A DNA stretch of 64,000 bases from Polyangium jinanense (lineage in GTDB: Bacteria > Myxococcota > Polyangia > Polyangiales > Polyangiaceae), in contig NZ_JAGTJJ010000006.1 of NCBI RefSeq assembly GCF_028435365.1, positions 343,245 through 407,244 on the forward strand. The letters run 5' to 3'. The notes beneath the pieces are model-generated. The model had not been told where the DNA came from. It ran no database searches and saw only the letters and a program-made list of their open reading frames with translations. Shown piece by piece: positions 1 through 64,000 of the stretch. Each line of letters starts with the position of its first letter. Within the stretch, counting starts at the first letter, position 1. The position numbers and the translations under genes were made by a program.

Positions 1-588
1 GACCTCTGCGGACACGCCACGCTCGCCGCGGGATACGTGGTCCTCGAGCTCCTCTCGCCGGACCTCCCTTTCGTCTCGTTCCACACGCGGAGCGGCCAGC
101 TCGTCGTGCGACGCGCCGAGGGCCTGCTCTCGATCGACCTGCCCGCGCGCCCGCCCGCGCCCACGCACGTGACGGACGCGCTCGCCGAGGCGCTTGGCAA
201 GCGGCCGATCGCGGCCCATGCCGCGCGTGACATCGTGGCCGTCTACGAGAGCGCCGAGGACGTGCGCGCGCTCCGGCCCGACATGGCGAAGATCGCGGCG
301 CTCGAGACGTTCGCGGTGGGCGTCACTGCAAAAGGCACGGGAATCGACGCGGACGTCGATTTCGTGTCGCGCTTCTTCGCGCCGGCGAAGGGCGTCCCCG
401 AGGATCCCGTGACGGGATCGCTGCATTGCACGCTCGTGCCCCTCTGGGCCTCCACGCTCGGCCGCGCGCGGCTCCGGGCGCGGCAGGTGAGCGCGCGTGG
501 GGGCGAGCTCGACTGTACGCTCGCCGGCGATCGCGTCCTGCTCGCGGGGGGCGCGGTGCTCGTGATCGAAGGCCGGATGCGCTTCTGA
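1..588 (+). CDS. PhzF family isomerase/epimerase (5' truncated by window edge)
   Basis: The reading frame is open from the first base and ends in TGA, giving 195 visible residues of a family that is usually about 260-300 residues, so the N-terminal part lies outside the window. The visible start DLCGHATLAAGY is the PhzF signature around the conserved Cys-Gly-His, and EDPVTGSLH near residue 134 is the second conserved loop. PhzF-type enzymes are cytoplasmic isomerases, such as the phenazine enzyme PhzF; most members have unknown substrates. No phenazine genes are near, so a phenazine role is not supported. The next gene starts 46 bases downstream on the same strand but is a kinase, so no pathway link can be drawn. 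Confidence 0.88.
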   Translation, partial: DLCGHATLAAGYVVLELLSPDLPFVSFHTRSGQLVVRRAEGLLSIDLPARPPAPTHVTDALAEALGKRPIAAHAARDIVAVYESAEDVRALRPDMAKIAALETFAVGVTAKGTGIDADVDFVSRFFAPAKGVPEDPVTGSLHCTLVPLWASTLGRARLRARQVSARGGELDCTLAGDRVLLAGGAVLVIEGRMRF

Positions 589-634
589 ACCGGCTTCCCT
601 GACGCCGCGCGGCAAGGTATCGTGCGGGCGGCTC

Positions 635-2761
635 ATGATTCCCGTTCTGCGGTGCACCGACCTCGAGCTCACCGATCTCGCCGACGACAAACCTGCGCTC
701 GTCGACCCCGAGACCGGCGAGCCCTCGGGCCTCTCCCTCGTGCAGTGGCTCGGCTCCGGCGGAATGTCCGCCGTATTCCTCGCCGAGCGTGACGCGGATT
801 TTGCGGCGCCCGGGCTCTCGGAGCTCGCGCCCTCGCGGGTCGCGGTGAAGCTCGTCAAGCCGGGGACCGAGCAGGGCCTCTCGCAGATGGGCATGACGAG
901 CCGGGATCTCGCCCAGCGCGAGATCGAGGCGCTCGATCGGGTGAAGAACCTCGTCCCGCCCAGCGAATTCGTGATCGGTTATTACGGGCACGGCAGCGCC
1001 CTCGTCGCACTGGAAGGGGAATCGCCCCTCGTGCTCCCCTGGATCGCGCTCGAATACGTGGAAGCGTCGAGCGAGGGCGCGACGCTCACCGACCGCGTGT
1101 ACAAGGCCCGCGAGACGGGTGTGGATCCAGTGCGCGCGTTTCGCCTCGCGCGTGGCATGCTCGAAGGCGTCCGCGTCCTCCACGGCCTCGGCATCCTCCA
1201 CCGGGACCTCAAGCCCGACAACGTATTCGTCGCGGGCCCGCTCGACGACGAGACGCCGAAGATCGCCGATTGCGGCATCGCGCGTGTCGACGGCCTCACG
1301 CTCGCCACGGTGCAGGGGATCACGCTCGGGTATGGCGGCCCCGAGCAGGCGCTCTCGTCGGTTGCCCCCGCGCGGCGCAATCCGCTCGTCGGCCCGTGGA
1401 CCGACGTGCACGCGCTCGCCTCCACGATCTGGTTCATGCTCACGGGCGAGGAGTGGTGCCGCTCGATGCCTTCGTGGTACGTGGGCGAGCGTCGCAGCCT
1501 GCGCACGGCGAAGAAGCTCCACCGCGGCTTTCTGGCGGCGGAGGAGCTCCTCGGCGCGATCGATCTCGCGCTCCGGCAGGGCGCCTCGCCGGTATTGCCC
1601 GAGGGGACGTGGGGACTCGACGGCGCCACGTTTTACGAGCCACACGCCCGCAAATTGCTCGGCGCATCCATGTTCGAGGGCTCGCCGCCGCGATTCCCCT
1701 CGATCGACGCCTTCGCCGAGGCGCTGCTCCCGCCCCTCGAAGCGGCCGCGGCGCGGTGGATCGAAATCGCGGCGCGCGAGCACCAGCCGATGACCTCGTT
1801 CCGCAAGACGCGTATTCTGCCGTCCGAGGAGGAGGTGTTCGCGGCGATGGACGCGCTCGCGCCGCCGCGGACCACGAGCGAAAAGCCGCTCCTCCTTTCG
1901 CCAGACGGCGTCGTCTTCCTCCCGGGCCCCTGGGGATTCGCGCGCTCGGGCAGCGAGCTGCATGGTTTGTCCAAAAAGGAACCGCGCACCTTCTCCGTCG
2001 ACGTCCCCCGGCCTTATCGAGCGCAGATCGCCGCGTCGCGTTGGCTCGTGCGTGGCCCGGGCGGCGGCATTGCGCTCGTGGGCCCGGCCCACGTCCTTCT
2101 GCAGCGCGGCGAATCGTTCGTGCAGGGCACGTTGCCCCGGCGCGCGGACGAGGGGCCCGTCGGTCCGATCGTAGCGGCGCTCGGCGACGGCCGCGCCTTC
2201 GGGGTCGTGACGGCCGACGCGGGCGAGGGCGGGCCGGAGCTCTGGCTCTCGAATGACGGCGTGCGCTGGGCCGAACCGCTGCTCTTGCCGCTCGGCGGCG
2301 AGGTCTCCGCGATTGCCTCGGGCCCGCTCGGCTTCTTCGTCGCGGGCAGCTTGCGCGGCAAGAAGGCGCGCGCCTTGTGGATTGGATACGATCAGGAGGT
2401 CCGCTCCTCCGCGGCGAGCTTGAACGACAAACCCGCCTTGCTCCTTTGCGTGGCGGGCGCCGAGGGCGAGGCGTGGGCCGCGGGCGTGGGCATCGTGATG
2501 CGCTTCGATCGTGCCGGCTCCGCGGTCGAGGCCTCCGAGGCGGAGGGCATTCCCGTGGCGATGGGCCTCGACGACGAGGGCGTCCCTTGGCTCGTCACCG
2601 AGCGGGAGGTCTTCCGACGGCACGGCGGCGGTGTCTCGCCCGTGTGGAAGCGTTATCATACGCAACCCAAGGGCGCGCCGCGGCTCGTGGCGATCGGCTT
2701 TCCCCCGGGCGGGGTGCGCGTCGTGGACGCGGTCGGAGGCGGGGCGATTTTGCGGACATAG
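635..2761 (+). CDS. Ser/Thr protein kinase with large C-terminal propeller-like region
   Basis: 708 residues. The Hanks-type kinase domain covers about residues 35-360. The Gly loop is GSGGMS (40-45), the ATP lysine is K72 in VAVKLV, the catalytic loop is HRDLKPDN (189-196), and the activation segment ends in GGPEQAL (234-240). The usual DFG is DCG at 212-214; the Mg-binding Asp is kept. From about residue 410 to the end there is no membrane helix. Instead there are repeated short strands with motifs such as LWLSNDGVRW and ALWIGYD, resembling a WD/BNR-type beta propeller that could bind partners. It is probably a cytoplasmic signalling kinase; its targets are unknown. No FHA or phosphatase partner gene is adjacent. 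Confidence 0.85.
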   Translation: MIPVLRCTDLELTDLADDKPALVDPETGEPSGLSLVQWLGSGGMSAVFLAERDADFAAPGLSELAPSRVAVKLVKPGTEQGLSQMGMTSRDLAQREIEALDRVKNLVPPSEFVIGYYGHGSALVALEGESPLVLPWIALEYVEASSEGATLTDRVYKARETGVDPVRAFRLARGMLEGVRVLHGLGILHRDLKPDNVFVAGPLDDETPKIADCGIARVDGLTLATVQGITLGYGGPEQALSSVAPARRNPLVGPWTDVHALASTIWFMLTGEEWCRSMPSWYVGERRSLRTAKKLHRGFLAAEELLGAIDLALRQGASPVLPEGTWGLDGATFYEPHARKLLGASMFEGSPPRFPSIDAFAEALLPPLEAAAARWIEIAAREHQPMTSFRKTRILPSEEEVFAAMDALAPPRTTSEKPLLLSPDGVVFLPGPWGFARSGSELHGLSKKEPRTFSVDVPRPYRAQIAASRWLVRGPGGGIALVGPAHVLLQRGESFVQGTLPRRADEGPVGPIVAALGDGRAFGVVTADAGEGGPELWLSNDGVRWAEPLLLPLGGEVSAIASGPLGFFVAGSLRGKKARALWIGYDQEVRSSAASLNDKPALLLCVAGAEGEAWAAGVGIVMRFDRAGSAVEASEAEGIPVAMGLDDEGVPWLVTEREVFRRHGGGVSPVWKRYHTQPKGAPRLVAIGFPPGGVRVVDAVGGGAILRT

Positions 2762-2932
2762 GAATTCCAGTCCTTCTGCAATCGCCATCGCCGTCAATGG
2801 TTTGGCAGAAAGTAACACCACACGGCTTCTGCAACCGCAGATCATGTCGTATTAAACATTACAAATTCAGACAGTTCCTGAGGCGCGCAAGGGGGTGTAT
2901 CCTGGGCTGACATTCCTCGCCGCACCGGGACC

Positions 2933-3862
2933 ATGAGCACCAACATCCTCAGCCACAGTGCGCCCAGTTACGCCGATTTGGAGCGCCGCAATACCGAGCT
3001 GCTCGCCGAGAACCAGGCGCTCCGCGCCCAGGTCGAGGAGGCGCGCCTGCTCATCGAGGAACACGCGCTCGCCGACCGGGAGCGGTACCTCAACGCGGAG
3101 CGATTCCAGCAGATCTTCGACTGCGCGCCCATCGGGCTGACCACCGTCAGCCTCGAAGGGCGGTTCATCAGCGTCAATCGCGCGCTCGCCGAGATGCTCG
3201 GATACACGCCCGAGGAGCTCCTCGCGCTCCGCTTCCAGGACATCACGCACGCCGATGACCTGGAGACCGACATCGAGCTCGTCGGCAAGACCATCCGCGG
3301 CGAGATCCCGCGTTACAAGCTCAAGAAGCGGTACATCCACCGGGACGGCTCGATCATCCACGTCCTGCTCCACGTCGCCCTCGTGCGCGACGAGGACGGC
3401 GCGCCGGTCCATTTCATCTCGCAGATCCTCGACATGACCGAGCAGAAGCGGGCCTTCGAGGCGCTGCAGACCAGCGAGGAGCGCCTGCGCCAGCTCTCCA
3501 CGCCCCTGGTCCCGATCCGCGACGATGTCGTGGCCATGCCGCTCATCGGCGCGATCGACGCGAACCGCGCCGACCGGGTGCTCGAGGTGCTCCTCACGGG
3601 CATCAGCGGCGGGCGCGTGCGCGTGGCCATCCTCGACGTCACCGGCGTGGTCGACCTCGACGAACAGGTGGCGGCCGCGCTCGTCCGGACCGCGCACGCC
3701 GTGCGCCTGCTCGGCGCGCAGATGATCTTGAGCGGCATTCGCTCCGAGGTGGCGCGCACCCTCGTGGACATCGGCGCCGACTTCTCGGGCTTCGTCACCT
3801 GCGCGAATTTGCAGGCGGCGATCACGCATGCATTCCGGCTCTCGCGCGGCCGCGCAGCCTGA
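2933..3862 (+). CDS. PAS-STAS sensor protein, RsbR-like
   Basis: 309 residues. A short coiled coil (about 14-50, heptads rich in Leu and Glu) is followed by a PAS domain (about 60-180; motifs FDCAPIGLTTVSLEG, LGYTPEELL, RDGSIIHV and the closing DMTEQKRA), then a C-terminal STAS domain (about 190-305; VAILDVTGVVDLDEQVAAAL, RLLGAQMILSGI). This is the architecture of RsbR/stressosome-like regulators. In RsbR proteins the loop after the DxTG strand carries a phosphorylated Thr; here the aligned residue is Glu, inside VDLDEQ, so phospho-control may be lost or mimicked. No rsbS or rsbT gene is adjacent. An AT-rich stretch at 2846-2880 probably holds its promoter. Confidence 0.85.
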   Translation: MSTNILSHSAPSYADLERRNTELLAENQALRAQVEEARLLIEEHALADRERYLNAERFQQIFDCAPIGLTTVSLEGRFISVNRALAEMLGYTPEELLALRFQDITHADDLETDIELVGKTIRGEIPRYKLKKRYIHRDGSIIHVLLHVALVRDEDGAPVHFISQILDMTEQKRAFEALQTSEERLRQLSTPLVPIRDDVVAMPLIGAIDANRADRVLEVLLTGISGGRVRVAILDVTGVVDLDEQVAAALVRTAHAVRLLGAQMILSGIRSEVARTLVDIGADFSGFVTCANLQAAITHAFRLSRGRAA

Positions 3863-3963
3863 GGCGAGAGCGCGGGAGGCCGACCTCGCGCCGGCGCTGG
3901 CGTGCTTGTTGCTCATCCACGACCACGCATGATGCGCGCCTGTACACATGAGGGATCCGCCTC

Positions 3964-5277
3964 GTGAGCCCGAAAGTGCCCGGCGAATCGACGCTGAGGG
4001 CCATGGGCCGGGCGCTTCTGCACCGCAATTATCGGCTTTTTTTCTTCGGGCAGGGTATCTCGCTCATCGGCACGTGGCTCACCCGCGTCGCCACGAGCTG
4101 GCTCGTGTATCGGCTGACGGACTCCGCGCTGATGCTCGGGCTCGTCGGCTTCGTGGGCCAGATCCCGACGTTCCTCCTCGCCCCGTTCGGAGGCGTGCTC
4201 GTCGACCGCTCGAGCCGCCACCGCATGCTCGTCGTCACGCAAGTGCTCGCGATGGTGCAATCGGCCCTGCTCGCGTTCTTCTCGCTCACCCACACGATCA
4301 CGGTCGCGCACGTGCTCGTGCTCTCGGCGTTCCAGGGGATCATCAACGCCTTCGATACACCAGCCAGGCAGGCGTTCGTCGTCGAAATGGTGGAGGATCG
4401 AGCGGATCTCGCGAATGCGATCGCCCTCAACTCCTCCATGGTCAATGCCGCTCGCCTGCTCGGCCCTTCCGTCGCCGGCGTGCTCATCGCGGCCGTCGGC
4501 GAGGGAACTTGTTTTTTGATCGACGCCATCAGCTATCTCGCCGTCCTCGCGTCGCTCCTCATGATGCGCTTGCGGCCCGCGGCGCCGGCGGCCGCGCGGA
4601 GCCGCATCCTCGCGGATCTCGGCGAAGGCCTCCGCTACGTGGCCTCGTTCGCGCCCGTTCGAGCCATTCTGCTCCTGCTCGCGCTCGTGAGCCTCGCGGG
4701 CGTGCCGTACACCGTGCTCATGCCCATCTTCGCCGCGCGCGTCCTCGGCGGCGGCCCCCATTCCCTCGGGCTCCTCATGGGCGCCTCGGGCATCGGCGCT
4801 GTCGCGGGCGCGCTTCTCCTCGCGTCGCGACGCAGCGTGCTCGGCCTCGGGCGCATGCTGGTCATCGCGGGCGCGCTCTTCGGCGCGGGGCTCGTCGCAT
4901 TCTCGTTCTCGAAATGGCTGCCCGTCTCCATCGTGCTCATGGTCGTGGTCGGCGGCGGCATGATGGTGCAGATGGCGGCGAGCAATACGCTGCTACAAAC
5001 GCTCGTCGACGAGGACAAACGTGGCCGCGTGATGAGCTTTTACACGATGGCGTTCTTCGGCATGGCCCCCTTCGGGAGCCTTTCGGCGGGCTGGCTCGGC
5101 GCGCGTGTCGGCGCGCCGATGACGGTGCGGCTCGGCGGCTTCGTGACGCTCGTCGGCGTGGCGATCTTTTTACGGAAATTGCCCGCGCTGCGCCGCGCGG
5201 CGCGGCCGATCTACGTCAGGCTCGGGATCCTGCCCGAGATCGCCTCGGGCCTCGGCCAGACGACGAACAAGCAATGA
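3964..5277 (+). CDS. MFS transporter, EntS/MFS_3 type
   Basis: 437 residues with about 12 hydrophobic helices. The N-terminal pattern HRNYRLFFFGQGISLIGTWL and the A-loop-like GVLVDRSSRHRML fit the MFS_3 group, which includes the enterobactin exporter EntS and macrolide-type exporters. It should be an inner-membrane proton-driven exporter; the substrate is unknown. The GTG at 3964 is preceded by GAGGG about 11 bases upstream. An in-frame ATG at 4003 would remove 13 residues without touching the first helix, so the start is uncertain. The gene ends 13 bases before the convergent lipoprotein gene and no operon partner is visible. Confidence 0.85.
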   Translation: MSPKVPGESTLRAMGRALLHRNYRLFFFGQGISLIGTWLTRVATSWLVYRLTDSALMLGLVGFVGQIPTFLLAPFGGVLVDRSSRHRMLVVTQVLAMVQSALLAFFSLTHTITVAHVLVLSAFQGIINAFDTPARQAFVVEMVEDRADLANAIALNSSMVNAARLLGPSVAGVLIAAVGEGTCFLIDAISYLAVLASLLMMRLRPAAPAAARSRILADLGEGLRYVASFAPVRAILLLLALVSLAGVPYTVLMPIFAARVLGGGPHSLGLLMGASGIGAVAGALLLASRRSVLGLGRMLVIAGALFGAGLVAFSFSKWLPVSIVLMVVVGGGMMVQMAASNTLLQTLVDEDKRGRVMSFYTMAFFGMAPFGSLSAGWLGARVGAPMTVRLGGFVTLVGVAIFLRKLPALRRAARPIYVRLGILPEIASGLGQTTNKQ

Positions 5278-5290
5278 CGGGACGGCGACG

Positions 5291-6856
5291 TCAGTTCCCG
5301 ACGGGCAGGAGGAGCAGCACGCCGTCGTCGTTCCCGGGGCCCATGCCCACGGATTTCGTCCCGACGATTGCCGCGTGCTTCTGGTCGGGCGACAGCGCCA
5401 CGCCCCAGAACATATCGGCCGACCCGCCGAGATCGTATTGCTTCCAGCCGTTCGGCGCGAACGTCGTGTCGACCGCCCCGTTCTCGGTCAGCACGGAGAC
5501 CATCGCGTCGACGTTGTCGGCCGCCGGCCTCCCGCCACCTACGAGCAGCGAGCGCTTGTCGCCGAGGCTGATCAGCGCGCGGCCGTTGTCGTTGTTGCCG
5601 GCCAGGTCGACGCGGACGAACCCATTCTGGCCGTACGTCGTATCGAGCTTGCCGTCGCCCGTGATGCGCAGCGACAGCCAGTCGAGGTTATCGTTACCGC
5701 CATTCGAGCCGTACCCCACGGTCACGAAGTTCGACCCTTGCGGCACCACGTCGTAGGCCTCGGCGACCGAGGCGAGCACGATCTGGTTGAACACGCCGCC
5801 CACGCCGAACGTCGTGTCGAGCTTACCGGCGCCGTCGAGCTTGTAGATCACGGGGGACACGATGTTGTCCGCGTCCCGGTTGTACCCGGCGAGAATTACG
5901 CTGCCATCAGCGAGAATGCGGCCCGACTTCGGGGTCGCGTTCTGCTGGGCGATGTCGAGCAGCGCGACGCCGTTCGTCCCGAAGCCATTGTCGATCGCCC
6001 CGTCGGCGCTCAGGCGCACCGCGGCGAAATCGGTGTCCGTGCGGCCGGGCGCCTTCTGCGCGCCGACGACGAGCAGCCGATCGTCCGAATAGACGTTGAG
6101 GCCCCACTGCGTATCCGCGACGTAGGTATTGCCCACGAGCTCGCCTTCGCTCAGATCGAGCAGCGCGACACCGTTCGTCCCGAAGCTCGTATCGAGCGTC
6201 CCGTCGGCGTTGAACCGCGTCACCGCGATATCGCGATCCCGCGCGTCCGCCGCGCCCACGTGCTCCACCGTGCCGGCGACGACGATCTTCCCCGTCGATT
6301 GTACCACGATCCCGCGCGTCACCTCGCCGTTCGTCCCGACGGCCACGTTGTGCGTCGCGATGCCCTTGTCGCCGAACGTCGTATCGACCTCCCCGCTCGG
6401 CGAGAATTTCACGACGATCGTCGAGAAATCTGCGTCCGCGGCCGTGCTCGCCGCCGTGTTGCCGGTCGCGTAGATGTTGCCCTGCGCGTCGAACGCCACG
6501 CCGTACAGCCGATCGTGCCCCATCTCCGAAATGGGCACGGTCACGGGCTTCGCCTCCTCGGAGCCGCCCCCGCCGCCCGCGCCGCCCATTCCACCGGCGC
6601 CGCCTGCGCCGCCTGCGCCGCCCGCGCCGCCTGCGCCACCGACGCCACCGACGCCGCCCGTCCCGCCGACGCCGCCCGTCCCGCCCATCCCGCCCGTTCC
6701 ACCCGTCGCGCCTTGGCCTCCCGAGCCACTCGTATTGGTCGGGCCGTCGTCCCCGCAGCCGATCGCGAGCGCGCCGAGCAGCAGGCAGCCCGAGAGGGGA
6801 ACGAGGTACGTGTTTCGCGCCCACGCGCGGCGGATGGCTCCCGTATTCGCGTTCAT
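5291..6856 (-). CDS. Lipoprotein with delta-60 beta-propeller repeats
   Basis: 521 residues. I start it at the ATG ending at 6856 because a near-perfect Shine-Dalgarno sequence (TAAGGAGG) lies just upstream and a lipoprotein signal follows at once, with lipobox LAIGC (Cys34). Residues about 40-95 are a low-complexity Gly/Thr/Ala linker. The rest is a chain of delta-60 repeats of the form G-x-x-DTTFG-x-x-G, as in DTTFGDKG, DTSFGTNG, DTTFGVGG and DTTYGQNG, about eight in all and spaced roughly 50-60 residues apart. Such proteins fold as extracellular or surface beta propellers; no enzyme motif is seen. It is divergent from the imelysin operon and may share its control region. Confidence 0.85.
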   Translation of the reverse strand: MNANTGAIRRAWARNTYLVPLSGCLLLGALAIGCGDDGPTNTSGSGGQGATGGTGGMGGTGGVGGTGGVGGVGGAGGAGGAGGAGGAGGMGGAGGGGGSEEAKPVTVPISEMGHDRLYGVAFDAQGNIYATGNTAASTAADADFSTIVVKFSPSGEVDTTFGDKGIATHNVAVGTNGEVTRGIVVQSTGKIVVAGTVEHVGAADARDRDIAVTRFNADGTLDTSFGTNGVALLDLSEGELVGNTYVADTQWGLNVYSDDRLLVVGAQKAPGRTDTDFAAVRLSADGAIDNGFGTNGVALLDIAQQNATPKSGRILADGSVILAGYNRDADNIVSPVIYKLDGAGKLDTTFGVGGVFNQIVLASVAEAYDVVPQGSNFVTVGYGSNGGNDNLDWLSLRITGDGKLDTTYGQNGFVRVDLAGNNDNGRALISLGDKRSLLVGGGRPAADNVDAMVSVLTENGAVDTTFAPNGWKQYDLGGSADMFWGVALSPDQKHAAIVGTKSVGMGPGNDDGVLLLLPVGN

Positions 6857-6931
6857 TCGACGATCCTCCTTATGTTCCTTTCGGTCGTGCCCGGCGTGGT
6901 GCCCAGCAACCTCACGCCCTGACCTGAAAAG

Positions 6932-6950
6932 GAAAATGAAAGACATTTTC
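6932..6950. promoter_or_regulatory. Fur-box-like palindrome
   Basis: GAAAATG-N5-CATTTTC is a perfect 7-bp inverted repeat, 19 bp long. By direct comparison it matches the classical 19-bp Fur consensus at 14 positions. It lies about 75 bp upstream of the lipoprotein start and about 290 bp upstream of the imelysin start. Iron control of the TonB/imelysin operon would make biological sense, but Fur binding is inference. Confidence 0.45.
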
Positions 6951-7158
6951 AACAACGATAGCTGGGTAATTCACCGCCTGCAGCATGTCAACCTGAAATC
7001 GCCCCCCGATCGCCGCTCTTTCCGCCGAAAGAGAGCTGTTTCACAGATCCTTGGGGCAGCAACGAACTGGAAAGCGAGCCAATTTACATAAATTTGGTGC
7101 TCCAACGAACCGAGCCTACCGAACTCCGTCCAAGGAGCATGCTTCGTTTCGGCAGAAG

Positions 7159-7175
7159 TTGAAAGTAGTTTTCAA
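7159..7175. promoter_or_regulatory. Inverted repeat upstream of imelysin operon
   Basis: TTGAAA-N5-TTTCAA is a perfect inverted repeat 68 bp upstream of the imelysin start, a typical distance for an operator overlapping a promoter. Its Fur-consensus match is poor, so another regulator is possible. Confidence 0.35.
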
Positions 7176-7242
7176 GTTCGACAAGCGTGCTAACATCCGC
7201 CTTCCTGCTCGGGACCAAGCTTCGAACCGGAAGAGGATGTCC

Positions 7243-8556
7243 ATGCAAAAGGAATCGCAGGTGAGCGCTCCGCCTCCCAGGAGGTGGTTGCAAGGCGGGA
7301 GCGTCGCGCGCGCGCTCCTCGGGGGTATTTTCGCCGTGGGCCTCGTCGCAGGCTGCGAGCGAATCGCATTTTACTCGACGGGCCGTCCCCCGCCGGATTC
7401 GAATGCGGGCTCCACGACCGCCTCGTCCTCGACCGGCGGCAGCAGCGGCGATCCGACGGGCGGAATGAACACCGTGACCCGCGCGACGCTGCTCGACGCC
7501 ATTGCCACGTGCAACCTCGAGCTCCTCGACGCATTCCAGAAAGCCGCAGAGGAGCTCGCCACGGAGGCCGCCGAAGCCAAGATGAACCCCGCGGGCCGCG
7601 TCGAGGCGCAGGCCGCGTGGGTCAAAGCCATCGACCTCTGGCAACGCGCCGAGCCCTTCCAGTTCGGCCCCGGCGGCCCCACGAACACGCCCGGCGGCCA
7701 GGGCCTGCGGGACACCCTTTACTCCTGGCCGCTCGTGAGCCGTTGCCTCGTCGAGCAAAACATCGTTTCGAAGGCGTACGAGGCGCCCGATTTCGGCACC
7801 ACCGCGCTCATCAACATGCGTGGCCTCGCCGCCGCCGAATACCTCCTCTTCTACACGGGCACGGACAACGCCTGCAGCCCCGCGACGGGCATCAACGCCA
7901 CGGGCTCGTGGGCCGCCCTGAGCGCAGACGAGCTCGCCTCGCGAAAGGCCGCGTATGCGTCGTCCGTCTCGACGGGCATCGCCGCAATGGCTGGCAAGCT
8001 CCTCGGCGCCTGGCGTCCGGGCGATGGGGATTTCGCCGCGCAACTCAGGGACCCGGGCAAGAACGGCTCGGTCTACACGACGGAGCAGATGGCCCTCAAT
8101 GCGGTGAGCGATGCGATGTTCCACGTCGAGACGCACGTGAAGGACCTGAAGCTCGCGCGTCCGCTCGGCATCCTGGATTGCAGCAACGCGACCTGCCCGG
8201 AGGCCGTCGAATCCCGCTTCGCCCGCCGATCGCGGCCGCACGTGCGAAACAACCTCGTCGGCTTCCGCATGCTGATGAGCGGCTGCAAGGACGGCGAGGG
8301 CGTGGGCTTCGACGACGTGCTCGTCGCGATCGGCGCGACCGCGCTCGCCGAGAAAATGAACGCGGACGTGAATGCCGCCATCGCCGCGGCCGATGCCATC
8401 CCGGCCGACGATCTCGCCCAGGCCATCGCGGAAACCCCCGAGAGCGTGAAGCAGCTCCACGACGCCGTGAAGCGAATCACCGACAGCCTCAAGACCGAGT
8501 TCGTCACGGTGCTCGATCTCGAGCTCCCGCAGATCGTGGAAGGGGACAATGACTGA
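7243..8556 (+). CDS. Imelysin family (M75-like) iron-regulated lipoprotein
   Basis: 437 residues. The ATG at 7243 is preferred over the one at 7237 because GAAGAGG then sits six bases upstream. A lipoprotein signal ends in LVAGC (Cys38), followed by a Ser/Thr/Gly linker. The body is an all-helical imelysin fold, with TLYSWPLVSRC near residue 160, the hallmark RGLAAAEYLLFY near 200, and VETHVKDLK near 300. Imelysins are periplasmic or surface proteins tied to iron uptake; most are not proven peptidases. It overlaps the HTTM gene by 8 bases, which in turn overlaps a TonB-receptor gene, so the three are translationally coupled. Iron or haem acquisition is the likely role. Confidence 0.85.
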   Translation: MQKESQVSAPPPRRWLQGGSVARALLGGIFAVGLVAGCERIAFYSTGRPPPDSNAGSTTASSSTGGSSGDPTGGMNTVTRATLLDAIATCNLELLDAFQKAAEELATEAAEAKMNPAGRVEAQAAWVKAIDLWQRAEPFQFGPGGPTNTPGGQGLRDTLYSWPLVSRCLVEQNIVSKAYEAPDFGTTALINMRGLAAAEYLLFYTGTDNACSPATGINATGSWAALSADELASRKAAYASSVSTGIAAMAGKLLGAWRPGDGDFAAQLRDPGKNGSVYTTEQMALNAVSDAMFHVETHVKDLKLARPLGILDCSNATCPEAVESRFARRSRPHVRNNLVGFRMLMSGCKDGEGVGFDDVLVAIGATALAEKMNADVNAAIAAADAIPADDLAQAIAETPESVKQLHDAVKRITDSLKTEFVTVLDLELPQIVEGDND

Positions 8557-9973
8557 ACGAGCCGAAGCGGTCCCCCCGGGCCGCCTCGCGCGGCTCGCGT
8601 CCCTCCTCCTCCGCCCCGAGGACGCCGCGGCACTTGCCGCGTTCCGATTCTGCTTCGGTGTCCTCGGCTGCGTGAGCGCGATCCGCTTCCTCGCGTATGG
8701 CTGGGTGGACGAGTTCTTCGTAAAACCCCGGTTTTTCCTGTCCTACTGGGGTTTCGATTGGCTCGCGCCGCTCTCCGCGCGGGGCATGCACGCGCTCTTC
8801 GTAGCGCTCGCCGTGGTGAGCGCGTGCGTGGCGGTCGGCTTCCTTTATCGCGCCGCGATCGTCCTCTTCCTGCTCGGCTTCACCTACGTCCAGCTCCTCG
8901 ACGTCACGAACTACCTCAACCATTACTACCTCGTCAGCCTGCTCGCGCTCCTCCTCTCCTTCATGCCCCTCCACCGCGCGTATTCGGTGGACGCTTGGCT
9001 CTTCCCCAAGCAAAGGAGCGCGACCTTGCCAGCGTGGTGCACGTATCTGCTCCGCGTCCAGGTCGGCGCCGTCTACTTCTTCGCGGGCCTCGCGAAGGTC
9101 AACAGCGATTGGCTCCTCCACGCGCAGCCGCTCAACATCTGGCTCTCGTCGCGCACGTACCTGCCGATCATCGGACCGCTGCTCGGCGAGCGCTGGGTCG
9201 CCTTCGCCATGAGCTGGGCCGGTTGCCTCTTCGACCTCACCGTCGTGGCTTTTTTGCTGACGCCGAGGACCCGCGTCGCCGCGTATGCCGTCGTCCTCTT
9301 CTTCCACGGGGTTACAAAACTCCTCTTTCCGATCGGCATGTTCCCGGCGATCATGGTCGTCGCGGCGCTCGTGTTTTTCTCGCCAAGCTGGCCGCGGAAC
9401 CTCGCCCGTTTCTTCCGCCGCCGCGCCTCCGCGCCCGCCCCTGCCCTGCCCGCGCCCGCCGCCGCGCCCCTCCCCCGCTTCTTCGGCGCGCGCGTCGCGG
9501 TGGCTGCCTGTTATTGCGCCTTCCAGCTCCTCTGGCCCCTCCGGACGCACCTCTATGGGGGCAACGTCCTCTGGCACGAGCAGGGAATCCGGTTTTCCTG
9601 GCGCGTCATGCTCCGCGAGAAAAACGGGAGCGTCACGTATCTCGTGACGGACCCGCGGACGGGCCGCACCCAGGAGGTCCCCCCGCGCAAGTACCTCAAT
9701 GGCAGGCAGGAGCGCGATTTCTCCACGCAGCCCGACCTCATCCTGCGGCTCGCGCAACAGATCGCTCTTGATTTCGAGGCGCGCGAGGGCGTGCGCCCGA
9801 TCGTCCGGGCGCACGCGCCCGTATCCCTCAATGGCCGTCCGGCGGAGCTGCTCATCGATCCGACGGTCGATCTCGCGTCCATCTCCGACGGGCTCGCCAA
9901 GGCCACCTGGATCCGGCCCGTCCCCACGGCACCTCCCATTCACCTCGAGTCCCTGGCATGGCATCGCCCCTGA
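8549..9973 (+). CDS. HTTM domain membrane protein (gamma-carboxylase-like)
   Basis: 474 residues, starting at ATG 8549 with AAGGGGAC just upstream and overlapping the imelysin gene. The first 280 residues hold several strongly hydrophobic helices and the HTTM pattern, with FRFCFGVLGCVSAIRF, TNYLNHYYLVSLLA, VYFFAGLAKVNSDWL and FHGVTKLLFPIGMFP. This is the membrane fold shared with vitamin K-dependent gamma-carboxylase. A Pro/Ala-rich linker (about 290-310) leads to a C-terminal soluble region of about 150 residues. Bacterial HTTM proteins have no settled reaction. Being sandwiched between an imelysin and a TonB receptor suggests a role in iron uptake or in modifying one of these partners. Confidence 0.85.
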   Translation: MTERAEAVPPGRLARLASLLLRPEDAAALAAFRFCFGVLGCVSAIRFLAYGWVDEFFVKPRFFLSYWGFDWLAPLSARGMHALFVALAVVSACVAVGFLYRAAIVLFLLGFTYVQLLDVTNYLNHYYLVSLLALLLSFMPLHRAYSVDAWLFPKQRSATLPAWCTYLLRVQVGAVYFFAGLAKVNSDWLLHAQPLNIWLSSRTYLPIIGPLLGERWVAFAMSWAGCLFDLTVVAFLLTPRTRVAAYAVVLFFHGVTKLLFPIGMFPAIMVVAALVFFSPSWPRNLARFFRRRASAPAPALPAPAAAPLPRFFGARVAVAACYCAFQLLWPLRTHLYGGNVLWHEQGIRFSWRVMLREKNGSVTYLVTDPRTGRTQEVPPRKYLNGRQERDFSTQPDLILRLAQQIALDFEAREGVRPIVRAHAPVSLNGRPAELLIDPTVDLASISDGLAKATWIRPVPTAPPIHLESLAWHRP

Positions 9974-12237
9974 TTCGACGCACGACGCTCCCCGCGCTCC
10001 TTTTGCTCTCGTTCTCGCCCGCGGCGCTCGCCCAGACCCAAGGCGAACCGCCGCCTCTGCCGCCGCCCGAAGCCGCCCCGCCGCCCGAGGGCTCGCCGCC
10101 AAACGCTGCGGCGGAGGATCCGAATGCGAAAAACGCCGAGCCTCCTCCCCCCATTGAAATCTCGGTCGTCGGCACGCGCCTCCAGCAGACGAGCGGCTCG
10201 GCGCACGTGGTGACGACGAAGCAGCTCCAGCGCTTCAAGTACGACGATCCCCACAAGATCCTGCTCGCCGTCCCCGGCGTCTACGTCCGCGAGGAGGACG
10301 GCTTCGGCTTGCGCCCGAACATCGGCATTCGTGGCGCCGTCTCCGATCGAAGCAAGAAGGTCACGATCATGGAGGACGGCGTCCTCCTCGGGCCGGCGCC
10401 CTACTCGGCGCCCGCCGCGTATTACTTCCCGCTCATCGGCCGCATGGATGCGGTGCGCGTGGTGAAGGGCCCCTCGGCAATCAGTTATGGCCCGCATACG
10501 GTCGGCGGCGCCATCGACATGACCACGGCCGCCATTCCCTCCGAGCGTCGCGGCATGCTCGACGTCTCGTTCGGCCAGTACATGTTCCGCAAGGTGCACG
10601 CGCGACAAGGAATCGCCGACGACAAATACGGCGTCCTCCTCGAAGCCGTGCACGTCGCGAACAATGGGTTCAAGGAGCTCGACGGGGGCGGCGACACCGG
10701 GTTTGCCCGGACCGACGTCATGATGAAGGGGCGATACACCTTCGATCCCGTGGGCTCTGTGGTGAACGAGCTCGAGCTCAAGGTGGGCTACCAGAACGAA
10801 CTCTCGAACGAGACGTACCTGGGCCTCAGCGATGCGGACTTCCGGGCGACGCCGTATCGCCGTTACGGGGCGAGCCGGCTCGATCGCATGGAATGGAACC
10901 GCACGCAATTCCAGCTCACGCACCGCGCGCGCTTCCGCCCGAACCTGGAGGTCACGACGATCGCCTATCGCCACGACCTGCATCGGGCCTGGCGCAAGGT
11001 GAACGGGTTCCGCGGCACCTCGGTCGCCGACGTCCTTTCGAACCCCACCGATCCGCGCAATGCCCTCTACTACGGCGTCCTCACGGGCGCCATCGCCCCG
11101 AGCACGGACGACGAGACGCTCATGATCGGGCCGAACGACCGGACGTTCGTCTCGCAAGGCCTCCAATCCACCGTGTCGTGGCGCCCCAAAACGGGCCCGA
11201 TCTCCCACCGGATCGAGTATGGCGTCCGCCTCCATTACGACTCGATCCGCCGCCAGCATACCCAGGACGGCTTCCTGATCGAGGGCGGCAACCCGATCCC
11301 CGAGGGGCGCCCCACGGAGACGACCGCCGACAACGACGCGTACACCCACGCCCTCTCGATGTACGCGACCGACGCGGCGACCTGGGGCCCGCTCACCCTC
11401 ACGGCCGGCGCGCGGCTCGAATCGATCCGCAGCGTGCTCGAGAATCACCTCACGGGTGAAGAGAACCTGACCATCCAGCAGGTCGTCCTCCCCGGCGCGG
11501 GCGTCTTCCTTGCATTGCCGCGCGATTTCGGACTTCTCTTCGGCGTGCATCAGGGCTTCTCCCCCATCCCGCCGGGGCAAAACGACCTCGTCCGGCCCGA
11601 GAAGAGCTGGAACTACGAGGCCGGCGTACGCTGGGCGCCGAAGCGCGTGCGCGCCGAGATCATCGGCTTCTACAGCGATTACAAGAACCTCACGAACCTG
11701 TGCTCCTTCTCCTCGGGCTGCGTGCAGGAGAACCTCGACCAGCAGACCGACGGCGGACAGGCGCGCGTACTCGGCTTCGAAGCGTATGCCGAGAGCGAGA
11801 TCAAGCTGCGGGAAAACCTCGCGCTCCCCGGCCGATTGAGCTGGACCTATACGAACGCGCAGTTCACGAACACCTTCCAATCCACCGATCCCATCTTCGG
11901 CGACGTCGAGGCGGGCGACGAGCTGCCGTATGTCCCGAAGCACCAGGTCGCGGCGTCGATCGGCGTCGAGACGCCGCGCTGGGGCGTGAACGTGGGCTGC
12001 ACGTACACGAGCCGCATGCGGGAGCTCGCCTCGCAAGGCGAACCCGCGCCGGGCACGGCGACGGACGATTATTTCCTCCTCGACGCCTCCGTGAACGTCC
12101 GTCCCCTGAAATGGTTGACGATTTACGCGCTCGGACGGAACCTGCTCGACAACGCCTACATCGCCTCCCGCCGTCCTTATGGCGCTCGCCCCGGCGCTCC
12201 GCGCTGGCTACAGGCGGGCGCGCGCCTCGACTTCTGA
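9958..12237 (+). CDS. TonB-dependent outer-membrane receptor (FecA-like)
   Basis: 759 residues. A signal peptide (1-25, ending ALAQ) is followed by a Pro/Glu-rich stretch (about 28-66), then the plug domain with EISVVGTRL, LLAVPGVYVRE, NIGIRGAVSDRSKKV and the closing VKGPSAISYGPHTVGGAID. A 22-strand-type beta barrel runs to the end, and the last residue is Phe, as expected for barrel assembly. The plug motifs match FecA-type ferric-siderophore or citrate receptors. There is no N-terminal FecR-signalling extension. It starts inside the HTTM gene, overlapping it by 16 bases, so it is the third gene of a coupled operon. The substrate is probably an iron chelate, which is inferred from the family. 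Confidence 0.92.
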   Translation: MASPLIRRTTLPALLLLSFSPAALAQTQGEPPPLPPPEAAPPPEGSPPNAAAEDPNAKNAEPPPPIEISVVGTRLQQTSGSAHVVTTKQLQRFKYDDPHKILLAVPGVYVREEDGFGLRPNIGIRGAVSDRSKKVTIMEDGVLLGPAPYSAPAAYYFPLIGRMDAVRVVKGPSAISYGPHTVGGAIDMTTAAIPSERRGMLDVSFGQYMFRKVHARQGIADDKYGVLLEAVHVANNGFKELDGGGDTGFARTDVMMKGRYTFDPVGSVVNELELKVGYQNELSNETYLGLSDADFRATPYRRYGASRLDRMEWNRTQFQLTHRARFRPNLEVTTIAYRHDLHRAWRKVNGFRGTSVADVLSNPTDPRNALYYGVLTGAIAPSTDDETLMIGPNDRTFVSQGLQSTVSWRPKTGPISHRIEYGVRLHYDSIRRQHTQDGFLIEGGNPIPEGRPTETTADNDAYTHALSMYATDAATWGPLTLTAGARLESIRSVLENHLTGEENLTIQQVVLPGAGVFLALPRDFGLLFGVHQGFSPIPPGQNDLVRPEKSWNYEAGVRWAPKRVRAEIIGFYSDYKNLTNLCSFSSGCVQENLDQQTDGGQARVLGFEAYAESEIKLRENLALPGRLSWTYTNAQFTNTFQSTDPIFGDVEAGDELPYVPKHQVAASIGVETPRWGVNVGCTYTSRMRELASQGEPAPGTATDDYFLLDASVNVRPLKWLTIYALGRNLLDNAYIASRRPYGARPGAPRWLQAGARLDF

Positions 12238-12298
12238 ACGTCCCTGCCGACATCTTGGCCCGCGCCCGCGCTCCCTGCTAGGAGCCGTTCGCCCCCTC

Positions 12299-13375
12299 AT
12301 GTCGAGCCAACCCTCGCCCCTCCCGCCCGCGCGCCGCGGCGCCTATTTCATCGGCGACAACCTCGACGTCCTGCGGGAGCACGTCCCGGACGCGTCGGTT
12401 GATCTGGTCTACCTGGATCCCCCGTTTCAAAGCGGAAGGACGTACCACCTCTACACAGGTGTCGCGGCGGACGAACCTGGCGCGGTCGCGTTCGACGATA
12501 CGTGGTCCTGGGGCGATGCCGCCGCGCGCGCGCTCGCGGCCCTCGTCGCCCAGGGCGAGCCCGTCGGGCGCGCGCTCGCGGGCCTCCACGGCTTCCTCGG
12601 CCCGTGCGACATGATGGCCTACCTCGCCATGATGGCGCCTCGTCTCGTCGAGATGCGCCGCGTCCTCCGGGCCACGGGCAGCGTCTTTTTGCATTGCGAC
12701 CCCACCGCGAGCCATTACCTCAAGATCCTGATGGACGCGGTCTTCGGGCCGGAGTGCTTCCGCAACGAGATCATCTGGCGCTACCGCCGCTGGCCCGCCC
12801 GCGCGCGGCGCTTCCAGCGCATGCACGACGTGCTCCTCTTCTACACGCGCGAGGCCTCGAACGAGCATACGTTCCACGCGCTCTACGGGTACGAAGAGCT
12901 CGCGGAGTCCACGAAAAAGACGTTCGGCACGAAAAAGCAGCGCGCGGATTTCTCCGCCGGGCACAGAAAGCCCGGCGTCTCGGACGAGGAGACGAAAGGG
13001 CCGCCGCTCTCCGACGTCTGGGAGATCGGCGTGATCGCGGCGAAGGGCAAAGAGCGGCTCGGCTATCCGACGCAAAAGCCCGAGGCGCTGCTCGAACGTG
13101 TCGTCCTCTCCGCCAGCAACGAGGGCGACGTCGTGCTCGATCCCTTCTGCGGCTCGGGGACGACCCTCAGCGTGGCCACGCGGCTCGGGCGTCGCTTCCT
13201 CGGGATCGACCGGAGCCCCGAGTCGAGGCGTGTCGTCGAGGAGCGGCTCGGGCGCGCGTTCGGCGAGGCGATCGATTGGGAGATCGTCGATTGCGCGGAG
13301 AGTCGGCCGAAGCCGCTCGTGCGCACGGACGCCGGAAGGACGGGCGAGCGAGAGAATCGGCCGCGGGTGGCTTGA
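12299..13375 (+). CDS. Site-specific DNA methyltransferase, beta-class, orphan
   Basis: 358 residues. The catalytic motif IV, VYLDPPF (D40-F43), comes first and the SAM-binding motif, DPFCGSGTT (about 281-289), comes near the end with TQKPEALL just before it. This is the beta-type order used by N4-cytosine and N6-adenine amino-methyltransferases. The middle (about 130-250) should hold the target-recognition domain, with a conserved RRWPARARRFQRMHD segment. I start at ATG 12299, with AGGAG about 14 bases upstream; further upstream the frame overlaps the receptor gene. No restriction nuclease gene is adjacent, so this looks like an orphan regulatory or epigenetic methylase. Target sequence unknown. 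Confidence 0.88.
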   Translation: MSSQPSPLPPARRGAYFIGDNLDVLREHVPDASVDLVYLDPPFQSGRTYHLYTGVAADEPGAVAFDDTWSWGDAAARALAALVAQGEPVGRALAGLHGFLGPCDMMAYLAMMAPRLVEMRRVLRATGSVFLHCDPTASHYLKILMDAVFGPECFRNEIIWRYRRWPARARRFQRMHDVLLFYTREASNEHTFHALYGYEELAESTKKTFGTKKQRADFSAGHRKPGVSDEETKGPPLSDVWEIGVIAAKGKERLGYPTQKPEALLERVVLSASNEGDVVLDPFCGSGTTLSVATRLGRRFLGIDRSPESRRVVEERLGRAFGEAIDWEIVDCAESRPKPLVRTDAGRTGERENRPRVA

Positions 13376-13684
13376 GCCGCGTCGGATGTCGCCTCGATTC
13401 GAGGAGGCGTCCCATGGCCCCCGGACGCGCTCGAATCCCCTGAACGAATCCCGCGCGCTTTCCCGCGGCGTCGAGGACGCCCTTCCCTCATCCGTCTCCG
13501 CGCACATGGCCCGATAGAGACATTCGAGAGCTCGCTCGTTGACCGGGACGGATGCCTCTCTTAAGTGCATGCGAGAGGTCGCTGGGTCGTCGTCTGCCGA
13601 AAAGACCCTGGAGTGGATGGCGAAACAGTAGAGCCTCGTGATGGGGGACCGAAGCGCTCGCAGGGCGAGCAGGGGGGGTGTGCA
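13376..13684. other. 309-bp intergenic region with weak promoter-like sequence
   Basis: This gap lies between the methyltransferase gene and the first Cys-rich paralogue. It contains a small hairpin just after the methylase stop (CCTCG-ATT-CGAGG, 13392-13404) and a CCTCTC-N12-GAGAGG inverted repeat at 13555-13578. TTGACC at 13539-13544 is followed after 17 bp by TAAGTG, a plausible but weak housekeeping promoter for the Cys-rich cluster. No gene is seen. Confidence 0.4.
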
Positions 13685-14380
13685 ATGAAGTGCCGTTCAG
13701 GAATGCTGGGTGCAATGGTGGGAATCGGCCTGACGCTGGGCTCCGCCGCGGCCTTCGCCCGGCCTCCCGGCTGCAACTCGGGCTCTGCGGCGACGATGTA
13801 CGACGTGGGGGTCGCCAATGGCCGTAGCCTCACGGCGCGGGCCTGGGCGCAGGTGAACGATTGCTTCGCGCTCGAGTCCTTCTACAACCTGATCGAGGAT
13901 GCACTGGATCTGCTCAGTGTGGCCCCGGGCTCGGGGAGGCTCGCCGCCTGCCGCATCGGCGGAACCGGCGACGGCATCTTCCAGAAGCTCCTGGATATCG
14001 ACAACACGTGCACGAACCAGTGTATCCAGACCGGCGAGCAGATCGGCGACGTCATGGCGAGACTTTATTGCTTGATTTCCATCGCTCTCGGCGGCATCGC
14101 CCCCGCGCCTCAATTCATTCAAGGGCCCCTCGGGATCTGCGGGATCAACATGAGGCTCACGTGCGAGACGACGTTCTTCGCCACTGCTCAGAGCTACCCG
14201 GGCTGCGGCCCGTACACGCGAGGGATGTTCGAGGCTTCGTACAGGACCGAGATGAACAACGCCTGCTACGCGCCGCCTCCGATCAGCATCGGGGCCCTCG
14301 CGCCCGCGGATAGCCCGGAGATCCGGCTGGCGGAGCTCTGGAGCCGGATGAACATCGCGCTTTACACGCCCGCGGAGTAG
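13685..14380 (+). CDS. Secreted cysteine-rich protein, paralogue 1 of 3
   Basis: 231 residues, starting at ATG 13685 after a run of seven G. The signal peptide is about 1-25 (GSAAAFA). The mature part has about ten Cys in three blocks shared with the next two genes: MYDVGVANGRSLTARAW before a Cys; a central block with CRIGG, GIFQKLLDID, CTNQC and MARLYCLISIAL; and a C-terminal block with GICGINMRLTCE and YTRGMFEASY. I do not recognise the family. The Cys spacing suggests a disulfide-bonded secreted or periplasmic helical fold. A perfect 15-bp hairpin separates it from paralogue 2. Confidence 0.75.
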   Translation: MKCRSGMLGAMVGIGLTLGSAAAFARPPGCNSGSAATMYDVGVANGRSLTARAWAQVNDCFALESFYNLIEDALDLLSVAPGSGRLAACRIGGTGDGIFQKLLDIDNTCTNQCIQTGEQIGDVMARLYCLISIALGGIAPAPQFIQGPLGICGINMRLTCETTFFATAQSYPGCGPYTRGMFEASYRTEMNNACYAPPPISIGALAPADSPEIRLAELWSRMNIALYTPAE

Positions 14381-14418
14381 CGGAACGGGAAGCGAAAGGC
14401 ACGCCCGGAGCACGGAAG

Positions 14419-14451
14419 CCCAGGCTGCGCGAGGGTCTCGCGCAGCCTGGG
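14419..14451 (+). terminator. Perfect 15-bp stem hairpin
   Basis: CCCAGGCTGCGCGAG, a three-base loop (GGT), then its exact complement. It lies 39 bases after the stop of paralogue 1 and 64 bases before the start of paralogue 2. No T run follows, which is common for high-GC terminators. It may end transcription or cap the first mRNA so that the paralogues are expressed at different levels. Confidence 0.6.
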
Positions 14452-14514
14452 ACGGCGCCGAGATTGCAGGGCGAGCCCCTTGTCGAGGTTCTGTGTCTGT
14501 GAGGGGAGGACGAA

Positions 14515-15093
14515 ATGAAGAAGCGCGGACAATTCGGTATGTTTTTCGGTGTCGCAATGCTTTCTCTGGTCGCGACGGGCGCGCGTCCTGCCTTTGCGGC
14601 GCCGCCCCCGGCCTGCGACACCGACACGTTGCAGCGCATGTACGAGGTCGGGTACCAGAACGGCCAGAGCCTCCTGCAGCGCGCCTGGAGCCGGATCAAT
14701 CGCTGCAGCAAGCTCCGGGATTTCCGCGAAATCGTGCGTAGCACCTTCGCGGAGGCAGCGGTCCCGACCACGAGCATGATGGTCGCCTGCCGCATGAGCG
14801 GCATGCACGACGGCTACTACGACGCGATCGCGGCGATCGACAGCTCCTGCCGCACCTGCGTCCTGCAGCAGGACTGGGCCGTGGGCGATTATGCGGCCCA
14901 TACGTACTGCGCGCTCGGGGGCCTCTCGATTCCGGTGGAGCAGTTCTCCTCGGGTCCCCGCCGCGTCTGCGGCGCGGCCGCCCGGATGCAGTGTCGCCGC
15001 CAGTTCGACCAGTCGGCGCGAAATACCTGCGGCGAACTGATGAGCACGAATCCACCGGACAGGTTCCGCTCGCTGGCCTGCACCGGCGAATAG
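14515..15093 (+). CDS. Secreted cysteine-rich protein, paralogue 2 of 3
   Basis: 192 residues, starting at ATG 14515 with GGGGAGGA eight bases upstream. The signal peptide is about 1-28 (GARPAFA). It repeats the block order of the previous gene: MYEVGYQNGQSLLQRAW followed by Cys; a central block with CRMSGM, GYYDAIAAID, CRTC and AAHTYCALGGLSIP; and VCGAAARMQCRR. The C-terminal block is shorter, ending in SLACTGE. Identity between paralogues is low outside these blocks, so the duplication is old or the proteins evolve fast. Function unknown; an exported, disulfide-stabilised protein is the safest reading. Confidence 0.75.
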   Translation: MKKRGQFGMFFGVAMLSLVATGARPAFAAPPPACDTDTLQRMYEVGYQNGQSLLQRAWSRINRCSKLRDFREIVRSTFAEAAVPTTSMMVACRMSGMHDGYYDAIAAIDSSCRTCVLQQDWAVGDYAAHTYCALGGLSIPVEQFSSGPRRVCGAAARMQCRRQFDQSARNTCGELMSTNPPDRFRSLACTGE

Positions 15094-15150
15094 CCACCCC
15101 GGGCTTCGCCCACGTCCGGCGATCCTCCTCGAACTACGGAAAAACCTCCC

Positions 15151-15831
15151 ATGAAGATCCTTGCAGCCATGCTCGCATCGTCGATCGTTGGCCTCGGACA
15201 CGCGCCGGAGGCCTGGGCGGAGCCCCCCTTCGTCCCTCGGAAATGCCGGGGCTCCGCGGAGAAGGCGGGCTTCGAGGCGGGCCGCGGCCCCGGGCGCGCC
15301 ATCGCGCGGGAGGAGGTCGAGCACGCCCATGTCTGCGAGCGCCTCGACCGCGTCGCGGAACGCATGATGAGGAAAGCGCGCCGATCGCCGCGCGGGCTAC
15401 GGAACAACCCCCGCGCGATCTGCGAATACGCCGGGACGGTCCAGGGCATTTACGAGGCGCTGCATGGCGTCTGGGGCCGGTGCAGCGCCTATTGTTGCAG
15501 CGAGGGGAAGATCGTCGGCGAGATCGGCGCTGAGCTCTATTGCCATCTCTCCATCGCCCTGGATGGCCTGGGCGTGACCGACTACCTGCCCCGCAAGCCG
15601 CCGTCGCTTTGCGGCGCGGCATTCGAATCCTGCTGCGAGTCGCGCTTCGGCGAGGTCACGCAGAGCTACGCCGATCCGGAGGGACAGCAGTGCCGCACGT
15701 ACACGGAGGGCGCGTACCTCTCCGCGTGGGAGCAATCGCTGAACGATCAGTGCGCGTACGCGATCGAGACCCCGGCGATCACGCCCGACGCGTCGCCCTC
15801 GTCACCGCAGGATCCCCTCGACCTTCGATAA
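15151..15831 (+). CDS. Secreted cysteine-rich protein, paralogue 3 of 3
   Basis: 226 residues, 57 bases after paralogue 2. The signal peptide is about 1-23 (PEAWA). It keeps the family blocks in diverged form: KAGFEAGRGPGRAIARE; the central CEYAGTVQGIYEALHG, CSAYCC and GAELYCHLSIALDGLG; and the C-terminal LCGAAFESCCESRF, CRTYTEGAYLSAWEQ and CAYAIE. The third block is closest to paralogue 1 (YTRGMFEASY against YTEGAYLSAW). The last 30 bases overlap the 3' end of the convergent FabZ-like gene. Function unknown. Confidence 0.72.
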   Translation: MKILAAMLASSIVGLGHAPEAWAEPPFVPRKCRGSAEKAGFEAGRGPGRAIAREEVEHAHVCERLDRVAERMMRKARRSPRGLRNNPRAICEYAGTVQGIYEALHGVWGRCSAYCCSEGKIVGEIGAELYCHLSIALDGLGVTDYLPRKPPSLCGAAFESCCESRFGEVTQSYADPEGQQCRTYTEGAYLSAWEQSLNDQCAYAIETPAITPDASPSSPQDPLDLR

Positions 15832-16407
15832 CGAAAGCATCCCCTGCGCCACCGTCTGCCCGCGCACCTCGACATCGGCCTCGAAATGCTGCACGTCCGC
15901 GCCCTCGCGGATGAGCCGGATCTCGTAGCTCAGCACGTCGCCCGGAAAGACGTTGCGCAAGAAGCGGAGCTGGCTCGCGCCGATCGCGCCCGTGCGCATG
16001 GGGCCCGCCATCGTGATCGCGGCCAGGATGTCCTCGCCGAGGCCCGGCGTGAAGCCGGTTTCGAGGCGGTATCCGACGTCCGCGTTGCGCAGCGCCGACA
16101 CGAGCTCGGATGCGTTCCGGCCGATTGCTTCGAGCTCGCGCTGCACGGCCACGAAGATCTGCAGCATGTTCGCCGCCTGCACGATGCCCTCGAGCGCGAG
16201 CGCCCGCGGCAGCATGGGCGGCGTCGGGAGCTCGGCCGAGAAAAACGGCTCGTTCACGCTCACCGCGCGCGACGCATGCAGCGTGGGGCGGGGCGCGCGT
16301 GAATACCCCTCGATCCGATCCACGAGCAAGAGCGGCGGCCGCTGCGGCAGGAGGAGCATCACGACAGCCGCGCCGAGGGGGAGTACGTCCGTTTTCGTCT
16401 GGGCCAT
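15802..16407 (-). CDS. FabZ-like hotdog-fold protein lacking the catalytic His
   Basis: 201 residues. The N-terminal half aligns well to FabZ-type 3-hydroxyacyl-ACP dehydratases: LLLPQRPPLLLVDRI matches LLPHRYPFLLVDR, and AVSVNEPFF matches VTINEPFF. FabZ next has the catalytic His in QGHFPGxPVMPG; here the aligned sequence is SAELPTPPMLPRA, so His is replaced by Glu. The second catalytic residue, Glu in LALEGIVQAA, is kept. It is also longer than FabZ (about 150) by a C-terminal extension. It may be a hotdog thioesterase or a non-catalytic acyl-ACP binder rather than a true dehydratase. No other lipid-synthesis genes are adjacent. Confidence 0.7.
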   Translation of the reverse strand: MAQTKTDVLPLGAAVVMLLLPQRPPLLLVDRIEGYSRAPRPTLHASRAVSVNEPFFSAELPTPPMLPRALALEGIVQAANMLQIFVAVQRELEAIGRNASELVSALRNADVGYRLETGFTPGLGEDILAAITMAGPMRTGAIGASQLRFLRNVFPGDVLSYEIRLIREGADVQHFEADVEVRGQTVAQGMLSLSKVEGILR

Positions 16408-16516
16408 GCGCGAGACGACTATCGCACAGCTCCACGCCGGGCAAAAGCCCAGGCCATGCGCCGCCCCGGCTGGCCCTCGTCAACCCCGGGGATAACCCGT
16501 ATTCTCGCTTTCCCGT

Positions 16517-18307
16517 ATGCGCTCTCGCTCGTTCGTCCTCGCGCTCGCCCTCGCCGCCGCCGCTTGCACGACGCCTCCCCCGAACGCGCCTTCCCGCTGC
16601 CCCGAGCCCACGAACGAGCGCGTGAAAACCTCCGGCGCCAAACCCGTCCCCGCGTCTCCCGCGGCTTCTCCGACGCGCGAAGGACCCGGCCTCGACGTCA
16701 CGATCCGTCCCGTCCCCGCGGCGGCCGCGATCGACGTGACGCTCGCGTTCCGCGGCGCCGGCGCGTTCCCCGGCCGCACGTTCTCGATACGCACGCCCGA
16801 TCCGAAGGCCTTTCGAATGAAGGAGGCGCGCGACGCGCGCGGGACGATCGACGCGCGCCCGGCTCCGCACCCGGATCACGTCGCGATCGAGCTCGCGCGC
16901 GCCCCCGAGGGCGAGCTTCGCCTCGTGTACACCGTCGAGTCGCGCGTGACGCCGGGAAAACTGCCTTTCCTGCTCTCGGATCCCGACCGCCTCGAGGTCA
17001 CCGGCGACGCGCTCCTCCTGCCCGACGCCGCGCGCGATCTGCGCCTCGCCGTGAAGCTCGAAATCGATTTGAGCCCCTACGGTACGCTGGAGAGCGGCGC
17101 CTCCGTGAGCGGCGCGGCGACGAGCTTCGGCATCGGCGCGTCGCGCGAGGTGAACACGACCGCGGACGAGCTGCGCGGCGCGGTGATGGTCACGGGCCGC
17201 ATGGGCACGGCTGTCTTCGACACGCTCGAAGGGCACGACGAGGCCGCGTGGTTCGGCTACACCGCCTTCGATCCGCGCCCCGTCTCCGCGGACACCGCCG
17301 CGTTCCGCACCGCCGCAGGTGAGCTCTTCGGCGAGCGCAGCCCGATCCCGCAAACGTTCCTCATCGTGCCCGAGCCCGGCCCCGTCGGCAGGTTCGTCGC
17401 GGCGCGACGCACGCGCAGCGTGCTCTTGCACGTCGCCGTGGGCGAACCCTGGTCGGGGCCGCTGCGCATCGCGACCTCGGTGGAGATGCTCCGCGCGTGG
17501 GTCGGCGAGCGGCTCTGGATCGGGCCCGAAGATCCGGCGCGTCAAGCCGAGGGCGCGTGGTTCGCCGAAGGCGTCGTGCGACACCTCGCGCGGGACATGC
17601 TCTTTCGGTTCGGCCTCGTGACGCCGCTCGAAGTGGCCGACGAGGTGAACGGGCTCGAGTCCGTGATCGCGACGTCGCCACGCAGCAAAGAGGGGAACGC
17701 GGCGCTCGCGAAGAGCTTCCGCGAGCCCGGCGTCGTGCCGCTGCTCGTCGCGCGCGGGGCGCTTTACGCGCTGCATGTCGACGCTGCGATCCGAGCGAAG
17801 AGCGGCGGCCAGAAGAGCCTCCAGGAGGTCCTGCGCGCGCTCTACGCGAAGGCCAAGGAGCGACGCGGCCCGCTGCCCGTCTCGGCGTGGACCTCTGCCC
17901 TCACGGCCGAGATCAGCCCGGCCGAGGTCGAGGTCTTCGCCGAGGCGATCGAGCGCGGGGGCAAGCTCGATCTGCCCGACAACGCGCTCGGCCCTTGTTT
18001 CCGCAGGGAAACGCGGCGCTACGAGCGGTACGACCTCGGCTTCGACGAGGCCGCGACGCGCGCGAAAATCCCGCCCGTACTCGTGGGGGTTCGTCCGGAC
18101 GGACCTGCGGCGAAGGCGGGCTTGCGCGAGGGCGACGAGCTCGTCGAAGGCTTGACCTCGGCGGGGCGGAGCGACGTGCCGGTGACGATCGTCGTGCAGC
18201 GGGGCGACGACCGCATCAACGCGAAATACCGGCCTGCCGGGCCCTCCGCGAGCGGCCGCGGCTGGTCGCGGCGCAAGGACGTGCCCGACGAAAAATGCAC
18301 CAAATAA
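16517..18307 (+). CDS. Lipoprotein, M61 aminopeptidase-like with PDZ domain, zinc site degraded
   Basis: 596 residues. The lipoprotein signal ends at Cys17 (LAAAAC). A beta-rich N-terminal region (about 50-290) is followed by a helical region with AEGAWFAEGVVRHLARD (about 348), which resembles the WFxEGxTxYY segment of M61 glycyl aminopeptidases. The M61 zinc motif HExxH should lie about 30 residues earlier, but the sequence there is TSVEMLRAWVGERLW, with no His pair. The C-terminus (about 515-590) looks like a PDZ domain (PPVLVGVRPDGPAAKAGLREGDELVEG). If the assignment is right, this is a non-catalytic M61 relative anchored to a membrane, perhaps a chaperone or adaptor. The family call is tentative. 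Confidence 0.55.
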   Translation: MRSRSFVLALALAAAACTTPPPNAPSRCPEPTNERVKTSGAKPVPASPAASPTREGPGLDVTIRPVPAAAAIDVTLAFRGAGAFPGRTFSIRTPDPKAFRMKEARDARGTIDARPAPHPDHVAIELARAPEGELRLVYTVESRVTPGKLPFLLSDPDRLEVTGDALLLPDAARDLRLAVKLEIDLSPYGTLESGASVSGAATSFGIGASREVNTTADELRGAVMVTGRMGTAVFDTLEGHDEAAWFGYTAFDPRPVSADTAAFRTAAGELFGERSPIPQTFLIVPEPGPVGRFVAARRTRSVLLHVAVGEPWSGPLRIATSVEMLRAWVGERLWIGPEDPARQAEGAWFAEGVVRHLARDMLFRFGLVTPLEVADEVNGLESVIATSPRSKEGNAALAKSFREPGVVPLLVARGALYALHVDAAIRAKSGGQKSLQEVLRALYAKAKERRGPLPVSAWTSALTAEISPAEVEVFAEAIERGGKLDLPDNALGPCFRRETRRYERYDLGFDEAATRAKIPPVLVGVRPDGPAAKAGLREGDELVEGLTSAGRSDVPVTIVVQRGDDRINAKYRPAGPSASGRGWSRRKDVPDEKCTK

Positions 18308-18390
18308 AGCAGCCGGACAGCCTCGCGTGACCGGGCTCTGGTGAAGCGCTATCCGTCCGTGCGACACTGCTGCCGAGCCCGATCGCGTCC

Positions 18391-19128
18391 ATGGCCCGCC
18401 TGATTCAGCACATCGTCGAACCCCCGCGCGCCTGCTCGTACATCCCGAACGAGCGCGCATCGCTCGAACATCACATCCTGCTCGACGTCGATCCCGAAGA
18501 GCTCGACACCCTGCTCGAGCGAGGCGTCCGCCGCTTCGGTCCCGATTACTTCCGCCCCGTGTGCCCGTCCTGCGCCGCGTGCGTCCCGACGCGTATCCTC
18601 GCGAGCGAGTTCAAGCCGAGCCGCAGCCAGCGCCGCGCGCGCAATCGCGGCGCGGAGTTTCGTATCGTGGTCGGGCCGCCGCGCGTCGACGCGGATCGGA
18701 TCGCCCTCTATCACACCTGGCACGCCGACCGGGAGCGCGCGCGGGAATGGACGCCGGGAAAGCTGACCTCGCGCGATTATTTCTATCAATTCGCGTTCCC
18801 GCACCCGTCCGCGCGCGAGGTCGCGTATTACGACGACGAGGCCGGCGGGCGCCTCGTGGCGATCGGCATCTGCGACGAGACGCCGCGCGCCTGGAGCGCG
18901 GTGTATTGTTTTTACGATCCCGCCTATGCCTGGCGCTCGCCCGGCGTGGGCAACGTGCTCGCGCTCGTGGAGATCGCCCAGAGGCAGGGCAAACCTTACG
19001 TCTATCTCGGATATCGCGTCGCGGGCTGCCCGTCCTTACGTTACAAGGCGGCGTTCCACCCGCAGGAGATCCTGCCGCGTTTGCCCGCGGACGGAGAGCC
19101 GCCGCGTTGGACGCGGACCGAGGAGTGA
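18391..19128 (+). CDS. bpt: Aspartate/glutamate leucyltransferase (bacterial Bpt/Ate1 type)
   Basis: 245 residues, full length for the family. The N-terminal domain carries CSYIPNERASLEHHILLDVD and the conserved cysteines in PVCPSCAACVPTRI (about 56-69). The C-terminal GNAT-like domain has RARNRG, AVYCFYDPAYAWRSPGVGNVLAL, YVYLGYRVAGCPSLRYKA and FHPQEIL. These enzymes transfer leucine (Bpt) or arginine (Ate) from aminoacyl-tRNA to N-terminal Asp or Glu of proteins, marking them for ClpS/ClpAP degradation in the cytoplasm. It ends 10 bases before the convergent respiratory operon. Confidence 0.9.
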   Translation: MARLIQHIVEPPRACSYIPNERASLEHHILLDVDPEELDTLLERGVRRFGPDYFRPVCPSCAACVPTRILASEFKPSRSQRRARNRGAEFRIVVGPPRVDADRIALYHTWHADRERAREWTPGKLTSRDYFYQFAFPHPSAREVAYYDDEAGGRLVAIGICDETPRAWSAVYCFYDPAYAWRSPGVGNVLALVEIAQRQGKPYVYLGYRVAGCPSLRYKAAFHPQEILPRLPADGEPPRWTRTEE

Positions 19129-19138
19129 ATTCTCCGAA

Positions 19139-19459
19139 TCACGGATAGGGGTGCGCGGCAGGATCGGGCCGCGGCGGGAACGTCTTGCGGGTCAACGGAT
19201 CGGCGGCCGTGAGCGCGACGAGCAGCGCGATGAACAGGAACGTCAGAATGACGATCAGCCTGTTCGCGAAGCGCTGCTCGACGAGGTGCATGAAGATGAA
19301 CAGCACGACGAACGTCTTCGCGACCGAGATCGCGAGCGCAATGACGAGCTCCGCTTCGCCGAGGCCGAGGCGCGAGATCCCGAACGACAGGAACGTCAGC
19401 ACGAGCAGGGCGATCCACGAGCCGATGAGCTTGGGTGTGGTGACGTGCGCGCTGATCAT
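19139..19459 (-). CDS. caa3-type cytochrome c oxidase subunit IV
   Basis: 106 residues with three hydrophobic helices. Motifs such as SWIALLVLTFLSFGIS, ALAISVAKTFVVLFIFMHL and IVILTFLFIALL are typical of small oxidase subunit IV (CtaF/prokaryotic COX4) proteins. The start is the ATG ending at 19459, eight bases after the subunit III stop. It is the last of twelve minus-strand genes beginning with actA at 31522. Subunit IV is thought to stabilise the CuB site of the oxidase. It has no cofactor ligands of its own. Confidence 0.85.
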   Translation of the reverse strand: MISAHVTTPKLIGSWIALLVLTFLSFGISRLGLGEAELVIALAISVAKTFVVLFIFMHLVEQRFANRLIVILTFLFIALLVALTAADPLTRKTFPPRPDPAAHPYP

Positions 19460-19467
19460 GTCGCCTC

Positions 19468-20077
19468 TCAATCCGTGAGGTAGAAGAGGGGCCAGAGGAA
19501 AATCCAGACGACGTCGACGAGGTGCCAATACAGGCCGACATTCTCGACGGCGACGTAGCGATGGGTGCCGTATCTCCCCTTCAAGCAGAGCACGGCCACC
19601 GCGGCGAGCATGATCATGCCGGCGATCACGTGCAGGCCGTGCAGGGCCGTCATGAACCAGTAGAGCGTGTACCCGAGGACCACGCCGGCCGGCGGCTGCT
19701 CCACGAACGAGTACATCCCGGCGGGGAGCGCGTTCTCGTGAATGTGGTGGGCGTATTCGAAGCCCTTGACCACGAGGAAGACGGCGCCGAACGCGGTCGA
19801 CAGGGCGAGGAGCCCGGCGGCGAGGCGGGCCTTGTTTTCCCGAATGAAATGGACGCCCAGGGCCACCGTGAAGCTCGACGTGATGAGCACGACCGTGTTC
19901 GTCGTCCCGAGCGCCACGCTGTTGTGGTGGAGCGCCTGGACGAACCCGGCCGGGTACATCGCGCGGTAATACGCGTAGGCCGCGAAGAGGGCCCCGAAGA
20001 GCAGCGTCTCGCTGCCGAGGAACATCCACATCGCGAGCCGCGCGGCGTGGTCCTGCTTTTCGAGGGTCTCGAATTGC

Positions 20078-20100
<23 letters not shown>
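19468..20100 (-). CDS. caa3-type cytochrome c oxidase subunit III
   Basis: 210 residues, five helices (the short bacterial form). Hallmarks are MWMFLGSETLLFGALFAAY, the central HFIRENKARL and VLGYTLYWFMTALHGLHV, and YWHLVDVVWIFLWPLFY at the C-terminus, which includes the conserved WHxVDxxWxxL signature. A GTG start at 20100 lies within the end of the subunit I gene (23-base overlap), so translation is coupled. It is a non-redox subunit of the terminal oxidase in the inner membrane. Confidence 0.92.
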
Positions 20101-21741
<1,641 letters not shown>

Positions 21742-21745
<4 letters not shown>

Positions 21746-22830
21746 TGCACCCCCTCCTGCGTCTCCGGAACGGTGACCGTGCCCCAGGGCGTCGCGCCTG
21801 GCTTCGGGCGCACGTCACGCAGGCTCTTCATGAGCTCGATGATGGCGCCCGCCTGGGCCGGGCGAATCTGGCCAAGGAAACTCGGCATGATGCGCTGATA
21901 CCCCGCGTGAACGTGCACGAACGGATCCATCATCGACTCGGTGATATACGCCTCGTCGACCTTCGCGCTGCCGCCGCCTTCGAGCGGGACCGTGGTGCCG
22001 TAGAGGCCCGCCCAGGTCGGACCGAGGTGCGGCGTGCCGTCGATGGTATGGCAGCGAAAACAGCCGAGCTCGGCCGCGGCCCGTTTTCCCTGTTCAACCA
22101 TGCTCAGGGGCTCCGGCGGCGCGTATTCCGTGACGGAGGACGGGCGCAGGTCGACCGGGCCCGCCACGGCCGGCTCCGGCGATTTGCCTTGCAGCCAGCG
22201 CTCGTATTCCTCGGGCGGGAGCGCGATGACCTCGCCGCGCATGGTCGAGTGGCTGACGCCGCAATACTCCGTGCACAGGATGTCGTACCGGCCCGGCTCC
22301 TTCGCCTCGAACCAGAGCGTGGTGAGTCGCCCCGGGAGCACGTCCTGCTTCAGCCGGAAATCCGGCACGAAGAAGCTGTGAATGACGTCACGGGAGGTGA
22401 GGATCAGCTTCACGGGCCGCCCGGCGGGGACGTACAGCGTCGAGATGGAGTTCGCGCCCTCTGGATACGCGAATTTCCACATCCATTGTTTGCCCGTGAC
22501 GTAGATCTCGAGCGCGTTCTCCGGCGGGACGCGGATGGTCATGAATTGCCAGAATCCGATCACCCACCACACGATGAACATGCCGAAGAGGCCGACCACG
22601 ACCACGGCTTCGAGCCAGATGGCCGGCGTCGCCTCGGGCACGCGGCGCGACGGGTGCTTCTGGACGGCCGTGCGGCGATAGCGGAACAAGAACCACCCGC
22701 CGATGAGGGTCACCAGCAAGGCGCCCCCCATCGTCATGATGATGACGAAATAATGGAGCTTGTCGATCTCCTCGGCAATGGTGGACGCCTGCCGCGGCAA
22801 AAACAGGATCGTACGGAGCAGCTCGTTCAT
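21742..22830 (-). CDS. caa3-type cytochrome c oxidase subunit II with fused cytochrome c
   Basis: 362 residues. Two N-terminal helices (about 26-50 and 71-96) anchor the protein. The CuA domain follows, with ligands His151 (VIHSFF), Cys186, Glu188, Cys190, His194 and Met197 in CTEYCGVSHSTM. A cytochrome c domain is fused at the C-terminus: CFRCH (257-261) binds haem covalently and Met315 in IMPSF is the likely axial ligand. This makes the enzyme a caa3 oxidase that can take electrons directly from complex III. It is coupled by 4-base overlaps to the SCO gene upstream and the subunit I gene downstream. Confidence 0.95.
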
Positions 22831-23645
22831 CGGGGTTCACCCCCTCGTCCCCGGCGCCGATCCCGGCGCCACAACATGCCCAGGGTCGTTCCGACCGTGC
22901 ACAGAATCAGGAGCGATCCAATGCGGAGAAACCCGGTGATGTACGGCCCGTACCTTCGCGTCGCCGGGTCGTAGCGATAACAGGTGACGAGCACGCGATC
23001 GACGATCGTGCCGACCTTGCCCGCCGCAGCCTCGACGAGGGCGAGCCGCAAATCCCACGCGGAGGGCTCGAGCCCGTAGAGGTACCGCGAGATGCGCCCG
23101 CCCGGCGCGAGCACCGTGACGACCGCCGGGTGCGCATATTGCTCGGTCGAGGAATCATAGCCATAACGGAAGCCCACGGCGTCCGCCACGGCGCGCGACG
23201 CCTCGGCCGTCCCCACGAGGAACCGCAGGCTTTCCGGCTTCGCGCCGAGCTTCTCGGCGAGCGCATCCCTGCGCTTCGCGGCATCGGTCGGCGTATCCTC
23301 CGGATCGATGCTGACCGTGACGAGCCGATAATCCTCGCCGGGCGTATACCCCGCCTCCGCGAGGCCCTTCGAAACGCCCGTGAGCAAAAGCGGGCAGAGC
23401 ATCGGGCAGCGGTAATAAGCGAGCACGAGGAGCACGGGGACATCGCCCGCGAGGAGCTCGCCCGTCTTCACCTCTTCCCCGCGCTCGCCGCGCAGGACGA
23501 TATCGCGCGGAACGTAGCCGCCGAGGCGCTCGTCGACGTCCGCCTGCCTTGCCGCCATGGGGAGCGCGCGCGTCTCCTCCGCGGCGGCGACCGGCGCGCC
23601 CGCGAGCATCATGGAGAGGGCCATGGCCCAGCCGAATCGTCTCAC
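22827..23645 (-). CDS. SCO1/SenC family copper chaperone
   Basis: 272 residues. I use the GTG ending at 23645, since GGGGGAG then lies six bases upstream; a TTG one codon earlier is possible. Signal peptide about 1-22. The thioredoxin-like domain carries YYRCPMLCPLL, with copper-binding Cys80 and Cys84, and the third ligand His172 in QYAHPAVV. A C-terminal helix (about 238-257) followed by basic residues anchors it to the inner membrane, the reverse of the usual N-terminal anchor. SCO proteins deliver copper to CuA, and the gene overlaps subunit II by 4 bases, fitting that job exactly. Confidence 0.92.
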   Translation of the reverse strand: MRRFGWAMALSMMLAGAPVAAAEETRALPMAARQADVDERLGGYVPRDIVLRGERGEEVKTGELLAGDVPVLLVLAYYRCPMLCPLLLTGVSKGLAEAGYTPGEDYRLVTVSIDPEDTPTDAAKRRDALAEKLGAKPESLRFLVGTAEASRAVADAVGFRYGYDSSTEQYAHPAVVTVLAPGGRISRYLYGLEPSAWDLRLALVEAAAGKVGTIVDRVLVTCYRYDPATRRYGPYITGFLRIGSLLILCTVGTTLGMLWRRDRRRGRGGEPR

Positions 23646-23701
23646 CAAGAGCTCCCCCTAACGCCCACGCCCCCAGAGGGCGCGGCGCTCCTTCGATGCC
23701 G

Positions 23702-24082
23702 CTACCGACCCGCGCCGCTCACGACGAGGTCCATGGCCACGTCAATCGGGACTTGCACCTTGCTGCGATCCTCGCCCACCCATTCGAATCGCTCGATCGA
23801 TTGACGTTTCGTGAGGTGGACGATCTGCCCTCGCCCGAGGTTCGAAAACAGCTCCTCGTGGACGTTCGAGCGCTCCTTGATGGGGCCGAGGTGCTCCTCG
23901 GGATAGACCCCCGAGGGCCGGAGCTCGGCCTCGCGGTACCGTTGAAGCACGTAGGAGACCCCCGTGAGCACGAGGGCGAACGCAATGGAACCCAGGACAG
24001 CGTACATGATCAGGCGCGGCGGGAGGACGTCCTCCTCCTGCCTGACGATTCCGTGACGCTTTTCGTGCTCGGGATGGCTCAT
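23702..24082 (-). CDS. Single-helix membrane protein between actF and sco (possible ACIII subunit)
   Basis: 126 residues. The start ATG is two bases after the actF stop, so it belongs to the operon. A charged N-terminus (about 1-22) is followed by one hydrophobic helix (about 25-46, LIMYAVLGSIAFALVLTGVS) and a C-terminal soluble part of 80 residues with no Cys or CxxCH, so no cofactor. The end (VQVPIDVAMDLVV) resembles the start of a cytochrome c-associated anchor segment. By position it could be ActG or an unassigned ACIII/caa3 supercomplex subunit; I see no clear family match. Confidence 0.7.
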   Translation of the reverse strand: MSHPEHEKRHGIVRQEEDVLPPRLIMYAVLGSIAFALVLTGVSYVLQRYREAELRPSGVYPEEHLGPIKERSNVHEELFSNLGRGQIVHLTKRQSIERFEWVGEDRSKVQVPIDVAMDLVVSGAGR

Positions 24083-24084
24083 GG

Positions 24085-25266
24085 TCAAAGGCTCCCGTAC
24101 CGGAATGCGGCCTCGAGCGAGGTGTCGTTTTTCGGGACAATCGGGCGACCACGCAGGCGGAACGTGCCGAACGCGAGCGCGGCCCCGCCGACGCAGACGA
24201 GCGCGGCGACGTCGAGCCAGTGCACGATGGGCCCCTCGGCGCGCACGGAGGGCATGACGAGCCATTCCATGTCGACCCAGTGCATGAAGAGGATCCAGAG
24301 CGCGATCGGCGCGAGCGTGCTCGGCTGCTGCTTGACCCGATACGGGAGCAGCGCGAAGAACGGAATGACGAAACGGCCGGCCGCGACGAGGATGCTGAGC
24401 GGGGCGAACTCCCTCATGCGGGGCGCATAAAACGACGCCTCGTGGGGCTTGTTCGTGATCCAGATCAAGAAGAACTGGAAGTACGCGATGTACGCCCAGA
24501 AGATCGTGAACGCGAGCAGGAGCCGGCCGAGCGCGTAATAATGGGAGCTGCCCACCCGGGTGAGCATGCCCGCGCGCTGCAGGCCATAGGTCGCGAGCAC
24601 GAGGAGCGCGAGCGCGCCCAGGAAACCGCCGGCGAACCAGTACACCCCGAACATGGTCGAATACCAGGCAGGAGTGAGGGACATGAGCCAATCGACGCCC
24701 GCGAACGTGAACGCGAGCGCGACCGGAGGCAGCCCGAGCGCCGAGAGGGCGCGGAACCGCGGTTTGTCCGTGGCCGCCGGGGCCCAATCCCCGCGCAGCG
24801 ACCAGCGGCGGAGGAAATACGAGATGCCGAGCCAAACGCCGAAATACAGGAACGCGCGGACGAAGAACGAGGACGTGTTCAGGTACGGCAGCTTGTGCTC
24901 GACGAGATGCTGGACTTCGTGTTCGTGGATCGTGGACGGCGACGTCCAGGGATAAATCGTGGTGATGCCGACGGCGATCGGAATGAATCCGATCACGGCG
25001 AGCGGCAGGACGCCCGTGACGCCCTCGATGACGCGGCGGAGAGCGACGGGCCATTTCGCGTCCATCGCGTGGACGATCATCAGGAAGATGAGTCCGCCGA
25101 CGAGCAGGGAGACGAGCCACGCATAGGCCGAGAGGTAGGCGTAGAATGCGTCCCGGCCGTGGGCGACGCCGCCCACGACGAGCGCGATCGCGCCGACGAC
25201 GAACGCGAGGAAGCCTCCGAGGATGAGCCGACCTCCTCCGGTGAAAATGCTGGGTTCCGTGTTCAT
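24085..25266 (-). CDS. actF: Alternative complex III subunit ActF (quinol oxidoreductase membrane subunit)
   Basis: 393 residues with about ten helices. Motifs such as GGRLILGGFLAFVVGAIAL, PVALRRVIEGVTGVLP, IYPWTSP, YLNTSSFFVRAFLYFGVWL and PAWYSTMFGVYWFAGGFL match the ActF family. This family is a distant relative of ActC (NrfD/PsrC fold) and is thought to form a proton path. It overlaps actE by 4 bases. It acts in the inner membrane as part of the quinol:cytochrome c oxidoreductase that replaces bc1 in this operon. Confidence 0.9.
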   Translation of the reverse strand: MNTEPSIFTGGGRLILGGFLAFVVGAIALVVGGVAHGRDAFYAYLSAYAWLVSLLVGGLIFLMIVHAMDAKWPVALRRVIEGVTGVLPLAVIGFIPIAVGITTIYPWTSPSTIHEHEVQHLVEHKLPYLNTSSFFVRAFLYFGVWLGISYFLRRWSLRGDWAPAATDKPRFRALSALGLPPVALAFTFAGVDWLMSLTPAWYSTMFGVYWFAGGFLGALALLVLATYGLQRAGMLTRVGSSHYYALGRLLLAFTIFWAYIAYFQFFLIWITNKPHEASFYAPRMREFAPLSILVAAGRFVIPFFALLPYRVKQQPSTLAPIALWILFMHWVDMEWLVMPSVRAEGPIVHWLDVAALVCVGGAALAFGTFRLRGRPIVPKNDTSLEAAFRYGSL

Positions 25267-25871
25267 CGAAGCTCCTCCTGCATCCGCACGCGGACGGGCT
25301 CGGGCAAGACGCCGACGGCGACGCCTTTCGTACGAAGCTGGAGCGCGCGCACGTAGGCGACGACGGACCAGCGCTCCTCGACGCCAAGCTCCTGTCCATA
25401 GGTGGGCATGAGCCCGTAGCCCTGGGCAATGGCCTGGTAGACGCGCCCCACGGGGTAATCGAGGACAGGCGCCTCGACAAAGCTCGGAGGCTTGCGCAGC
25501 TCCATGTTGTCCGCGACGACACTCACGCCATCGCCGCCCACGCCGTGGCAGGCCGCGCAGAAGACCTCGTAGCGCTCCCGGCCGTGATCCAGCATGGGCC
25601 GCGAGAGTGGGATGGGAATGGCCTCGACGAACTTCCCGTCTACCATTCCGCTGATCACCTCGGGCGGGCCGAGAAACCGCTCGCGCGGGACGGTGCCCTC
25701 GGGAGGCTCGCGCATGACGCGGCGATCGTCGAAGAACGGTGCCTCCTCGTAATACTCGAAATGCGCCTGGTTCACCATGCGCTCGAAATCACGCTCGGTG
25801 CCCGAACTGTTGCAGCTCGCGAGGAGCGGGCACACGGCGAGGACGAGCGGAAGGGCGGCGATGGTCTTCAC
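25263..25871 (-). CDS. actE: Alternative complex III mono-haem cytochrome c, ActE
   Basis: 202 residues from a GTG ending at 25871, which overlaps the actD stop by 4 bases and has GGAGAGG just upstream. The lipoprotein signal ends LLASC (Cys20). One haem site, CAACH (105-109), is present with a likely Met ligand in GLMPTYG (about 155). The N-terminal FERMVNQAHFEYYEEAPFF is typical of ActE, which carries electrons out of the complex on the periplasmic side, here presumably to the cytochrome domain of subunit II. Confidence 0.9.
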   Translation of the reverse strand: MKTIAALPLVLAVCPLLASCNSSGTERDFERMVNQAHFEYYEEAPFFDDRRVMREPPEGTVPRERFLGPPEVISGMVDGKFVEAIPIPLSRPMLDHGRERYEVFCAACHGVGGDGVSVVADNMELRKPPSFVEAPVLDYPVGRVYQAIAQGYGLMPTYGQELGVEERWSVVAYVRALQLRTKGVAVGVLPEPVRVRMQEELR

Positions 25872-26464
25872 GACTCCTCTCCCTCCATTCGCTCGAGCCG
25901 TTCGTCGAGCTCGGCGTCGGTCGCCGGATGCGCCCCGAGCGGCTCGACGCGGCTCGCGCCGAGCTCCCTGAGCTTGCGCGCGGTCGCCTCGCGATCGAAG
26001 GCGGGATCGAGGTCGGAGACGGCCAGGAAAAACTTGTCGATGCTGGCGCGATCGAAGCCCGGCACCTCGAAGATCGGCTGCCACAGGGATGGCAGGCCGG
26101 ACCAGAGGGCGAGGATGACACAGGCCGAAAGCGCCGAGAAGAGCACGGCCATCTCGAACGTGGCCGGGACGAACGCGGGCGGCGCGTGGGCGGGCCTGCC
26201 GCCGGCATTCAGGGGGTAATCGACACCGTCCGTCCACCATTGCACGAGGTAGGCGACCGCGGCCGCCGCGATGGCGAACGGGAACACCACGAATCCGATG
26301 CGAGAGCGCCCGCGGCCGATGGCCCGTTCGAGCTCGAGGAGGGGGTACGGCGTGTACCCTTCGAGCCTGCGGTACCCGGATTTGCGGAGCTCGTGGGCCG
26401 CCCGGATGATCTGCTCGGGCGTGTCGAACGCGCCGACGATCCCGCTTTGCTGCGTCCTCCGCAT
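25868..26464 (-). CDS. actD: Alternative complex III subunit ActD (DUF3341)
   Basis: 198 residues. The N-terminal soluble region has GIVGAFDTPEQIIRAAHELR and YRRLEGYTPYPL, the DUF3341 signature, followed by two helices (about 56-75 and 105-125) and a C-terminal tail. The start has an excellent GAGGAGGAA site, and actC ends one base away. ActD has no cofactor; it is a structural membrane subunit. Confidence 0.92.
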   Translation of the reverse strand: MRRTQQSGIVGAFDTPEQIIRAAHELRKSGYRRLEGYTPYPLLELERAIGRGRSRIGFVVFPFAIAAAAVAYLVQWWTDGVDYPLNAGGRPAHAPPAFVPATFEMAVLFSALSACVILALWSGLPSLWQPIFEVPGFDRASIDKFFLAVSDLDPAFDREATARKLRELGASRVEPLGAHPATDAELDERLERMEGEES

Positions 26465-26465
26465 T

Positions 26466-27815
<1,350 letters not shown>

Positions 27816-27816
27816 A

Positions 27817-30864
<3,048 letters not shown>

Positions 30865-30874
30865 AGGTGCTCTC

Positions 30875-31522
30875 CTATCGATGGCAGGCGGTGCAGTTGG
30901 TGACGCTTCGAACGCCGTATTCGCGGACCAGGTACGGCCCGAGGGTGCTTTGATCCGCGGCCTTCCACGTCATGTCGGTGACCCGATCGAGCGGCCGGAC
31001 GAACTTCTCCGGCTGCCTGTGACAATCGAGGCACCAGTTCATGCTCAGGTCGGCGAACTGGTAGACGCGGCCCATCTCGTCGACGCGCCCGTGGCAACTG
31101 ACGCACCCGACGCCCTTGTTCACGTGGATCGCGTGATTGAAGTAGACGAAATCAGGGACGTCGTTGACGCGATTCCACGGAATGGGCAAACCCGAGAAGT
31201 AGCTCCGCCGGACGGGCTCGAGCATGGGGCTCTTGTTCCAGATCTGGTTGTGGCAACCCATGCAGAGGTCGGTCGAGGGGATCCCGGCCGTGGCGGATAC
31301 CGTCGCCTCCTTGTGACAATAGAGGCAATCGATACCGTCATCCTGGACGTGATGCCGGTGATCGAACTCGACGGGTTGATCGACCGGATCGAGCTGCTTT
31401 CGCCAGTTCGGCGTGCGCACCCAGATCATGGGAGCGGCCACGAGCGTGAAGGCGCCGCCCACGATACCGATGAGCGCGATCCGGAAGGCCGTATTGGTCC
31501 AGGGACGAAAGAGTGCCGCCAT
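30875..31522 (-). CDS. actA: Alternative complex III penta-haem cytochrome c, ActA
   Basis: 215 residues from the ATG ending at 31522. One N-terminal helix (about 13-31) anchors it. Five haem-binding sites are visible: CLYCH (66-70), CMGCH (87-91), CVSCH (140-144), CLDCH (164-168) and CTACH (210-214), the last right at the C-terminus. This is the standard ActA pattern. It is the first gene of the twelve-gene respiratory operon, 10 bases upstream of actB. The 204 bases before it, up to the gnd stop, should hold the operon promoter, though I see no clear -35/-10 pair. Confidence 0.93.
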   Translation of the reverse strand: MAALFRPWTNTAFRIALIGIVGGAFTLVAAPMIWVRTPNWRKQLDPVDQPVEFDHRHHVQDDGIDCLYCHKEATVSATAGIPSTDLCMGCHNQIWNKSPMLEPVRRSYFSGLPIPWNRVNDVPDFVYFNHAIHVNKGVGCVSCHGRVDEMGRVYQFADLSMNWCLDCHRQPEKFVRPLDRVTDMTWKAADQSTLGPYLVREYGVRSVTNCTACHR

Positions 31523-31726
31523 CCTCGTGCCTTCTCGGACGTCCGCACGGCGAGCGCGCCGCGGGCGCATCCAGCAGCATTCGATGGGAATCAGGGGGGC
31601 GGCGTTGCTGCTTTCCTGGGCGAACGAGCGGCCGATAGAGAGAACGAGCAGGCAGGCAGGCGAGCGGAGAGGAGCGAAAACGAGCGGCGGGGCGACCGGA
31701 CGGGTGCGGGGAAGCCCCTACTTCGC

Positions 31727-33160
31727 TCAGCCGACGAGCGAGGGCCAGTCGGTGTGCACGGCGCCGAGCTCGGGTTTGTCGACGCGCTCGTAGGTATGGG
31801 CGCCGAAGTAATCGCGCTGGGCCTGGGTGAGGTTCTGCGGGAGGCGCGCCGAGCGATAGCTGTCGTAATAGGCGAGGCTCGACGAGAACGCGAGGCAAGG
31901 AATGCCGAGGCTCTGCGCGAACGCGATGGCCTTGCGGAAACCGGGCTGCGATTTCGCCATCGCCTCGCGGAACCGGTCGTCGAGGAGCAGGCTCGGCAGG
32001 TCGGGGCGCTTCGCGTAGGCCTCGCGAATGCCGTCGAGGAACTGGGCGCGGATGATGCAACCGCCCTTCCAGATGCGGGCGATCTCGCCGAGCGGCAGGT
32101 CCCAGTGGAAGGTGTCCGAGGCGGCACGGAGGAGGGCCATGCCCTGCGTGTAGGAGCAGATCTTCGCGGCATAGAGGGCGTCGTGCACGGCCGTGACGAT
32201 TTCGTTCTCGTCGCCCTGGAATGCGCCGGGCCGAGGCCCTTCGAGGACCTTCGCGGCCTCGATTCGCTCGTTTTTCTTGCCCGAGAGGAGGCGCGCCATG
32301 ATGGCGGCGTCGATCGTGGGAATGGCGACGCCGAGGTCGAGCGCGACCTTGGACGTCCAGAGGCCCGTGCCCTTCTGGCCCGCCTTGTCCAGGATGAGGT
32401 CGACGAGCGGCGCGCTGGTCTCGGAGTCCTTGGCGCGGAAGATCTTGGCCGTGATTTCGATCAGGAACGAGGAGAGGACGCCCTCGTTCCAGCGCGCGAA
32501 GACCTCGGCGAGGCGATCGGCGGAGAAGCCGAGGCCACGATGGAGGATGTCGTACGCCTCGGCGATGAGCTGCATGTCGCCGTATTCGATGCCGTTGTGG
32601 ACCATCTTGACGAAATGGCCCGAGCCGCCGGGGCCGATGTACGTGACGCACGGGCCGTCGTCGACCTTCGCCGCAATGGCCTCCCAGATCGGGCGAATCT
32701 CCTCGTAGGCCGCGCGCTCGCCGCCGGGCATGAGCGAGGGGCCCCAGAGCGCGCCCTCCTCGCCGCCGGAGACGCCCGAGCCGAGGAAACGAATGCCCGA
32801 TGCGCCGAGCTCGCGCTGGCGGCGCTCGGTGTCCTCGTACCAGGAATTGCCGCCGTCGATGATGATGTCGCCGGGCTCGAGGTACGGACGGATCTGGTCG
32901 ACGGTCCAATCGACGGGCTGGCCCGCTTTCACGAGCAGGATGATCTTGCGCGGACGTTCGAGGACACGCGCGAGTTCGGCCGGGCTGTGCGCCCCGAAGA
33001 AACGGAGACCCTTCGCGCGCGTGGCGAGCAGGTGGTCCACCTTCTGGGGTTCGCGGTTGTAGACGGCGATGGGAAAACCATGCCGCTCGATGTTGAGGGC
33101 GAGGTTTTCTCCCATCACCCCGAGGCCGACGAGGCCGATCTTCGCTTGCGCCGCTTCCAT
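31727..33160 (-). CDS. gnd: 6-phosphogluconate dehydrogenase, decarboxylating
   Basis: 477 residues, the usual length of the long dimeric form. The Rossmann start IGLVGLGVMGENLALNIERHGF binds NADP. IIDGGNSWYEDTERR and FLGSGVSGGEEGALWGPSLMPGG are the substrate-site signatures, and the catalytic lysine is in GSGHFVKMVHNGIEYGDMQL. The C-terminal tail region SYYD-type SLAYYDSYRSARLPQNLTQAQRD is intact. It converts 6-phosphogluconate to ribulose 5-phosphate, CO2 and NADPH in the oxidative pentose phosphate pathway, in the cytoplasm. A strong GGAGGAGG site precedes the ATG. No zwf or pgl gene is adjacent. Confidence 0.96.
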   Translation of the reverse strand: MEAAQAKIGLVGLGVMGENLALNIERHGFPIAVYNREPQKVDHLLATRAKGLRFFGAHSPAELARVLERPRKIILLVKAGQPVDWTVDQIRPYLEPGDIIIDGGNSWYEDTERRQRELGASGIRFLGSGVSGGEEGALWGPSLMPGGERAAYEEIRPIWEAIAAKVDDGPCVTYIGPGGSGHFVKMVHNGIEYGDMQLIAEAYDILHRGLGFSADRLAEVFARWNEGVLSSFLIEITAKIFRAKDSETSAPLVDLILDKAGQKGTGLWTSKVALDLGVAIPTIDAAIMARLLSGKKNERIEAAKVLEGPRPGAFQGDENEIVTAVHDALYAAKICSYTQGMALLRAASDTFHWDLPLGEIARIWKGGCIIRAQFLDGIREAYAKRPDLPSLLLDDRFREAMAKSQPGFRKAIAFAQSLGIPCLAFSSSLAYYDSYRSARLPQNLTQAQRDYFGAHTYERVDKPELGAVHTDWPSLVG

Positions 33161-33330
33161 GTCCTCCTCCGATTCCGGGTTCCCTCCCGGGCGGCGCTAC
33201 TCTAGCAGGTTGCCCGGGAGGTGTCTCCGGCGGAGGACGACGCTTTGAGGCGACAGGCGACGGGCCGCGGGGGGCGGTATGTGGGAAGGAGCAGTGGGGA
33301 GGGCCGAGGAATGCTACCGCCGCGCGGACG

Positions 33331-34194
33331 TCACATCCCGTCGCAGATCGGCGCGGGCGTGGTGCAAGTGCTCGTCATCGAGTCGCACGTGCCGCTGCAC
33401 TCGTCGGGCGTTACGCACGCCTCGCCGTCGGCCTTCCTGGCCGTGCAGACGCTGGTCACGGAGTCGCAATACGAGTCCTTGCACTGACTGAAGCCAGCGC
33501 ACGCCTCGCCGACGGCTTTCTGCGCGGCACACATGCTCGTCTGGAAGTCGCAATAATTCGTGGCGCAGTCGTCGTCGAACTCGCACGCCGCTCCGGCCGC
33601 GCCGCGCGGCTGGCACTTGCCGAGCTCCGTATCGGTATCGCCCACGCACACGGAGTCGGCGCCCGCGCACTCGTCGTCGCCACTGCAATCGCCGCCGTCG
33701 GCCACCTTGCCGATGAAAACGCTCTGGCATTCGGGGTCGGACTCGAAAGGATCGCCGTTGATCACGGTGCAGGATCCCTCGAGCTTGTCGAGACAGCTCG
33801 CCGCGACATATCCGTCGTACTCCATGCGGCCCTCCCCGACGGCCTTCTTCAGGCGCGGGAGCACGAGCATGTCATAAATGCCCTTGAAGGTCTGCGCGCA
33901 CTCGGCCTCGTTCTGAGGCTTGGGGGTAATGCCCTCGAACGCCTTGTCCTGTTCGGCCATCGTGCAACAGGAGTAGACCAGCCCGCAGTACAACTTGGCG
34001 GTCGCGGTGCCGATGTCGTCGATGGGGATGAGGACGTCGCCGCCGCCGCCGCCGCCGCCGTTTCCGCCGTTTCCGCCGTTTCCGCCGCCGCCGCCGGGGC
34101 CGCCGGTCGTATTGTTCGAGTCGTCGCTGCAGCCGATGAGGGAACCCACGCCGGCGAGGGCCAGCATGATCAAGGAAGTCACAAAACGTTTCAT
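33331..34194 (-). CDS. Cysteine-rich lipoprotein with Dickkopf-like repeats
   Basis: 287 residues from the ATG ending at 34194, with AGGAG seven bases upstream. The lipobox is SLIGC (Cys22), followed by a Gly/Asn linker (about 30-52). The C-terminal 120 residues contain repeated Cys modules of the form G-x-x-C-x-x-D-x-x-C-x(4-6)-C-D-x-x-T-x-x-C, for example CEFDDDCATNYCDFQTSMC and CAGFSQCKDSYCDSVTSVC. Each should be disulfide-bonded. This is a common myxobacterial surface-lipoprotein design with unknown function. It is divergent from the gene at 34313. Confidence 0.8.
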   Translation of the reverse strand: MKRFVTSLIMLALAGVGSLIGCSDDSNNTTGGPGGGGGNGGNGGNGGGGGGGDVLIPIDDIGTATAKLYCGLVYSCCTMAEQDKAFEGITPKPQNEAECAQTFKGIYDMLVLPRLKKAVGEGRMEYDGYVAASCLDKLEGSCTVINGDPFESDPECQSVFIGKVADGGDCSGDDECAGADSVCVGDTDTELGKCQPRGAAGAACEFDDDCATNYCDFQTSMCAAQKAVGEACAGFSQCKDSYCDSVTSVCTARKADGEACVTPDECSGTCDSMTSTCTTPAPICDGM

Positions 34195-34312
34195 GTTCGT
34201 CTCCTGCCCAGGGCCGAGCCCGGGGGGCCGGTCCCGTGGGCGACTCGTGGCTAGCACGCATGAGGCGCGATGGAAAGCCCGAGCAAGAACGAAGGCGTGC
34301 TAGGCTTCGAAG

Positions 34313-35059
34313 GTGAACTTTCTCCTGCACAGGCACCTCGCGGAGGCGCATACGGGCTCACGCGCGGCGGGCGCGGGCGCGATGCTGCCGGACCTCTGGC
34401 GAATGGCGGACAGGCGCGTGCGGCCGTGCCGTCCCGTCGAGATGGGCGGCTTGCTCGGAGGCCGGCTCGCGGAGGTGCTCGTGGGGATCCGGCACCACGT
34501 GGCGGTCGACCATTGGTTTCACGGCGATCGCGTCTTCCTCGAAGGGGAGAAGCTCGTCGCGGCGCGCATTCGCGAGGCACAGCTCGAGGCGAAACGAATG
34601 GGGCTGCTCGCGCACGTCACGTGGGAGATGTGCCTGGACGGCGCGCTCCTCCGGCGCGCGGGTTTCGAGGCGACACGCGCGGCCCTCACGGAGGGGTTTT
34701 TGGCGATCGAGGGCGATTTCGAGCCCGCCGCGACGATGCACCATTTCGGTACGCACGAGCGGACCGCGGAGGAGCGCGCCGCGTTCGACGCGCGGATGAA
34801 ACGGCTCCGCGCGGAAATCGAGCGGGGGCCGTGGATCGAAGGGTATCAATACGGCGAGGGGGTCGCGATTCGCGTCTCCGGGGTGCGCGCGCGGCTCGGG
34901 CTCGCGCCGCTCGACGCGGCCGATCACGCGCGGCTCGGGCAGGCGCTCGACGGCGTGGCGCACGAGGCCGACGCGATTCTGGAGGAGATCCTGCGAGCAC
35001 CCTCGCCCCTCGGCGATGGACGAGTCCGGCCCTCAGCGGCGCTTGCGCTTGGGGCCTGA
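34313..35059 (+). CDS. Helical protein, possibly AcpH/DUF479-like
   Basis: 248 residues from a GTG start. The N-terminus MNFLLHRHLAEAHTGS, then AMLPDLWR and GIRHHVAVDHWFHGDRVF, and later AHVTWEMCLDGALLRR, follow the layout of ACP phosphodiesterase AcpH (MNFLAHLHLA, GNLLAD, GIxxHRxID, HxxWDxFL). The His and Asp residues could bind a metal. Similarity is distant, so activity on acyl carrier protein is only a suggestion. The last 27 bases overlap the 3' end of the convergent gene at 35033. Confidence 0.5.
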   Translation: MNFLLHRHLAEAHTGSRAAGAGAMLPDLWRMADRRVRPCRPVEMGGLLGGRLAEVLVGIRHHVAVDHWFHGDRVFLEGEKLVAARIREAQLEAKRMGLLAHVTWEMCLDGALLRRAGFEATRAALTEGFLAIEGDFEPAATMHHFGTHERTAEERAAFDARMKRLRAEIERGPWIEGYQYGEGVAIRVSGVRARLGLAPLDAADHARLGQALDGVAHEADAILEEILRAPSPLGDGRVRPSAALALGA

Positions 35060-35683
35060 TCTCCGGAACGGGAAACGAAAACGCGGCTTTTGATCGATCC
35101 GTTCGCCCTCGCGGAGCCACGCGAAGGGGTCGGCGAAGCCGGCCATCCAGGGCAAACGCTTGTAGGCGAGGAAGACGAGCTCGCCGCCGCGGATGCCGGC
35201 GTCGAGGCGATCCTGCCAGGCACCGAGGAGCCGCGGATCGAGATCTGGGTTCGTCGAGAAAAACGAGCCTTCTTCGATGCGCTCGGGAAAGCGGAAGCAG
35301 ACGCCGCCGGAGACGCAGACGGGGTGAAAGAGCGTGGCGGCGATCCGCGCGATGGCCCCGGCGCGCTCGCCTTCGGGGAGCGCAAGCACGTCGAGGCTGT
35401 CTCGCGAGACGATGACGAACACGAACGAACGGCCCTCGACGATCGAGAGGTGGAGGTCGTCCACGTCGTATTCGTGGCGCAGAAAATCCGGCGCGGCCTT
35501 GGTGGCGCGATGGACCAGGCGCCGGACGGGACGGGCGGCGTCGTAAGGGCTTTTTCCCTGGGCAAACAGGGTGCGGGCCCAGTGCCTCGATTCGGCGAGG
35601 GCCTGGCCGGGCACGTCGGCGCGGCCGTCGAGATCGTCGAAGCCCTCGGATTGCGCGGTTTCGATGTCGTCGAGCCATTTCAT
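35033..35683 (-). CDS. Hypothetical soluble protein coupled to the 422-residue gene
   Basis: 216 residues, no signal peptide or membrane helix. I do not recognise a family. The middle (about 60-170) is a mixed alpha/beta segment with VEGRSFVFVIVSRDSLDVLAL and LFHPVCVSGGVCFRFP, and the C-terminus is very basic (RFPFRRSGPKRKRR). The start overlaps the end of the upstream 422-residue gene by 4 bases, so the two are co-translated and probably work together. The 3' end overlaps the convergent AcpH-like gene by 27 bases. Confidence 0.65.
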   Translation of the reverse strand: MKWLDDIETAQSEGFDDLDGRADVPGQALAESRHWARTLFAQGKSPYDAARPVRRLVHRATKAAPDFLRHEYDVDDLHLSIVEGRSFVFVIVSRDSLDVLALPEGERAGAIARIAATLFHPVCVSGGVCFRFPERIEEGSFFSTNPDLDPRLLGAWQDRLDAGIRGGELVFLAYKRLPWMAGFADPFAWLREGERIDQKPRFRFPFRRSGPKRKRR

Positions 35684-36948
35684 GAGATTCGCCTCGCAAA
35701 ACGACGAAAAAACGAGCGGATGCGGTCGCGCGCGGTTTCACGGGGCGGCGATGCCTCGCCGTTCCGGTATCGCCGCACGATCTTCTCGACCCGAAATCCC
35801 TCGTCCGGGAGAAACTCGACCCAGACGAGGCCCCAGAAGACCTTGAGGATGTCGTGCTTGGAGGAGAGGACGCCGACACCGCCACAATAATAACGCGTCG
35901 TGCCGCCGTGCGAGAATTCGAGGCACGCCTCGTATCGGTTGAGGCCGGGGCTCACCTTACCGTCGGGCAGGCGGGTATGCGAGGGCGGGTAGGTTTTTCC
36001 TTCCACGACCGGGCCGTCCACGAGCGCCGCGGAGAGGCGCTTTTCGCCGACCTGTATCGTCTTCGACAAACCCGCGCGAGGCTCCTTCTCCCAATCGGCG
36101 ACGAGGGGCTTTTCGCCGTTGCCCTGATCCGGATCGGCCCAGACGACGAGCATGCGCGCCTCGCCCGGCGCGCCGATCTGCGCGAGCATGCCCCGCACGA
36201 GGCGCACGATGGCCTGGCACTCGCCCGAGGCGGCGACGTAATCGACCATCGGCCAGGCGCCGCCGACTTCGTTGAAATAACGCGGGTGGTCGTACTCCGC
36301 GGGCACGTCGGGGTTCGGGAGGAGAGCGTAATACGGGAATCGGCGCAGGAAGCTCTCGACGATGGCGTGCGGATCCAGGCTGTTCGCCTGCTTCGCCCAT
36401 TCCACGGCCTTCGCCACGCGCCGCGGGGTCGCGCCGTCTTCCTTGTAGGGCGCGATGGGCGTGGAGCGCGGCGGCCCCATCGTGACGAGCATGGGAATGG
36501 ATGTGACGGCGGGCGCGACGATCGCGGCCTCGGACGCGGACCAGCGCACGTCGAACGAGAGATCGTCGAGCTTGCGCGCAAGCGGATTGTCGGATACGAG
36601 CGTGATCACCGACGTCCCGGGAGAGACCGGAAGGGTTTGTCGAAATTGGATCCCTCCCGGACCCTCGCCCTTCAGGGTGGCGGGGCCAGGCAGCACCGCG
36701 GCCGCGTCGAGGGTGAGCGAAAGGCGGACCTTTTCGCCGAGGGTATGGCTCACGGGGACGTGGGACGCGGGCGTCCATTCGGGCTCGGGGCAGTCGTGAT
36801 CGGAAAAGCGCCAGCCGCTCGGCTCGTCGCAGCCGCGGAGCGTGCCGTGATCGGAGTCGACCCGGATCGATTCGATTCGAATGGTGCTTTCCGGCCTCGG
36901 CGCGGACGTATCCCATCCGCGCGGCGGCGCGCCGCTCGGCTCCCCCAC
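35680..36948 (-). CDS. Hypothetical protein with transglutaminase-like Cys motif
   Basis: 422 residues from a GTG ending at 36948; no signal peptide is evident. The N-terminal 180 residues look like two beta-sandwich-type segments (EKVRLSLTLDAAAVLPG, GTSVITLVSDNPLARKLDDL). Around residue 243, ASGECQAIVRLVRGMLAQIG followed by ARMLVVW recalls the Cys-containing helix and strand of transglutaminase-core proteins, but no clear His/Asp partner was found. The C-terminus ends in a basic Arg cluster. It is the first gene of a two-gene unit with the 216-residue protein. Function unknown. Confidence 0.6.
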   Translation of the reverse strand: MGEPSGAPPRGWDTSAPRPESTIRIESIRVDSDHGTLRGCDEPSGWRFSDHDCPEPEWTPASHVPVSHTLGEKVRLSLTLDAAAVLPGPATLKGEGPGGIQFRQTLPVSPGTSVITLVSDNPLARKLDDLSFDVRWSASEAAIVAPAVTSIPMLVTMGPPRSTPIAPYKEDGATPRRVAKAVEWAKQANSLDPHAIVESFLRRFPYYALLPNPDVPAEYDHPRYFNEVGGAWPMVDYVAASGECQAIVRLVRGMLAQIGAPGEARMLVVWADPDQGNGEKPLVADWEKEPRAGLSKTIQVGEKRLSAALVDGPVVEGKTYPPSHTRLPDGKVSPGLNRYEACLEFSHGGTTRYYCGGVGVLSSKHDILKVFWGLVWVEFLPDEGFRVEKIVRRYRNGEASPPRETARDRIRSFFRRFARRIS

Positions 36949-37101
36949 GATGGCCTCCCGGGGCGCGAGGCCAGACCGGAAGAGCCACAGGCCTCCGGGC
37001 CGCTACGCCGCCCTCACGGGAAACCTCCGGTCGAGCCCCCCCGATCGTCAACTGCCGGGAGGGCGGGCCGAGCTGCGTTTGCGAATGCGGAGAATTCGAA
37101 A

Positions 37102-37515
37102 TCAGCGAAGGGCGGCGTGTTTCTTCCGCTCGGCTTCGAGGTAAGCGCGGCCTTCCTCGGCGGTATCGAAGAACGCGAGCGGCACGCCGTGCCTGAGGAG
37201 CGCGTCCGTGGCGCGGTTCAGCATCGTCCCGAGGACACGCACGGGGAAGGACGCGCCGACGGCGGCGACGCCGCGGATTGCCTTGGCGCCCTTGGCCTCG
37301 CGGACGGCCCAGACGCGCGCGTCGCGCGTCACGGAGATCGAGTGCGCCCTGTCGAAGAGGCAATAGACCGCGGGCTCGTCGCGGCTCATCTCGTCGATGC
37401 GCGCGTAGAGGGCCTTCATGTCGTCCCGCGTGACCTCGCCGGTCCAGCGCACGACGAGGATCGCTCCTTCTCGTCGGGACCCGTGCGCCCCCATCCGCTC
37501 GAAGCCGGCATCCAT
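37102..37515 (-). CDS. Small STAS/SpoIIAA-like domain protein
   Basis: 137 residues from the ATG ending at 37515; a GTG at 37542 would add nine residues. The order of strands and helices (GAILVVRWTGEVTRDDMKALYARIDEM, AVYCLFDRAHSISVTRDARVW, GVAAVGASFPVRVLGTML, PLAFFDTAEEGRAYL) resembles SpoIIAA-like/STAS-related single-domain proteins common in myxobacteria. It has no DNA-binding, membrane or catalytic motif. It probably takes part in protein-protein regulation in the cytoplasm. It is divergent from the XRE pair, 297 bases away. Confidence 0.55.
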   Translation of the reverse strand: MDAGFERMGAHGSRREGAILVVRWTGEVTRDDMKALYARIDEMSRDEPAVYCLFDRAHSISVTRDARVWAVREAKGAKAIRGVAAVGASFPVRVLGTMLNRATDALLRHGVPLAFFDTAEEGRAYLEAERKKHAALR

Positions 37516-37812
37516 GTTCGCCACGACGGAACGAAGATACACGCTCGCACGTGGTGATGGAAGGAGGCCGGTCCCCTGACGAACAATGTCCTACCACTCA
37601 CAATTCGCGCGTGACGAGTTCGTCCAATGGATGCAAGATGGACGCGTTCGATGGGTTCGGCGCGGCGCGGAGAAGTCGCCGGCGCGCCCGATCTCGCGAT
37701 CGAGTCTTTCGCAGCGAGGACGGAGAGACGTCCTCGTGAAACCTCAGAGATCCCGGCACAGGAGGGCCGGTCGGGGATCCTTTTTTCCGGGTCGCCCGAG
37801 AACCATATCATC
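37516..37812. other. 297-bp divergent region upstream of the XRE pair
   Basis: No gene is supported here. The stretch holds the CGAGGACG/CGTCCTCG palindrome at 37715-37736 and a T run near 37780 shortly before the first XRE gene. Another T-run segment of similar layout precedes the second XRE gene, suggesting a duplicated promoter area. Confidence 0.4.
37715..37736. promoter_or_regulatory. Palindrome upstream of XRE gene 1, candidate operator
   Basis: CGAGGACG-N6-CGTCCTCG is a perfect 8-bp inverted repeat about 77 bp upstream of the first XRE start. Its core half-sites GGACG and CGTCC recur with a 5-bp gap in the palindrome at 38215-38229, upstream of the second XRE gene. XRE proteins often bind such sites as dimers and control their own genes; binding here is inference. 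Confidence 0.4.
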
Positions 37813-38157
37813 ATGCCGCGACGAACCGTTCCCGAGCCGTTTGCACTGAAGGTCGGCACCCGTATCCGTGAGCTGCGCAAGGAGCGCGGATTGTCGCTCG
37901 GCAAGCTCGCCGACGCCTGTTATCTGTCGAAGGGCCATCTCTCGAGCGTCGAGCACGGGCTCGCCGCCATCACGATCCAGACGATCGAGCGGCTCGCGCT
38001 CGGCTTCGGCGTGCCCCCGCTCTACCTGCTCACGTTCGCCGCGGACGACGAGCGCGCGAAGACGGCGGAGCTGCTCCGCGAGATGTCGAACGCCGACGTG
38101 CGCAAGATCCGCCGCCGGATCCAGGAGGAGACCGGCATCCGCGTCAAGCGCAGCTAG
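37813..38157 (+). CDS. XRE-family helix-turn-helix regulator, copy 1
   Basis: 114 residues. The start MPRRTVPEPF is chosen because copy 2 begins the same way (MPRRSVPDPF). The HTH domain covers about 12-70: VGTRIRELRKERGLSLGKLA, then the recognition region YLSKGHLSSVEHGLAAITI and TIERLALGFGVPPLYLL. The C-terminal 40 residues (ELLREMSNADVRKIRRRIQE) are helical and may serve dimerisation. No signal-binding domain is attached. It lies in tandem with a close paralogue 240 bases downstream, separated by a terminator-like hairpin, so each has its own unit. Confidence 0.9.
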   Translation: MPRRTVPEPFALKVGTRIRELRKERGLSLGKLADACYLSKGHLSSVEHGLAAITIQTIERLALGFGVPPLYLLTFAADDERAKTAELLREMSNADVRKIRRRIQEETGIRVKRS

Positions 38158-38172
38158 GACAAAATTCGTCCC

Positions 38173-38213
38173 ACCGTGCCCCGCGCGCCGCGTCACGGCG
38201 CGTCGGGCACGGT
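38173..38213 (+). terminator. GC-rich hairpin after XRE copy 1
   Basis: ACCGTGCCC (38173-38181) pairs with GGGCACGGT (38205-38213), and inside it GCGCCG pairs with CGGCGC around a 5-base loop. It starts 15 bases after the stop codon. No T run follows. Its position suits a terminator between the twin genes. Confidence 0.6.
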
Positions 38214-38214
38214 A

Positions 38215-38229
38215 GGACGTAAAACGTCC
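38215..38229. promoter_or_regulatory. Palindrome between the XRE genes, candidate operator
   Basis: GGACGT-AAA-ACGTCC is a perfect 6-bp inverted repeat directly after the hairpin and about 170 bp before the second XRE gene. It shares the GGACG/CGTCC half-sites with the palindrome upstream of the first gene. Confidence 0.4.
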
Positions 38230-38397
38230 GATCGAGGACCATTTTTTGATTCTCCGTGCGTCCGAGGACGTGCATGATGGCTGGCCCCGTGAGATCCGGC
38301 CGATTCACGCGGGGACTTCCATTTCGACGAACTTACGACTTGCCGGCGTGTTTCGCCGGTCGGGCCGCGCTTTTTTGGCCCGAGAAAGACGAGGACC

Positions 38398-38739
38398 ATG
38401 CCCCGACGATCCGTTCCCGATCCGTTTGCGATGCAGGTGGGCGCCCGTATCCGTGAGCTGCGCCTCGAGCGAAACATGTCCCTCGCCGCCCTCGCGGACG
38501 CGAGCGCACTGTCGAAAGGCCACCTCTCGAGCGTCGAGCACGGGCTCGCCGCCATCACGATCCAGACGATCGAGCGCCTCGCGCTCGGCTTCGACGTGCC
38601 GCCGCTCTACATCCTGACCTTCCCGGCCGAGGACGAGCGCGCCCACGTGGCGGAGCTCCTGCGGCAGCTCTCGAACGCCGACGTCAAGAAGATCCGCCGG
38701 CAACTCCAGGTGGATCTCGGCATCAAGAAGGCGCGCTGA
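38398..38739 (+). CDS. XRE-family helix-turn-helix regulator, copy 2
   Basis: 113 residues, aligned without gaps over almost its whole length to copy 1. The recognition helix region SKGHLSSVEHGLAAITIQTI is identical in both, so the two proteins should read the same DNA site. Differences cluster in the first helix (LERNMSLAALADASAL against KERGLSLGKLADACYL) and in the C-terminal helices (ELLRQLSNADVKKIRRQLQV). This suggests the same operator but different partner or dimer properties. A bulged hairpin follows the stop. Confidence 0.9.
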   Translation: MPRRSVPDPFAMQVGARIRELRLERNMSLAALADASALSKGHLSSVEHGLAAITIQTIERLALGFDVPPLYILTFPAEDERAHVAELLRQLSNADVKKIRRQLQVDLGIKKAR

Positions 38740-38745
38740 GGGGGT

Positions 38746-38784
38746 TTGGGGGCATAGCTCGGCTCTGCCGAGCGGAGCCCCCAA
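38746..38784 (+). terminator. Two-part hairpin after XRE copy 2
   Basis: TTGGGGGC (38746-38753) pairs with GCCCCCAA (38777-38784). Inside it, GCTCGGC (38757-38763) pairs with GCCGAGC (38767-38773) around a TCT loop, leaving a 3x3 internal loop. It starts 7 bases after the stop codon and is a likely terminator, or a small dispersed repeat of the kind found in high-GC genomes. Confidence 0.6.
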
Positions 38785-38809
38785 GCGTCGAACGCTGTAC
38801 TTCTCGCAG

Positions 38810-39724
38810 GTGACGATCCCGTGTACGCTCGCGGGCGTGCACGGGACACGCTTTTCGCTTCACGCTTTGCTTTGGACCGCTTCCTTCGGGCTTTTCGCCT
38901 GCGGCTCCGGGGATCCGGCGAATCCGGACCCGGGGCCCGAAAAGCCCCCACCGCCCTCCGAATGCAACGGCCGCGCAGAGCTCTGCGACAGGCCCTTCGA
39001 TGCGGTGGCGTTCCCCGCGACGCACAATGCCATGTCCTCGTTCGAGCTCGGCTGGGCCGCGCCGAACCAGAACTTCGGCATGAAACGCCAGCTCGAAGAC
39101 GGCATCCGCGCGATGTTGATCGATACGCACCGCTGGAACGAGGATCTCTATCTCTGCCACTCGATCTGCGAGCTCGGGCATACGCTCCTCGTGGACGCGC
39201 TCGTCGAGATGCGCGTCTTCCTCGACGCACACCCACACGAGGTGGTGACGCTCATCATCCAGGACGGCATCACGCCCGACGAGACGGCGGGCGTGTTCGA
39301 GAAAGCCGGGCTCGCAGGTCGCACGTACGCGCATGAGGACGGAGCCCCCTGGCCGACGCTGCGGGAGCTTTTGCTCGACGGAAAGCAGCTCGTCGTGGGC
39401 GCCGAGGACGAGGGGCCGCCGCCCGCGTGGTATCACCACTTCTGGGACATCGCCTGGGACACGCCGTATTCGTTCGAGAGCGTGGAGGACTTCAACTGCG
39501 CGCCGAATCGGGGGACGCAGGGGAACGATCTGTTTCTCTTGAACCACTGGATCGGGCCGCTCCCGACGCCCGAGCGGGGCGAGACGGCGAACGCGTACGA
39601 GGTGCTGTCGGCGCGGGCGAAGAAATGCCAGACGGAGGGCGGGCAGATCCCGAATTTCGTGGCCGTCGATTTTTACGATCTCGGCGCGCTGTTCCAGGTG
39701 GTGGACGAGCTGAACGGGTTTTAA
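38810..39724 (+). CDS. PI-PLC X-domain-like lipoprotein
   Basis: 304 residues from a GTG at 38810; a second GTG at 38837 would give a shorter signal peptide. The lipobox is LFAC (Cys31), followed by a Pro-rich linker. The catalytic domain begins with FPATHNAMSS (His72), then IRAMLIDTH and LYLCHSICELGH (His117), the two general acid/base His of PI-PLC-X proteins, then VVTLIIQDG. Bacterial enzymes of this fold cleave phosphatidylinositol or related lipids with metal or Arg help. The protein should sit at the cell surface; its real substrate is unknown. It runs convergent to the MFS gene. Confidence 0.8.
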   Translation: MTIPCTLAGVHGTRFSLHALLWTASFGLFACGSGDPANPDPGPEKPPPPSECNGRAELCDRPFDAVAFPATHNAMSSFELGWAAPNQNFGMKRQLEDGIRAMLIDTHRWNEDLYLCHSICELGHTLLVDALVEMRVFLDAHPHEVVTLIIQDGITPDETAGVFEKAGLAGRTYAHEDGAPWPTLRELLLDGKQLVVGAEDEGPPPAWYHHFWDIAWDTPYSFESVEDFNCAPNRGTQGNDLFLLNHWIGPLPTPERGETANAYEVLSARAKKCQTEGGQIPNFVAVDFYDLGALFQVVDELNGF

Positions 39725-39778
39725 CAGCGGTACGCGGCGGCGTGCCGCTCACCATACCCCGTCTCCCCCCTGACTCCC

Positions 39779-41053
39779 CTACCCCTGCTCCGAAGCCAGC
39801 GCCGCCTGCTTGTGCAACATCAACGCGACACCGAGCAACATCGCCGCCCCGGCCGCGGCGCCGAGAAACGGTGAAATCGGCGCCACGCGGTTGTACATGA
39901 AGCCCCACGTGACGGGCCAGATCGTACGCGCCCAGCTCCCCGTCGATTGCGCATAGCCGAGCACCGTGCCCCGCTGGTCCTCCCGCGCGAACTTCGACGC
40001 CAGCGACGAAATGGACGGGTTGTTGATGGCCACGCCCACGCCGATGAGGACATTCGCGAGGACCATCATCCACGAATGCATCGAGAACGCCGCGAAGAGC
40101 AAGCCCGCGAGCATGAGCGCGGCCGCACACTCGACCAGCGTGAGCTCGCTGAAACGCGCCGAGAGGCGCTTGATCAAAAAGCCCTGGATCACGACCCCGG
40201 ATACGCCGAAGATCGCGAACATGTAGCCGACCTGCTCACCCGTCCACCCGAAACGATCATGCGAGAGGAGCGGGAACGCGACGTTCAGGACCGTCATGGC
40301 CATGAACGTCAAGAAATACATCTGCAGGATCGTGACGACGCGTTTGTCGGAGACGATTTCCGTGAAGGTCGCCTCCTTCCGGGGCTCGTCCCGCGTGGGG
40401 CCACGATAGGCGTCGTGCCCGCCGCGCTCGGGCTCGCGCACGGGACGCGTCTCCGGCATGAGCGCCGCCGCGAGGATCAGGTCGGCCAGGGCCATCACGG
40501 CCGCCGCGATCGGCGGCGCCCAGGTCGCGATCTTGGCCGTCATGCTGCCGATCACCGGCCCCATGATCATCCCGAGCCCGATCCCCGCCCCGAGCCGCCC
40601 CATGGCCGCCGCGCGATCCTTTTTGTCCGTCACGTCCGCGATGGCCGCCTGACACGCGGCCAGGTTGCCCGCCGTCGCCCCCGCGAGCACACGCGACACG
40701 AACAGGCACCAGAGCACCTGGTAGTGCACCGCCGCCGCGAAGAGCACCATGCTCGCCGCATTGCCGAGCAGGCTCAGCACGATGACCAAACGCCGGCCGA
40801 ACCGATCGGACAAACGCCCGAGGTACGGCGTCGCCAGCGCCTGCGCCAGCGAATAACTGCTGATCAGCATTCCCGTGACGGTGCCCGACCACTCTTCGGA
40901 CACCATCGGCTTCACGTAAAACGGCAAGAGCGGAATCGTGATCCCGAACCCGACGAGGTCGAGGAACACGGTCAGGACGACGACGAAGAGAACGCGGTCG
41001 CGCACCTTCTCGCGCGAGGCCGCTTCGGCGGTGGACATGGCTGTATCTGGCAT
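39779..41053 (-). CDS. MFS transporter, TetA-like drug efflux type
   Basis: 424 residues, 12 helices. VFLDLVGFGITIPLLPFYV at the start, the A-motif GRLSDRFGRRLVIVLSLLGN after helix 2, RVLAGATAGNLAACQAAIAD and GLGMIMGPVIGS place it in the DHA1 family near TetA-type proton antiporters. It has an expanded central loop rich in Arg/Glu (about 200-230). The substrate cannot be told from sequence. No TetR-type regulator is adjacent, which argues against a dedicated resistance operon. Confidence 0.88.
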   Translation of the reverse strand: MPDTAMSTAEAASREKVRDRVLFVVVLTVFLDLVGFGITIPLLPFYVKPMVSEEWSGTVTGMLISSYSLAQALATPYLGRLSDRFGRRLVIVLSLLGNAASMVLFAAAVHYQVLWCLFVSRVLAGATAGNLAACQAAIADVTDKKDRAAAMGRLGAGIGLGMIMGPVIGSMTAKIATWAPPIAAAVMALADLILAAALMPETRPVREPERGGHDAYRGPTRDEPRKEATFTEIVSDKRVVTILQMYFLTFMAMTVLNVAFPLLSHDRFGWTGEQVGYMFAIFGVSGVVIQGFLIKRLSARFSELTLVECAAALMLAGLLFAAFSMHSWMMVLANVLIGVGVAINNPSISSLASKFAREDQRGTVLGYAQSTGSWARTIWPVTWGFMYNRVAPISPFLGAAAGAAMLLGVALMLHKQAALASEQG

Positions 41054-41118
41054 CGGGAGGGACGTGAGGGGGCGCCCTACCCATGCCAGAAAGCCAGGCG
41101 CGTGTCACGCGAAAATGT

Positions 41119-43695
41119 CTAATGCCAGCGGACGAGGCGCGCCGCGTAACGATCCGGCAAGGACTCGTGCGCCGGGATGACGCGGACGCCGAAAGCGTGC
41201 TCACCGCTCTCGTCGGTGGGAATTTCGCCCTCGAAACGATGGCGGCCGCCGCCGAGATCCGCCGCGTGACGCATCGGAGCCGCCTCCGCGCCGCGGAGCG
41301 AGCCGTTCGGGCCCGGGCGACCATAATAAAGCTCGACGACGACGTCGCTCGGCGAGAGGGCGCCGAGGTGGATCTCCGCCGCGACGCGCAAAGGCTCGCC
41401 GCTCGGAAGGCGCGAGGGGCCGAGCTGCGCCACGGAATCGACACGTACGGAGCCCCAGGCGGCGCGCACGCGGGCCTTCCATTCGCAGGCGGCGCGCGCC
41501 GCGAGGAGGCCGTCCTCCGTCAAGCGGCGATGTCGCGCGAGGGCAGGCTCGTAATACCTTTCGGCATACTCGCGCACCATGCGGGTCGTGTTGAACGCAG
41601 GGCCGATCGTGGTAATGCTGCGCTTCATGCGGGCGATCCAGCTCCGCGGGAGGCCGGAAGCATCACGCTCGTAATAAAGCGGGACGATGTCTTCTTCGAG
41701 CAATCGATAGAGGGCCTGGGCCTCGACGTGGTCGCCGTGGCCGGTGTCCGCGTACTCCTCGCCGCGGCCAATGGAAAACCCATTGTCGCCCGCATATCCC
41801 TCGGGCCACCAACCGTCGAGGATGCTCGCGTTGAGCACGCCGTTGAGGCCGGCCTTCATGCCGCTCGTGCCGCTCGCTTCAAGGGGCCTGCGCGGGGTGT
41901 TGAGCCAGACGTCGACGCCCGCGACGAGCGTGCGCGCGACGCCCATGTCGTAATCTTCGACGAAGACGATGCGGCCGCGGAAAGGCTCGGCCATGCCCGC
42001 GCGCACGATGTCGCGAATGAGCTCCTTGCCGCCCCAGTCCTGCGGATGCGCTTTGCCGGAAAAGACGAGCTGCACCGGGCGATGCGGCTCGTGGAGGATC
42101 CGCGCGAGGCGCGCCGCGTCGCGGAGGAGGAGCGTGCCGCGCTTGTACGTCGCAAAGCGGCGGGCAAACCCGATGGTGAGCGCCTTCGGGTCGAGGAGGC
42201 GCTCGATCCGCGCCGGATCCTCGGCGCGCCCCTTCTGCGCGGAAATGGCGGCGAGGCGGGCGCGAATCTGCTTCACGAGGCGCTCTTTGCGGCGGCCGTG
42301 CGCGGCCCAGAGGACCTCGTCGGGGATTTCGGCGATTTTCGCCCAGACGCCGGGTTCGGCGGCACGTTCGAGGAAATCGGCGCCGAGGTAACTCGCATAC
42401 AGCAAGGCGAGCTCGCCGTCGAGCCAGGTGGGGACGTGGACGCCGTTCGTGACCGAGCCGATCGGGACTTCGTCTACCGGGAGGCCAGGCCAGAGGACGC
42501 TCCACATGGCGCGCGCCTCGCGGCCGTGGAGCATGCTGACGCCATTGTAACGGTCGGCCATTCGAATGGCGAGGACCGGCATGGAGAACTCGCTGCCGGG
42601 ACGATCGGGCTCGACGCGGCCGAGGCGCATGGCCTCCTCGGCCCCGAGCCCGAGGCCCTCGCCGAGGACCTTCAGATACGGGAGAGCGAGGTCGTGCGCG
42701 AATGCGTCATTTCCGGCCGGCACGGGGGTGTGCGTGGTGAAGACGTGGCCCGCCGCGGCCGCCTCGGACGCCGCGACGAAAGGCGCTCCCGTGCGCCCCA
42801 TGAGCTGACGGACGCGTTCGAGCGCGAGGAACGCGGAATGGCCTTCGTTCATATGGCAGACGCGCGGCTCCTGGCCGATGGCCGAGAGGAGCCGGACGCC
42901 GCCCACGCCGAGCAGGACCTCCTGGCAGATGCGGTGCGCGCGGTCGCCGCCGTAAAGGGTATTCGTGAGCGCCCGATCCTCGGGCGGGTTTTCGGGGATG
43001 TCGGCGTCGAGCAAATAAAGCGGGACGCGGCCGACCTGCGCGCGCCAGGCCTGGAGCTTGACCTCGCGCCGGCCCGCCCCCGCACGTGCGGGGAGCTCGA
43101 CGGAGGTGACCACGCGACGGCCCTTTTCGTCGTTCACGGGCGAGACGGGCAAATCGTGCCAGTCGTTCGGCGGATATCGCTCGTTCTGCCAGCCCTCGAT
43201 ATCGAGGCTCTGACGAAAATACCCCTGCGAGAACGCGATTCCCACGCCGACGAGCGGCAAGCCGAGGTCACTCGCGCTCTTCAGGTGATCGCCGGCAAGG
43301 ACGCCGAGGCCCCCCGAATACACGGGCAAACACTCGTGGATGCCGAATTCCATGGAGAAATAGGCCATGGTGCCGCGCGACGCTGCGTTTTTGCCGTATT
43401 TTCGGTCGAACCAGGTGGAGCGGTCGAGGTAATCCCCGAGGGAGCGCTCGACCGCGGAGAGAGCCCGGAGATATCCGTCGTCCCGCGCGAGCTCATCGAG
43501 GCGGCGCTGCGAGGCGAGCTTGAGCAGGAGGATCGGATTGTGCGCGACACGCTCGTAGAGCTCGGCGTCCACGCGCCCGTAGAGCTCACGCGCGGCCGGG
43601 GTCCACGTCCACCAGAGGTTTTGCGCAATCGTGACGAGTGGCGCGAGCTCCGGCGGGATCGTCGGGAAGATCTGGTACCGGTGGACCGTGAACAT
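41119..43695 (-). CDS. glgP: Alpha-glucan (glycogen/maltodextrin) phosphorylase
   Basis: 858 residues of the short bacterial/archaeal phosphorylase type, which begins with a DUF3417 domain (IAQNLWWTWTPAARELYGRVD, about 25-45). Further signatures are AYFSMEFGIHECLPVYSGGLGVLAGDHLKSASDLGLP, the active site with HMNEGHSAFLALERV, and the pyridoxal phosphate region EASGTSGMKAGLNGVLNASI. The last 130 residues form a beta-rich tail. It releases glucose 1-phosphate from alpha-1,4-glucans in the cytoplasm. It stands alone here, with no other glycogen genes nearby. Confidence 0.92.
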   Translation of the reverse strand: MFTVHRYQIFPTIPPELAPLVTIAQNLWWTWTPAARELYGRVDAELYERVAHNPILLLKLASQRRLDELARDDGYLRALSAVERSLGDYLDRSTWFDRKYGKNAASRGTMAYFSMEFGIHECLPVYSGGLGVLAGDHLKSASDLGLPLVGVGIAFSQGYFRQSLDIEGWQNERYPPNDWHDLPVSPVNDEKGRRVVTSVELPARAGAGRREVKLQAWRAQVGRVPLYLLDADIPENPPEDRALTNTLYGGDRAHRICQEVLLGVGGVRLLSAIGQEPRVCHMNEGHSAFLALERVRQLMGRTGAPFVAASEAAAAGHVFTTHTPVPAGNDAFAHDLALPYLKVLGEGLGLGAEEAMRLGRVEPDRPGSEFSMPVLAIRMADRYNGVSMLHGREARAMWSVLWPGLPVDEVPIGSVTNGVHVPTWLDGELALLYASYLGADFLERAAEPGVWAKIAEIPDEVLWAAHGRRKERLVKQIRARLAAISAQKGRAEDPARIERLLDPKALTIGFARRFATYKRGTLLLRDAARLARILHEPHRPVQLVFSGKAHPQDWGGKELIRDIVRAGMAEPFRGRIVFVEDYDMGVARTLVAGVDVWLNTPRRPLEASGTSGMKAGLNGVLNASILDGWWPEGYAGDNGFSIGRGEEYADTGHGDHVEAQALYRLLEEDIVPLYYERDASGLPRSWIARMKRSITTIGPAFNTTRMVREYAERYYEPALARHRRLTEDGLLAARAACEWKARVRAAWGSVRVDSVAQLGPSRLPSGEPLRVAAEIHLGALSPSDVVVELYYGRPGPNGSLRGAEAAPMRHAADLGGGRHRFEGEIPTDESGEHAFGVRVIPAHESLPDRYAARLVRWH

Positions 43696-43736
43696 GGGCG
43701 CACCCTAGCCGGAGACCTCCCGGAAGGCGAGCCCGG

Positions 43737-44366
43737 TCAATCGCAGTGGCCGGCTCCGTCCGCATTGAGAATGCCGGATCGGAGGAACACTTCGAGGCGG
43801 CCACGCTCGCCCATACCGACGAGGCGTGCCCCGCGCGGCGAGACGAGCACCGGGATTCTCCGGTCGAACGGGCCCTGCTCCCATTCTTTTTGCCAGGTCT
43901 CCAGGGTCTTTTTGTCGTTTTCCCCGACGATGAGCTCGGGCAAACCCGCGACACGGCGGAGCTCGTCGAGCACGCACGAGTCGGAGATGTCCCGGGCGTG
44001 AACCCACAAGGCCCGATACAGAAGCGTCTTCAAGGACTCCGCGCGGGCCGGGTCGTGCCGGCGAGCGGCCGCGACGAGGAGCGTCGCCCGCTCGGTGTTC
44101 GGCCGCGCCGGCGGCGTGCTGATGCTGACGGCGGGCTCGCGTTGCCGCACGGAGAGGACCTCGCGCTGGAGCTCCTCACGCTCGGGGGTCGTATTCTTCG
44201 CAGGAATGGGAAGGTGCGGCATGTGGCGGATGCCGCGCCATTCGACCTTGCGCTCCGCACAGAGCTCCAGGAGCCGCTCGTTCTGCGCGTGGCAGAATGG
44301 GCAATTGAGGTCGCCGTAAAATATGTACGGCGCGCCCGAGGCCGCGCCCTGGGCCGGCTCATTCAT
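43737..44366 (-). CDS. DsbA-family thioredoxin-fold protein (HCCA isomerase-like)
   Basis: 209 residues with no signal peptide, so cytoplasmic. IFYGDLNCPFCHAQNERL contains the CPFC active site (Cys22, Cys25) on a thioredoxin fold, and the helical insert and closing strand (DRRIPVLVSPRGARLVGMG) fit the DsbA / 2-hydroxychromene-2-carboxylate isomerase group. The likely role is a thiol-disulfide or glutathione-type oxidoreductase; the substrate is unknown. The start overlaps the end of the L,D-transpeptidase gene by 8 bases, so the pair is translationally coupled. Confidence 0.82.
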   Translation of the reverse strand: MNEPAQGAASGAPYIFYGDLNCPFCHAQNERLLELCAERKVEWRGIRHMPHLPIPAKNTTPEREELQREVLSVRQREPAVSISTPPARPNTERATLLVAAARRHDPARAESLKTLLYRALWVHARDISDSCVLDELRRVAGLPELIVGENDKKTLETWQKEWEQGPFDRRIPVLVSPRGARLVGMGERGRLEVFLRSGILNADGAGHCD

Positions 44367-46317
44367 GAACGATCACCGTGGTCCCCTCCCCGAAATCCTC
44401 GCCTGCGTTCACCGCATGCCAGCCCTCCGGGACGGGCGGGTCGGTCCAGAGGAAGACGCGGTGCGCGTCCACGGGGGAGAGATTGACGCAGCCGTGGCTG
44501 CGCGGCGTGCCGAAGACGTCGTGCCAGTACGCCGTGTGGAGCGCATATCCACTCTCGAAATACTGGATGTACGGGACGTCGCGGAGCTGGAACGTGCCCT
44601 CGCCGCGGCGCCGCGTGACGCCGTACTCGCCGTCGCCCTTCGTCGGGATCTTCTCGGCGCCCCCGGCCGCAGGGGCGGGTTTGCCCTTTGCAGCGCCGGG
44701 CTTCGCGGCGGCCGGCTTCGCCGCAGGTTTGCCGCCCTTCGCGGCCGCCTTGGGATCGGGCTTGCCGCCGGGTTTTGCATTCTTATCGCCGGCCTTCGGC
44801 GCCGCGGCCTTGCCGCCACCGTCGGGCGAATGCGAGGCGGCGACGGTCGTGACCTTGGCGCCGCCCACGCTCGAGCCCTCGTTCGAGTCCATGGTGGCCG
44901 TGATGTGCTTGTTGCGAATCTTGAAGACGCCGCGGACCGTGGCCGTGGTCTTCTTGGGATCGTCGAGGCCAGCTTTGCCCGTGGAGACGAGCGTCGCGTA
45001 AATGGGGCGCTTGCCCTCCCACATCACGAAGGTCTGGTTCGTGATGGAGATCTCGATCCATTTCTTGCCCTTTTCGGCGTCCTCGGGGAACGAGGCGGGC
45101 GGGACGGCGAGGCCGACGTCGAGCTGGCTGAGCCAGCGTTTGTCCTTGGTGCGGTAATACTTGACGCCCTCGACGGTCTTCATGGTGCCGGCGAGCGCGT
45201 GGACGCTGCGCCATTCGACGTCGACTTCGGGAATGGCCTTGCCCTTGGAGATGCGATACGTCTTGGCGCCCTGCGTGCGGACGAACGCGAGCGGGAGCGA
45301 GAACTCGTCCGTGAGCTCGAGCCCATGCCAGGGCGAGCCGAGGTCGGGCTTGATCTTGGTGTTCGGCGCGAGGCGCAGATCCGTGGTGATCGCGAAGCGG
45401 CGATTGAGGTTGTCCTCGCCCGTGGGGAAGGAGCCGATGAGCGAGAGGCCGGTGTGGCGACGCGCGCGGTCGGCGAAGACGGCGAAATCAGGGACCTTGA
45501 AATCGCTGATGTTGGGGATGAGGCGTTTTCCGCCTTCGAGCCAGAAAGGAATGGGATCCGCGTCGCTCTCGCCGCCGAGGAGCTGGCCGAGTGCGAGCTC
45601 CTGCGAATTTTTGCCGAGGCCCATTTCGCCGATGTGCTTGCCGGGAACGGGGACGCCACGATCGTCGATCGGCACGTCGGGCGCGCCGAGGACGACCTGG
45701 TTCACCGTGGCCTCGTTCTGCTTGTACCAGTCGAGGTGCTCCTGGAGCTTGAACTCGGAGTCGTACTGCTGCTTGGCCGTGGGGACCTTGACGTACAGGG
45801 GGAGGACGGCCCGGACGAACGCATATCGATACGGGAGCGCGGCCTTGAGGTCCGGGCGCTTGGCGGCGGCCTTGAGGATGGGATTTTCGAGGTCGGTCGT
45901 GGCCTCGTCCCCGGCGCAAACGAAGCCCTTCGGGTGAATCTCGTACCAGCCGCCCGGACAACCGGCCTTGCCGACAGGCTCTTCCGAGCGGGCGACCTTG
46001 GCCCCGACGCGCAGGTAGCCGAGCTTTTTCGCGGTGTCGCGCGGCTCGGCGTAGACGGTGGTGACGAACGCCGTGATGCCGAGGAGCGGTTTGTCCGGAG
46101 GCGGCGGGGGCTCGGGAACCGCGTTCTGGCCCTGGACGGCAGGCGGCGGCGCAGCCGCGTCGTCGGGGACGCCGCCGTCGGTCTGCGCGGCCGCGCCGGG
46201 GCGCTTGCAGCCGAGGGCGGTGAGGGCCGCGAGAACGGCGAGGGTGAAGGCGCCGAGCCGCGCGCGGCCCGAGCCCACAAAAAGCGAGGGAGCGGAGAGG
46301 CGAGCGCGCGGGATCAT
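44359..46317 (-). CDS. L,D-transpeptidase (YkuD) lipoprotein with low-complexity insert
   Basis: 652 residues. The lipobox is TALGC (Cys37). An SH3-like region follows (about 80-130, TVYAEPRDTAKKLGYLRVG). The YkuD catalytic domain starts near residue 420 (KKWIEISITNQTFVMWEG) and ends with YALHTAYWHDVFG and RSHGCVNLSPVDA, where the Cys near 610 and its His form the active site. Between the two halves of the domain lies an Ala/Lys/Pro/Gly-rich insert of about 55 residues (about 498-555) that normal family members lack. Such enzymes make 3-3 peptidoglycan cross-links or attach lipoproteins in the periplasm. Confidence 0.87.
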   Translation of the reverse strand: MIPRARLSAPSLFVGSGRARLGAFTLAVLAALTALGCKRPGAAAQTDGGVPDDAAAPPPAVQGQNAVPEPPPPPDKPLLGITAFVTTVYAEPRDTAKKLGYLRVGAKVARSEEPVGKAGCPGGWYEIHPKGFVCAGDEATTDLENPILKAAAKRPDLKAALPYRYAFVRAVLPLYVKVPTAKQQYDSEFKLQEHLDWYKQNEATVNQVVLGAPDVPIDDRGVPVPGKHIGEMGLGKNSQELALGQLLGGESDADPIPFWLEGGKRLIPNISDFKVPDFAVFADRARRHTGLSLIGSFPTGEDNLNRRFAITTDLRLAPNTKIKPDLGSPWHGLELTDEFSLPLAFVRTQGAKTYRISKGKAIPEVDVEWRSVHALAGTMKTVEGVKYYRTKDKRWLSQLDVGLAVPPASFPEDAEKGKKWIEISITNQTFVMWEGKRPIYATLVSTGKAGLDDPKKTTATVRGVFKIRNKHITATMDSNEGSSVGGAKVTTVAASHSPDGGGKAAAPKAGDKNAKPGGKPDPKAAAKGGKPAAKPAAAKPGAAKGKPAPAAGGAEKIPTKGDGEYGVTRRRGEGTFQLRDVPYIQYFESGYALHTAYWHDVFGTPRSHGCVNLSPVDAHRVFLWTDPPVPEGWHAVNAGEDFGEGTTVIVHE

Positions 46318-46449
46318 GGGGGATGGATGCCAAAAGATGCGGCCGGATGCAAAGGGAAGGTGCGGGGAGGACGGAGAACGCTCGGCCCAAGGTGGGATGC
46401 GACGTACTTCCGTGCGCCGTCGCGCCGTGCGAGGCTGCGCGCCCGAGCC

Positions 46450-47025
46450 ATGATCGACGTGAGCGTGCCTTGCCCATGTGGAGCGGACGTCTCGTTCCAG
46501 CACACCGCTTGCCCCGCGTGCAAGACGCCGGTGTCGCGGGCGCTGCGCGACGACCTCGAAGCGCGGCTGGAGCGCGCGCACACCGAGTACGGCGAGGCGA
46601 AACAAAGCATGCGCCGGTCGGCGACGGTGCTGTTCGTGGGCGGCGCGTTGTACGTCGTGCTTGCGCTGTTCGTCTTTTACCTGGCCCGGAGTGTCGAGAC
46701 CGTGTCGACCTCGATCGATTCGTGGGCGGACACGCTCCCCCTCCTCGCGAACGGGGGCCTCGGCCTGCTGCTCATCACCTGCGCGGCCTGGTCGCGTCGA
46801 TCCCCGAACGCGGCGTTCGCGGTGGCGCTCGGGATCTGGCTGCTCTCGCAGATCCTCGGGTACGTGGCCGCGCCGGCCCTGTTTTTCCTGGCGTTCATGT
46901 CCGCCAGCGGGATCGCAGAGATCTTCGCGAAGGGGGGCCTGCTGGTCTCGCTCGTCCGAGGGCTCCTCGCGGCGGGGCGCGTGGACGCAATTCGAGCGGA
47001 AGTGGCGCGTGGAGCGGCCGCTTGA
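46450..47025 (+). CDS. Zinc-ribbon membrane protein
   Basis: 191 residues. The first 30 residues carry CPCG and CPAC (Cys8, Cys10, Cys21, Cys24), a likely zinc ribbon, followed by a charged helix (about 30-50). At least three hydrophobic helices follow, for example VLFVGGALYVVLALFVFYLA (about 56-75), the LANGGLGLLLITCAAW region and IWLLSQILGYVAAPALFFLAF. The ribbon would face the cytoplasm. Function unknown; no named family recognised. It is divergent from the L,D-transpeptidase gene (132-base gap). Confidence 0.7.
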   Translation: MIDVSVPCPCGADVSFQHTACPACKTPVSRALRDDLEARLERAHTEYGEAKQSMRRSATVLFVGGALYVVLALFVFYLARSVETVSTSIDSWADTLPLLANGGLGLLLITCAAWSRRSPNAAFAVALGIWLLSQILGYVAAPALFFLAFMSASGIAEIFAKGGLLVSLVRGLLAAGRVDAIRAEVARGAAA

Positions 47026-47028
47026 GGG

Positions 47029-48369
47029 CTAGACGAGCAAGCCCGGCAGCGGCCCCTTGCAAAAGGCCGGATTGCCGAACGTCGTGACGGGCACGCCCAT
47101 GGCATGGGCGATCGCGATCAGAAGATCGTTGTGATAGGCGCCGGAATGCTTGTGCCATCGCCCGGTGGCGAGCGCGCCGCCCGCGCCGCCCATGAGGAGG
47201 AGCGGGACGTCGCGGCGCGCGTGGGTGTTGCCCTGCGCAATGTCGCTGCACCAGAGGATGACGGTGTTGTCGAGGACCGTGCCGTCGCCTTCGGGGACGC
47301 TGTCGAGCTTCTGGCAGAGGTACGCGAGCTGCTGCGCGTGCCAGTTGCCAATGTCGATGAGCGCCTGCTGCCGCTTCGTGTCGGAATCGCTCGAATGCGA
47401 GAGCGTGTGATGGGGTTCGTCCTGGCCGAGCCAGGTGAAGACCTTGCCCGTCTGGACCGTGGTCCACTGGATGCTCGCGACCCGCGTGAGGTCGCAAATG
47501 AGCGACATCGCGAGGAGGTCGAGCTGGGTCTTGGCGATCTCCGGGTAGTTGTCGTTTTCGAGGGGCTCGACCGGCGCGCCGAGGACGGGCGGATTGCAGG
47601 AGCCGCCAATGACGCCAGGCGCATCGAGGCGCTTTTCGATCTCGCGGACGGCCTCGAGGTGCGCGTCGACCTTCATGCGATCACTCGTGCCGAGGCGCGA
47701 GGAGAGGTGCTTGTAGTCGCCGGTCACGGCGTCGAGCACGGTCTTCCTCTGCGCACGCAGGCGCGCGAGGGCCTCGGGGTCGGTGCCGAGGTCCGAGAAG
47801 ATGCGCGTGTACGCCTGGTACGGGTCGTCCTCGGGCGGGACAGGTTGTCCGGGGCCGCGGTAGGAGATGCGCGCCGAGACGTTGGCGTACTGGACCTGGA
47901 CGCCGAACTCGAGCGAGGGGAAGCGCGTGGTCTGGCCGATCTGATCCGCGAGGAACTGATCGAGCGAGATGCCGCCGCCCCAGCCGACCATCTTGCCTGG
48001 GTTGCAAGCGTACGGGAAAAGCGAGCCCTCCTGGAGCTCGGTGCCCGTGAGCGCATGGCCGATGCCCTGCTGGTGCGGGTCGCCGGGGCCGTGGTAGGCG
48101 GACTCGTAGTCGACGCCTTCGAGGAGGATCGCCTTCTTCTTGAAGGGTTCGAGCGGGGCGAGGATGGGGCCGAAGGTGAAGTCGGTCTCGGTGCCCGTGG
48201 GGATCCACGCGGGTTTGACCGTGCCGAGGCCCGTGAAGAAGACGACAAAACGCTTCGGGAAGGCGGTGGCGCGGGCCGAATCGGCCATGGCCCCGAGGAA
48301 CGGCAGGCCAACGGCCACGCCGCCGAGGCCGCGAAGGAGCGTGCGACGGCTCAGGGTCCTCTGTTTCAT
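47029..48369 (-). CDS. DUF1552 domain protein (Tat-exported)
   Basis: 446 residues from the ATG ending at 48369. LSRRTLLRGLGG (about 6-17) is a twin-arginine signal. The body matches DUF1552: FVVFFTGLGTVKPAWIPTG, GIGHALTGTEL, SLDQFLADQIG, KLDSVPEGDGTVLDNTVILWCSDIAQGN and HARRDVPLLLMGGAGG. The fold is a sulfatase/alkaline-phosphatase relative of unknown reaction. DUF1552 genes are almost always paired with DUF1592-type cytochrome proteins in myxobacteria and planctomycetes, as here, where the start overlaps the DUF1592 gene by 4 bases. Confidence 0.88.
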   Translation of the reverse strand: MKQRTLSRRTLLRGLGGVAVGLPFLGAMADSARATAFPKRFVVFFTGLGTVKPAWIPTGTETDFTFGPILAPLEPFKKKAILLEGVDYESAYHGPGDPHQQGIGHALTGTELQEGSLFPYACNPGKMVGWGGGISLDQFLADQIGQTTRFPSLEFGVQVQYANVSARISYRGPGQPVPPEDDPYQAYTRIFSDLGTDPEALARLRAQRKTVLDAVTGDYKHLSSRLGTSDRMKVDAHLEAVREIEKRLDAPGVIGGSCNPPVLGAPVEPLENDNYPEIAKTQLDLLAMSLICDLTRVASIQWTTVQTGKVFTWLGQDEPHHTLSHSSDSDTKRQQALIDIGNWHAQQLAYLCQKLDSVPEGDGTVLDNTVILWCSDIAQGNTHARRDVPLLLMGGAGGALATGRWHKHSGAYHNDLLIAIAHAMGVPVTTFGNPAFCKGPLPGLLV

Positions 48370-50039
48370 GGTGCCTGCGTCACGACGGCCCGGCGATACC
48401 GGAACGCGTCGGTCTGGGTGAGGGCGACGAGCAGCTCCTGGACGTTGAAGCCACTCGCCGCGAAGGCCTGCTGGATCTCGCTCATCGAGCAACGATCGTC
48501 CTCGCCTTCGACACGGCCGTAGGCGAAGCGGAACCACTGGGTGGCGACACACTGGCGCGCCTCCTCGCTCTGCGCGAGGCGCCGGCCAAGCTCGACGACG
48601 CCCTCGAAGGGGCCGTCGATGCCGCGGGTGTCGACGAGCTCGCCGGAGTCGTCGATGGGCAAACCCTGGTCGGTGTCGCGGTAGAGGCCGATGCCGTCAT
48701 AGTGCTCGAAGCCAAAGCCGACGGGATCCATCTTCACGTGGCAGCCCGCACAAGCCGGGTTCTCCGAGTGCTCGGCGAAGCGCTCGCGCGTGGTGGCGTC
48801 GGGGCGGACGTCGGGCGCGTTGAAGGCGGCGTTGTTCGGCGGCGGCGGGAGGATCTGGCAGAGGAGGCGCTCACGGACGAACTTGCCGCGATGCACGGGC
48901 GAAGTCTGGTTCGGCTTGCCCGTGGCGGCGAGGACGCTCGCGTGCGTGAGGATGCCAGAGGTCTTCGTGGGATCGAGCTCGACGCGCTCGAAGCTCTGCG
49001 TGGCCGGGCCATCCTCGACGCCGTAGAACGAGGCGAGCTCGGCGTTGAGCATCGAGTAGTTGGCGGTGAAGACGCTGCCGATGTCGCCCTGGCCCTCGAA
49101 GATGACGTCTTCGAGGAACGCGAGGGTCTCGGCCCGCCAGAGCGGGCGGATGCCCTCGTAGTACTTGGGGTACGTGGAGCTGTCTTTCTTGATGTTGTCG
49201 AGGTGGGAGAGGCCGAGCCACTGGGCGTTGAAGTTCGCCACGGCCTCGCGCGCCCGCGGATCGCCCAGCATGCGGCGCGCTTCCTTGGCGATCTCTTCCT
49301 TCGTGTCGAGGCGTCCCTCGTCCGCGGCGGAGAAGAGAGCCTCGTCCGGCATGGTGCCCCAGAGCATGTACGAGAGGCGCGAGGCGATCTCGTGGGGGGA
49401 GAGGGGCACGACGTCGGCCTCGACGGGGTCGGGCATGCCGAACTCGACGCGGTAGAGGAAGTGCGGGGACTGGAGCATCACCTGGAGGACGAGCTCGATG
49501 CCCTTGGAAAAACCGTCCTCGCCGAGGCCCCACGAGAAGACGTCCTGGAAGCGCGAGACCTCGTCGTCCGTGAGGGGGCGGCGATACGCGCGGCGGCCGA
49601 AGGTCTGGATGAAGGTGGTGGCACACGCCTGCTGCCCGATCGTTTCGGGATCACAGGGGAGCAGGGCGCCGAGGTTCTTCACTGCGCGGGCGGAGATCTG
49701 CTCGGCCGCGACCATGTACTGCTCGGCGAGGATCTGGGTGACGCCGAGGGCCGTGGCCTGGTTGTCGAAGCCCATGGCCTCTTCCTCGGGCACGAAGCTC
49801 GAAGCGGGCTGGGTGTCGTCGCCGAGCAGGTCGCGGACGGTGTTGTTGTACTCGAACCGGGTCATGCGCCGGATGGGCGATTTGCCGGGGATCGTGCCGA
49901 CGCACTGGAAGGCAGGAGCCTCCCCGGTATCTTCACCCGGCGGGTCGCCGATGTGACCCGAGCAAGCCGCGAGGGACGCCGCCGCAGAAAGGGCGAGGGC
50001 GCCACCGAGAAGCCAGGGCAAGCGCACAGCGTAGGTCAT
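48366..50039 (-). CDS. DUF1592/DUF1588/DUF1585 lipoprotein with c-type haem motif
   Basis: 557 residues from the ATG ending at 50039; the lipobox is SLAAC (Cys26). The domain order typical of this family is visible: DUF1587-like RRMTRFEYNNTVRDLLGD (about 55), DUF1595-like FGRRAYRRPLTDDEV, DUF1592 (ELVLQVMLQSPHFLYRVEFG, then ASRLSYMLWGTMPD), DUF1588 with GILTHASVLA and the haem site CAGCHVKMDPVGFGFEHYD (about 429), and DUF1585 at the C-terminus. It is probably a surface or periplasmic haem protein working with the DUF1552 protein. Its substrate is not known. Confidence 0.88.
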   Translation of the reverse strand: MTYAVRLPWLLGGALALSAAASLAACSGHIGDPPGEDTGEAPAFQCVGTIPGKSPIRRMTRFEYNNTVRDLLGDDTQPASSFVPEEEAMGFDNQATALGVTQILAEQYMVAAEQISARAVKNLGALLPCDPETIGQQACATTFIQTFGRRAYRRPLTDDEVSRFQDVFSWGLGEDGFSKGIELVLQVMLQSPHFLYRVEFGMPDPVEADVVPLSPHEIASRLSYMLWGTMPDEALFSAADEGRLDTKEEIAKEARRMLGDPRAREAVANFNAQWLGLSHLDNIKKDSSTYPKYYEGIRPLWRAETLAFLEDVIFEGQGDIGSVFTANYSMLNAELASFYGVEDGPATQSFERVELDPTKTSGILTHASVLAATGKPNQTSPVHRGKFVRERLLCQILPPPPNNAAFNAPDVRPDATTRERFAEHSENPACAGCHVKMDPVGFGFEHYDGIGLYRDTDQGLPIDDSGELVDTRGIDGPFEGVVELGRRLAQSEEARQCVATQWFRFAYGRVEGEDDRCSMSEIQQAFAASGFNVQELLVALTQTDAFRYRRAVVTQAP

Positions 50040-50171
50040 GAGCAAGGATCCGCGGGGGCTTGGCCGCGGCTCTCCGAGCGTAGAAGAAGGTGGGCCGGCC
50101 GTCGACCATTTCCTGATGCCGTACGCGTGCTTCGGCTCGACGGCGAGGGAGAGATCGCTACCCTGCGGGCC

Positions 50172-50996
50172 GTGCCGAGAAGGGGAATCCGCCGCGTCGC
50201 CGGGATGATCGCGATCACGACCGCGATCGCCACCGCCTCCGTGGCCGCATCCGCCGCCGCTCCCGCTTCCGCCTCGCCGGTCGGGGGCAGCTTGCACTTC
50301 GGCGTGGAGGTCGCGGCGCGTTGGTTCGCGTACTCGGACCCGCTGAAGATCGCCACGAACCTGCGGCCGTACGACGTCGTGGGGGTACCGATGATCTCCC
50401 TCGGCGGCGAGATCCAGCCCTTGCGCTGGACACGCGTGCCGGTGCTCGAAGGCGTGGCGATCACGGGGGCGTACACGTTCGCGCCGCACCTCACGTCCGC
50501 CGTGACCGAGGGGCGCGATATCCAGACGAGCTGGGATCGCGGGAATGTGGCGCTCCGCGTGCCGATCCGGCTCGGGCGCGGGGAGCGCGCGCCGGTGGTC
50601 GCGCCACGCGTGGGGTACGGTTGGCTCGGTTTTTCATTCCAGGAGACGGGGCCCCTCGCGGCGGAGATCCCGACGGTGAGCTACAGGCTCGTGCGCGTGG
50701 GCCTGGACGGGCGGATCGGGCTCGCCGGGCCGCTCACGCTGGTGGCGGCATTCGAGTATCTGGAGCCCACCTCGGGCGGGGCGCTCTACGAGCGGTTTCG
50801 TGATGCGACGCTCGGCGGGATCGACGCGGATCTCGGCGTCGCATTCGCGCTCGCGAAGGGCACGGAGATCTCGCTTTCGTTCGGATATACGCGGTTCTTC
50901 TCGACGTTCGTGCCCGTGCCCGGCGACGCGTACGTGGCCGGCGGGGCGCTCGATCAATTCGGCGGTGTGAAGCTTGGGATCGACTATGCCCCGTGA
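50172..50996 (+). CDS. Outer-membrane beta-barrel protein, hypothetical
   Basis: 274 residues. A GTG at 50172 gives a good signal peptide with an Arg-rich start (PRRGIRRVAG) and an Ala-rich core ending near residue 36; the ATG at 50205 would lack the basic residues. The mature protein alternates aromatic and polar residues in about eight to ten strands (LHFGVEVAARWFAY, MISLGGEIQPLRWTRV, GVAITGAYTFAP, RVGYGWLGFSF, EISLSFGYTRFFS), as in OmpA/OmpW-size barrels. No family name can be given. Its stop overlaps the next gene's start. Confidence 0.6.
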   Translation: MPRRGIRRVAGMIAITTAIATASVAASAAAPASASPVGGSLHFGVEVAARWFAYSDPLKIATNLRPYDVVGVPMISLGGEIQPLRWTRVPVLEGVAITGAYTFAPHLTSAVTEGRDIQTSWDRGNVALRVPIRLGRGERAPVVAPRVGYGWLGFSFQETGPLAAEIPTVSYRLVRVGLDGRIGLAGPLTLVAAFEYLEPTSGGALYERFRDATLGGIDADLGVAFALAKGTEISLSFGYTRFFSTFVPVPGDAYVAGGALDQFGGVKLGIDYAP

Positions 50997-51465
50997 AAAC
51001 CGTTCCCTCCGGCGCGCGCTCGCCTCCGCGCTCTTGCCGCTCGTGATCACACTGCTCGCCGCGGGTTGTCCCGGTCGGCTGGAAGACCCCGACCGCTTCC
51101 TCGACGGCGGCGGCTTCACCTGCCCGGACGTCGTGACGGAGCTCTTTCCGAAGAGCTGCGGCGGGTCGATCTGCCACGAGGGCGCCGAGCCGGCAGCGGG
51201 GCTCGATTTGATAGCGCCGGGCGTGGTTTCACGGCTCGTCGACAAGATGGGACGCGATTGCCCGGGGATCCTCGTGGACCCGGTGGTCCCGGAATCGAGC
51301 TTGCTTTACGAAAAATTGCTGCCGCTGCCAAGCTGCGGGTCGCCGATGCCGATCGGAAAGCCAACGCTGACGCCGGAGGAGCTCGCCTGCGTGCGAGATT
51401 GGATTTCGGCGCAGATGCCGACGGGCGGTGAAGACGGAAACGGAGACGGCGGGGGCGGGCCGTAG
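50986..51465 (+). CDS. Cytochrome-like lipoprotein with CX4CH motif
   Basis: 159 residues. The start overlaps the barrel gene by 11 bases, so the two are coupled. The lipobox is LLAAGC (Cys28). SCGGSICHEG (57-66) gives C-x4-CH, an unusual spacing of the c-type haem motif, followed by AGLDL, PESSLLYEKLL, GSPMPIGKPTLTPEEL and VRDWISAQMP. This is the layout of the small cytochrome domains found next to DUF1592/DUF1552 genes, where the Met of the MP segment is an axial ligand. Whether it binds haem with this spacing is uncertain. It ends in a Gly-rich tail. Confidence 0.6.
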   Translation: MPRENRSLRRALASALLPLVITLLAAGCPGRLEDPDRFLDGGGFTCPDVVTELFPKSCGGSICHEGAEPAAGLDLIAPGVVSRLVDKMGRDCPGILVDPVVPESSLLYEKLLPLPSCGSPMPIGKPTLTPEELACVRDWISAQMPTGGEDGNGDGGGGP

Positions 51466-51479
51466 GGGATCACGCGGCC

Positions 51480-51522
51480 GTGTCATGCGGCCGTGACAGC
51501 GAGCGTCACGCGGACATGACAC
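51480..51522. promoter_or_regulatory. Imperfect 18-bp inverted repeat with third half-site downstream
   Basis: GTGTCATGCGGCCGTGAC (51480-51497) and GTCACGCGGACATGACAC (51505-51522) are inverted copies with 4 mismatches around a 7-base spacer. A further GTGTCATG lies at 51536-51543, preceded by GTCACG at 51525-51530. It starts 15 bases after one lipoprotein gene and about 180 bp before the next. It could be a terminator hairpin, but the extra direct copy fits a multi-site operator better. Confidence 0.45.
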
Positions 51523-51700
51523 CCGTCACGGCGTCGTGTCATGGATGGGATGCGCGCACCGCTGCGCTGCGGAAAAAGGCCGCATTCGGCGATCGTGCGC
51601 GGCTGGCATCGCCTTTGCGATGGCTTCGTCAACTACCCGACGAGACGGATTTTCGCAAGCGGCATCCGCCTTCGCGAGAAAGGAAGAGTGACGAAGCCAT

Positions 51701-52687
51701 ATGTACAAGACCGTTGCTTTGCACGCGTTCGCCCTCCTCGCCTGCGTGCTCCCGGCCTGCGTCGTCGATTCCACGACGGAAATCGAGGACGGCATCAAGA
51801 TGCCGGGCGCGGCGCCCGAGAGCGCACAGGTGGATGGAAAGATCGCGACCCTGGAGCTGTCCAGCGGGAAGGTGATCTTCGTCGACGAGGGGGATGGCGT
51901 CGGGTTCTGGGAGATCGGCAACGTCGATCTCTCGTCGCTGCTCCACGAGCAGAATGCCTCCGCGCTCGAGGTCTTCCTCGCGCTCGCGCCGGAAGGGACG
52001 CCCGTCCCGTCGCGGCTCGTGGAGCACCACGCGGAGGTCGTCGCCCGGACCGGTACGGTGCCCGCGGAGCCACGAAAGCTCGCGCCGATGTTCGTGATGC
52101 CCGCGGTCCAGAATCTCACGAACGAGCCCTTCGACTACCACAACTCGGGTCTCAACTGCTGGGGCTGGGCTGGGACGCTCGACGATTACAATGCGTCGAC
52201 GGGCTATAGCTCCTTCACGATCGGGACGTTCCAGAGCAGCTTCAACGCCGACTCGCAGATCACCGGGAATGCGATCCAGGTCTTGAAGGGCGCCACCACC
52301 CTGCTGTCGCTCCCGGACAACGGCGGGGGGGTCGAGACCTCGTGGGGTCACGAGCGCGAAATGGCCATCTGCGCGTCGAAGGCCGTCCCGTTCGGCCAGC
52401 CGGGGAGCTGCGACGGCAATGGCGTATTCGTGAGCGTCACCGTGCAGTGCACGGACGAGGCTGGAACGTTCGTGGGTGTCGACACGATCGACCTCGAAGC
52501 GTTCGGCGTGGGCGCGCGCTTCCGCTCGAACGCCACCAATACCGGGGGCCGCGCGCGCAAGTATCGCATCCAGGCCACGTTCAATGCCGAAAACGACACC
52601 AGCGTCACCGCCGCCACGGAGTGCCAGGACCAGGCCGCGGTGGTCTGGCGGTCGAAGCATACGGGCGGCAGCATCATCCTCCCGTAG
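51701..52687 (+). CDS. Hypothetical lipoprotein
   Basis: 328 residues. The lipobox is VLPAC (Cys20). I recognise no family. A first segment (about 40-125) contains KIATLELSSGKVIFVDEGDGVGF and a helical VFLALAPEGTPV stretch. The second (about 145-328) is beta-rich with SGLNCWGWAGTLDDYNAST, ETSWGHEREMAIC, VFVSVTVQCTDEAGTF and GRARKYRIQATFNAEND, and four well-spaced Cys that may form disulfides. Probably a surface protein. It stands alone, and the inverted repeats around 51480-51543 lie upstream. Confidence 0.65.
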   Translation: MYKTVALHAFALLACVLPACVVDSTTEIEDGIKMPGAAPESAQVDGKIATLELSSGKVIFVDEGDGVGFWEIGNVDLSSLLHEQNASALEVFLALAPEGTPVPSRLVEHHAEVVARTGTVPAEPRKLAPMFVMPAVQNLTNEPFDYHNSGLNCWGWAGTLDDYNASTGYSSFTIGTFQSSFNADSQITGNAIQVLKGATTLLSLPDNGGGVETSWGHEREMAICASKAVPFGQPGSCDGNGVFVSVTVQCTDEAGTFVGVDTIDLEAFGVGARFRSNATNTGGRARKYRIQATFNAENDTSVTAATECQDQAAVVWRSKHTGGSIILP

Positions 52688-52866
52688 AGTGTGTTCGCGC
52701 TGGCGCGGGCGAGGTGAGCTTCGACAAACTCTGGTTCCAGGACACTATACGCGACCACGGGCAACGTATTGTCGTGACGCAGCCAACCGGCCATCGCGCG
52801 CCGCACATTTCAGGCCTCGAGCATCTCCACACTCCGCCCCGATCGGAGGTATACCGCCAGGGACGT

Positions 52867-53976
52867 ATGCCTGAGACCACCCTCGTGGAGCGCTTGCGTG
52901 GTGTGGAGCGGCTCTGCCTGCCGGTATGGGTCTTCGACGTGGAGCGGGCCCGCATGGCCTGGGGGAACGCCGCCGCCCTCGAGATCTGGCGCTCGCCGAA
53001 CCTCGACGAGTTCCTCACCCGCGACTACTCCGATGCCTCCGCCGCGACCCGCAGCCGCAACGAGGGCTTGCTCCGCAAGCTGTGCGCGGGCCGCGACGCG
53101 CACATCGAGCACACGTTCACGTTCTATCCCCGCGGCGAGCCCTTGCACCTGCGGGTCTTCATGTCCGCCATCGAGCTCGACGACGGCCGCTTCGCCCTGC
53201 TTTACGAAGGCCACGTGCGGACCGAGCAGCAAGACCCGAGGATCCTACGTAGCGACGAGGCGCTGCGGCACGTCTCCGCGATGGTCGCGCTTCTCTCCAC
53301 GGAAGGCTCCGTGCTCGTGACGAACCCGGCCGCCGAGCGCGCCTTCGGCAGGTCGAGCACGCCGTCGGCCTGGTTCGAGGACCCAAGCGCGGCGACGCGG
53401 ATCCTGAAGGTCGCCAAGACCCAGGAGGTGCTGCACGAGGAGCTCGTCGCGCTCACGAACGACGGTCCGCGGTGGCACGCCGTGGAGGCGCGGCGGACGA
53501 GTGATCCGGCGACCGGGAAGTACGCGGTCGTCGTGCATCAGGTGGACGTGACGAATCGGCGGGAGCGCGAGGCGCTGATCGAGGCGCAGCAGCGCGAGAT
53601 CCTGGAGCTGTCGGCGCCGCTGCTCGACGTCGCCGAAGGGGTCGTCGCGGTGCCGATCGTCGCGGCCTTGACCGAGGCGCGGAGCGCAGAGCTCGAACGG
53701 CGTCTCTTGCCCGCGGTGATGGAGCGCGGGGCGCAGGTGGTCGTGTTCGATCTGACGGGCGCGACGGCCTCGGAGGGCGCAGGGCTCGCCCAGCTCGTGC
53801 GGCTCATCAGCGCCGTGCGGCTGCTCGGCGCGCGGCCGATGGTGACGGGCGTGCGGCCGGCGCTTGCAAGGGAGCTCGTGCAGAGCGGCGCGGAGCTCGC
53901 GGGCGCGGCGGTGATGCGATCGCTGCGGGATGCGCTTTCGGCGTCGCGTCCTGCGCAGAGGCCCTTCCGGCGCTGA
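52867..53976 (+). CDS. PAS-STAS sensor protein, RsbR-like, second copy
   Basis: 369 residues from ATG 52867, with GGGA close upstream. Two PAS-like domains are followed by STAS. PAS 1 (about 10-125) starts LCLPVWVFDVERARMAWGN; PAS 2 (about 140-240) has SEGSVLVTNPAAERAFG and closes with VVVHQVDVTNRREREAL. The STAS domain (about 250-360) has VVVFDLTGATASEGAGLAQL and RLLGARPMVTGVRP, close to the gene at 2933. The RsbR phospho-Thr position is Gly here (SEGAG). It has no adjacent rsb genes. Both copies may join a stressosome-like complex encoded elsewhere, or act independently. Confidence 0.85.
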   Translation: MPETTLVERLRGVERLCLPVWVFDVERARMAWGNAAALEIWRSPNLDEFLTRDYSDASAATRSRNEGLLRKLCAGRDAHIEHTFTFYPRGEPLHLRVFMSAIELDDGRFALLYEGHVRTEQQDPRILRSDEALRHVSAMVALLSTEGSVLVTNPAAERAFGRSSTPSAWFEDPSAATRILKVAKTQEVLHEELVALTNDGPRWHAVEARRTSDPATGKYAVVVHQVDVTNRREREALIEAQQREILELSAPLLDVAEGVVAVPIVAALTEARSAELERRLLPAVMERGAQVVVFDLTGATASEGAGLAQLVRLISAVRLLGARPMVTGVRPALARELVQSGAELAGAAVMRSLRDALSASRPAQRPFRR

Positions 53977-54155
53977 AGCGCGCGTCTGGGCGGCGAGGGT
54001 CTGTCTCGGTCGAAGGACGGTGCAGTTTCCGACGGCCCCGATTTTGAAGTATCGGGATGCCATGCCATAATGCGTCTGAATTTTGCGTCGAAGGTGGGGC
54101 CGGACGGGACGAAATCGGCCGAGACGGAGGGTCGACGCAGGGGGGCGGGGGCGCC

Positions 54156-55604
54156 ATGAGTTTGCCGGTCGCAATCGGGGACGTGATCGCGGAGAAATAC
54201 CGCGTCGATCGTCTCCTCGGCTCCGGCGGGATGGGCGTGGTCGTCGCGGCCACGCACCTCGAGCTGCGCACGCGCCGCGCGATCAAGGTGATGCAGCCCC
54301 ACGTGGTCGCCTCGGCCCTCTGCATCGAGCGCTTCCTGCGCGAGGCGCGGGCCCTGTCCGAGCTGCGCAGCACGCACGTCGCGCGCGTCTACGACGTCGG
54401 ACGCCTGCCGAACGATGCGCCCTTCATGGTCATGGAGTACCTCGAAGGACAAACCTTGCTTTCGCGGCTCGCCGAGGTCGGTCCGCTGCCCGTGGAGGAG
54501 GCGGCGATCCACGTCCTGCACGCATGCGAGGCGCTCGCCGAGGCCCACGCGCTCGGCATCGTCCATCGCGACCTCAAGCCCGACAACCTCTTCCTGACCC
54601 AGGCCCACGACGGCTCGCCCTGCGTCAAGGTGCTCGATTTCGGGGTGTCGAAGCTCCTCCGCGACGAAGGCCCGACCCGCACGAGCACCGGCGCGATCGT
54701 GGGCTCGCCTCTCTACATGTCCCCCGAGCAGATCAACGCCGCGCGCGACATCGACGGGCGAAGCGACATCTGGGCGCTCGGGATCATCCTCTTCCAGCTC
54801 GTCACGGGGGAATGTCCTTTCGGCGGCAGCAACGTGCTGCAGATCCTCTCCCAGCTCGCGAACAAGAAGCCGCCCGTGCCGTCCTCGCTCCGCAAGGACC
54901 TGCCGCCGAGCCTCGACGCGATCATCCTGCGTTGCCTGGAGAAGGACCGCGAGCGGCGTTATCCGGACGTGGTCGCCCTGGCGCGTGATCTCGCGCCGCT
55001 CGCGCGCCCCGACCCGGAGCCGCCGGCGGCGCTCGTCGCGCGCATCGAGCGTGTGCACGCTCAGGCGACGAAAAAAGCCGCGATGTCGATCGCCGCCGTG
55101 CCAGAGGTCGATGCGAGCTTCGCGCTGCGAGCCGATCAAACGATGGACCTCGGCCGCACCCCTCCGCCGTGGACGCGCGCAGGCATTCAAACGACGATTC
55201 CAGCAGAGGGCGGGACGCTCCCGTCGAACCTCGGCGCGCCGACCGAGACGCATACGGCAAAGCCGCGGCGCGCCATGGTGCGGCATTTCGCGGCGGCCGC
55301 GATCGTGCTCACGCTCAGCGTGCCGCTCGGCGGATTCTTTTACAAGATGTCCCCCGGGGCCCATACGACCGCGTCGCCGGTCCCCGCCGCATCGTCTTTT
55401 CTGTTTCCTCCCCTCCCCGCGACCCTCCCGAGCACGGGTTTGTCCGCGTCGGAGCAGGCCCCGAACGAGGCCAAAACGGTCGCGCCCGCGGCCGCTTCTG
55501 TCGGGGTCGTTCCGATTTCGTCGGGGTCGGCGCCTCCTTCGACCACAGGGCGGACGGTTTTTCCACAGAATCGCTCGACACCCCGACCTCCTCCGCGCTA
55601 TTGA
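54156..55604 (+). CDS. Ser/Thr protein kinase with single membrane helix
   Basis: 482 residues, starting at ATG 54156 after a G-rich ribosome site. The kinase domain covers about 15-275: GSGGMGVV (22-29), Lys44 in RAIKVM, HRDLKPDNLFL (137-147), DFGVSK (161-166), and GSPLYMSPEQ (183-192). All catalytic residues are present, so it should be active. After a linker rich in Pro, Thr and Ala, one helix (about 374-396) crosses the inner membrane, and a Pro/Ser/Ala-rich tail of about 85 residues lies outside. It precedes the TPR-PEGA gene by 31 bases, so the two may be cotranscribed. Confidence 0.9.
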   Translation: MSLPVAIGDVIAEKYRVDRLLGSGGMGVVVAATHLELRTRRAIKVMQPHVVASALCIERFLREARALSELRSTHVARVYDVGRLPNDAPFMVMEYLEGQTLLSRLAEVGPLPVEEAAIHVLHACEALAEAHALGIVHRDLKPDNLFLTQAHDGSPCVKVLDFGVSKLLRDEGPTRTSTGAIVGSPLYMSPEQINAARDIDGRSDIWALGIILFQLVTGECPFGGSNVLQILSQLANKKPPVPSSLRKDLPPSLDAIILRCLEKDRERRYPDVVALARDLAPLARPDPEPPAALVARIERVHAQATKKAAMSIAAVPEVDASFALRADQTMDLGRTPPPWTRAGIQTTIPAEGGTLPSNLGAPTETHTAKPRRAMVRHFAAAAIVLTLSVPLGGFFYKMSPGAHTTASPVPAASSFLFPPLPATLPSTGLSASEQAPNEAKTVAPAAASVGVVPISSGSAPPSTTGRTVFPQNRSTPRPPPRY

Positions 55605-55635
55605 CGAACATCATCTGCGCGAGGACGGCTGCGCC

Positions 55636-56703
55636 ATGGCGCACGGGGGCTTGCCTAGAATGGTCCTATTGGCTCGCGTGATTATCGATAGGAATCTCCC
55701 CCGCGCCGCGGCCCTCCTCCTCGGGGCCGCGTTCGCGGTGACGCTCGCGGGCAGCGCGTCCGCCGAGGTGCCGCCCGATGTCCGCGCGACCGCGGAAAAA
55801 CTCTACCAGGACGCGTACGTGCTCGCGCTCGAGGGGCATCACGCGCGCGCCTGCGAGATGTACGAGGAGAGCGATCGGCTCGATCCGGCGAACGGGACGA
55901 AGCTCGAGCTCGCCAGGTGTTACGAGGCGACGGCGCGGCCCGCGAGCGCGTGGGCGCTCTACGTCGCGGTCGCCGAGGCCGACAAGGCGACCGGGAAAAA
56001 CCGAGCGCGCGAGGCCGAGGCGCGCGCCCGCGCCGACGCCCTCGATGCCGAGCTGCCGAGGCTCGTGCTGATGGTGCCGGCGTCCGTCGCGGACCGGAAG
56101 GGCCTCACGATCACGCGCGACGGCGTGGCGGTCGGCGAGGCGCTCTGGGGCACGCCGATGCCGGTGGACCTCGGAAAACACACGATCCGCGCCATCCGGC
56201 CGGACAAACAGGCCTGGGAGAGCGTCGTGAACGTGTCGAGGAATGGCGAGACGGTGACCGTGCCCATCCCCGCGCCCGCAGCGTGGGCGCCGCGCGTGCG
56301 CGAGGTGCCACGTGGACGCGACGAACGGCGAGGGATGAGCCCTCCGCCCCCGCTGGTCCTTTCGCTCGGGGGCGTGGCCCTCGCGGGGTTCACGGTCGGC
56401 GGCGTGACCGGCGGGCTGGCCTTCGCGAAATGGGAGGAGGTCAAAGAGATGGCGCCCAGGCAATGCAGCGCGCCCGCGGGTTTGTCCGGGTGCACGCAAG
56501 CCGTGGCCGACAAGGGGGCCGAGGCGTCGCGGTTCGCGGGCGCGTCGACGGCAGGGTTCGTCGTGGGAGGCGCCGCGCTCGCGGCGGGCGCGATCGTCTG
56601 GCTCACGAGCGGGTCGGGCAAACGGCCGGCCGCCGGGCGCATCGAGATCCTGCCGGTCGCAGAGCCGGCGAGCGTGGGCGGCGTCGTGCGAGGAGCGTTC
56701 TGA
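55636..56703 (+). CDS. TPR-like secreted/membrane protein with PEGA domain
   Basis: 355 residues from ATG 55636; an ATG at 55660 is a fair alternative that gives a tighter signal peptide. After the signal (ending AGSASA), a TPR-like helical region (about 45-130; YQDAYVLALEGHHARACEMYEESDRLDPANGTKLELARCYE) is followed by a PEGA-type beta domain (about 135-215; GLTITRDGVAVGEALWGTPMPVDLGKHTIRAIRPDK). Two hydrophobic segments (about 238-260 and 295-320) close the protein. This architecture is frequent in Polyangiales beside Ser/Thr kinase genes. Its stop overlaps the next start (TGATG). Confidence 0.72.
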   Translation: MAHGGLPRMVLLARVIIDRNLPRAAALLLGAAFAVTLAGSASAEVPPDVRATAEKLYQDAYVLALEGHHARACEMYEESDRLDPANGTKLELARCYEATARPASAWALYVAVAEADKATGKNRAREAEARARADALDAELPRLVLMVPASVADRKGLTITRDGVAVGEALWGTPMPVDLGKHTIRAIRPDKQAWESVVNVSRNGETVTVPIPAPAAWAPRVREVPRGRDERRGMSPPPPLVLSLGGVALAGFTVGGVTGGLAFAKWEEVKEMAPRQCSAPAGLSGCTQAVADKGAEASRFAGASTAGFVVGGAALAAGAIVWLTSGSGKRPAAGRIEILPVAEPASVGGVVRGAF

Positions 56704-57713
56704 TGGGAGGCGCTGCTCGTCCTTTGGGTCTTCGTGTCCTCGGGGCGCTTGCCGTCGCGACCACGAGCCTCTCGGCTTGCGGGCTCGTGGTGGGCATCGA
56801 GCCCATCGGTGTCACCTCGGGCGCGGGCGGTGGTGGTGGCGGCGGCACCGGCGGCACCGGCGGCGACGAGGCGGACGGCGGTCCCGGAGGCGCGCCTCCG
56901 CAGGGGCTCGGCTGCGACGACGCCATTCCGCTCGTCTTCGTGGACTGGGGCACGGTGGAGATCGACGCCGAGACGACCGAGGCAAAGGGCACGATCGAGA
57001 GTGGCCCGTTCACGGGGTGCACGACGTCGAGCGGCCCGGAGCACGTCTACGTCTTCGACGCGGAGCAGACCGGATATCTCACGGCGAGCCTGCCGGCCAC
57101 GGCGACGAGCTTCAACAGCGTTCTCTACGCGCGCCGGACGAGTTGCTCGAACCCGGACGGCGTCGTGCTTTGCCATGACCAGAGCGCCCTCGGCGGCGAG
57201 CTCCTTTCGTTCCCGGTCATGACGGGCGAGCGGATTTACCTCTTCGTGGACGGCCGGACGTCGGAGGATCGGGGCGCCTACCACCTGACCGTGAGCTTCT
57301 TTCCAGGCACGAGCTGCACGGGCCCGGTGCCCGTCGTGCTCGGCACGCCGATCGGCACCACCGCCATGGTGCTCGGCGTGAACAAGGTCGGCCCCGACAA
57401 CGACGCGAAATGCGGAGCCTGCGACACGAACGATTGCGCGGGGCAAGGGCGACAGACGATTTTTTCGATCAAGGCGCCGCTCGCGAAGGAGATCGAGGTG
57501 CAGCTCGACGCGACCTTCGACGCCGTGCTCTACGCGCGCACCGATTGCGAGAACGACATGTCCCAGCTCGCGCAGGACGGGTGCATCGACTCGCCGGAGA
57601 AGGGCGACGAGGTCATCCGCATCCCCGGCGGCGTGACGCCCACGATCCTGTTCGTCGATACGAACGCGGGGAGCCCCGCGGGCCCCTTCTCGATGCGGCT
57701 CATCCTGAAGTGA
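56703..57713 (+). CDS. Lipoprotein with repeated beta domain (hypothetical)
   Basis: 336 residues. The lipobox is SLSAC (Cys26), followed by a Gly/Thr linker (about 40-65). The mature part contains two similar beta-sandwich-like halves: one with EHVYVFDAEQTGYLTASLPA, FNSVLYARRTSC and RIYLFVDGR, the other with QTIFSIKAPLAKEIEVQLDA, FDAVLYARTDC and PTILFVDTNAG. This recalls the PPC (bacterial pre-peptidase C-terminal) type of domain that occurs in exported enzymes and surface proteins. No catalytic site is seen. It is translationally coupled to the TPR-PEGA gene. Confidence 0.72.
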   Translation: MGGAARPLGLRVLGALAVATTSLSACGLVVGIEPIGVTSGAGGGGGGGTGGTGGDEADGGPGGAPPQGLGCDDAIPLVFVDWGTVEIDAETTEAKGTIESGPFTGCTTSSGPEHVYVFDAEQTGYLTASLPATATSFNSVLYARRTSCSNPDGVVLCHDQSALGGELLSFPVMTGERIYLFVDGRTSEDRGAYHLTVSFFPGTSCTGPVPVVLGTPIGTTAMVLGVNKVGPDNDAKCGACDTNDCAGQGRQTIFSIKAPLAKEIEVQLDATFDAVLYARTDCENDMSQLAQDGCIDSPEKGDEVIRIPGGVTPTILFVDTNAGSPAGPFSMRLILK

Positions 57714-57799
57714 AGGGATGATCGCGGCGGACGAACCCATCCGGCGTCCATCCTTTCGGTTGGTCCCTCCGGACCCCAGGTACGTCGCCGGGGGGAATC

Positions 57800-58687
57800 A
57801 TGAAGCAAGCCGCGAAGAAGGATCCCAAAGACCTCGGGCAGAAACCTCCGTTCCCAGCGCAGGAGCAGGAGCACCCCGGCGCCGAGTCGGGCATGCAGCC
57901 TCGAGCGGACCACGGGGAGACGTCGTACCGAGGGCTCGGACGGCTGAAGGACCGCATCGCCCTGATCACCGGCGCCGACAGCGGCATCGGGCGCGCCGTC
58001 GCGATCGCCTACGCGCGCGAGGGCGCAGACGTGGGCATCGCGTACCTGAGCGAGCACGAGGACGCGAACGAGACGAAGCGCCTCGTGGAGGAAGCCGGCC
58101 AGAAAGCCGCGCTCTTCCCCGGCGATCTCTCGTCCGACACGGCATGCAAGAAGCTCGTGGAGGACGCGGTGAAGGCCTTCGGCCGCATCGACATCCTCGT
58201 GAACAACGCGGCCGAGCAGGGCAAGGCCGTCGAGACATTCGAGGAGCTCGACGCCGAGCGCGTGGAGCGCACCTTCCGCGTGAACATCCTCGCGATGTTC
58301 CACATCGTCCGGCACGCGCTGCCGCACATGAAGCCGGGCAGCGTCATCATCAACACGGCATCGATCCAGTCCTACCAGCCGAGCCCGGAGATCCTCGATT
58401 ACGCGGCCACGAAAGGCGCGATCGTCACCTTCAGCAAGGGCCTCGCGCAGGGGCTGATCGAGCGCGGGATCCGGGTGAACACGGTGGCGCCAGGGCCGGT
58501 GTGGACGCCGCTCGTCGTGCAGTCGTTCCCGGCGAACAAGAACGCGCGCTTCGGGGAAAACAGCCCCATGGAGCGGCCCGCGCAGCCAGCAGAGCTCGCG
58601 CCAGCGTACGTGTTCCTCGCGTCGAACGAGTCGAGCTACGTGAACGGCGAGGTGCTCGGCGTCACGGGCGGTAAGCCCCTCGGCTGA
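57800..58687 (+). CDS. SDR family oxidoreductase (YghA/glucose 1-dehydrogenase-like)
   Basis: 295 residues, starting at ATG 57800 with GGGGGAA nearby. An N-terminal extension of about 45 residues (PPFPAQEQEHPGAESGMQP) is typical of the YghA/YdaD-type group. The Rossmann motif is ITGADSGIGRA (about 56-66), NNAAEQ follows, and the catalytic set is Asn, Ser in IINTASIQSYQPSP, then Tyr and Lys in DYAATKGAIVTFSKGL. It should be a soluble NAD(P)-dependent reductase acting on an alcohol or sugar. The natural substrate is unknown; members are often stress-induced. Confidence 0.93.
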   Translation: MKQAAKKDPKDLGQKPPFPAQEQEHPGAESGMQPRADHGETSYRGLGRLKDRIALITGADSGIGRAVAIAYAREGADVGIAYLSEHEDANETKRLVEEAGQKAALFPGDLSSDTACKKLVEDAVKAFGRIDILVNNAAEQGKAVETFEELDAERVERTFRVNILAMFHIVRHALPHMKPGSVIINTASIQSYQPSPEILDYAATKGAIVTFSKGLAQGLIERGIRVNTVAPGPVWTPLVVQSFPANKNARFGENSPMERPAQPAELAPAYVFLASNESSYVNGEVLGVTGGKPLG

Positions 58688-58697
58688 GGAGGGGGGC

Positions 58698-58810
58698 CGC
58701 TGCGCTGGGGCGTTGCCCCAGGCCCCACCCGGGGCTGTCCGCCCCGGGACCCGGACCAGCGCAAGCGCTGGACCCTTGGTCGATGAACTGCGCGATGCGC
58801 AGTTCATCGA
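58698..58810 (-). repeat. Multi-hairpin repeat, copy 1 (diverged)
   Basis: A 113-bp element in minus orientation, starting 11 bases after the SDR stop. In element order it folds into four hairpins: arms of 14 bp around a 3-base loop (58780-58810), CCAGCGC-AA-GCGCTGG in plus-strand sense (58756-58771), an 8-bp stem CCCGGGGC/GCCCCGGG (58728-58748), and TGGGGC-GTT-GCCCCA (58706-58720). It aligns along its length to copy 2 but differs at many positions, several as paired changes inside stems. Confidence 0.75.
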
Positions 58811-58902
58811 ACAGGCCGAGGCAAGACCAGCCACGACCCTGCCGACCAAGACAGCAGCGCTGACCTTTCGACTGGCAACGCTGTCCCTGTCCCACCGGCT
58901 CG

Positions 58903-59014
58903 TGGAAGAACTGCGCATCGCGCAGTTCTTCCAACCCGAGTCCAGGGCTTGCCCTGGTTCGGGTCGAGGGGCGAACAGCCCCCGCGGGGTCCGGGGCAGA
59001 GCCCCGGCGCGGCG
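58903..59014 (+). repeat. Multi-hairpin repeat, copy 2
   Basis: A 112-bp element, head-to-head with copy 1 (92-bp gap). Its hairpins are TGGAAGAACTGCGC-ATC-complement (58903-58933), CCAGGGC-TT-GCCCTGG (58942-58957), GGGGC-GAACA-GCCCC (58968-58982) and CCGGGGC-AGA-GCCCCGG (58991-59007). Bases 58920-59014 reappear inverted at 63906-64000 with a single mismatch in a loop. It ends 48 bases before the start of the AAA+-like membrane protein. Confidence 0.85.
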
Positions 59015-59062
59015 CCCCTGCCCTTTGGCCCAGCGGCTGCCCTTCCGCTACCCTGCCGGGCG

Positions 59063-61378
59063 ATGCCCTGGCATACCCGCTCGCTCTGGATCGCGGCTCT
59101 CGCCGTGGCGTATGCCGCGGTTGCGGGGCTCTGGGCGACGGGCGGGGATGCGAGCACGTGGTTTGCGCTGCTCTTGCCGCTCGCGTGTGTGGTCGGCTGG
59201 AGGCTGACTGCGGAGGACGTGCGCGGCGACGATACGCTCGATCCGGGCGCGCGCTCGGCTGCGCGGCTCACGATCGCTGGCGCTGCGCTCTTCACTGCGT
59301 CGCGATGCGGGGCGAGCGCGCCGGGCTTCGTCGCAGGCGAGAACCTCGGCGTCGCGCTGGCAGCGATGGGCTCCTTGTGGGCCATTGCGCGGATCAAACC
59401 TCTTGGTGGGCTCGCGGAGCCGAGTCCCTCGGCGCGTAGGCTCGACGCTGCTGCGTTTGCCGCGTTCTTCTGGGTGGTCGCGGCGGCGCTGCCCGGCGCG
59501 GCTGCGATGCTGCCCGAGCGCACCGAGGGGCTCGATCCGCTGCTCATCGACTATGCGACCGTGGCTGCGTCGATCGGCTCGCTCGGCGTCCAGCTCTTCG
59601 CGGCGGCGCGGCTTGCGGCCACGCGGCGCGCTGAGATCGGCGTGGCGGAGCGGGCGCAGGCGGCGCTCTGGCTCGGCTCGATCGCGCTCGCCGTGGGGAT
59701 CCTCGCGGCCGCGGCGCAGGTCCTCCCGCCTGAGCGGGTCTTGCCGATCGCGGTGGTGCTTGCGTCGGTCGGCGCGGCGTTTGCGGCGGCGAGCCGTGAG
59801 CCCGAGACGGTCCTCTCGGTCCTTCGGCTCACGCTGGCGACGACGGGCCTCGTCGCGCCGATCGCGCTTGGCGCGGTCTATGCGGCGCACGTGCGGCCGG
59901 CCGTGGCGGGGCCGATCGCGTTCGGGGCGGCGGGGGCGGCTGCGATTGCGGCGCTCGTCGCGCAGAGGCTCGCGCATCGGGCGGGGCCCGGGAGCGGGCG
60001 GCTCTTGCCGGCGCTGCAGGCTGCGACGCGGGCGGCGATGACGCCTGATCCGGAAGATGCGCTCCGATCGGCGCTCTTCGAGCTGCGCGGCGCGCTCGGG
60101 CAAGACGGCGATCCGCCGGCCCTCTACCGGTTCTTCCCGGCCGAACAGGTCAGCGTCGATCGCGCTGGCTTCCTTCACACGAAAAAGGCCGAGATGCCGC
60201 CGCGGCTCGTCTCGCTCGCGGACGCGGAGCCCGAGCGGATCCTGCGGATCGAGGTGATGCATGCGGTGTCGGTGCGGAAGCCCGAGGTGCGTCCGCTCAT
60301 CGCGTGGATGGAGGACAACCACCTCTCGGCCGTGAGCGTGGTCCGCGACGTGGATGGCCCGATCGGGGCGCTCACGGTGCCCGCGGGGGCGCGGGTCGCG
60401 CCCAAGGCGCTCTCGGACGTGCGGGCTCTGCGGCAGCTCTCGGATCGGCTGGCCGCGGTGCTCGGCGTGTCGTCGATGCTGTCGCGCTCCCGCGAGCGTG
60501 AGCTCGTCGCGCGGGGCGACCTCGAAACGCGCGAAGCGGAGCGCGCGCGCCTCGCGACGGAGCTCGGGCGCATCGAGGGCCAGTTCGAGGCCGTGGCGAA
60601 GAGCTTCGAGCAGCGGGCGCGGGTCGCGCTTTACAGCCCCGCGGCGCAGGCGGCGGTGCAGCGGCTGGAGCAGCTCGCGGGCGTGGACGTGCCGGTCACG
60701 CTCTTGACGTCGCCTGGGATCGACGCGGTCGCGTGGGCGGCGCTCGTGCACCTTGCGTCGGCGCGCAAGAAGGGCGTCATGGTGATCGTGGACGGGACGA
60801 ACCCGGCGGAGCACGACACGGCGAAGTGGCAGGATCGGGTCGCGTCGCCGCTCGCGCTTGCCGCGGGTGGGACACTCGTCTTGCTCGACGCGCACGTGCT
60901 GCCGGAGCTCGTGCAGATGCGGATCGCGTCGGGTTTGCCCGCGGACGTGGGGCTCGTGGTGGCGCTGCCGGGCACGGTGGACTCGCTGGCGGCGAGCGGG
61001 AAGCTCTCGGAGGCGCTGGCGGATCGGCTCGGGGATCGGTCCGTGGCGCTGCCGGCGCTCTCGTCGCGCGGGGAGGATCTCTCGCTCCTCGTGCTGGAGA
61101 CGCTCACGCGCATCGGAAAGCGGCTGCGGCAGGCGCCGCTCGGGATCGATCCGCGCGCGCTGGCGGCGCTCGTGGACTACGATTTCCCGGGCAACGACGC
61201 GGAGCTCGAAGGGATCCTCTTCCGGGCCGCGCTCGTGACGCCGCCGGAGGCACGCGCGGTGACGGTGCGTGAGCTCGAAACCGCGGGGTTCTCACCGCCG
61301 CCAGGGAGCGAGCGCAGGGCGCGCGGGACAGGGCCTTTGCCGCAGCCGCGCAGGAAGCGGTCGTCGAAGACGACGTAG
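59063..61378 (+). CDS. Membrane protein with GAF-like and degraded sigma-54-activator AAA+ domains
   Basis: 771 residues. About ten hydrophobic helices fill residues 1-300. A GAF-like region follows (about 325-470; ALRSALFELRGALG, LIAWMEDNHLSAVSVV, GALTVPAG), then a charged coiled coil (about 475-525). The C-terminal part follows the sigma-54 activator AAA+ fold: ALAAGGTLVLLDAHVLPELVQ (about 597-617) matches AxGGTLFLDEIxxLPxxxQ, and DYDFPGNDAELEGILFRA matches YxWPGNVRELxN. The Walker A site is lost (LLTSPGIDAVAW near 548), Walker B DE is DA, and the sigma-contacting GAFTGA loop is deleted. It should not hydrolyse ATP or activate sigma-54 itself. It may be a membrane-bound signalling scaffold. 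Confidence 0.7.
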   Translation: MPWHTRSLWIAALAVAYAAVAGLWATGGDASTWFALLLPLACVVGWRLTAEDVRGDDTLDPGARSAARLTIAGAALFTASRCGASAPGFVAGENLGVALAAMGSLWAIARIKPLGGLAEPSPSARRLDAAAFAAFFWVVAAALPGAAAMLPERTEGLDPLLIDYATVAASIGSLGVQLFAAARLAATRRAEIGVAERAQAALWLGSIALAVGILAAAAQVLPPERVLPIAVVLASVGAAFAAASREPETVLSVLRLTLATTGLVAPIALGAVYAAHVRPAVAGPIAFGAAGAAAIAALVAQRLAHRAGPGSGRLLPALQAATRAAMTPDPEDALRSALFELRGALGQDGDPPALYRFFPAEQVSVDRAGFLHTKKAEMPPRLVSLADAEPERILRIEVMHAVSVRKPEVRPLIAWMEDNHLSAVSVVRDVDGPIGALTVPAGARVAPKALSDVRALRQLSDRLAAVLGVSSMLSRSRERELVARGDLETREAERARLATELGRIEGQFEAVAKSFEQRARVALYSPAAQAAVQRLEQLAGVDVPVTLLTSPGIDAVAWAALVHLASARKKGVMVIVDGTNPAEHDTAKWQDRVASPLALAAGGTLVLLDAHVLPELVQMRIASGLPADVGLVVALPGTVDSLAASGKLSEALADRLGDRSVALPALSSRGEDLSLLVLETLTRIGKRLRQAPLGIDPRALAALVDYDFPGNDAELEGILFRAALVTPPEARAVTVRELETAGFSPPPGSERRARGTGPLPQPRRKRSSKTT

Positions 61379-61380
61379 CG

Positions 61381-61418
61381 AGGCGTCTGCTCGATCTCGT
61401 GGGTGATCCGAGACGCCT
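61381..61418 (+). terminator. Hairpin between the AAA+-like and UvrA genes
   Basis: AGGCGTCT (61381-61388) and AGACGCCT (61411-61418) are exact complements, and the inner bases (CGATC/GATCCG) extend the stem to about 13 bp. It begins two bases after the stop codon of the membrane-protein gene and probably ends that transcript. Confidence 0.5.
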
Positions 61419-61450
61419 GCGGGGTCCCTGGACAAACCCGGCGGCGTCTC

Positions 61451-61479
61451 TTGACAAACCCGTTGGTGCTCGATGACAT
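61451..61479 (+). promoter_or_regulatory. Putative promoter of the uvrA paralogue, leaderless type
   Basis: TTGACA (61451-61456) is a perfect -35 element. After exactly 17 bp comes TGACAT (61474-61479), a weak -10. The ATG at 61489 is only nine bases further, with no ribosome-binding site, which fits a leaderless mRNA, as is common in actinobacteria. GACAAACCCG occurs twice here (61431-61440 and 61453-61462), possibly an operator. Confidence 0.5.
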
Positions 61480-61488
61480 GAGCCCAAC

Positions 61489-63876
<2,388 letters not shown>

Positions 63877-63905
63877 GCAAGTCCGCGTTTCCCGCGATTG
63901 CAAGC

Positions 63906-64000
63906 CGCCGCGCCGGGGCGCTGCCCCGGACCCCGCGGGGGCTGTTCGCCCCTCGACCCGAACCAGGGCAAGCCCTGGACTCGGGTTGGAAGAACTGCGC
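63906..64000 (-). repeat. Multi-hairpin repeat, copy 3 (cut by window end)
   Basis: This begins 30 bases after the UvrA stop, in minus orientation. It matches bases 58920-59014 inverted at 94 of 95 positions. It contains CCGGGGC-GCT-GCCCCGG (63913-63929) and CCAGGGC-AA-GCCCTGG (63963-63978). The window stops exactly after the first arm of the longest hairpin (GGAAGAACTGCGC), so the element surely continues. Confidence 0.85.

Follow-up and report, generated by a model that had tools for sequence, protein, structure and literature searches.

An asymmetric multi-hairpin element with two unlike ends, probably mobile DNA, in genomes of the genus Polyangium

Results

The locus and its composite element

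The window, i.e., the whole stretch of 64,000 nucleotides of Polyangium jinanense DNA analysed here, belongs to a neighbourhood 92% identical to Polyangium sp. 15x6. An SDR oxidoreductase gene (57800-58687, forward strand) ends with a stop codon ~5 nt from a composite element of ~327 nt (58693-59019), which is followed by another forward-strand gene (59063-61378, start codon assumed) coding for a sigma-54-activator-type AAA domain near the C terminus. The element consists of an A arm on the forward strand (58695-58810), a core of ~92 nt (58811-58902) and an opposing B arm on the reverse strand (58903-59017); its limits were placed where column conservation falls, 14 nt outside the GGGG of stem 1. 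Each arm is ~116 nt long and contains four hairpins in identical order: stems 1 to 4 occupy 58705-58721, 58728-58748, 58756-58771 and 58780-58810 in the A arm, and 58991-59007, ~58966-58984, 58942-58957 and 58903-58933 in the B arm. Aligned with its own reverse complement, the element is 71.5% identical over 330 columns.

A third arm, incomplete at the window end (63898-64000, forward strand), begins directly after a UvrA-like gene located at 61489-63876; over 95 nt (63906-64000), it is 98.9% identical to the B arm of the window. The UvrA-like gene has a match in genome G001 and none longer than 800 nt in the stretches of G002, G003 and G004 examined.

The original prediction treated 58698-59014 as two separate head-to-head copies of a repeat. 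Its four hairpins in the same order are indeed there, while the supposed copies are the unlike ends of a single element: the segment 58693-59019 is one composite element, not two independent copies. The first set of halves gave 98 facing pairs and 59 unpaired halves, several of the latter being cut at locus ends. In all of the DNA examined, we counted 130 distinct paired elements irrespective of orientation. The type of stem 4 could be read at both ends in 107 of them, and every one of these combined an A with a B end (no A/A, no B/B); five loci in the single-contig genome G102 were likewise A/B. The outer hairpins reassort more freely, with 25 combinations of stem-1, stem-3 and end type.

A terminal extension, CTGAGCATGGGTCTC, lies directly outside an arm at 20 of its 26 places in 2.1 Mb examined (e.g., L001, L020 and L072); four of the other six places are a single orthologous stretch, and 25 of the 26 are distinct. 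In G004_C150 (L162, L164 and L166), as well as in L205 and L218, a full arm that bears a GCATCGACTGCGC stem has behind it a partial second arm pointing the same way.

Hairpins are kept by paired changes

All of the paired substitutions quoted in the original prediction are present in the window. Stem 1 reads CTGGGGC/GCCCCAG in one arm and CCGGGGC/GCCCCGG in the other, stem 3 reads CCAGCGC/GCGCTGG versus CCAGGGC/GCCCTGG, and pairs 2 and 5 of stem 4 are swapped as well. Folded as DNA, the window element has a z-score of -14.3, none of 100 shuffles being equally stable. In a MAFFT alignment of 44 arms hand-picked for diversity, 95.7% of cells were paired versus 87.8 in shuffles, and changes on both sides were found in 17 of 41 pairs. 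Covariation, which the original prediction ascribed to selection on structure, was borne out in this alignment: 141 cells were doubly changed where shuffles gave 44.5 (none of 500 reached this value), and their number fell to 14-21 once the partner was shifted by one column. The number of further pair types was unexceptional, being equalled or exceeded in 86 of 500 shuffles, and helix 3 was frequently unpaired in its outer part (columns 59-63). Structure-preserving change in the hairpins is thus strongly supported.

A larger set of 282 arms (278, 276 and 235 of them scored) was used for counting pair types, with patterns that demand the constant parts of each stem; most loci were also detected via a perfect inner stem 4, a part left out of the counts. 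Stems 1 and 3, together with the five outer pairs of stem 4, gave 4982 Watson-Crick, one G-T and nine mismatched cells (4992 in total). Stem 2 was looser, with 1679 Watson-Crick, 123 G-T and 138 mismatched cells. The rarity of G-T pairs points to structure at the DNA level, or to structure required on both strands.

As DNA, the minimum-energy fold of the window element pairs arm A with arm B in a foldback (-129.6 kcal/mol), versus -108.8 kcal/mol when restricted to local pairs. Comparing local with long-range pairing reveals which fold is kept. At variable stem positions, local pairing was intact in 2047 of 2056 cells and A-with-B foldback pairing in 1156 of 2056; therefore, the maintained structure is the local hairpins and not the long foldback. 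An Rfam 15 search of 56000-62000 returned a single match of 22.1 bits against a gathering threshold of 100 (E 0.83), and hence no RNA family.

Distribution within the order

A pattern scan of genome contigs found at least 120 loci. Four Polyangium strains account for 112 of the 120 listed; the remaining eight, from outside the genus, show the short stem alone, with no arm. We also searched 144 sampled genomes of the order with a covariance model built from the 44 arms, its filters missing some weak matches. At least 25 matches each were found in six genomes, which are all of the Polyangium genomes examined (6/6); one more genome, G140, gave one weak match, and 137 gave none. Other copies that preserve the pairing do exist (the 130 paired elements), so the outcome named as refuting the original prediction, an absence of further copies or copies without preserved pairing, did not occur. 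Full elements numbered 7 in 162 kb of 15x6, 10 in 400 kb of y55x31, 15 in 354 kb of 6x1 and 3 in 218 kb of P. fumosum, suggesting a few hundred copies per genome, from stretches partly selected for containing elements. Nothing matched in phage, plasmid or viral collections, the viral scan using one exact pattern.

Evidence for mobility

At 12 orthologous intergenic sites, related species lack the element; one of these sites has repeat-like, ambiguous flanks, and two hold partial elements. The site in the window, one of these 12, is filled in 15x6 and empty in the three other genomes compared. Moreover, copies group by species: a tree built from 61 elements out of the 130 shows 14 label changes, whereas shuffles gave 33.3 and none of 200 reached so low a number. 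Empty sites in related species and clustering by species together lead us to conclude that the element is mobile.

Other observations show that the history of individual sites is not simple. At two common sites (31 and 32), both of two species carry the element in opposite orientation, and the window copy resembles a paralogue in 15x6 slightly more (92%) than the 15x6 copy found at the site of the window (90%). So, re-insertion, inversion or gene conversion also occurs. Such inverted or swapped elements at sites common to different species, together with the closer paralogue, leave some probability that the element spread by recombination instead of transposition. At the common site of the window and 15x6, the core has diverged more than the arms.

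No target duplication was seen around 89 elements: the mean longest direct repeat in the flanks was 4.56 versus 4.71 in shuffles (p 0.97), with exact insertion junctions uncertain because intergenic DNA diverges too fast. A palindromic target was suggested by the flanks as read by eye, and 51 elements gave a weak signal at a few positions, a strict anchor having removed another 40. This idea was set aside without being rejected: when 89 elements were compared with shuffles made within each genome, p ranged from 0.13 to 0.64 in three of the four flank windows; the fourth showed a faint excess (p 0.06, recount 0.04, uncorrected for four windows).

Genomic placement

Gene context was derived with a simple home-made gene caller, and the counts are approximate because it mis-called the window's own downstream gene. 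The median distance from the element is 9 nt for the predicted 3' ends of genes (n = 134) and 117 nt for 5' ends (n = 86). Convergent genes surround 41 of 110 classified elements, compared to 187 of 929 adjacent gene pairs; besides these 110, two elements fell in a called gene and 18 had no gene on one side. In tandem contexts, orientation relative to the upstream gene was random (17 A versus 15 B).

The single contig of G102 (13,235,919 bases) represents essentially a whole genome, with a dnaA match at 11.65 Mb. Its best 150 arms fall into four equal bins of increasing distance from dnaA as 1, 18, 55 and 76. All 150 are situated within 2.3-10.0 Mb of G102:C1, distant from the dnaA match. Strand bias along the contig was not significant (35 switches versus 39.8 in shuffles, p 0.17; 80 arms assigned as A arms by score, which is inexact).

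Search for a mobiliser

The spread of REP-like repeats is commonly attributed to RAYT transposases. The link to a RAYT/TnpA gene considered in the original prediction failed to appear. Matches to the Y1 transposase family occur in three of the six Polyangium genomes, namely G001, G002 (partial) and G092 (one of two with an inner stop), and none was found in G003, G004 or the single-contig G102. The three Polyangium Y1 loci examined, which do not include G092:C35, carry no element arm. In the order as a whole, 71 of 144 genomes have Y1 matches, and 68 of these 71 are without the at least 25 element matches. In these genomes, RAYT cannot serve as a general explanation, and the distribution of Y1 genes, compared with that of the element, argues against mobilisation by Y1 enzymes.

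IS91-type matches were found in four of the six Polyangium genomes (10 of 11 matches partial), and IS110-type matches in two. There was no element arm within ~1.5 kb of the Polyangium Y1 and IS91 matches examined. One element of G102 lies ~4 kb from a full IS91-type match, and another lies ~0.7 kb from the IS110 locus L248, a proximity that chance allows. Both types were rejected as mobilisers, not being common to all six genomes.

Neither was a long form with a transposase found among the seven long arm pairs listed, five of which were followed up, and the idea of an autonomous long form was rejected. Three pairs from P. fumosum share a satellite-like middle. These forms (L003:2034-3033, L020:1111-1969 and L034:133-963) are 0.8-1.0 kb long and contain no clear gene. 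One long arm pair of G004 encloses ordinary genes, as judged by eye. At L086:2377-4176, a lipoprotein-like gene, also assigned by eye, lies between B and A arms.

Discussion

The original prediction left a choice between a REP/BIME-like element, a mobile miniature element and a structured RNA. Empty sites, species-specific amplification and the intergenic location at 3' ends agree best with a mobile, REP/BIME-like element, while a structured RNA gene is disfavoured by the random orientation (17 versus 15), the near absence of G-T pairs and the lack of an Rfam family. We consider it probable that the element is non-autonomous mobile DNA of the genus Polyangium, working in a REPIN/BIME-like manner. 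An enzyme encoded elsewhere would recognise the ends by their hairpins, probably in single-stranded or cruciform form, and would copy or move the element into intergenic DNA, where insertions just after stop codons would be tolerated.

Four other explanations deserve to be weighed against this one. The hairpins might be corrected rather than selected: template switching or repair within a quasi-palindrome would rewrite one side of a stem from the other, so that rare variants appear already paired. In agreement with this, rare alleles occur at similar frequencies in stem 4 and in unpaired columns (0.41 versus 0.52 in A arms and 1.58 versus 1.63 in B arms per 100 arms per column, with imperfect masks for stems 2 and 3), and among the rare variants listed for stems 1 and 4, most have both sides paired. 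Such variants, however, may derive from other element lineages, and correction accounts for pairing, not for spread; we find it rather unlikely, and it can operate alongside a mobile element. A classical REPIN or BIME moved by RAYT, a Y1 HUH transposase that was lost or left unassembled in some genomes, seems improbable to us. The inverted doublet, intergenic location, high copy number, absence of target duplication and compensatory hairpin changes are those of REPINs and of IS200/IS605 elements in the available text of the respective sources (PMC3116915; PMC2817692), and G001, G002 and G092 do have Y1 matches of the quality given above. Nonetheless, the three other Polyangium genomes, including the single-contig one, have none, the three Y1 loci examined are without an arm, nearly all Y1-bearing genomes of the order (68 of 71) lack the at least 25 element matches, and the tetranucleotides GTAG and CGTC stand at 18 and 34 of 178 ends, respectively.

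Another scenario, in our opinion quite improbable, holds that each copy is under selection as a functional 3'-end element, its hairpins acting in mRNA through 3'-end protection or bidirectional termination. The median distance of 9 nt to gene 3' ends (117 nt to 5' ends), the share of convergent contexts (41/110 versus 187/929) and the arms being less changed than the core at the site common to the window and 15x6 would all fit. Yet G-T pairs, which RNA tolerates, occupy one of 4992 cells (structure on both strands would exclude them too), orthologous genes in related species do without the element, no T run follows the stems of the window copy as read by eye, and the 3'-end bias may merely mark harmless places. 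As for a MITE of a DDE transposon with long terminal inverted repeats, the arms do repeat each other imperfectly in inverted orientation (71.5% across the element), but their ends are strictly unlike, and the seven long arm pairs listed include no full-length relative bearing a transposase. With no direct repeat in the flanks (4.56 versus 4.71, p 0.97), and hence no target-site duplication, we regard this variant as highly improbable.

Returning to non-autonomous mobile DNA with hairpinned ends, we might tentatively go one step further, into what we still regard as doubtful: the element could stand for a class of mobile DNA present throughout the genus, in which the two multi-hairpin ends have to differ in type and which is moved, in single-stranded or cruciform form, by an enzyme other than the Y1, IS91 and IS110 types. 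The ends may have to differ for each arm to fold on itself and not back on the other. Polyangium harbours an abundant REPIN-like population, with no RAYT-type gene detected in half of the genomes, one single-contig genome included, so the existence of other spreaders of hairpin DNA becomes a testable question. The hosts are soil bacteria that can be cultured.

Comparison with known systems

In line with the original prediction, which knew of no named myxobacterial repeat with a four-stem layout, we found no description of the Polyangium element in the open-access literature searched; two REP papers, searched by terms, returned no mention of Polyangium or Sorangium. BOX repeats are modular. As far as the available text of PMC3049150 describes them, BOX, RUP and similar small interspersed repeats resemble the Polyangium element in being small, high-copy and intergenic; they are taxonomically remote from it and were compared by description. 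Non-autonomous elements of the IS200/IS605 type share with it the hairpins at the ends and the absence of target-site duplication, exact junctions being uncertain, and differ in that three of the six Polyangium genomes have no Y1 match.

BIMEs and GTAG/CGTC-tagged REPs, as presented in the available text of PMC2817692 and PMC3733652, likewise consist of palindromes that alternate in orientation close to the ends of genes and show complementary changes in the stems. Unlike in these repeats, neither tag is conserved in the Polyangium element, as the end counts above indicate. G-T pairing, which the same part of PMC3733652 reports as frequent in REP stems, is nearly absent from stems 1, 3 and 4 in Polyangium. 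Among the defining traits of REPs, REPINs and BIMEs, the element has the high-copy, intergenic, palindromic inverted doublets. A single short palindrome of 20-40 bp is replaced by four hairpins per arm, no conserved unpaired tag marks one end, and no RAYT gene flanked by the repeat was found (no Y1 match in G003, G004 and G102; three Y1 loci without an arm).

REPINs remain the closest parallel. In the available text of PMC3116915, they are inverted REP doublets with common compensatory changes, proposed to be miniature non-autonomous mobile DNA moved by RAYT. The Polyangium element is likewise an inverted doublet with a spacer, intergenic, present in high copy number and subject to compensatory changes. 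Unlike REPINs, it has no general RAYT in its genomes, its arm comprises four hairpins over ~116 nt instead of one REP, and its two ends are of different type in every typed case.
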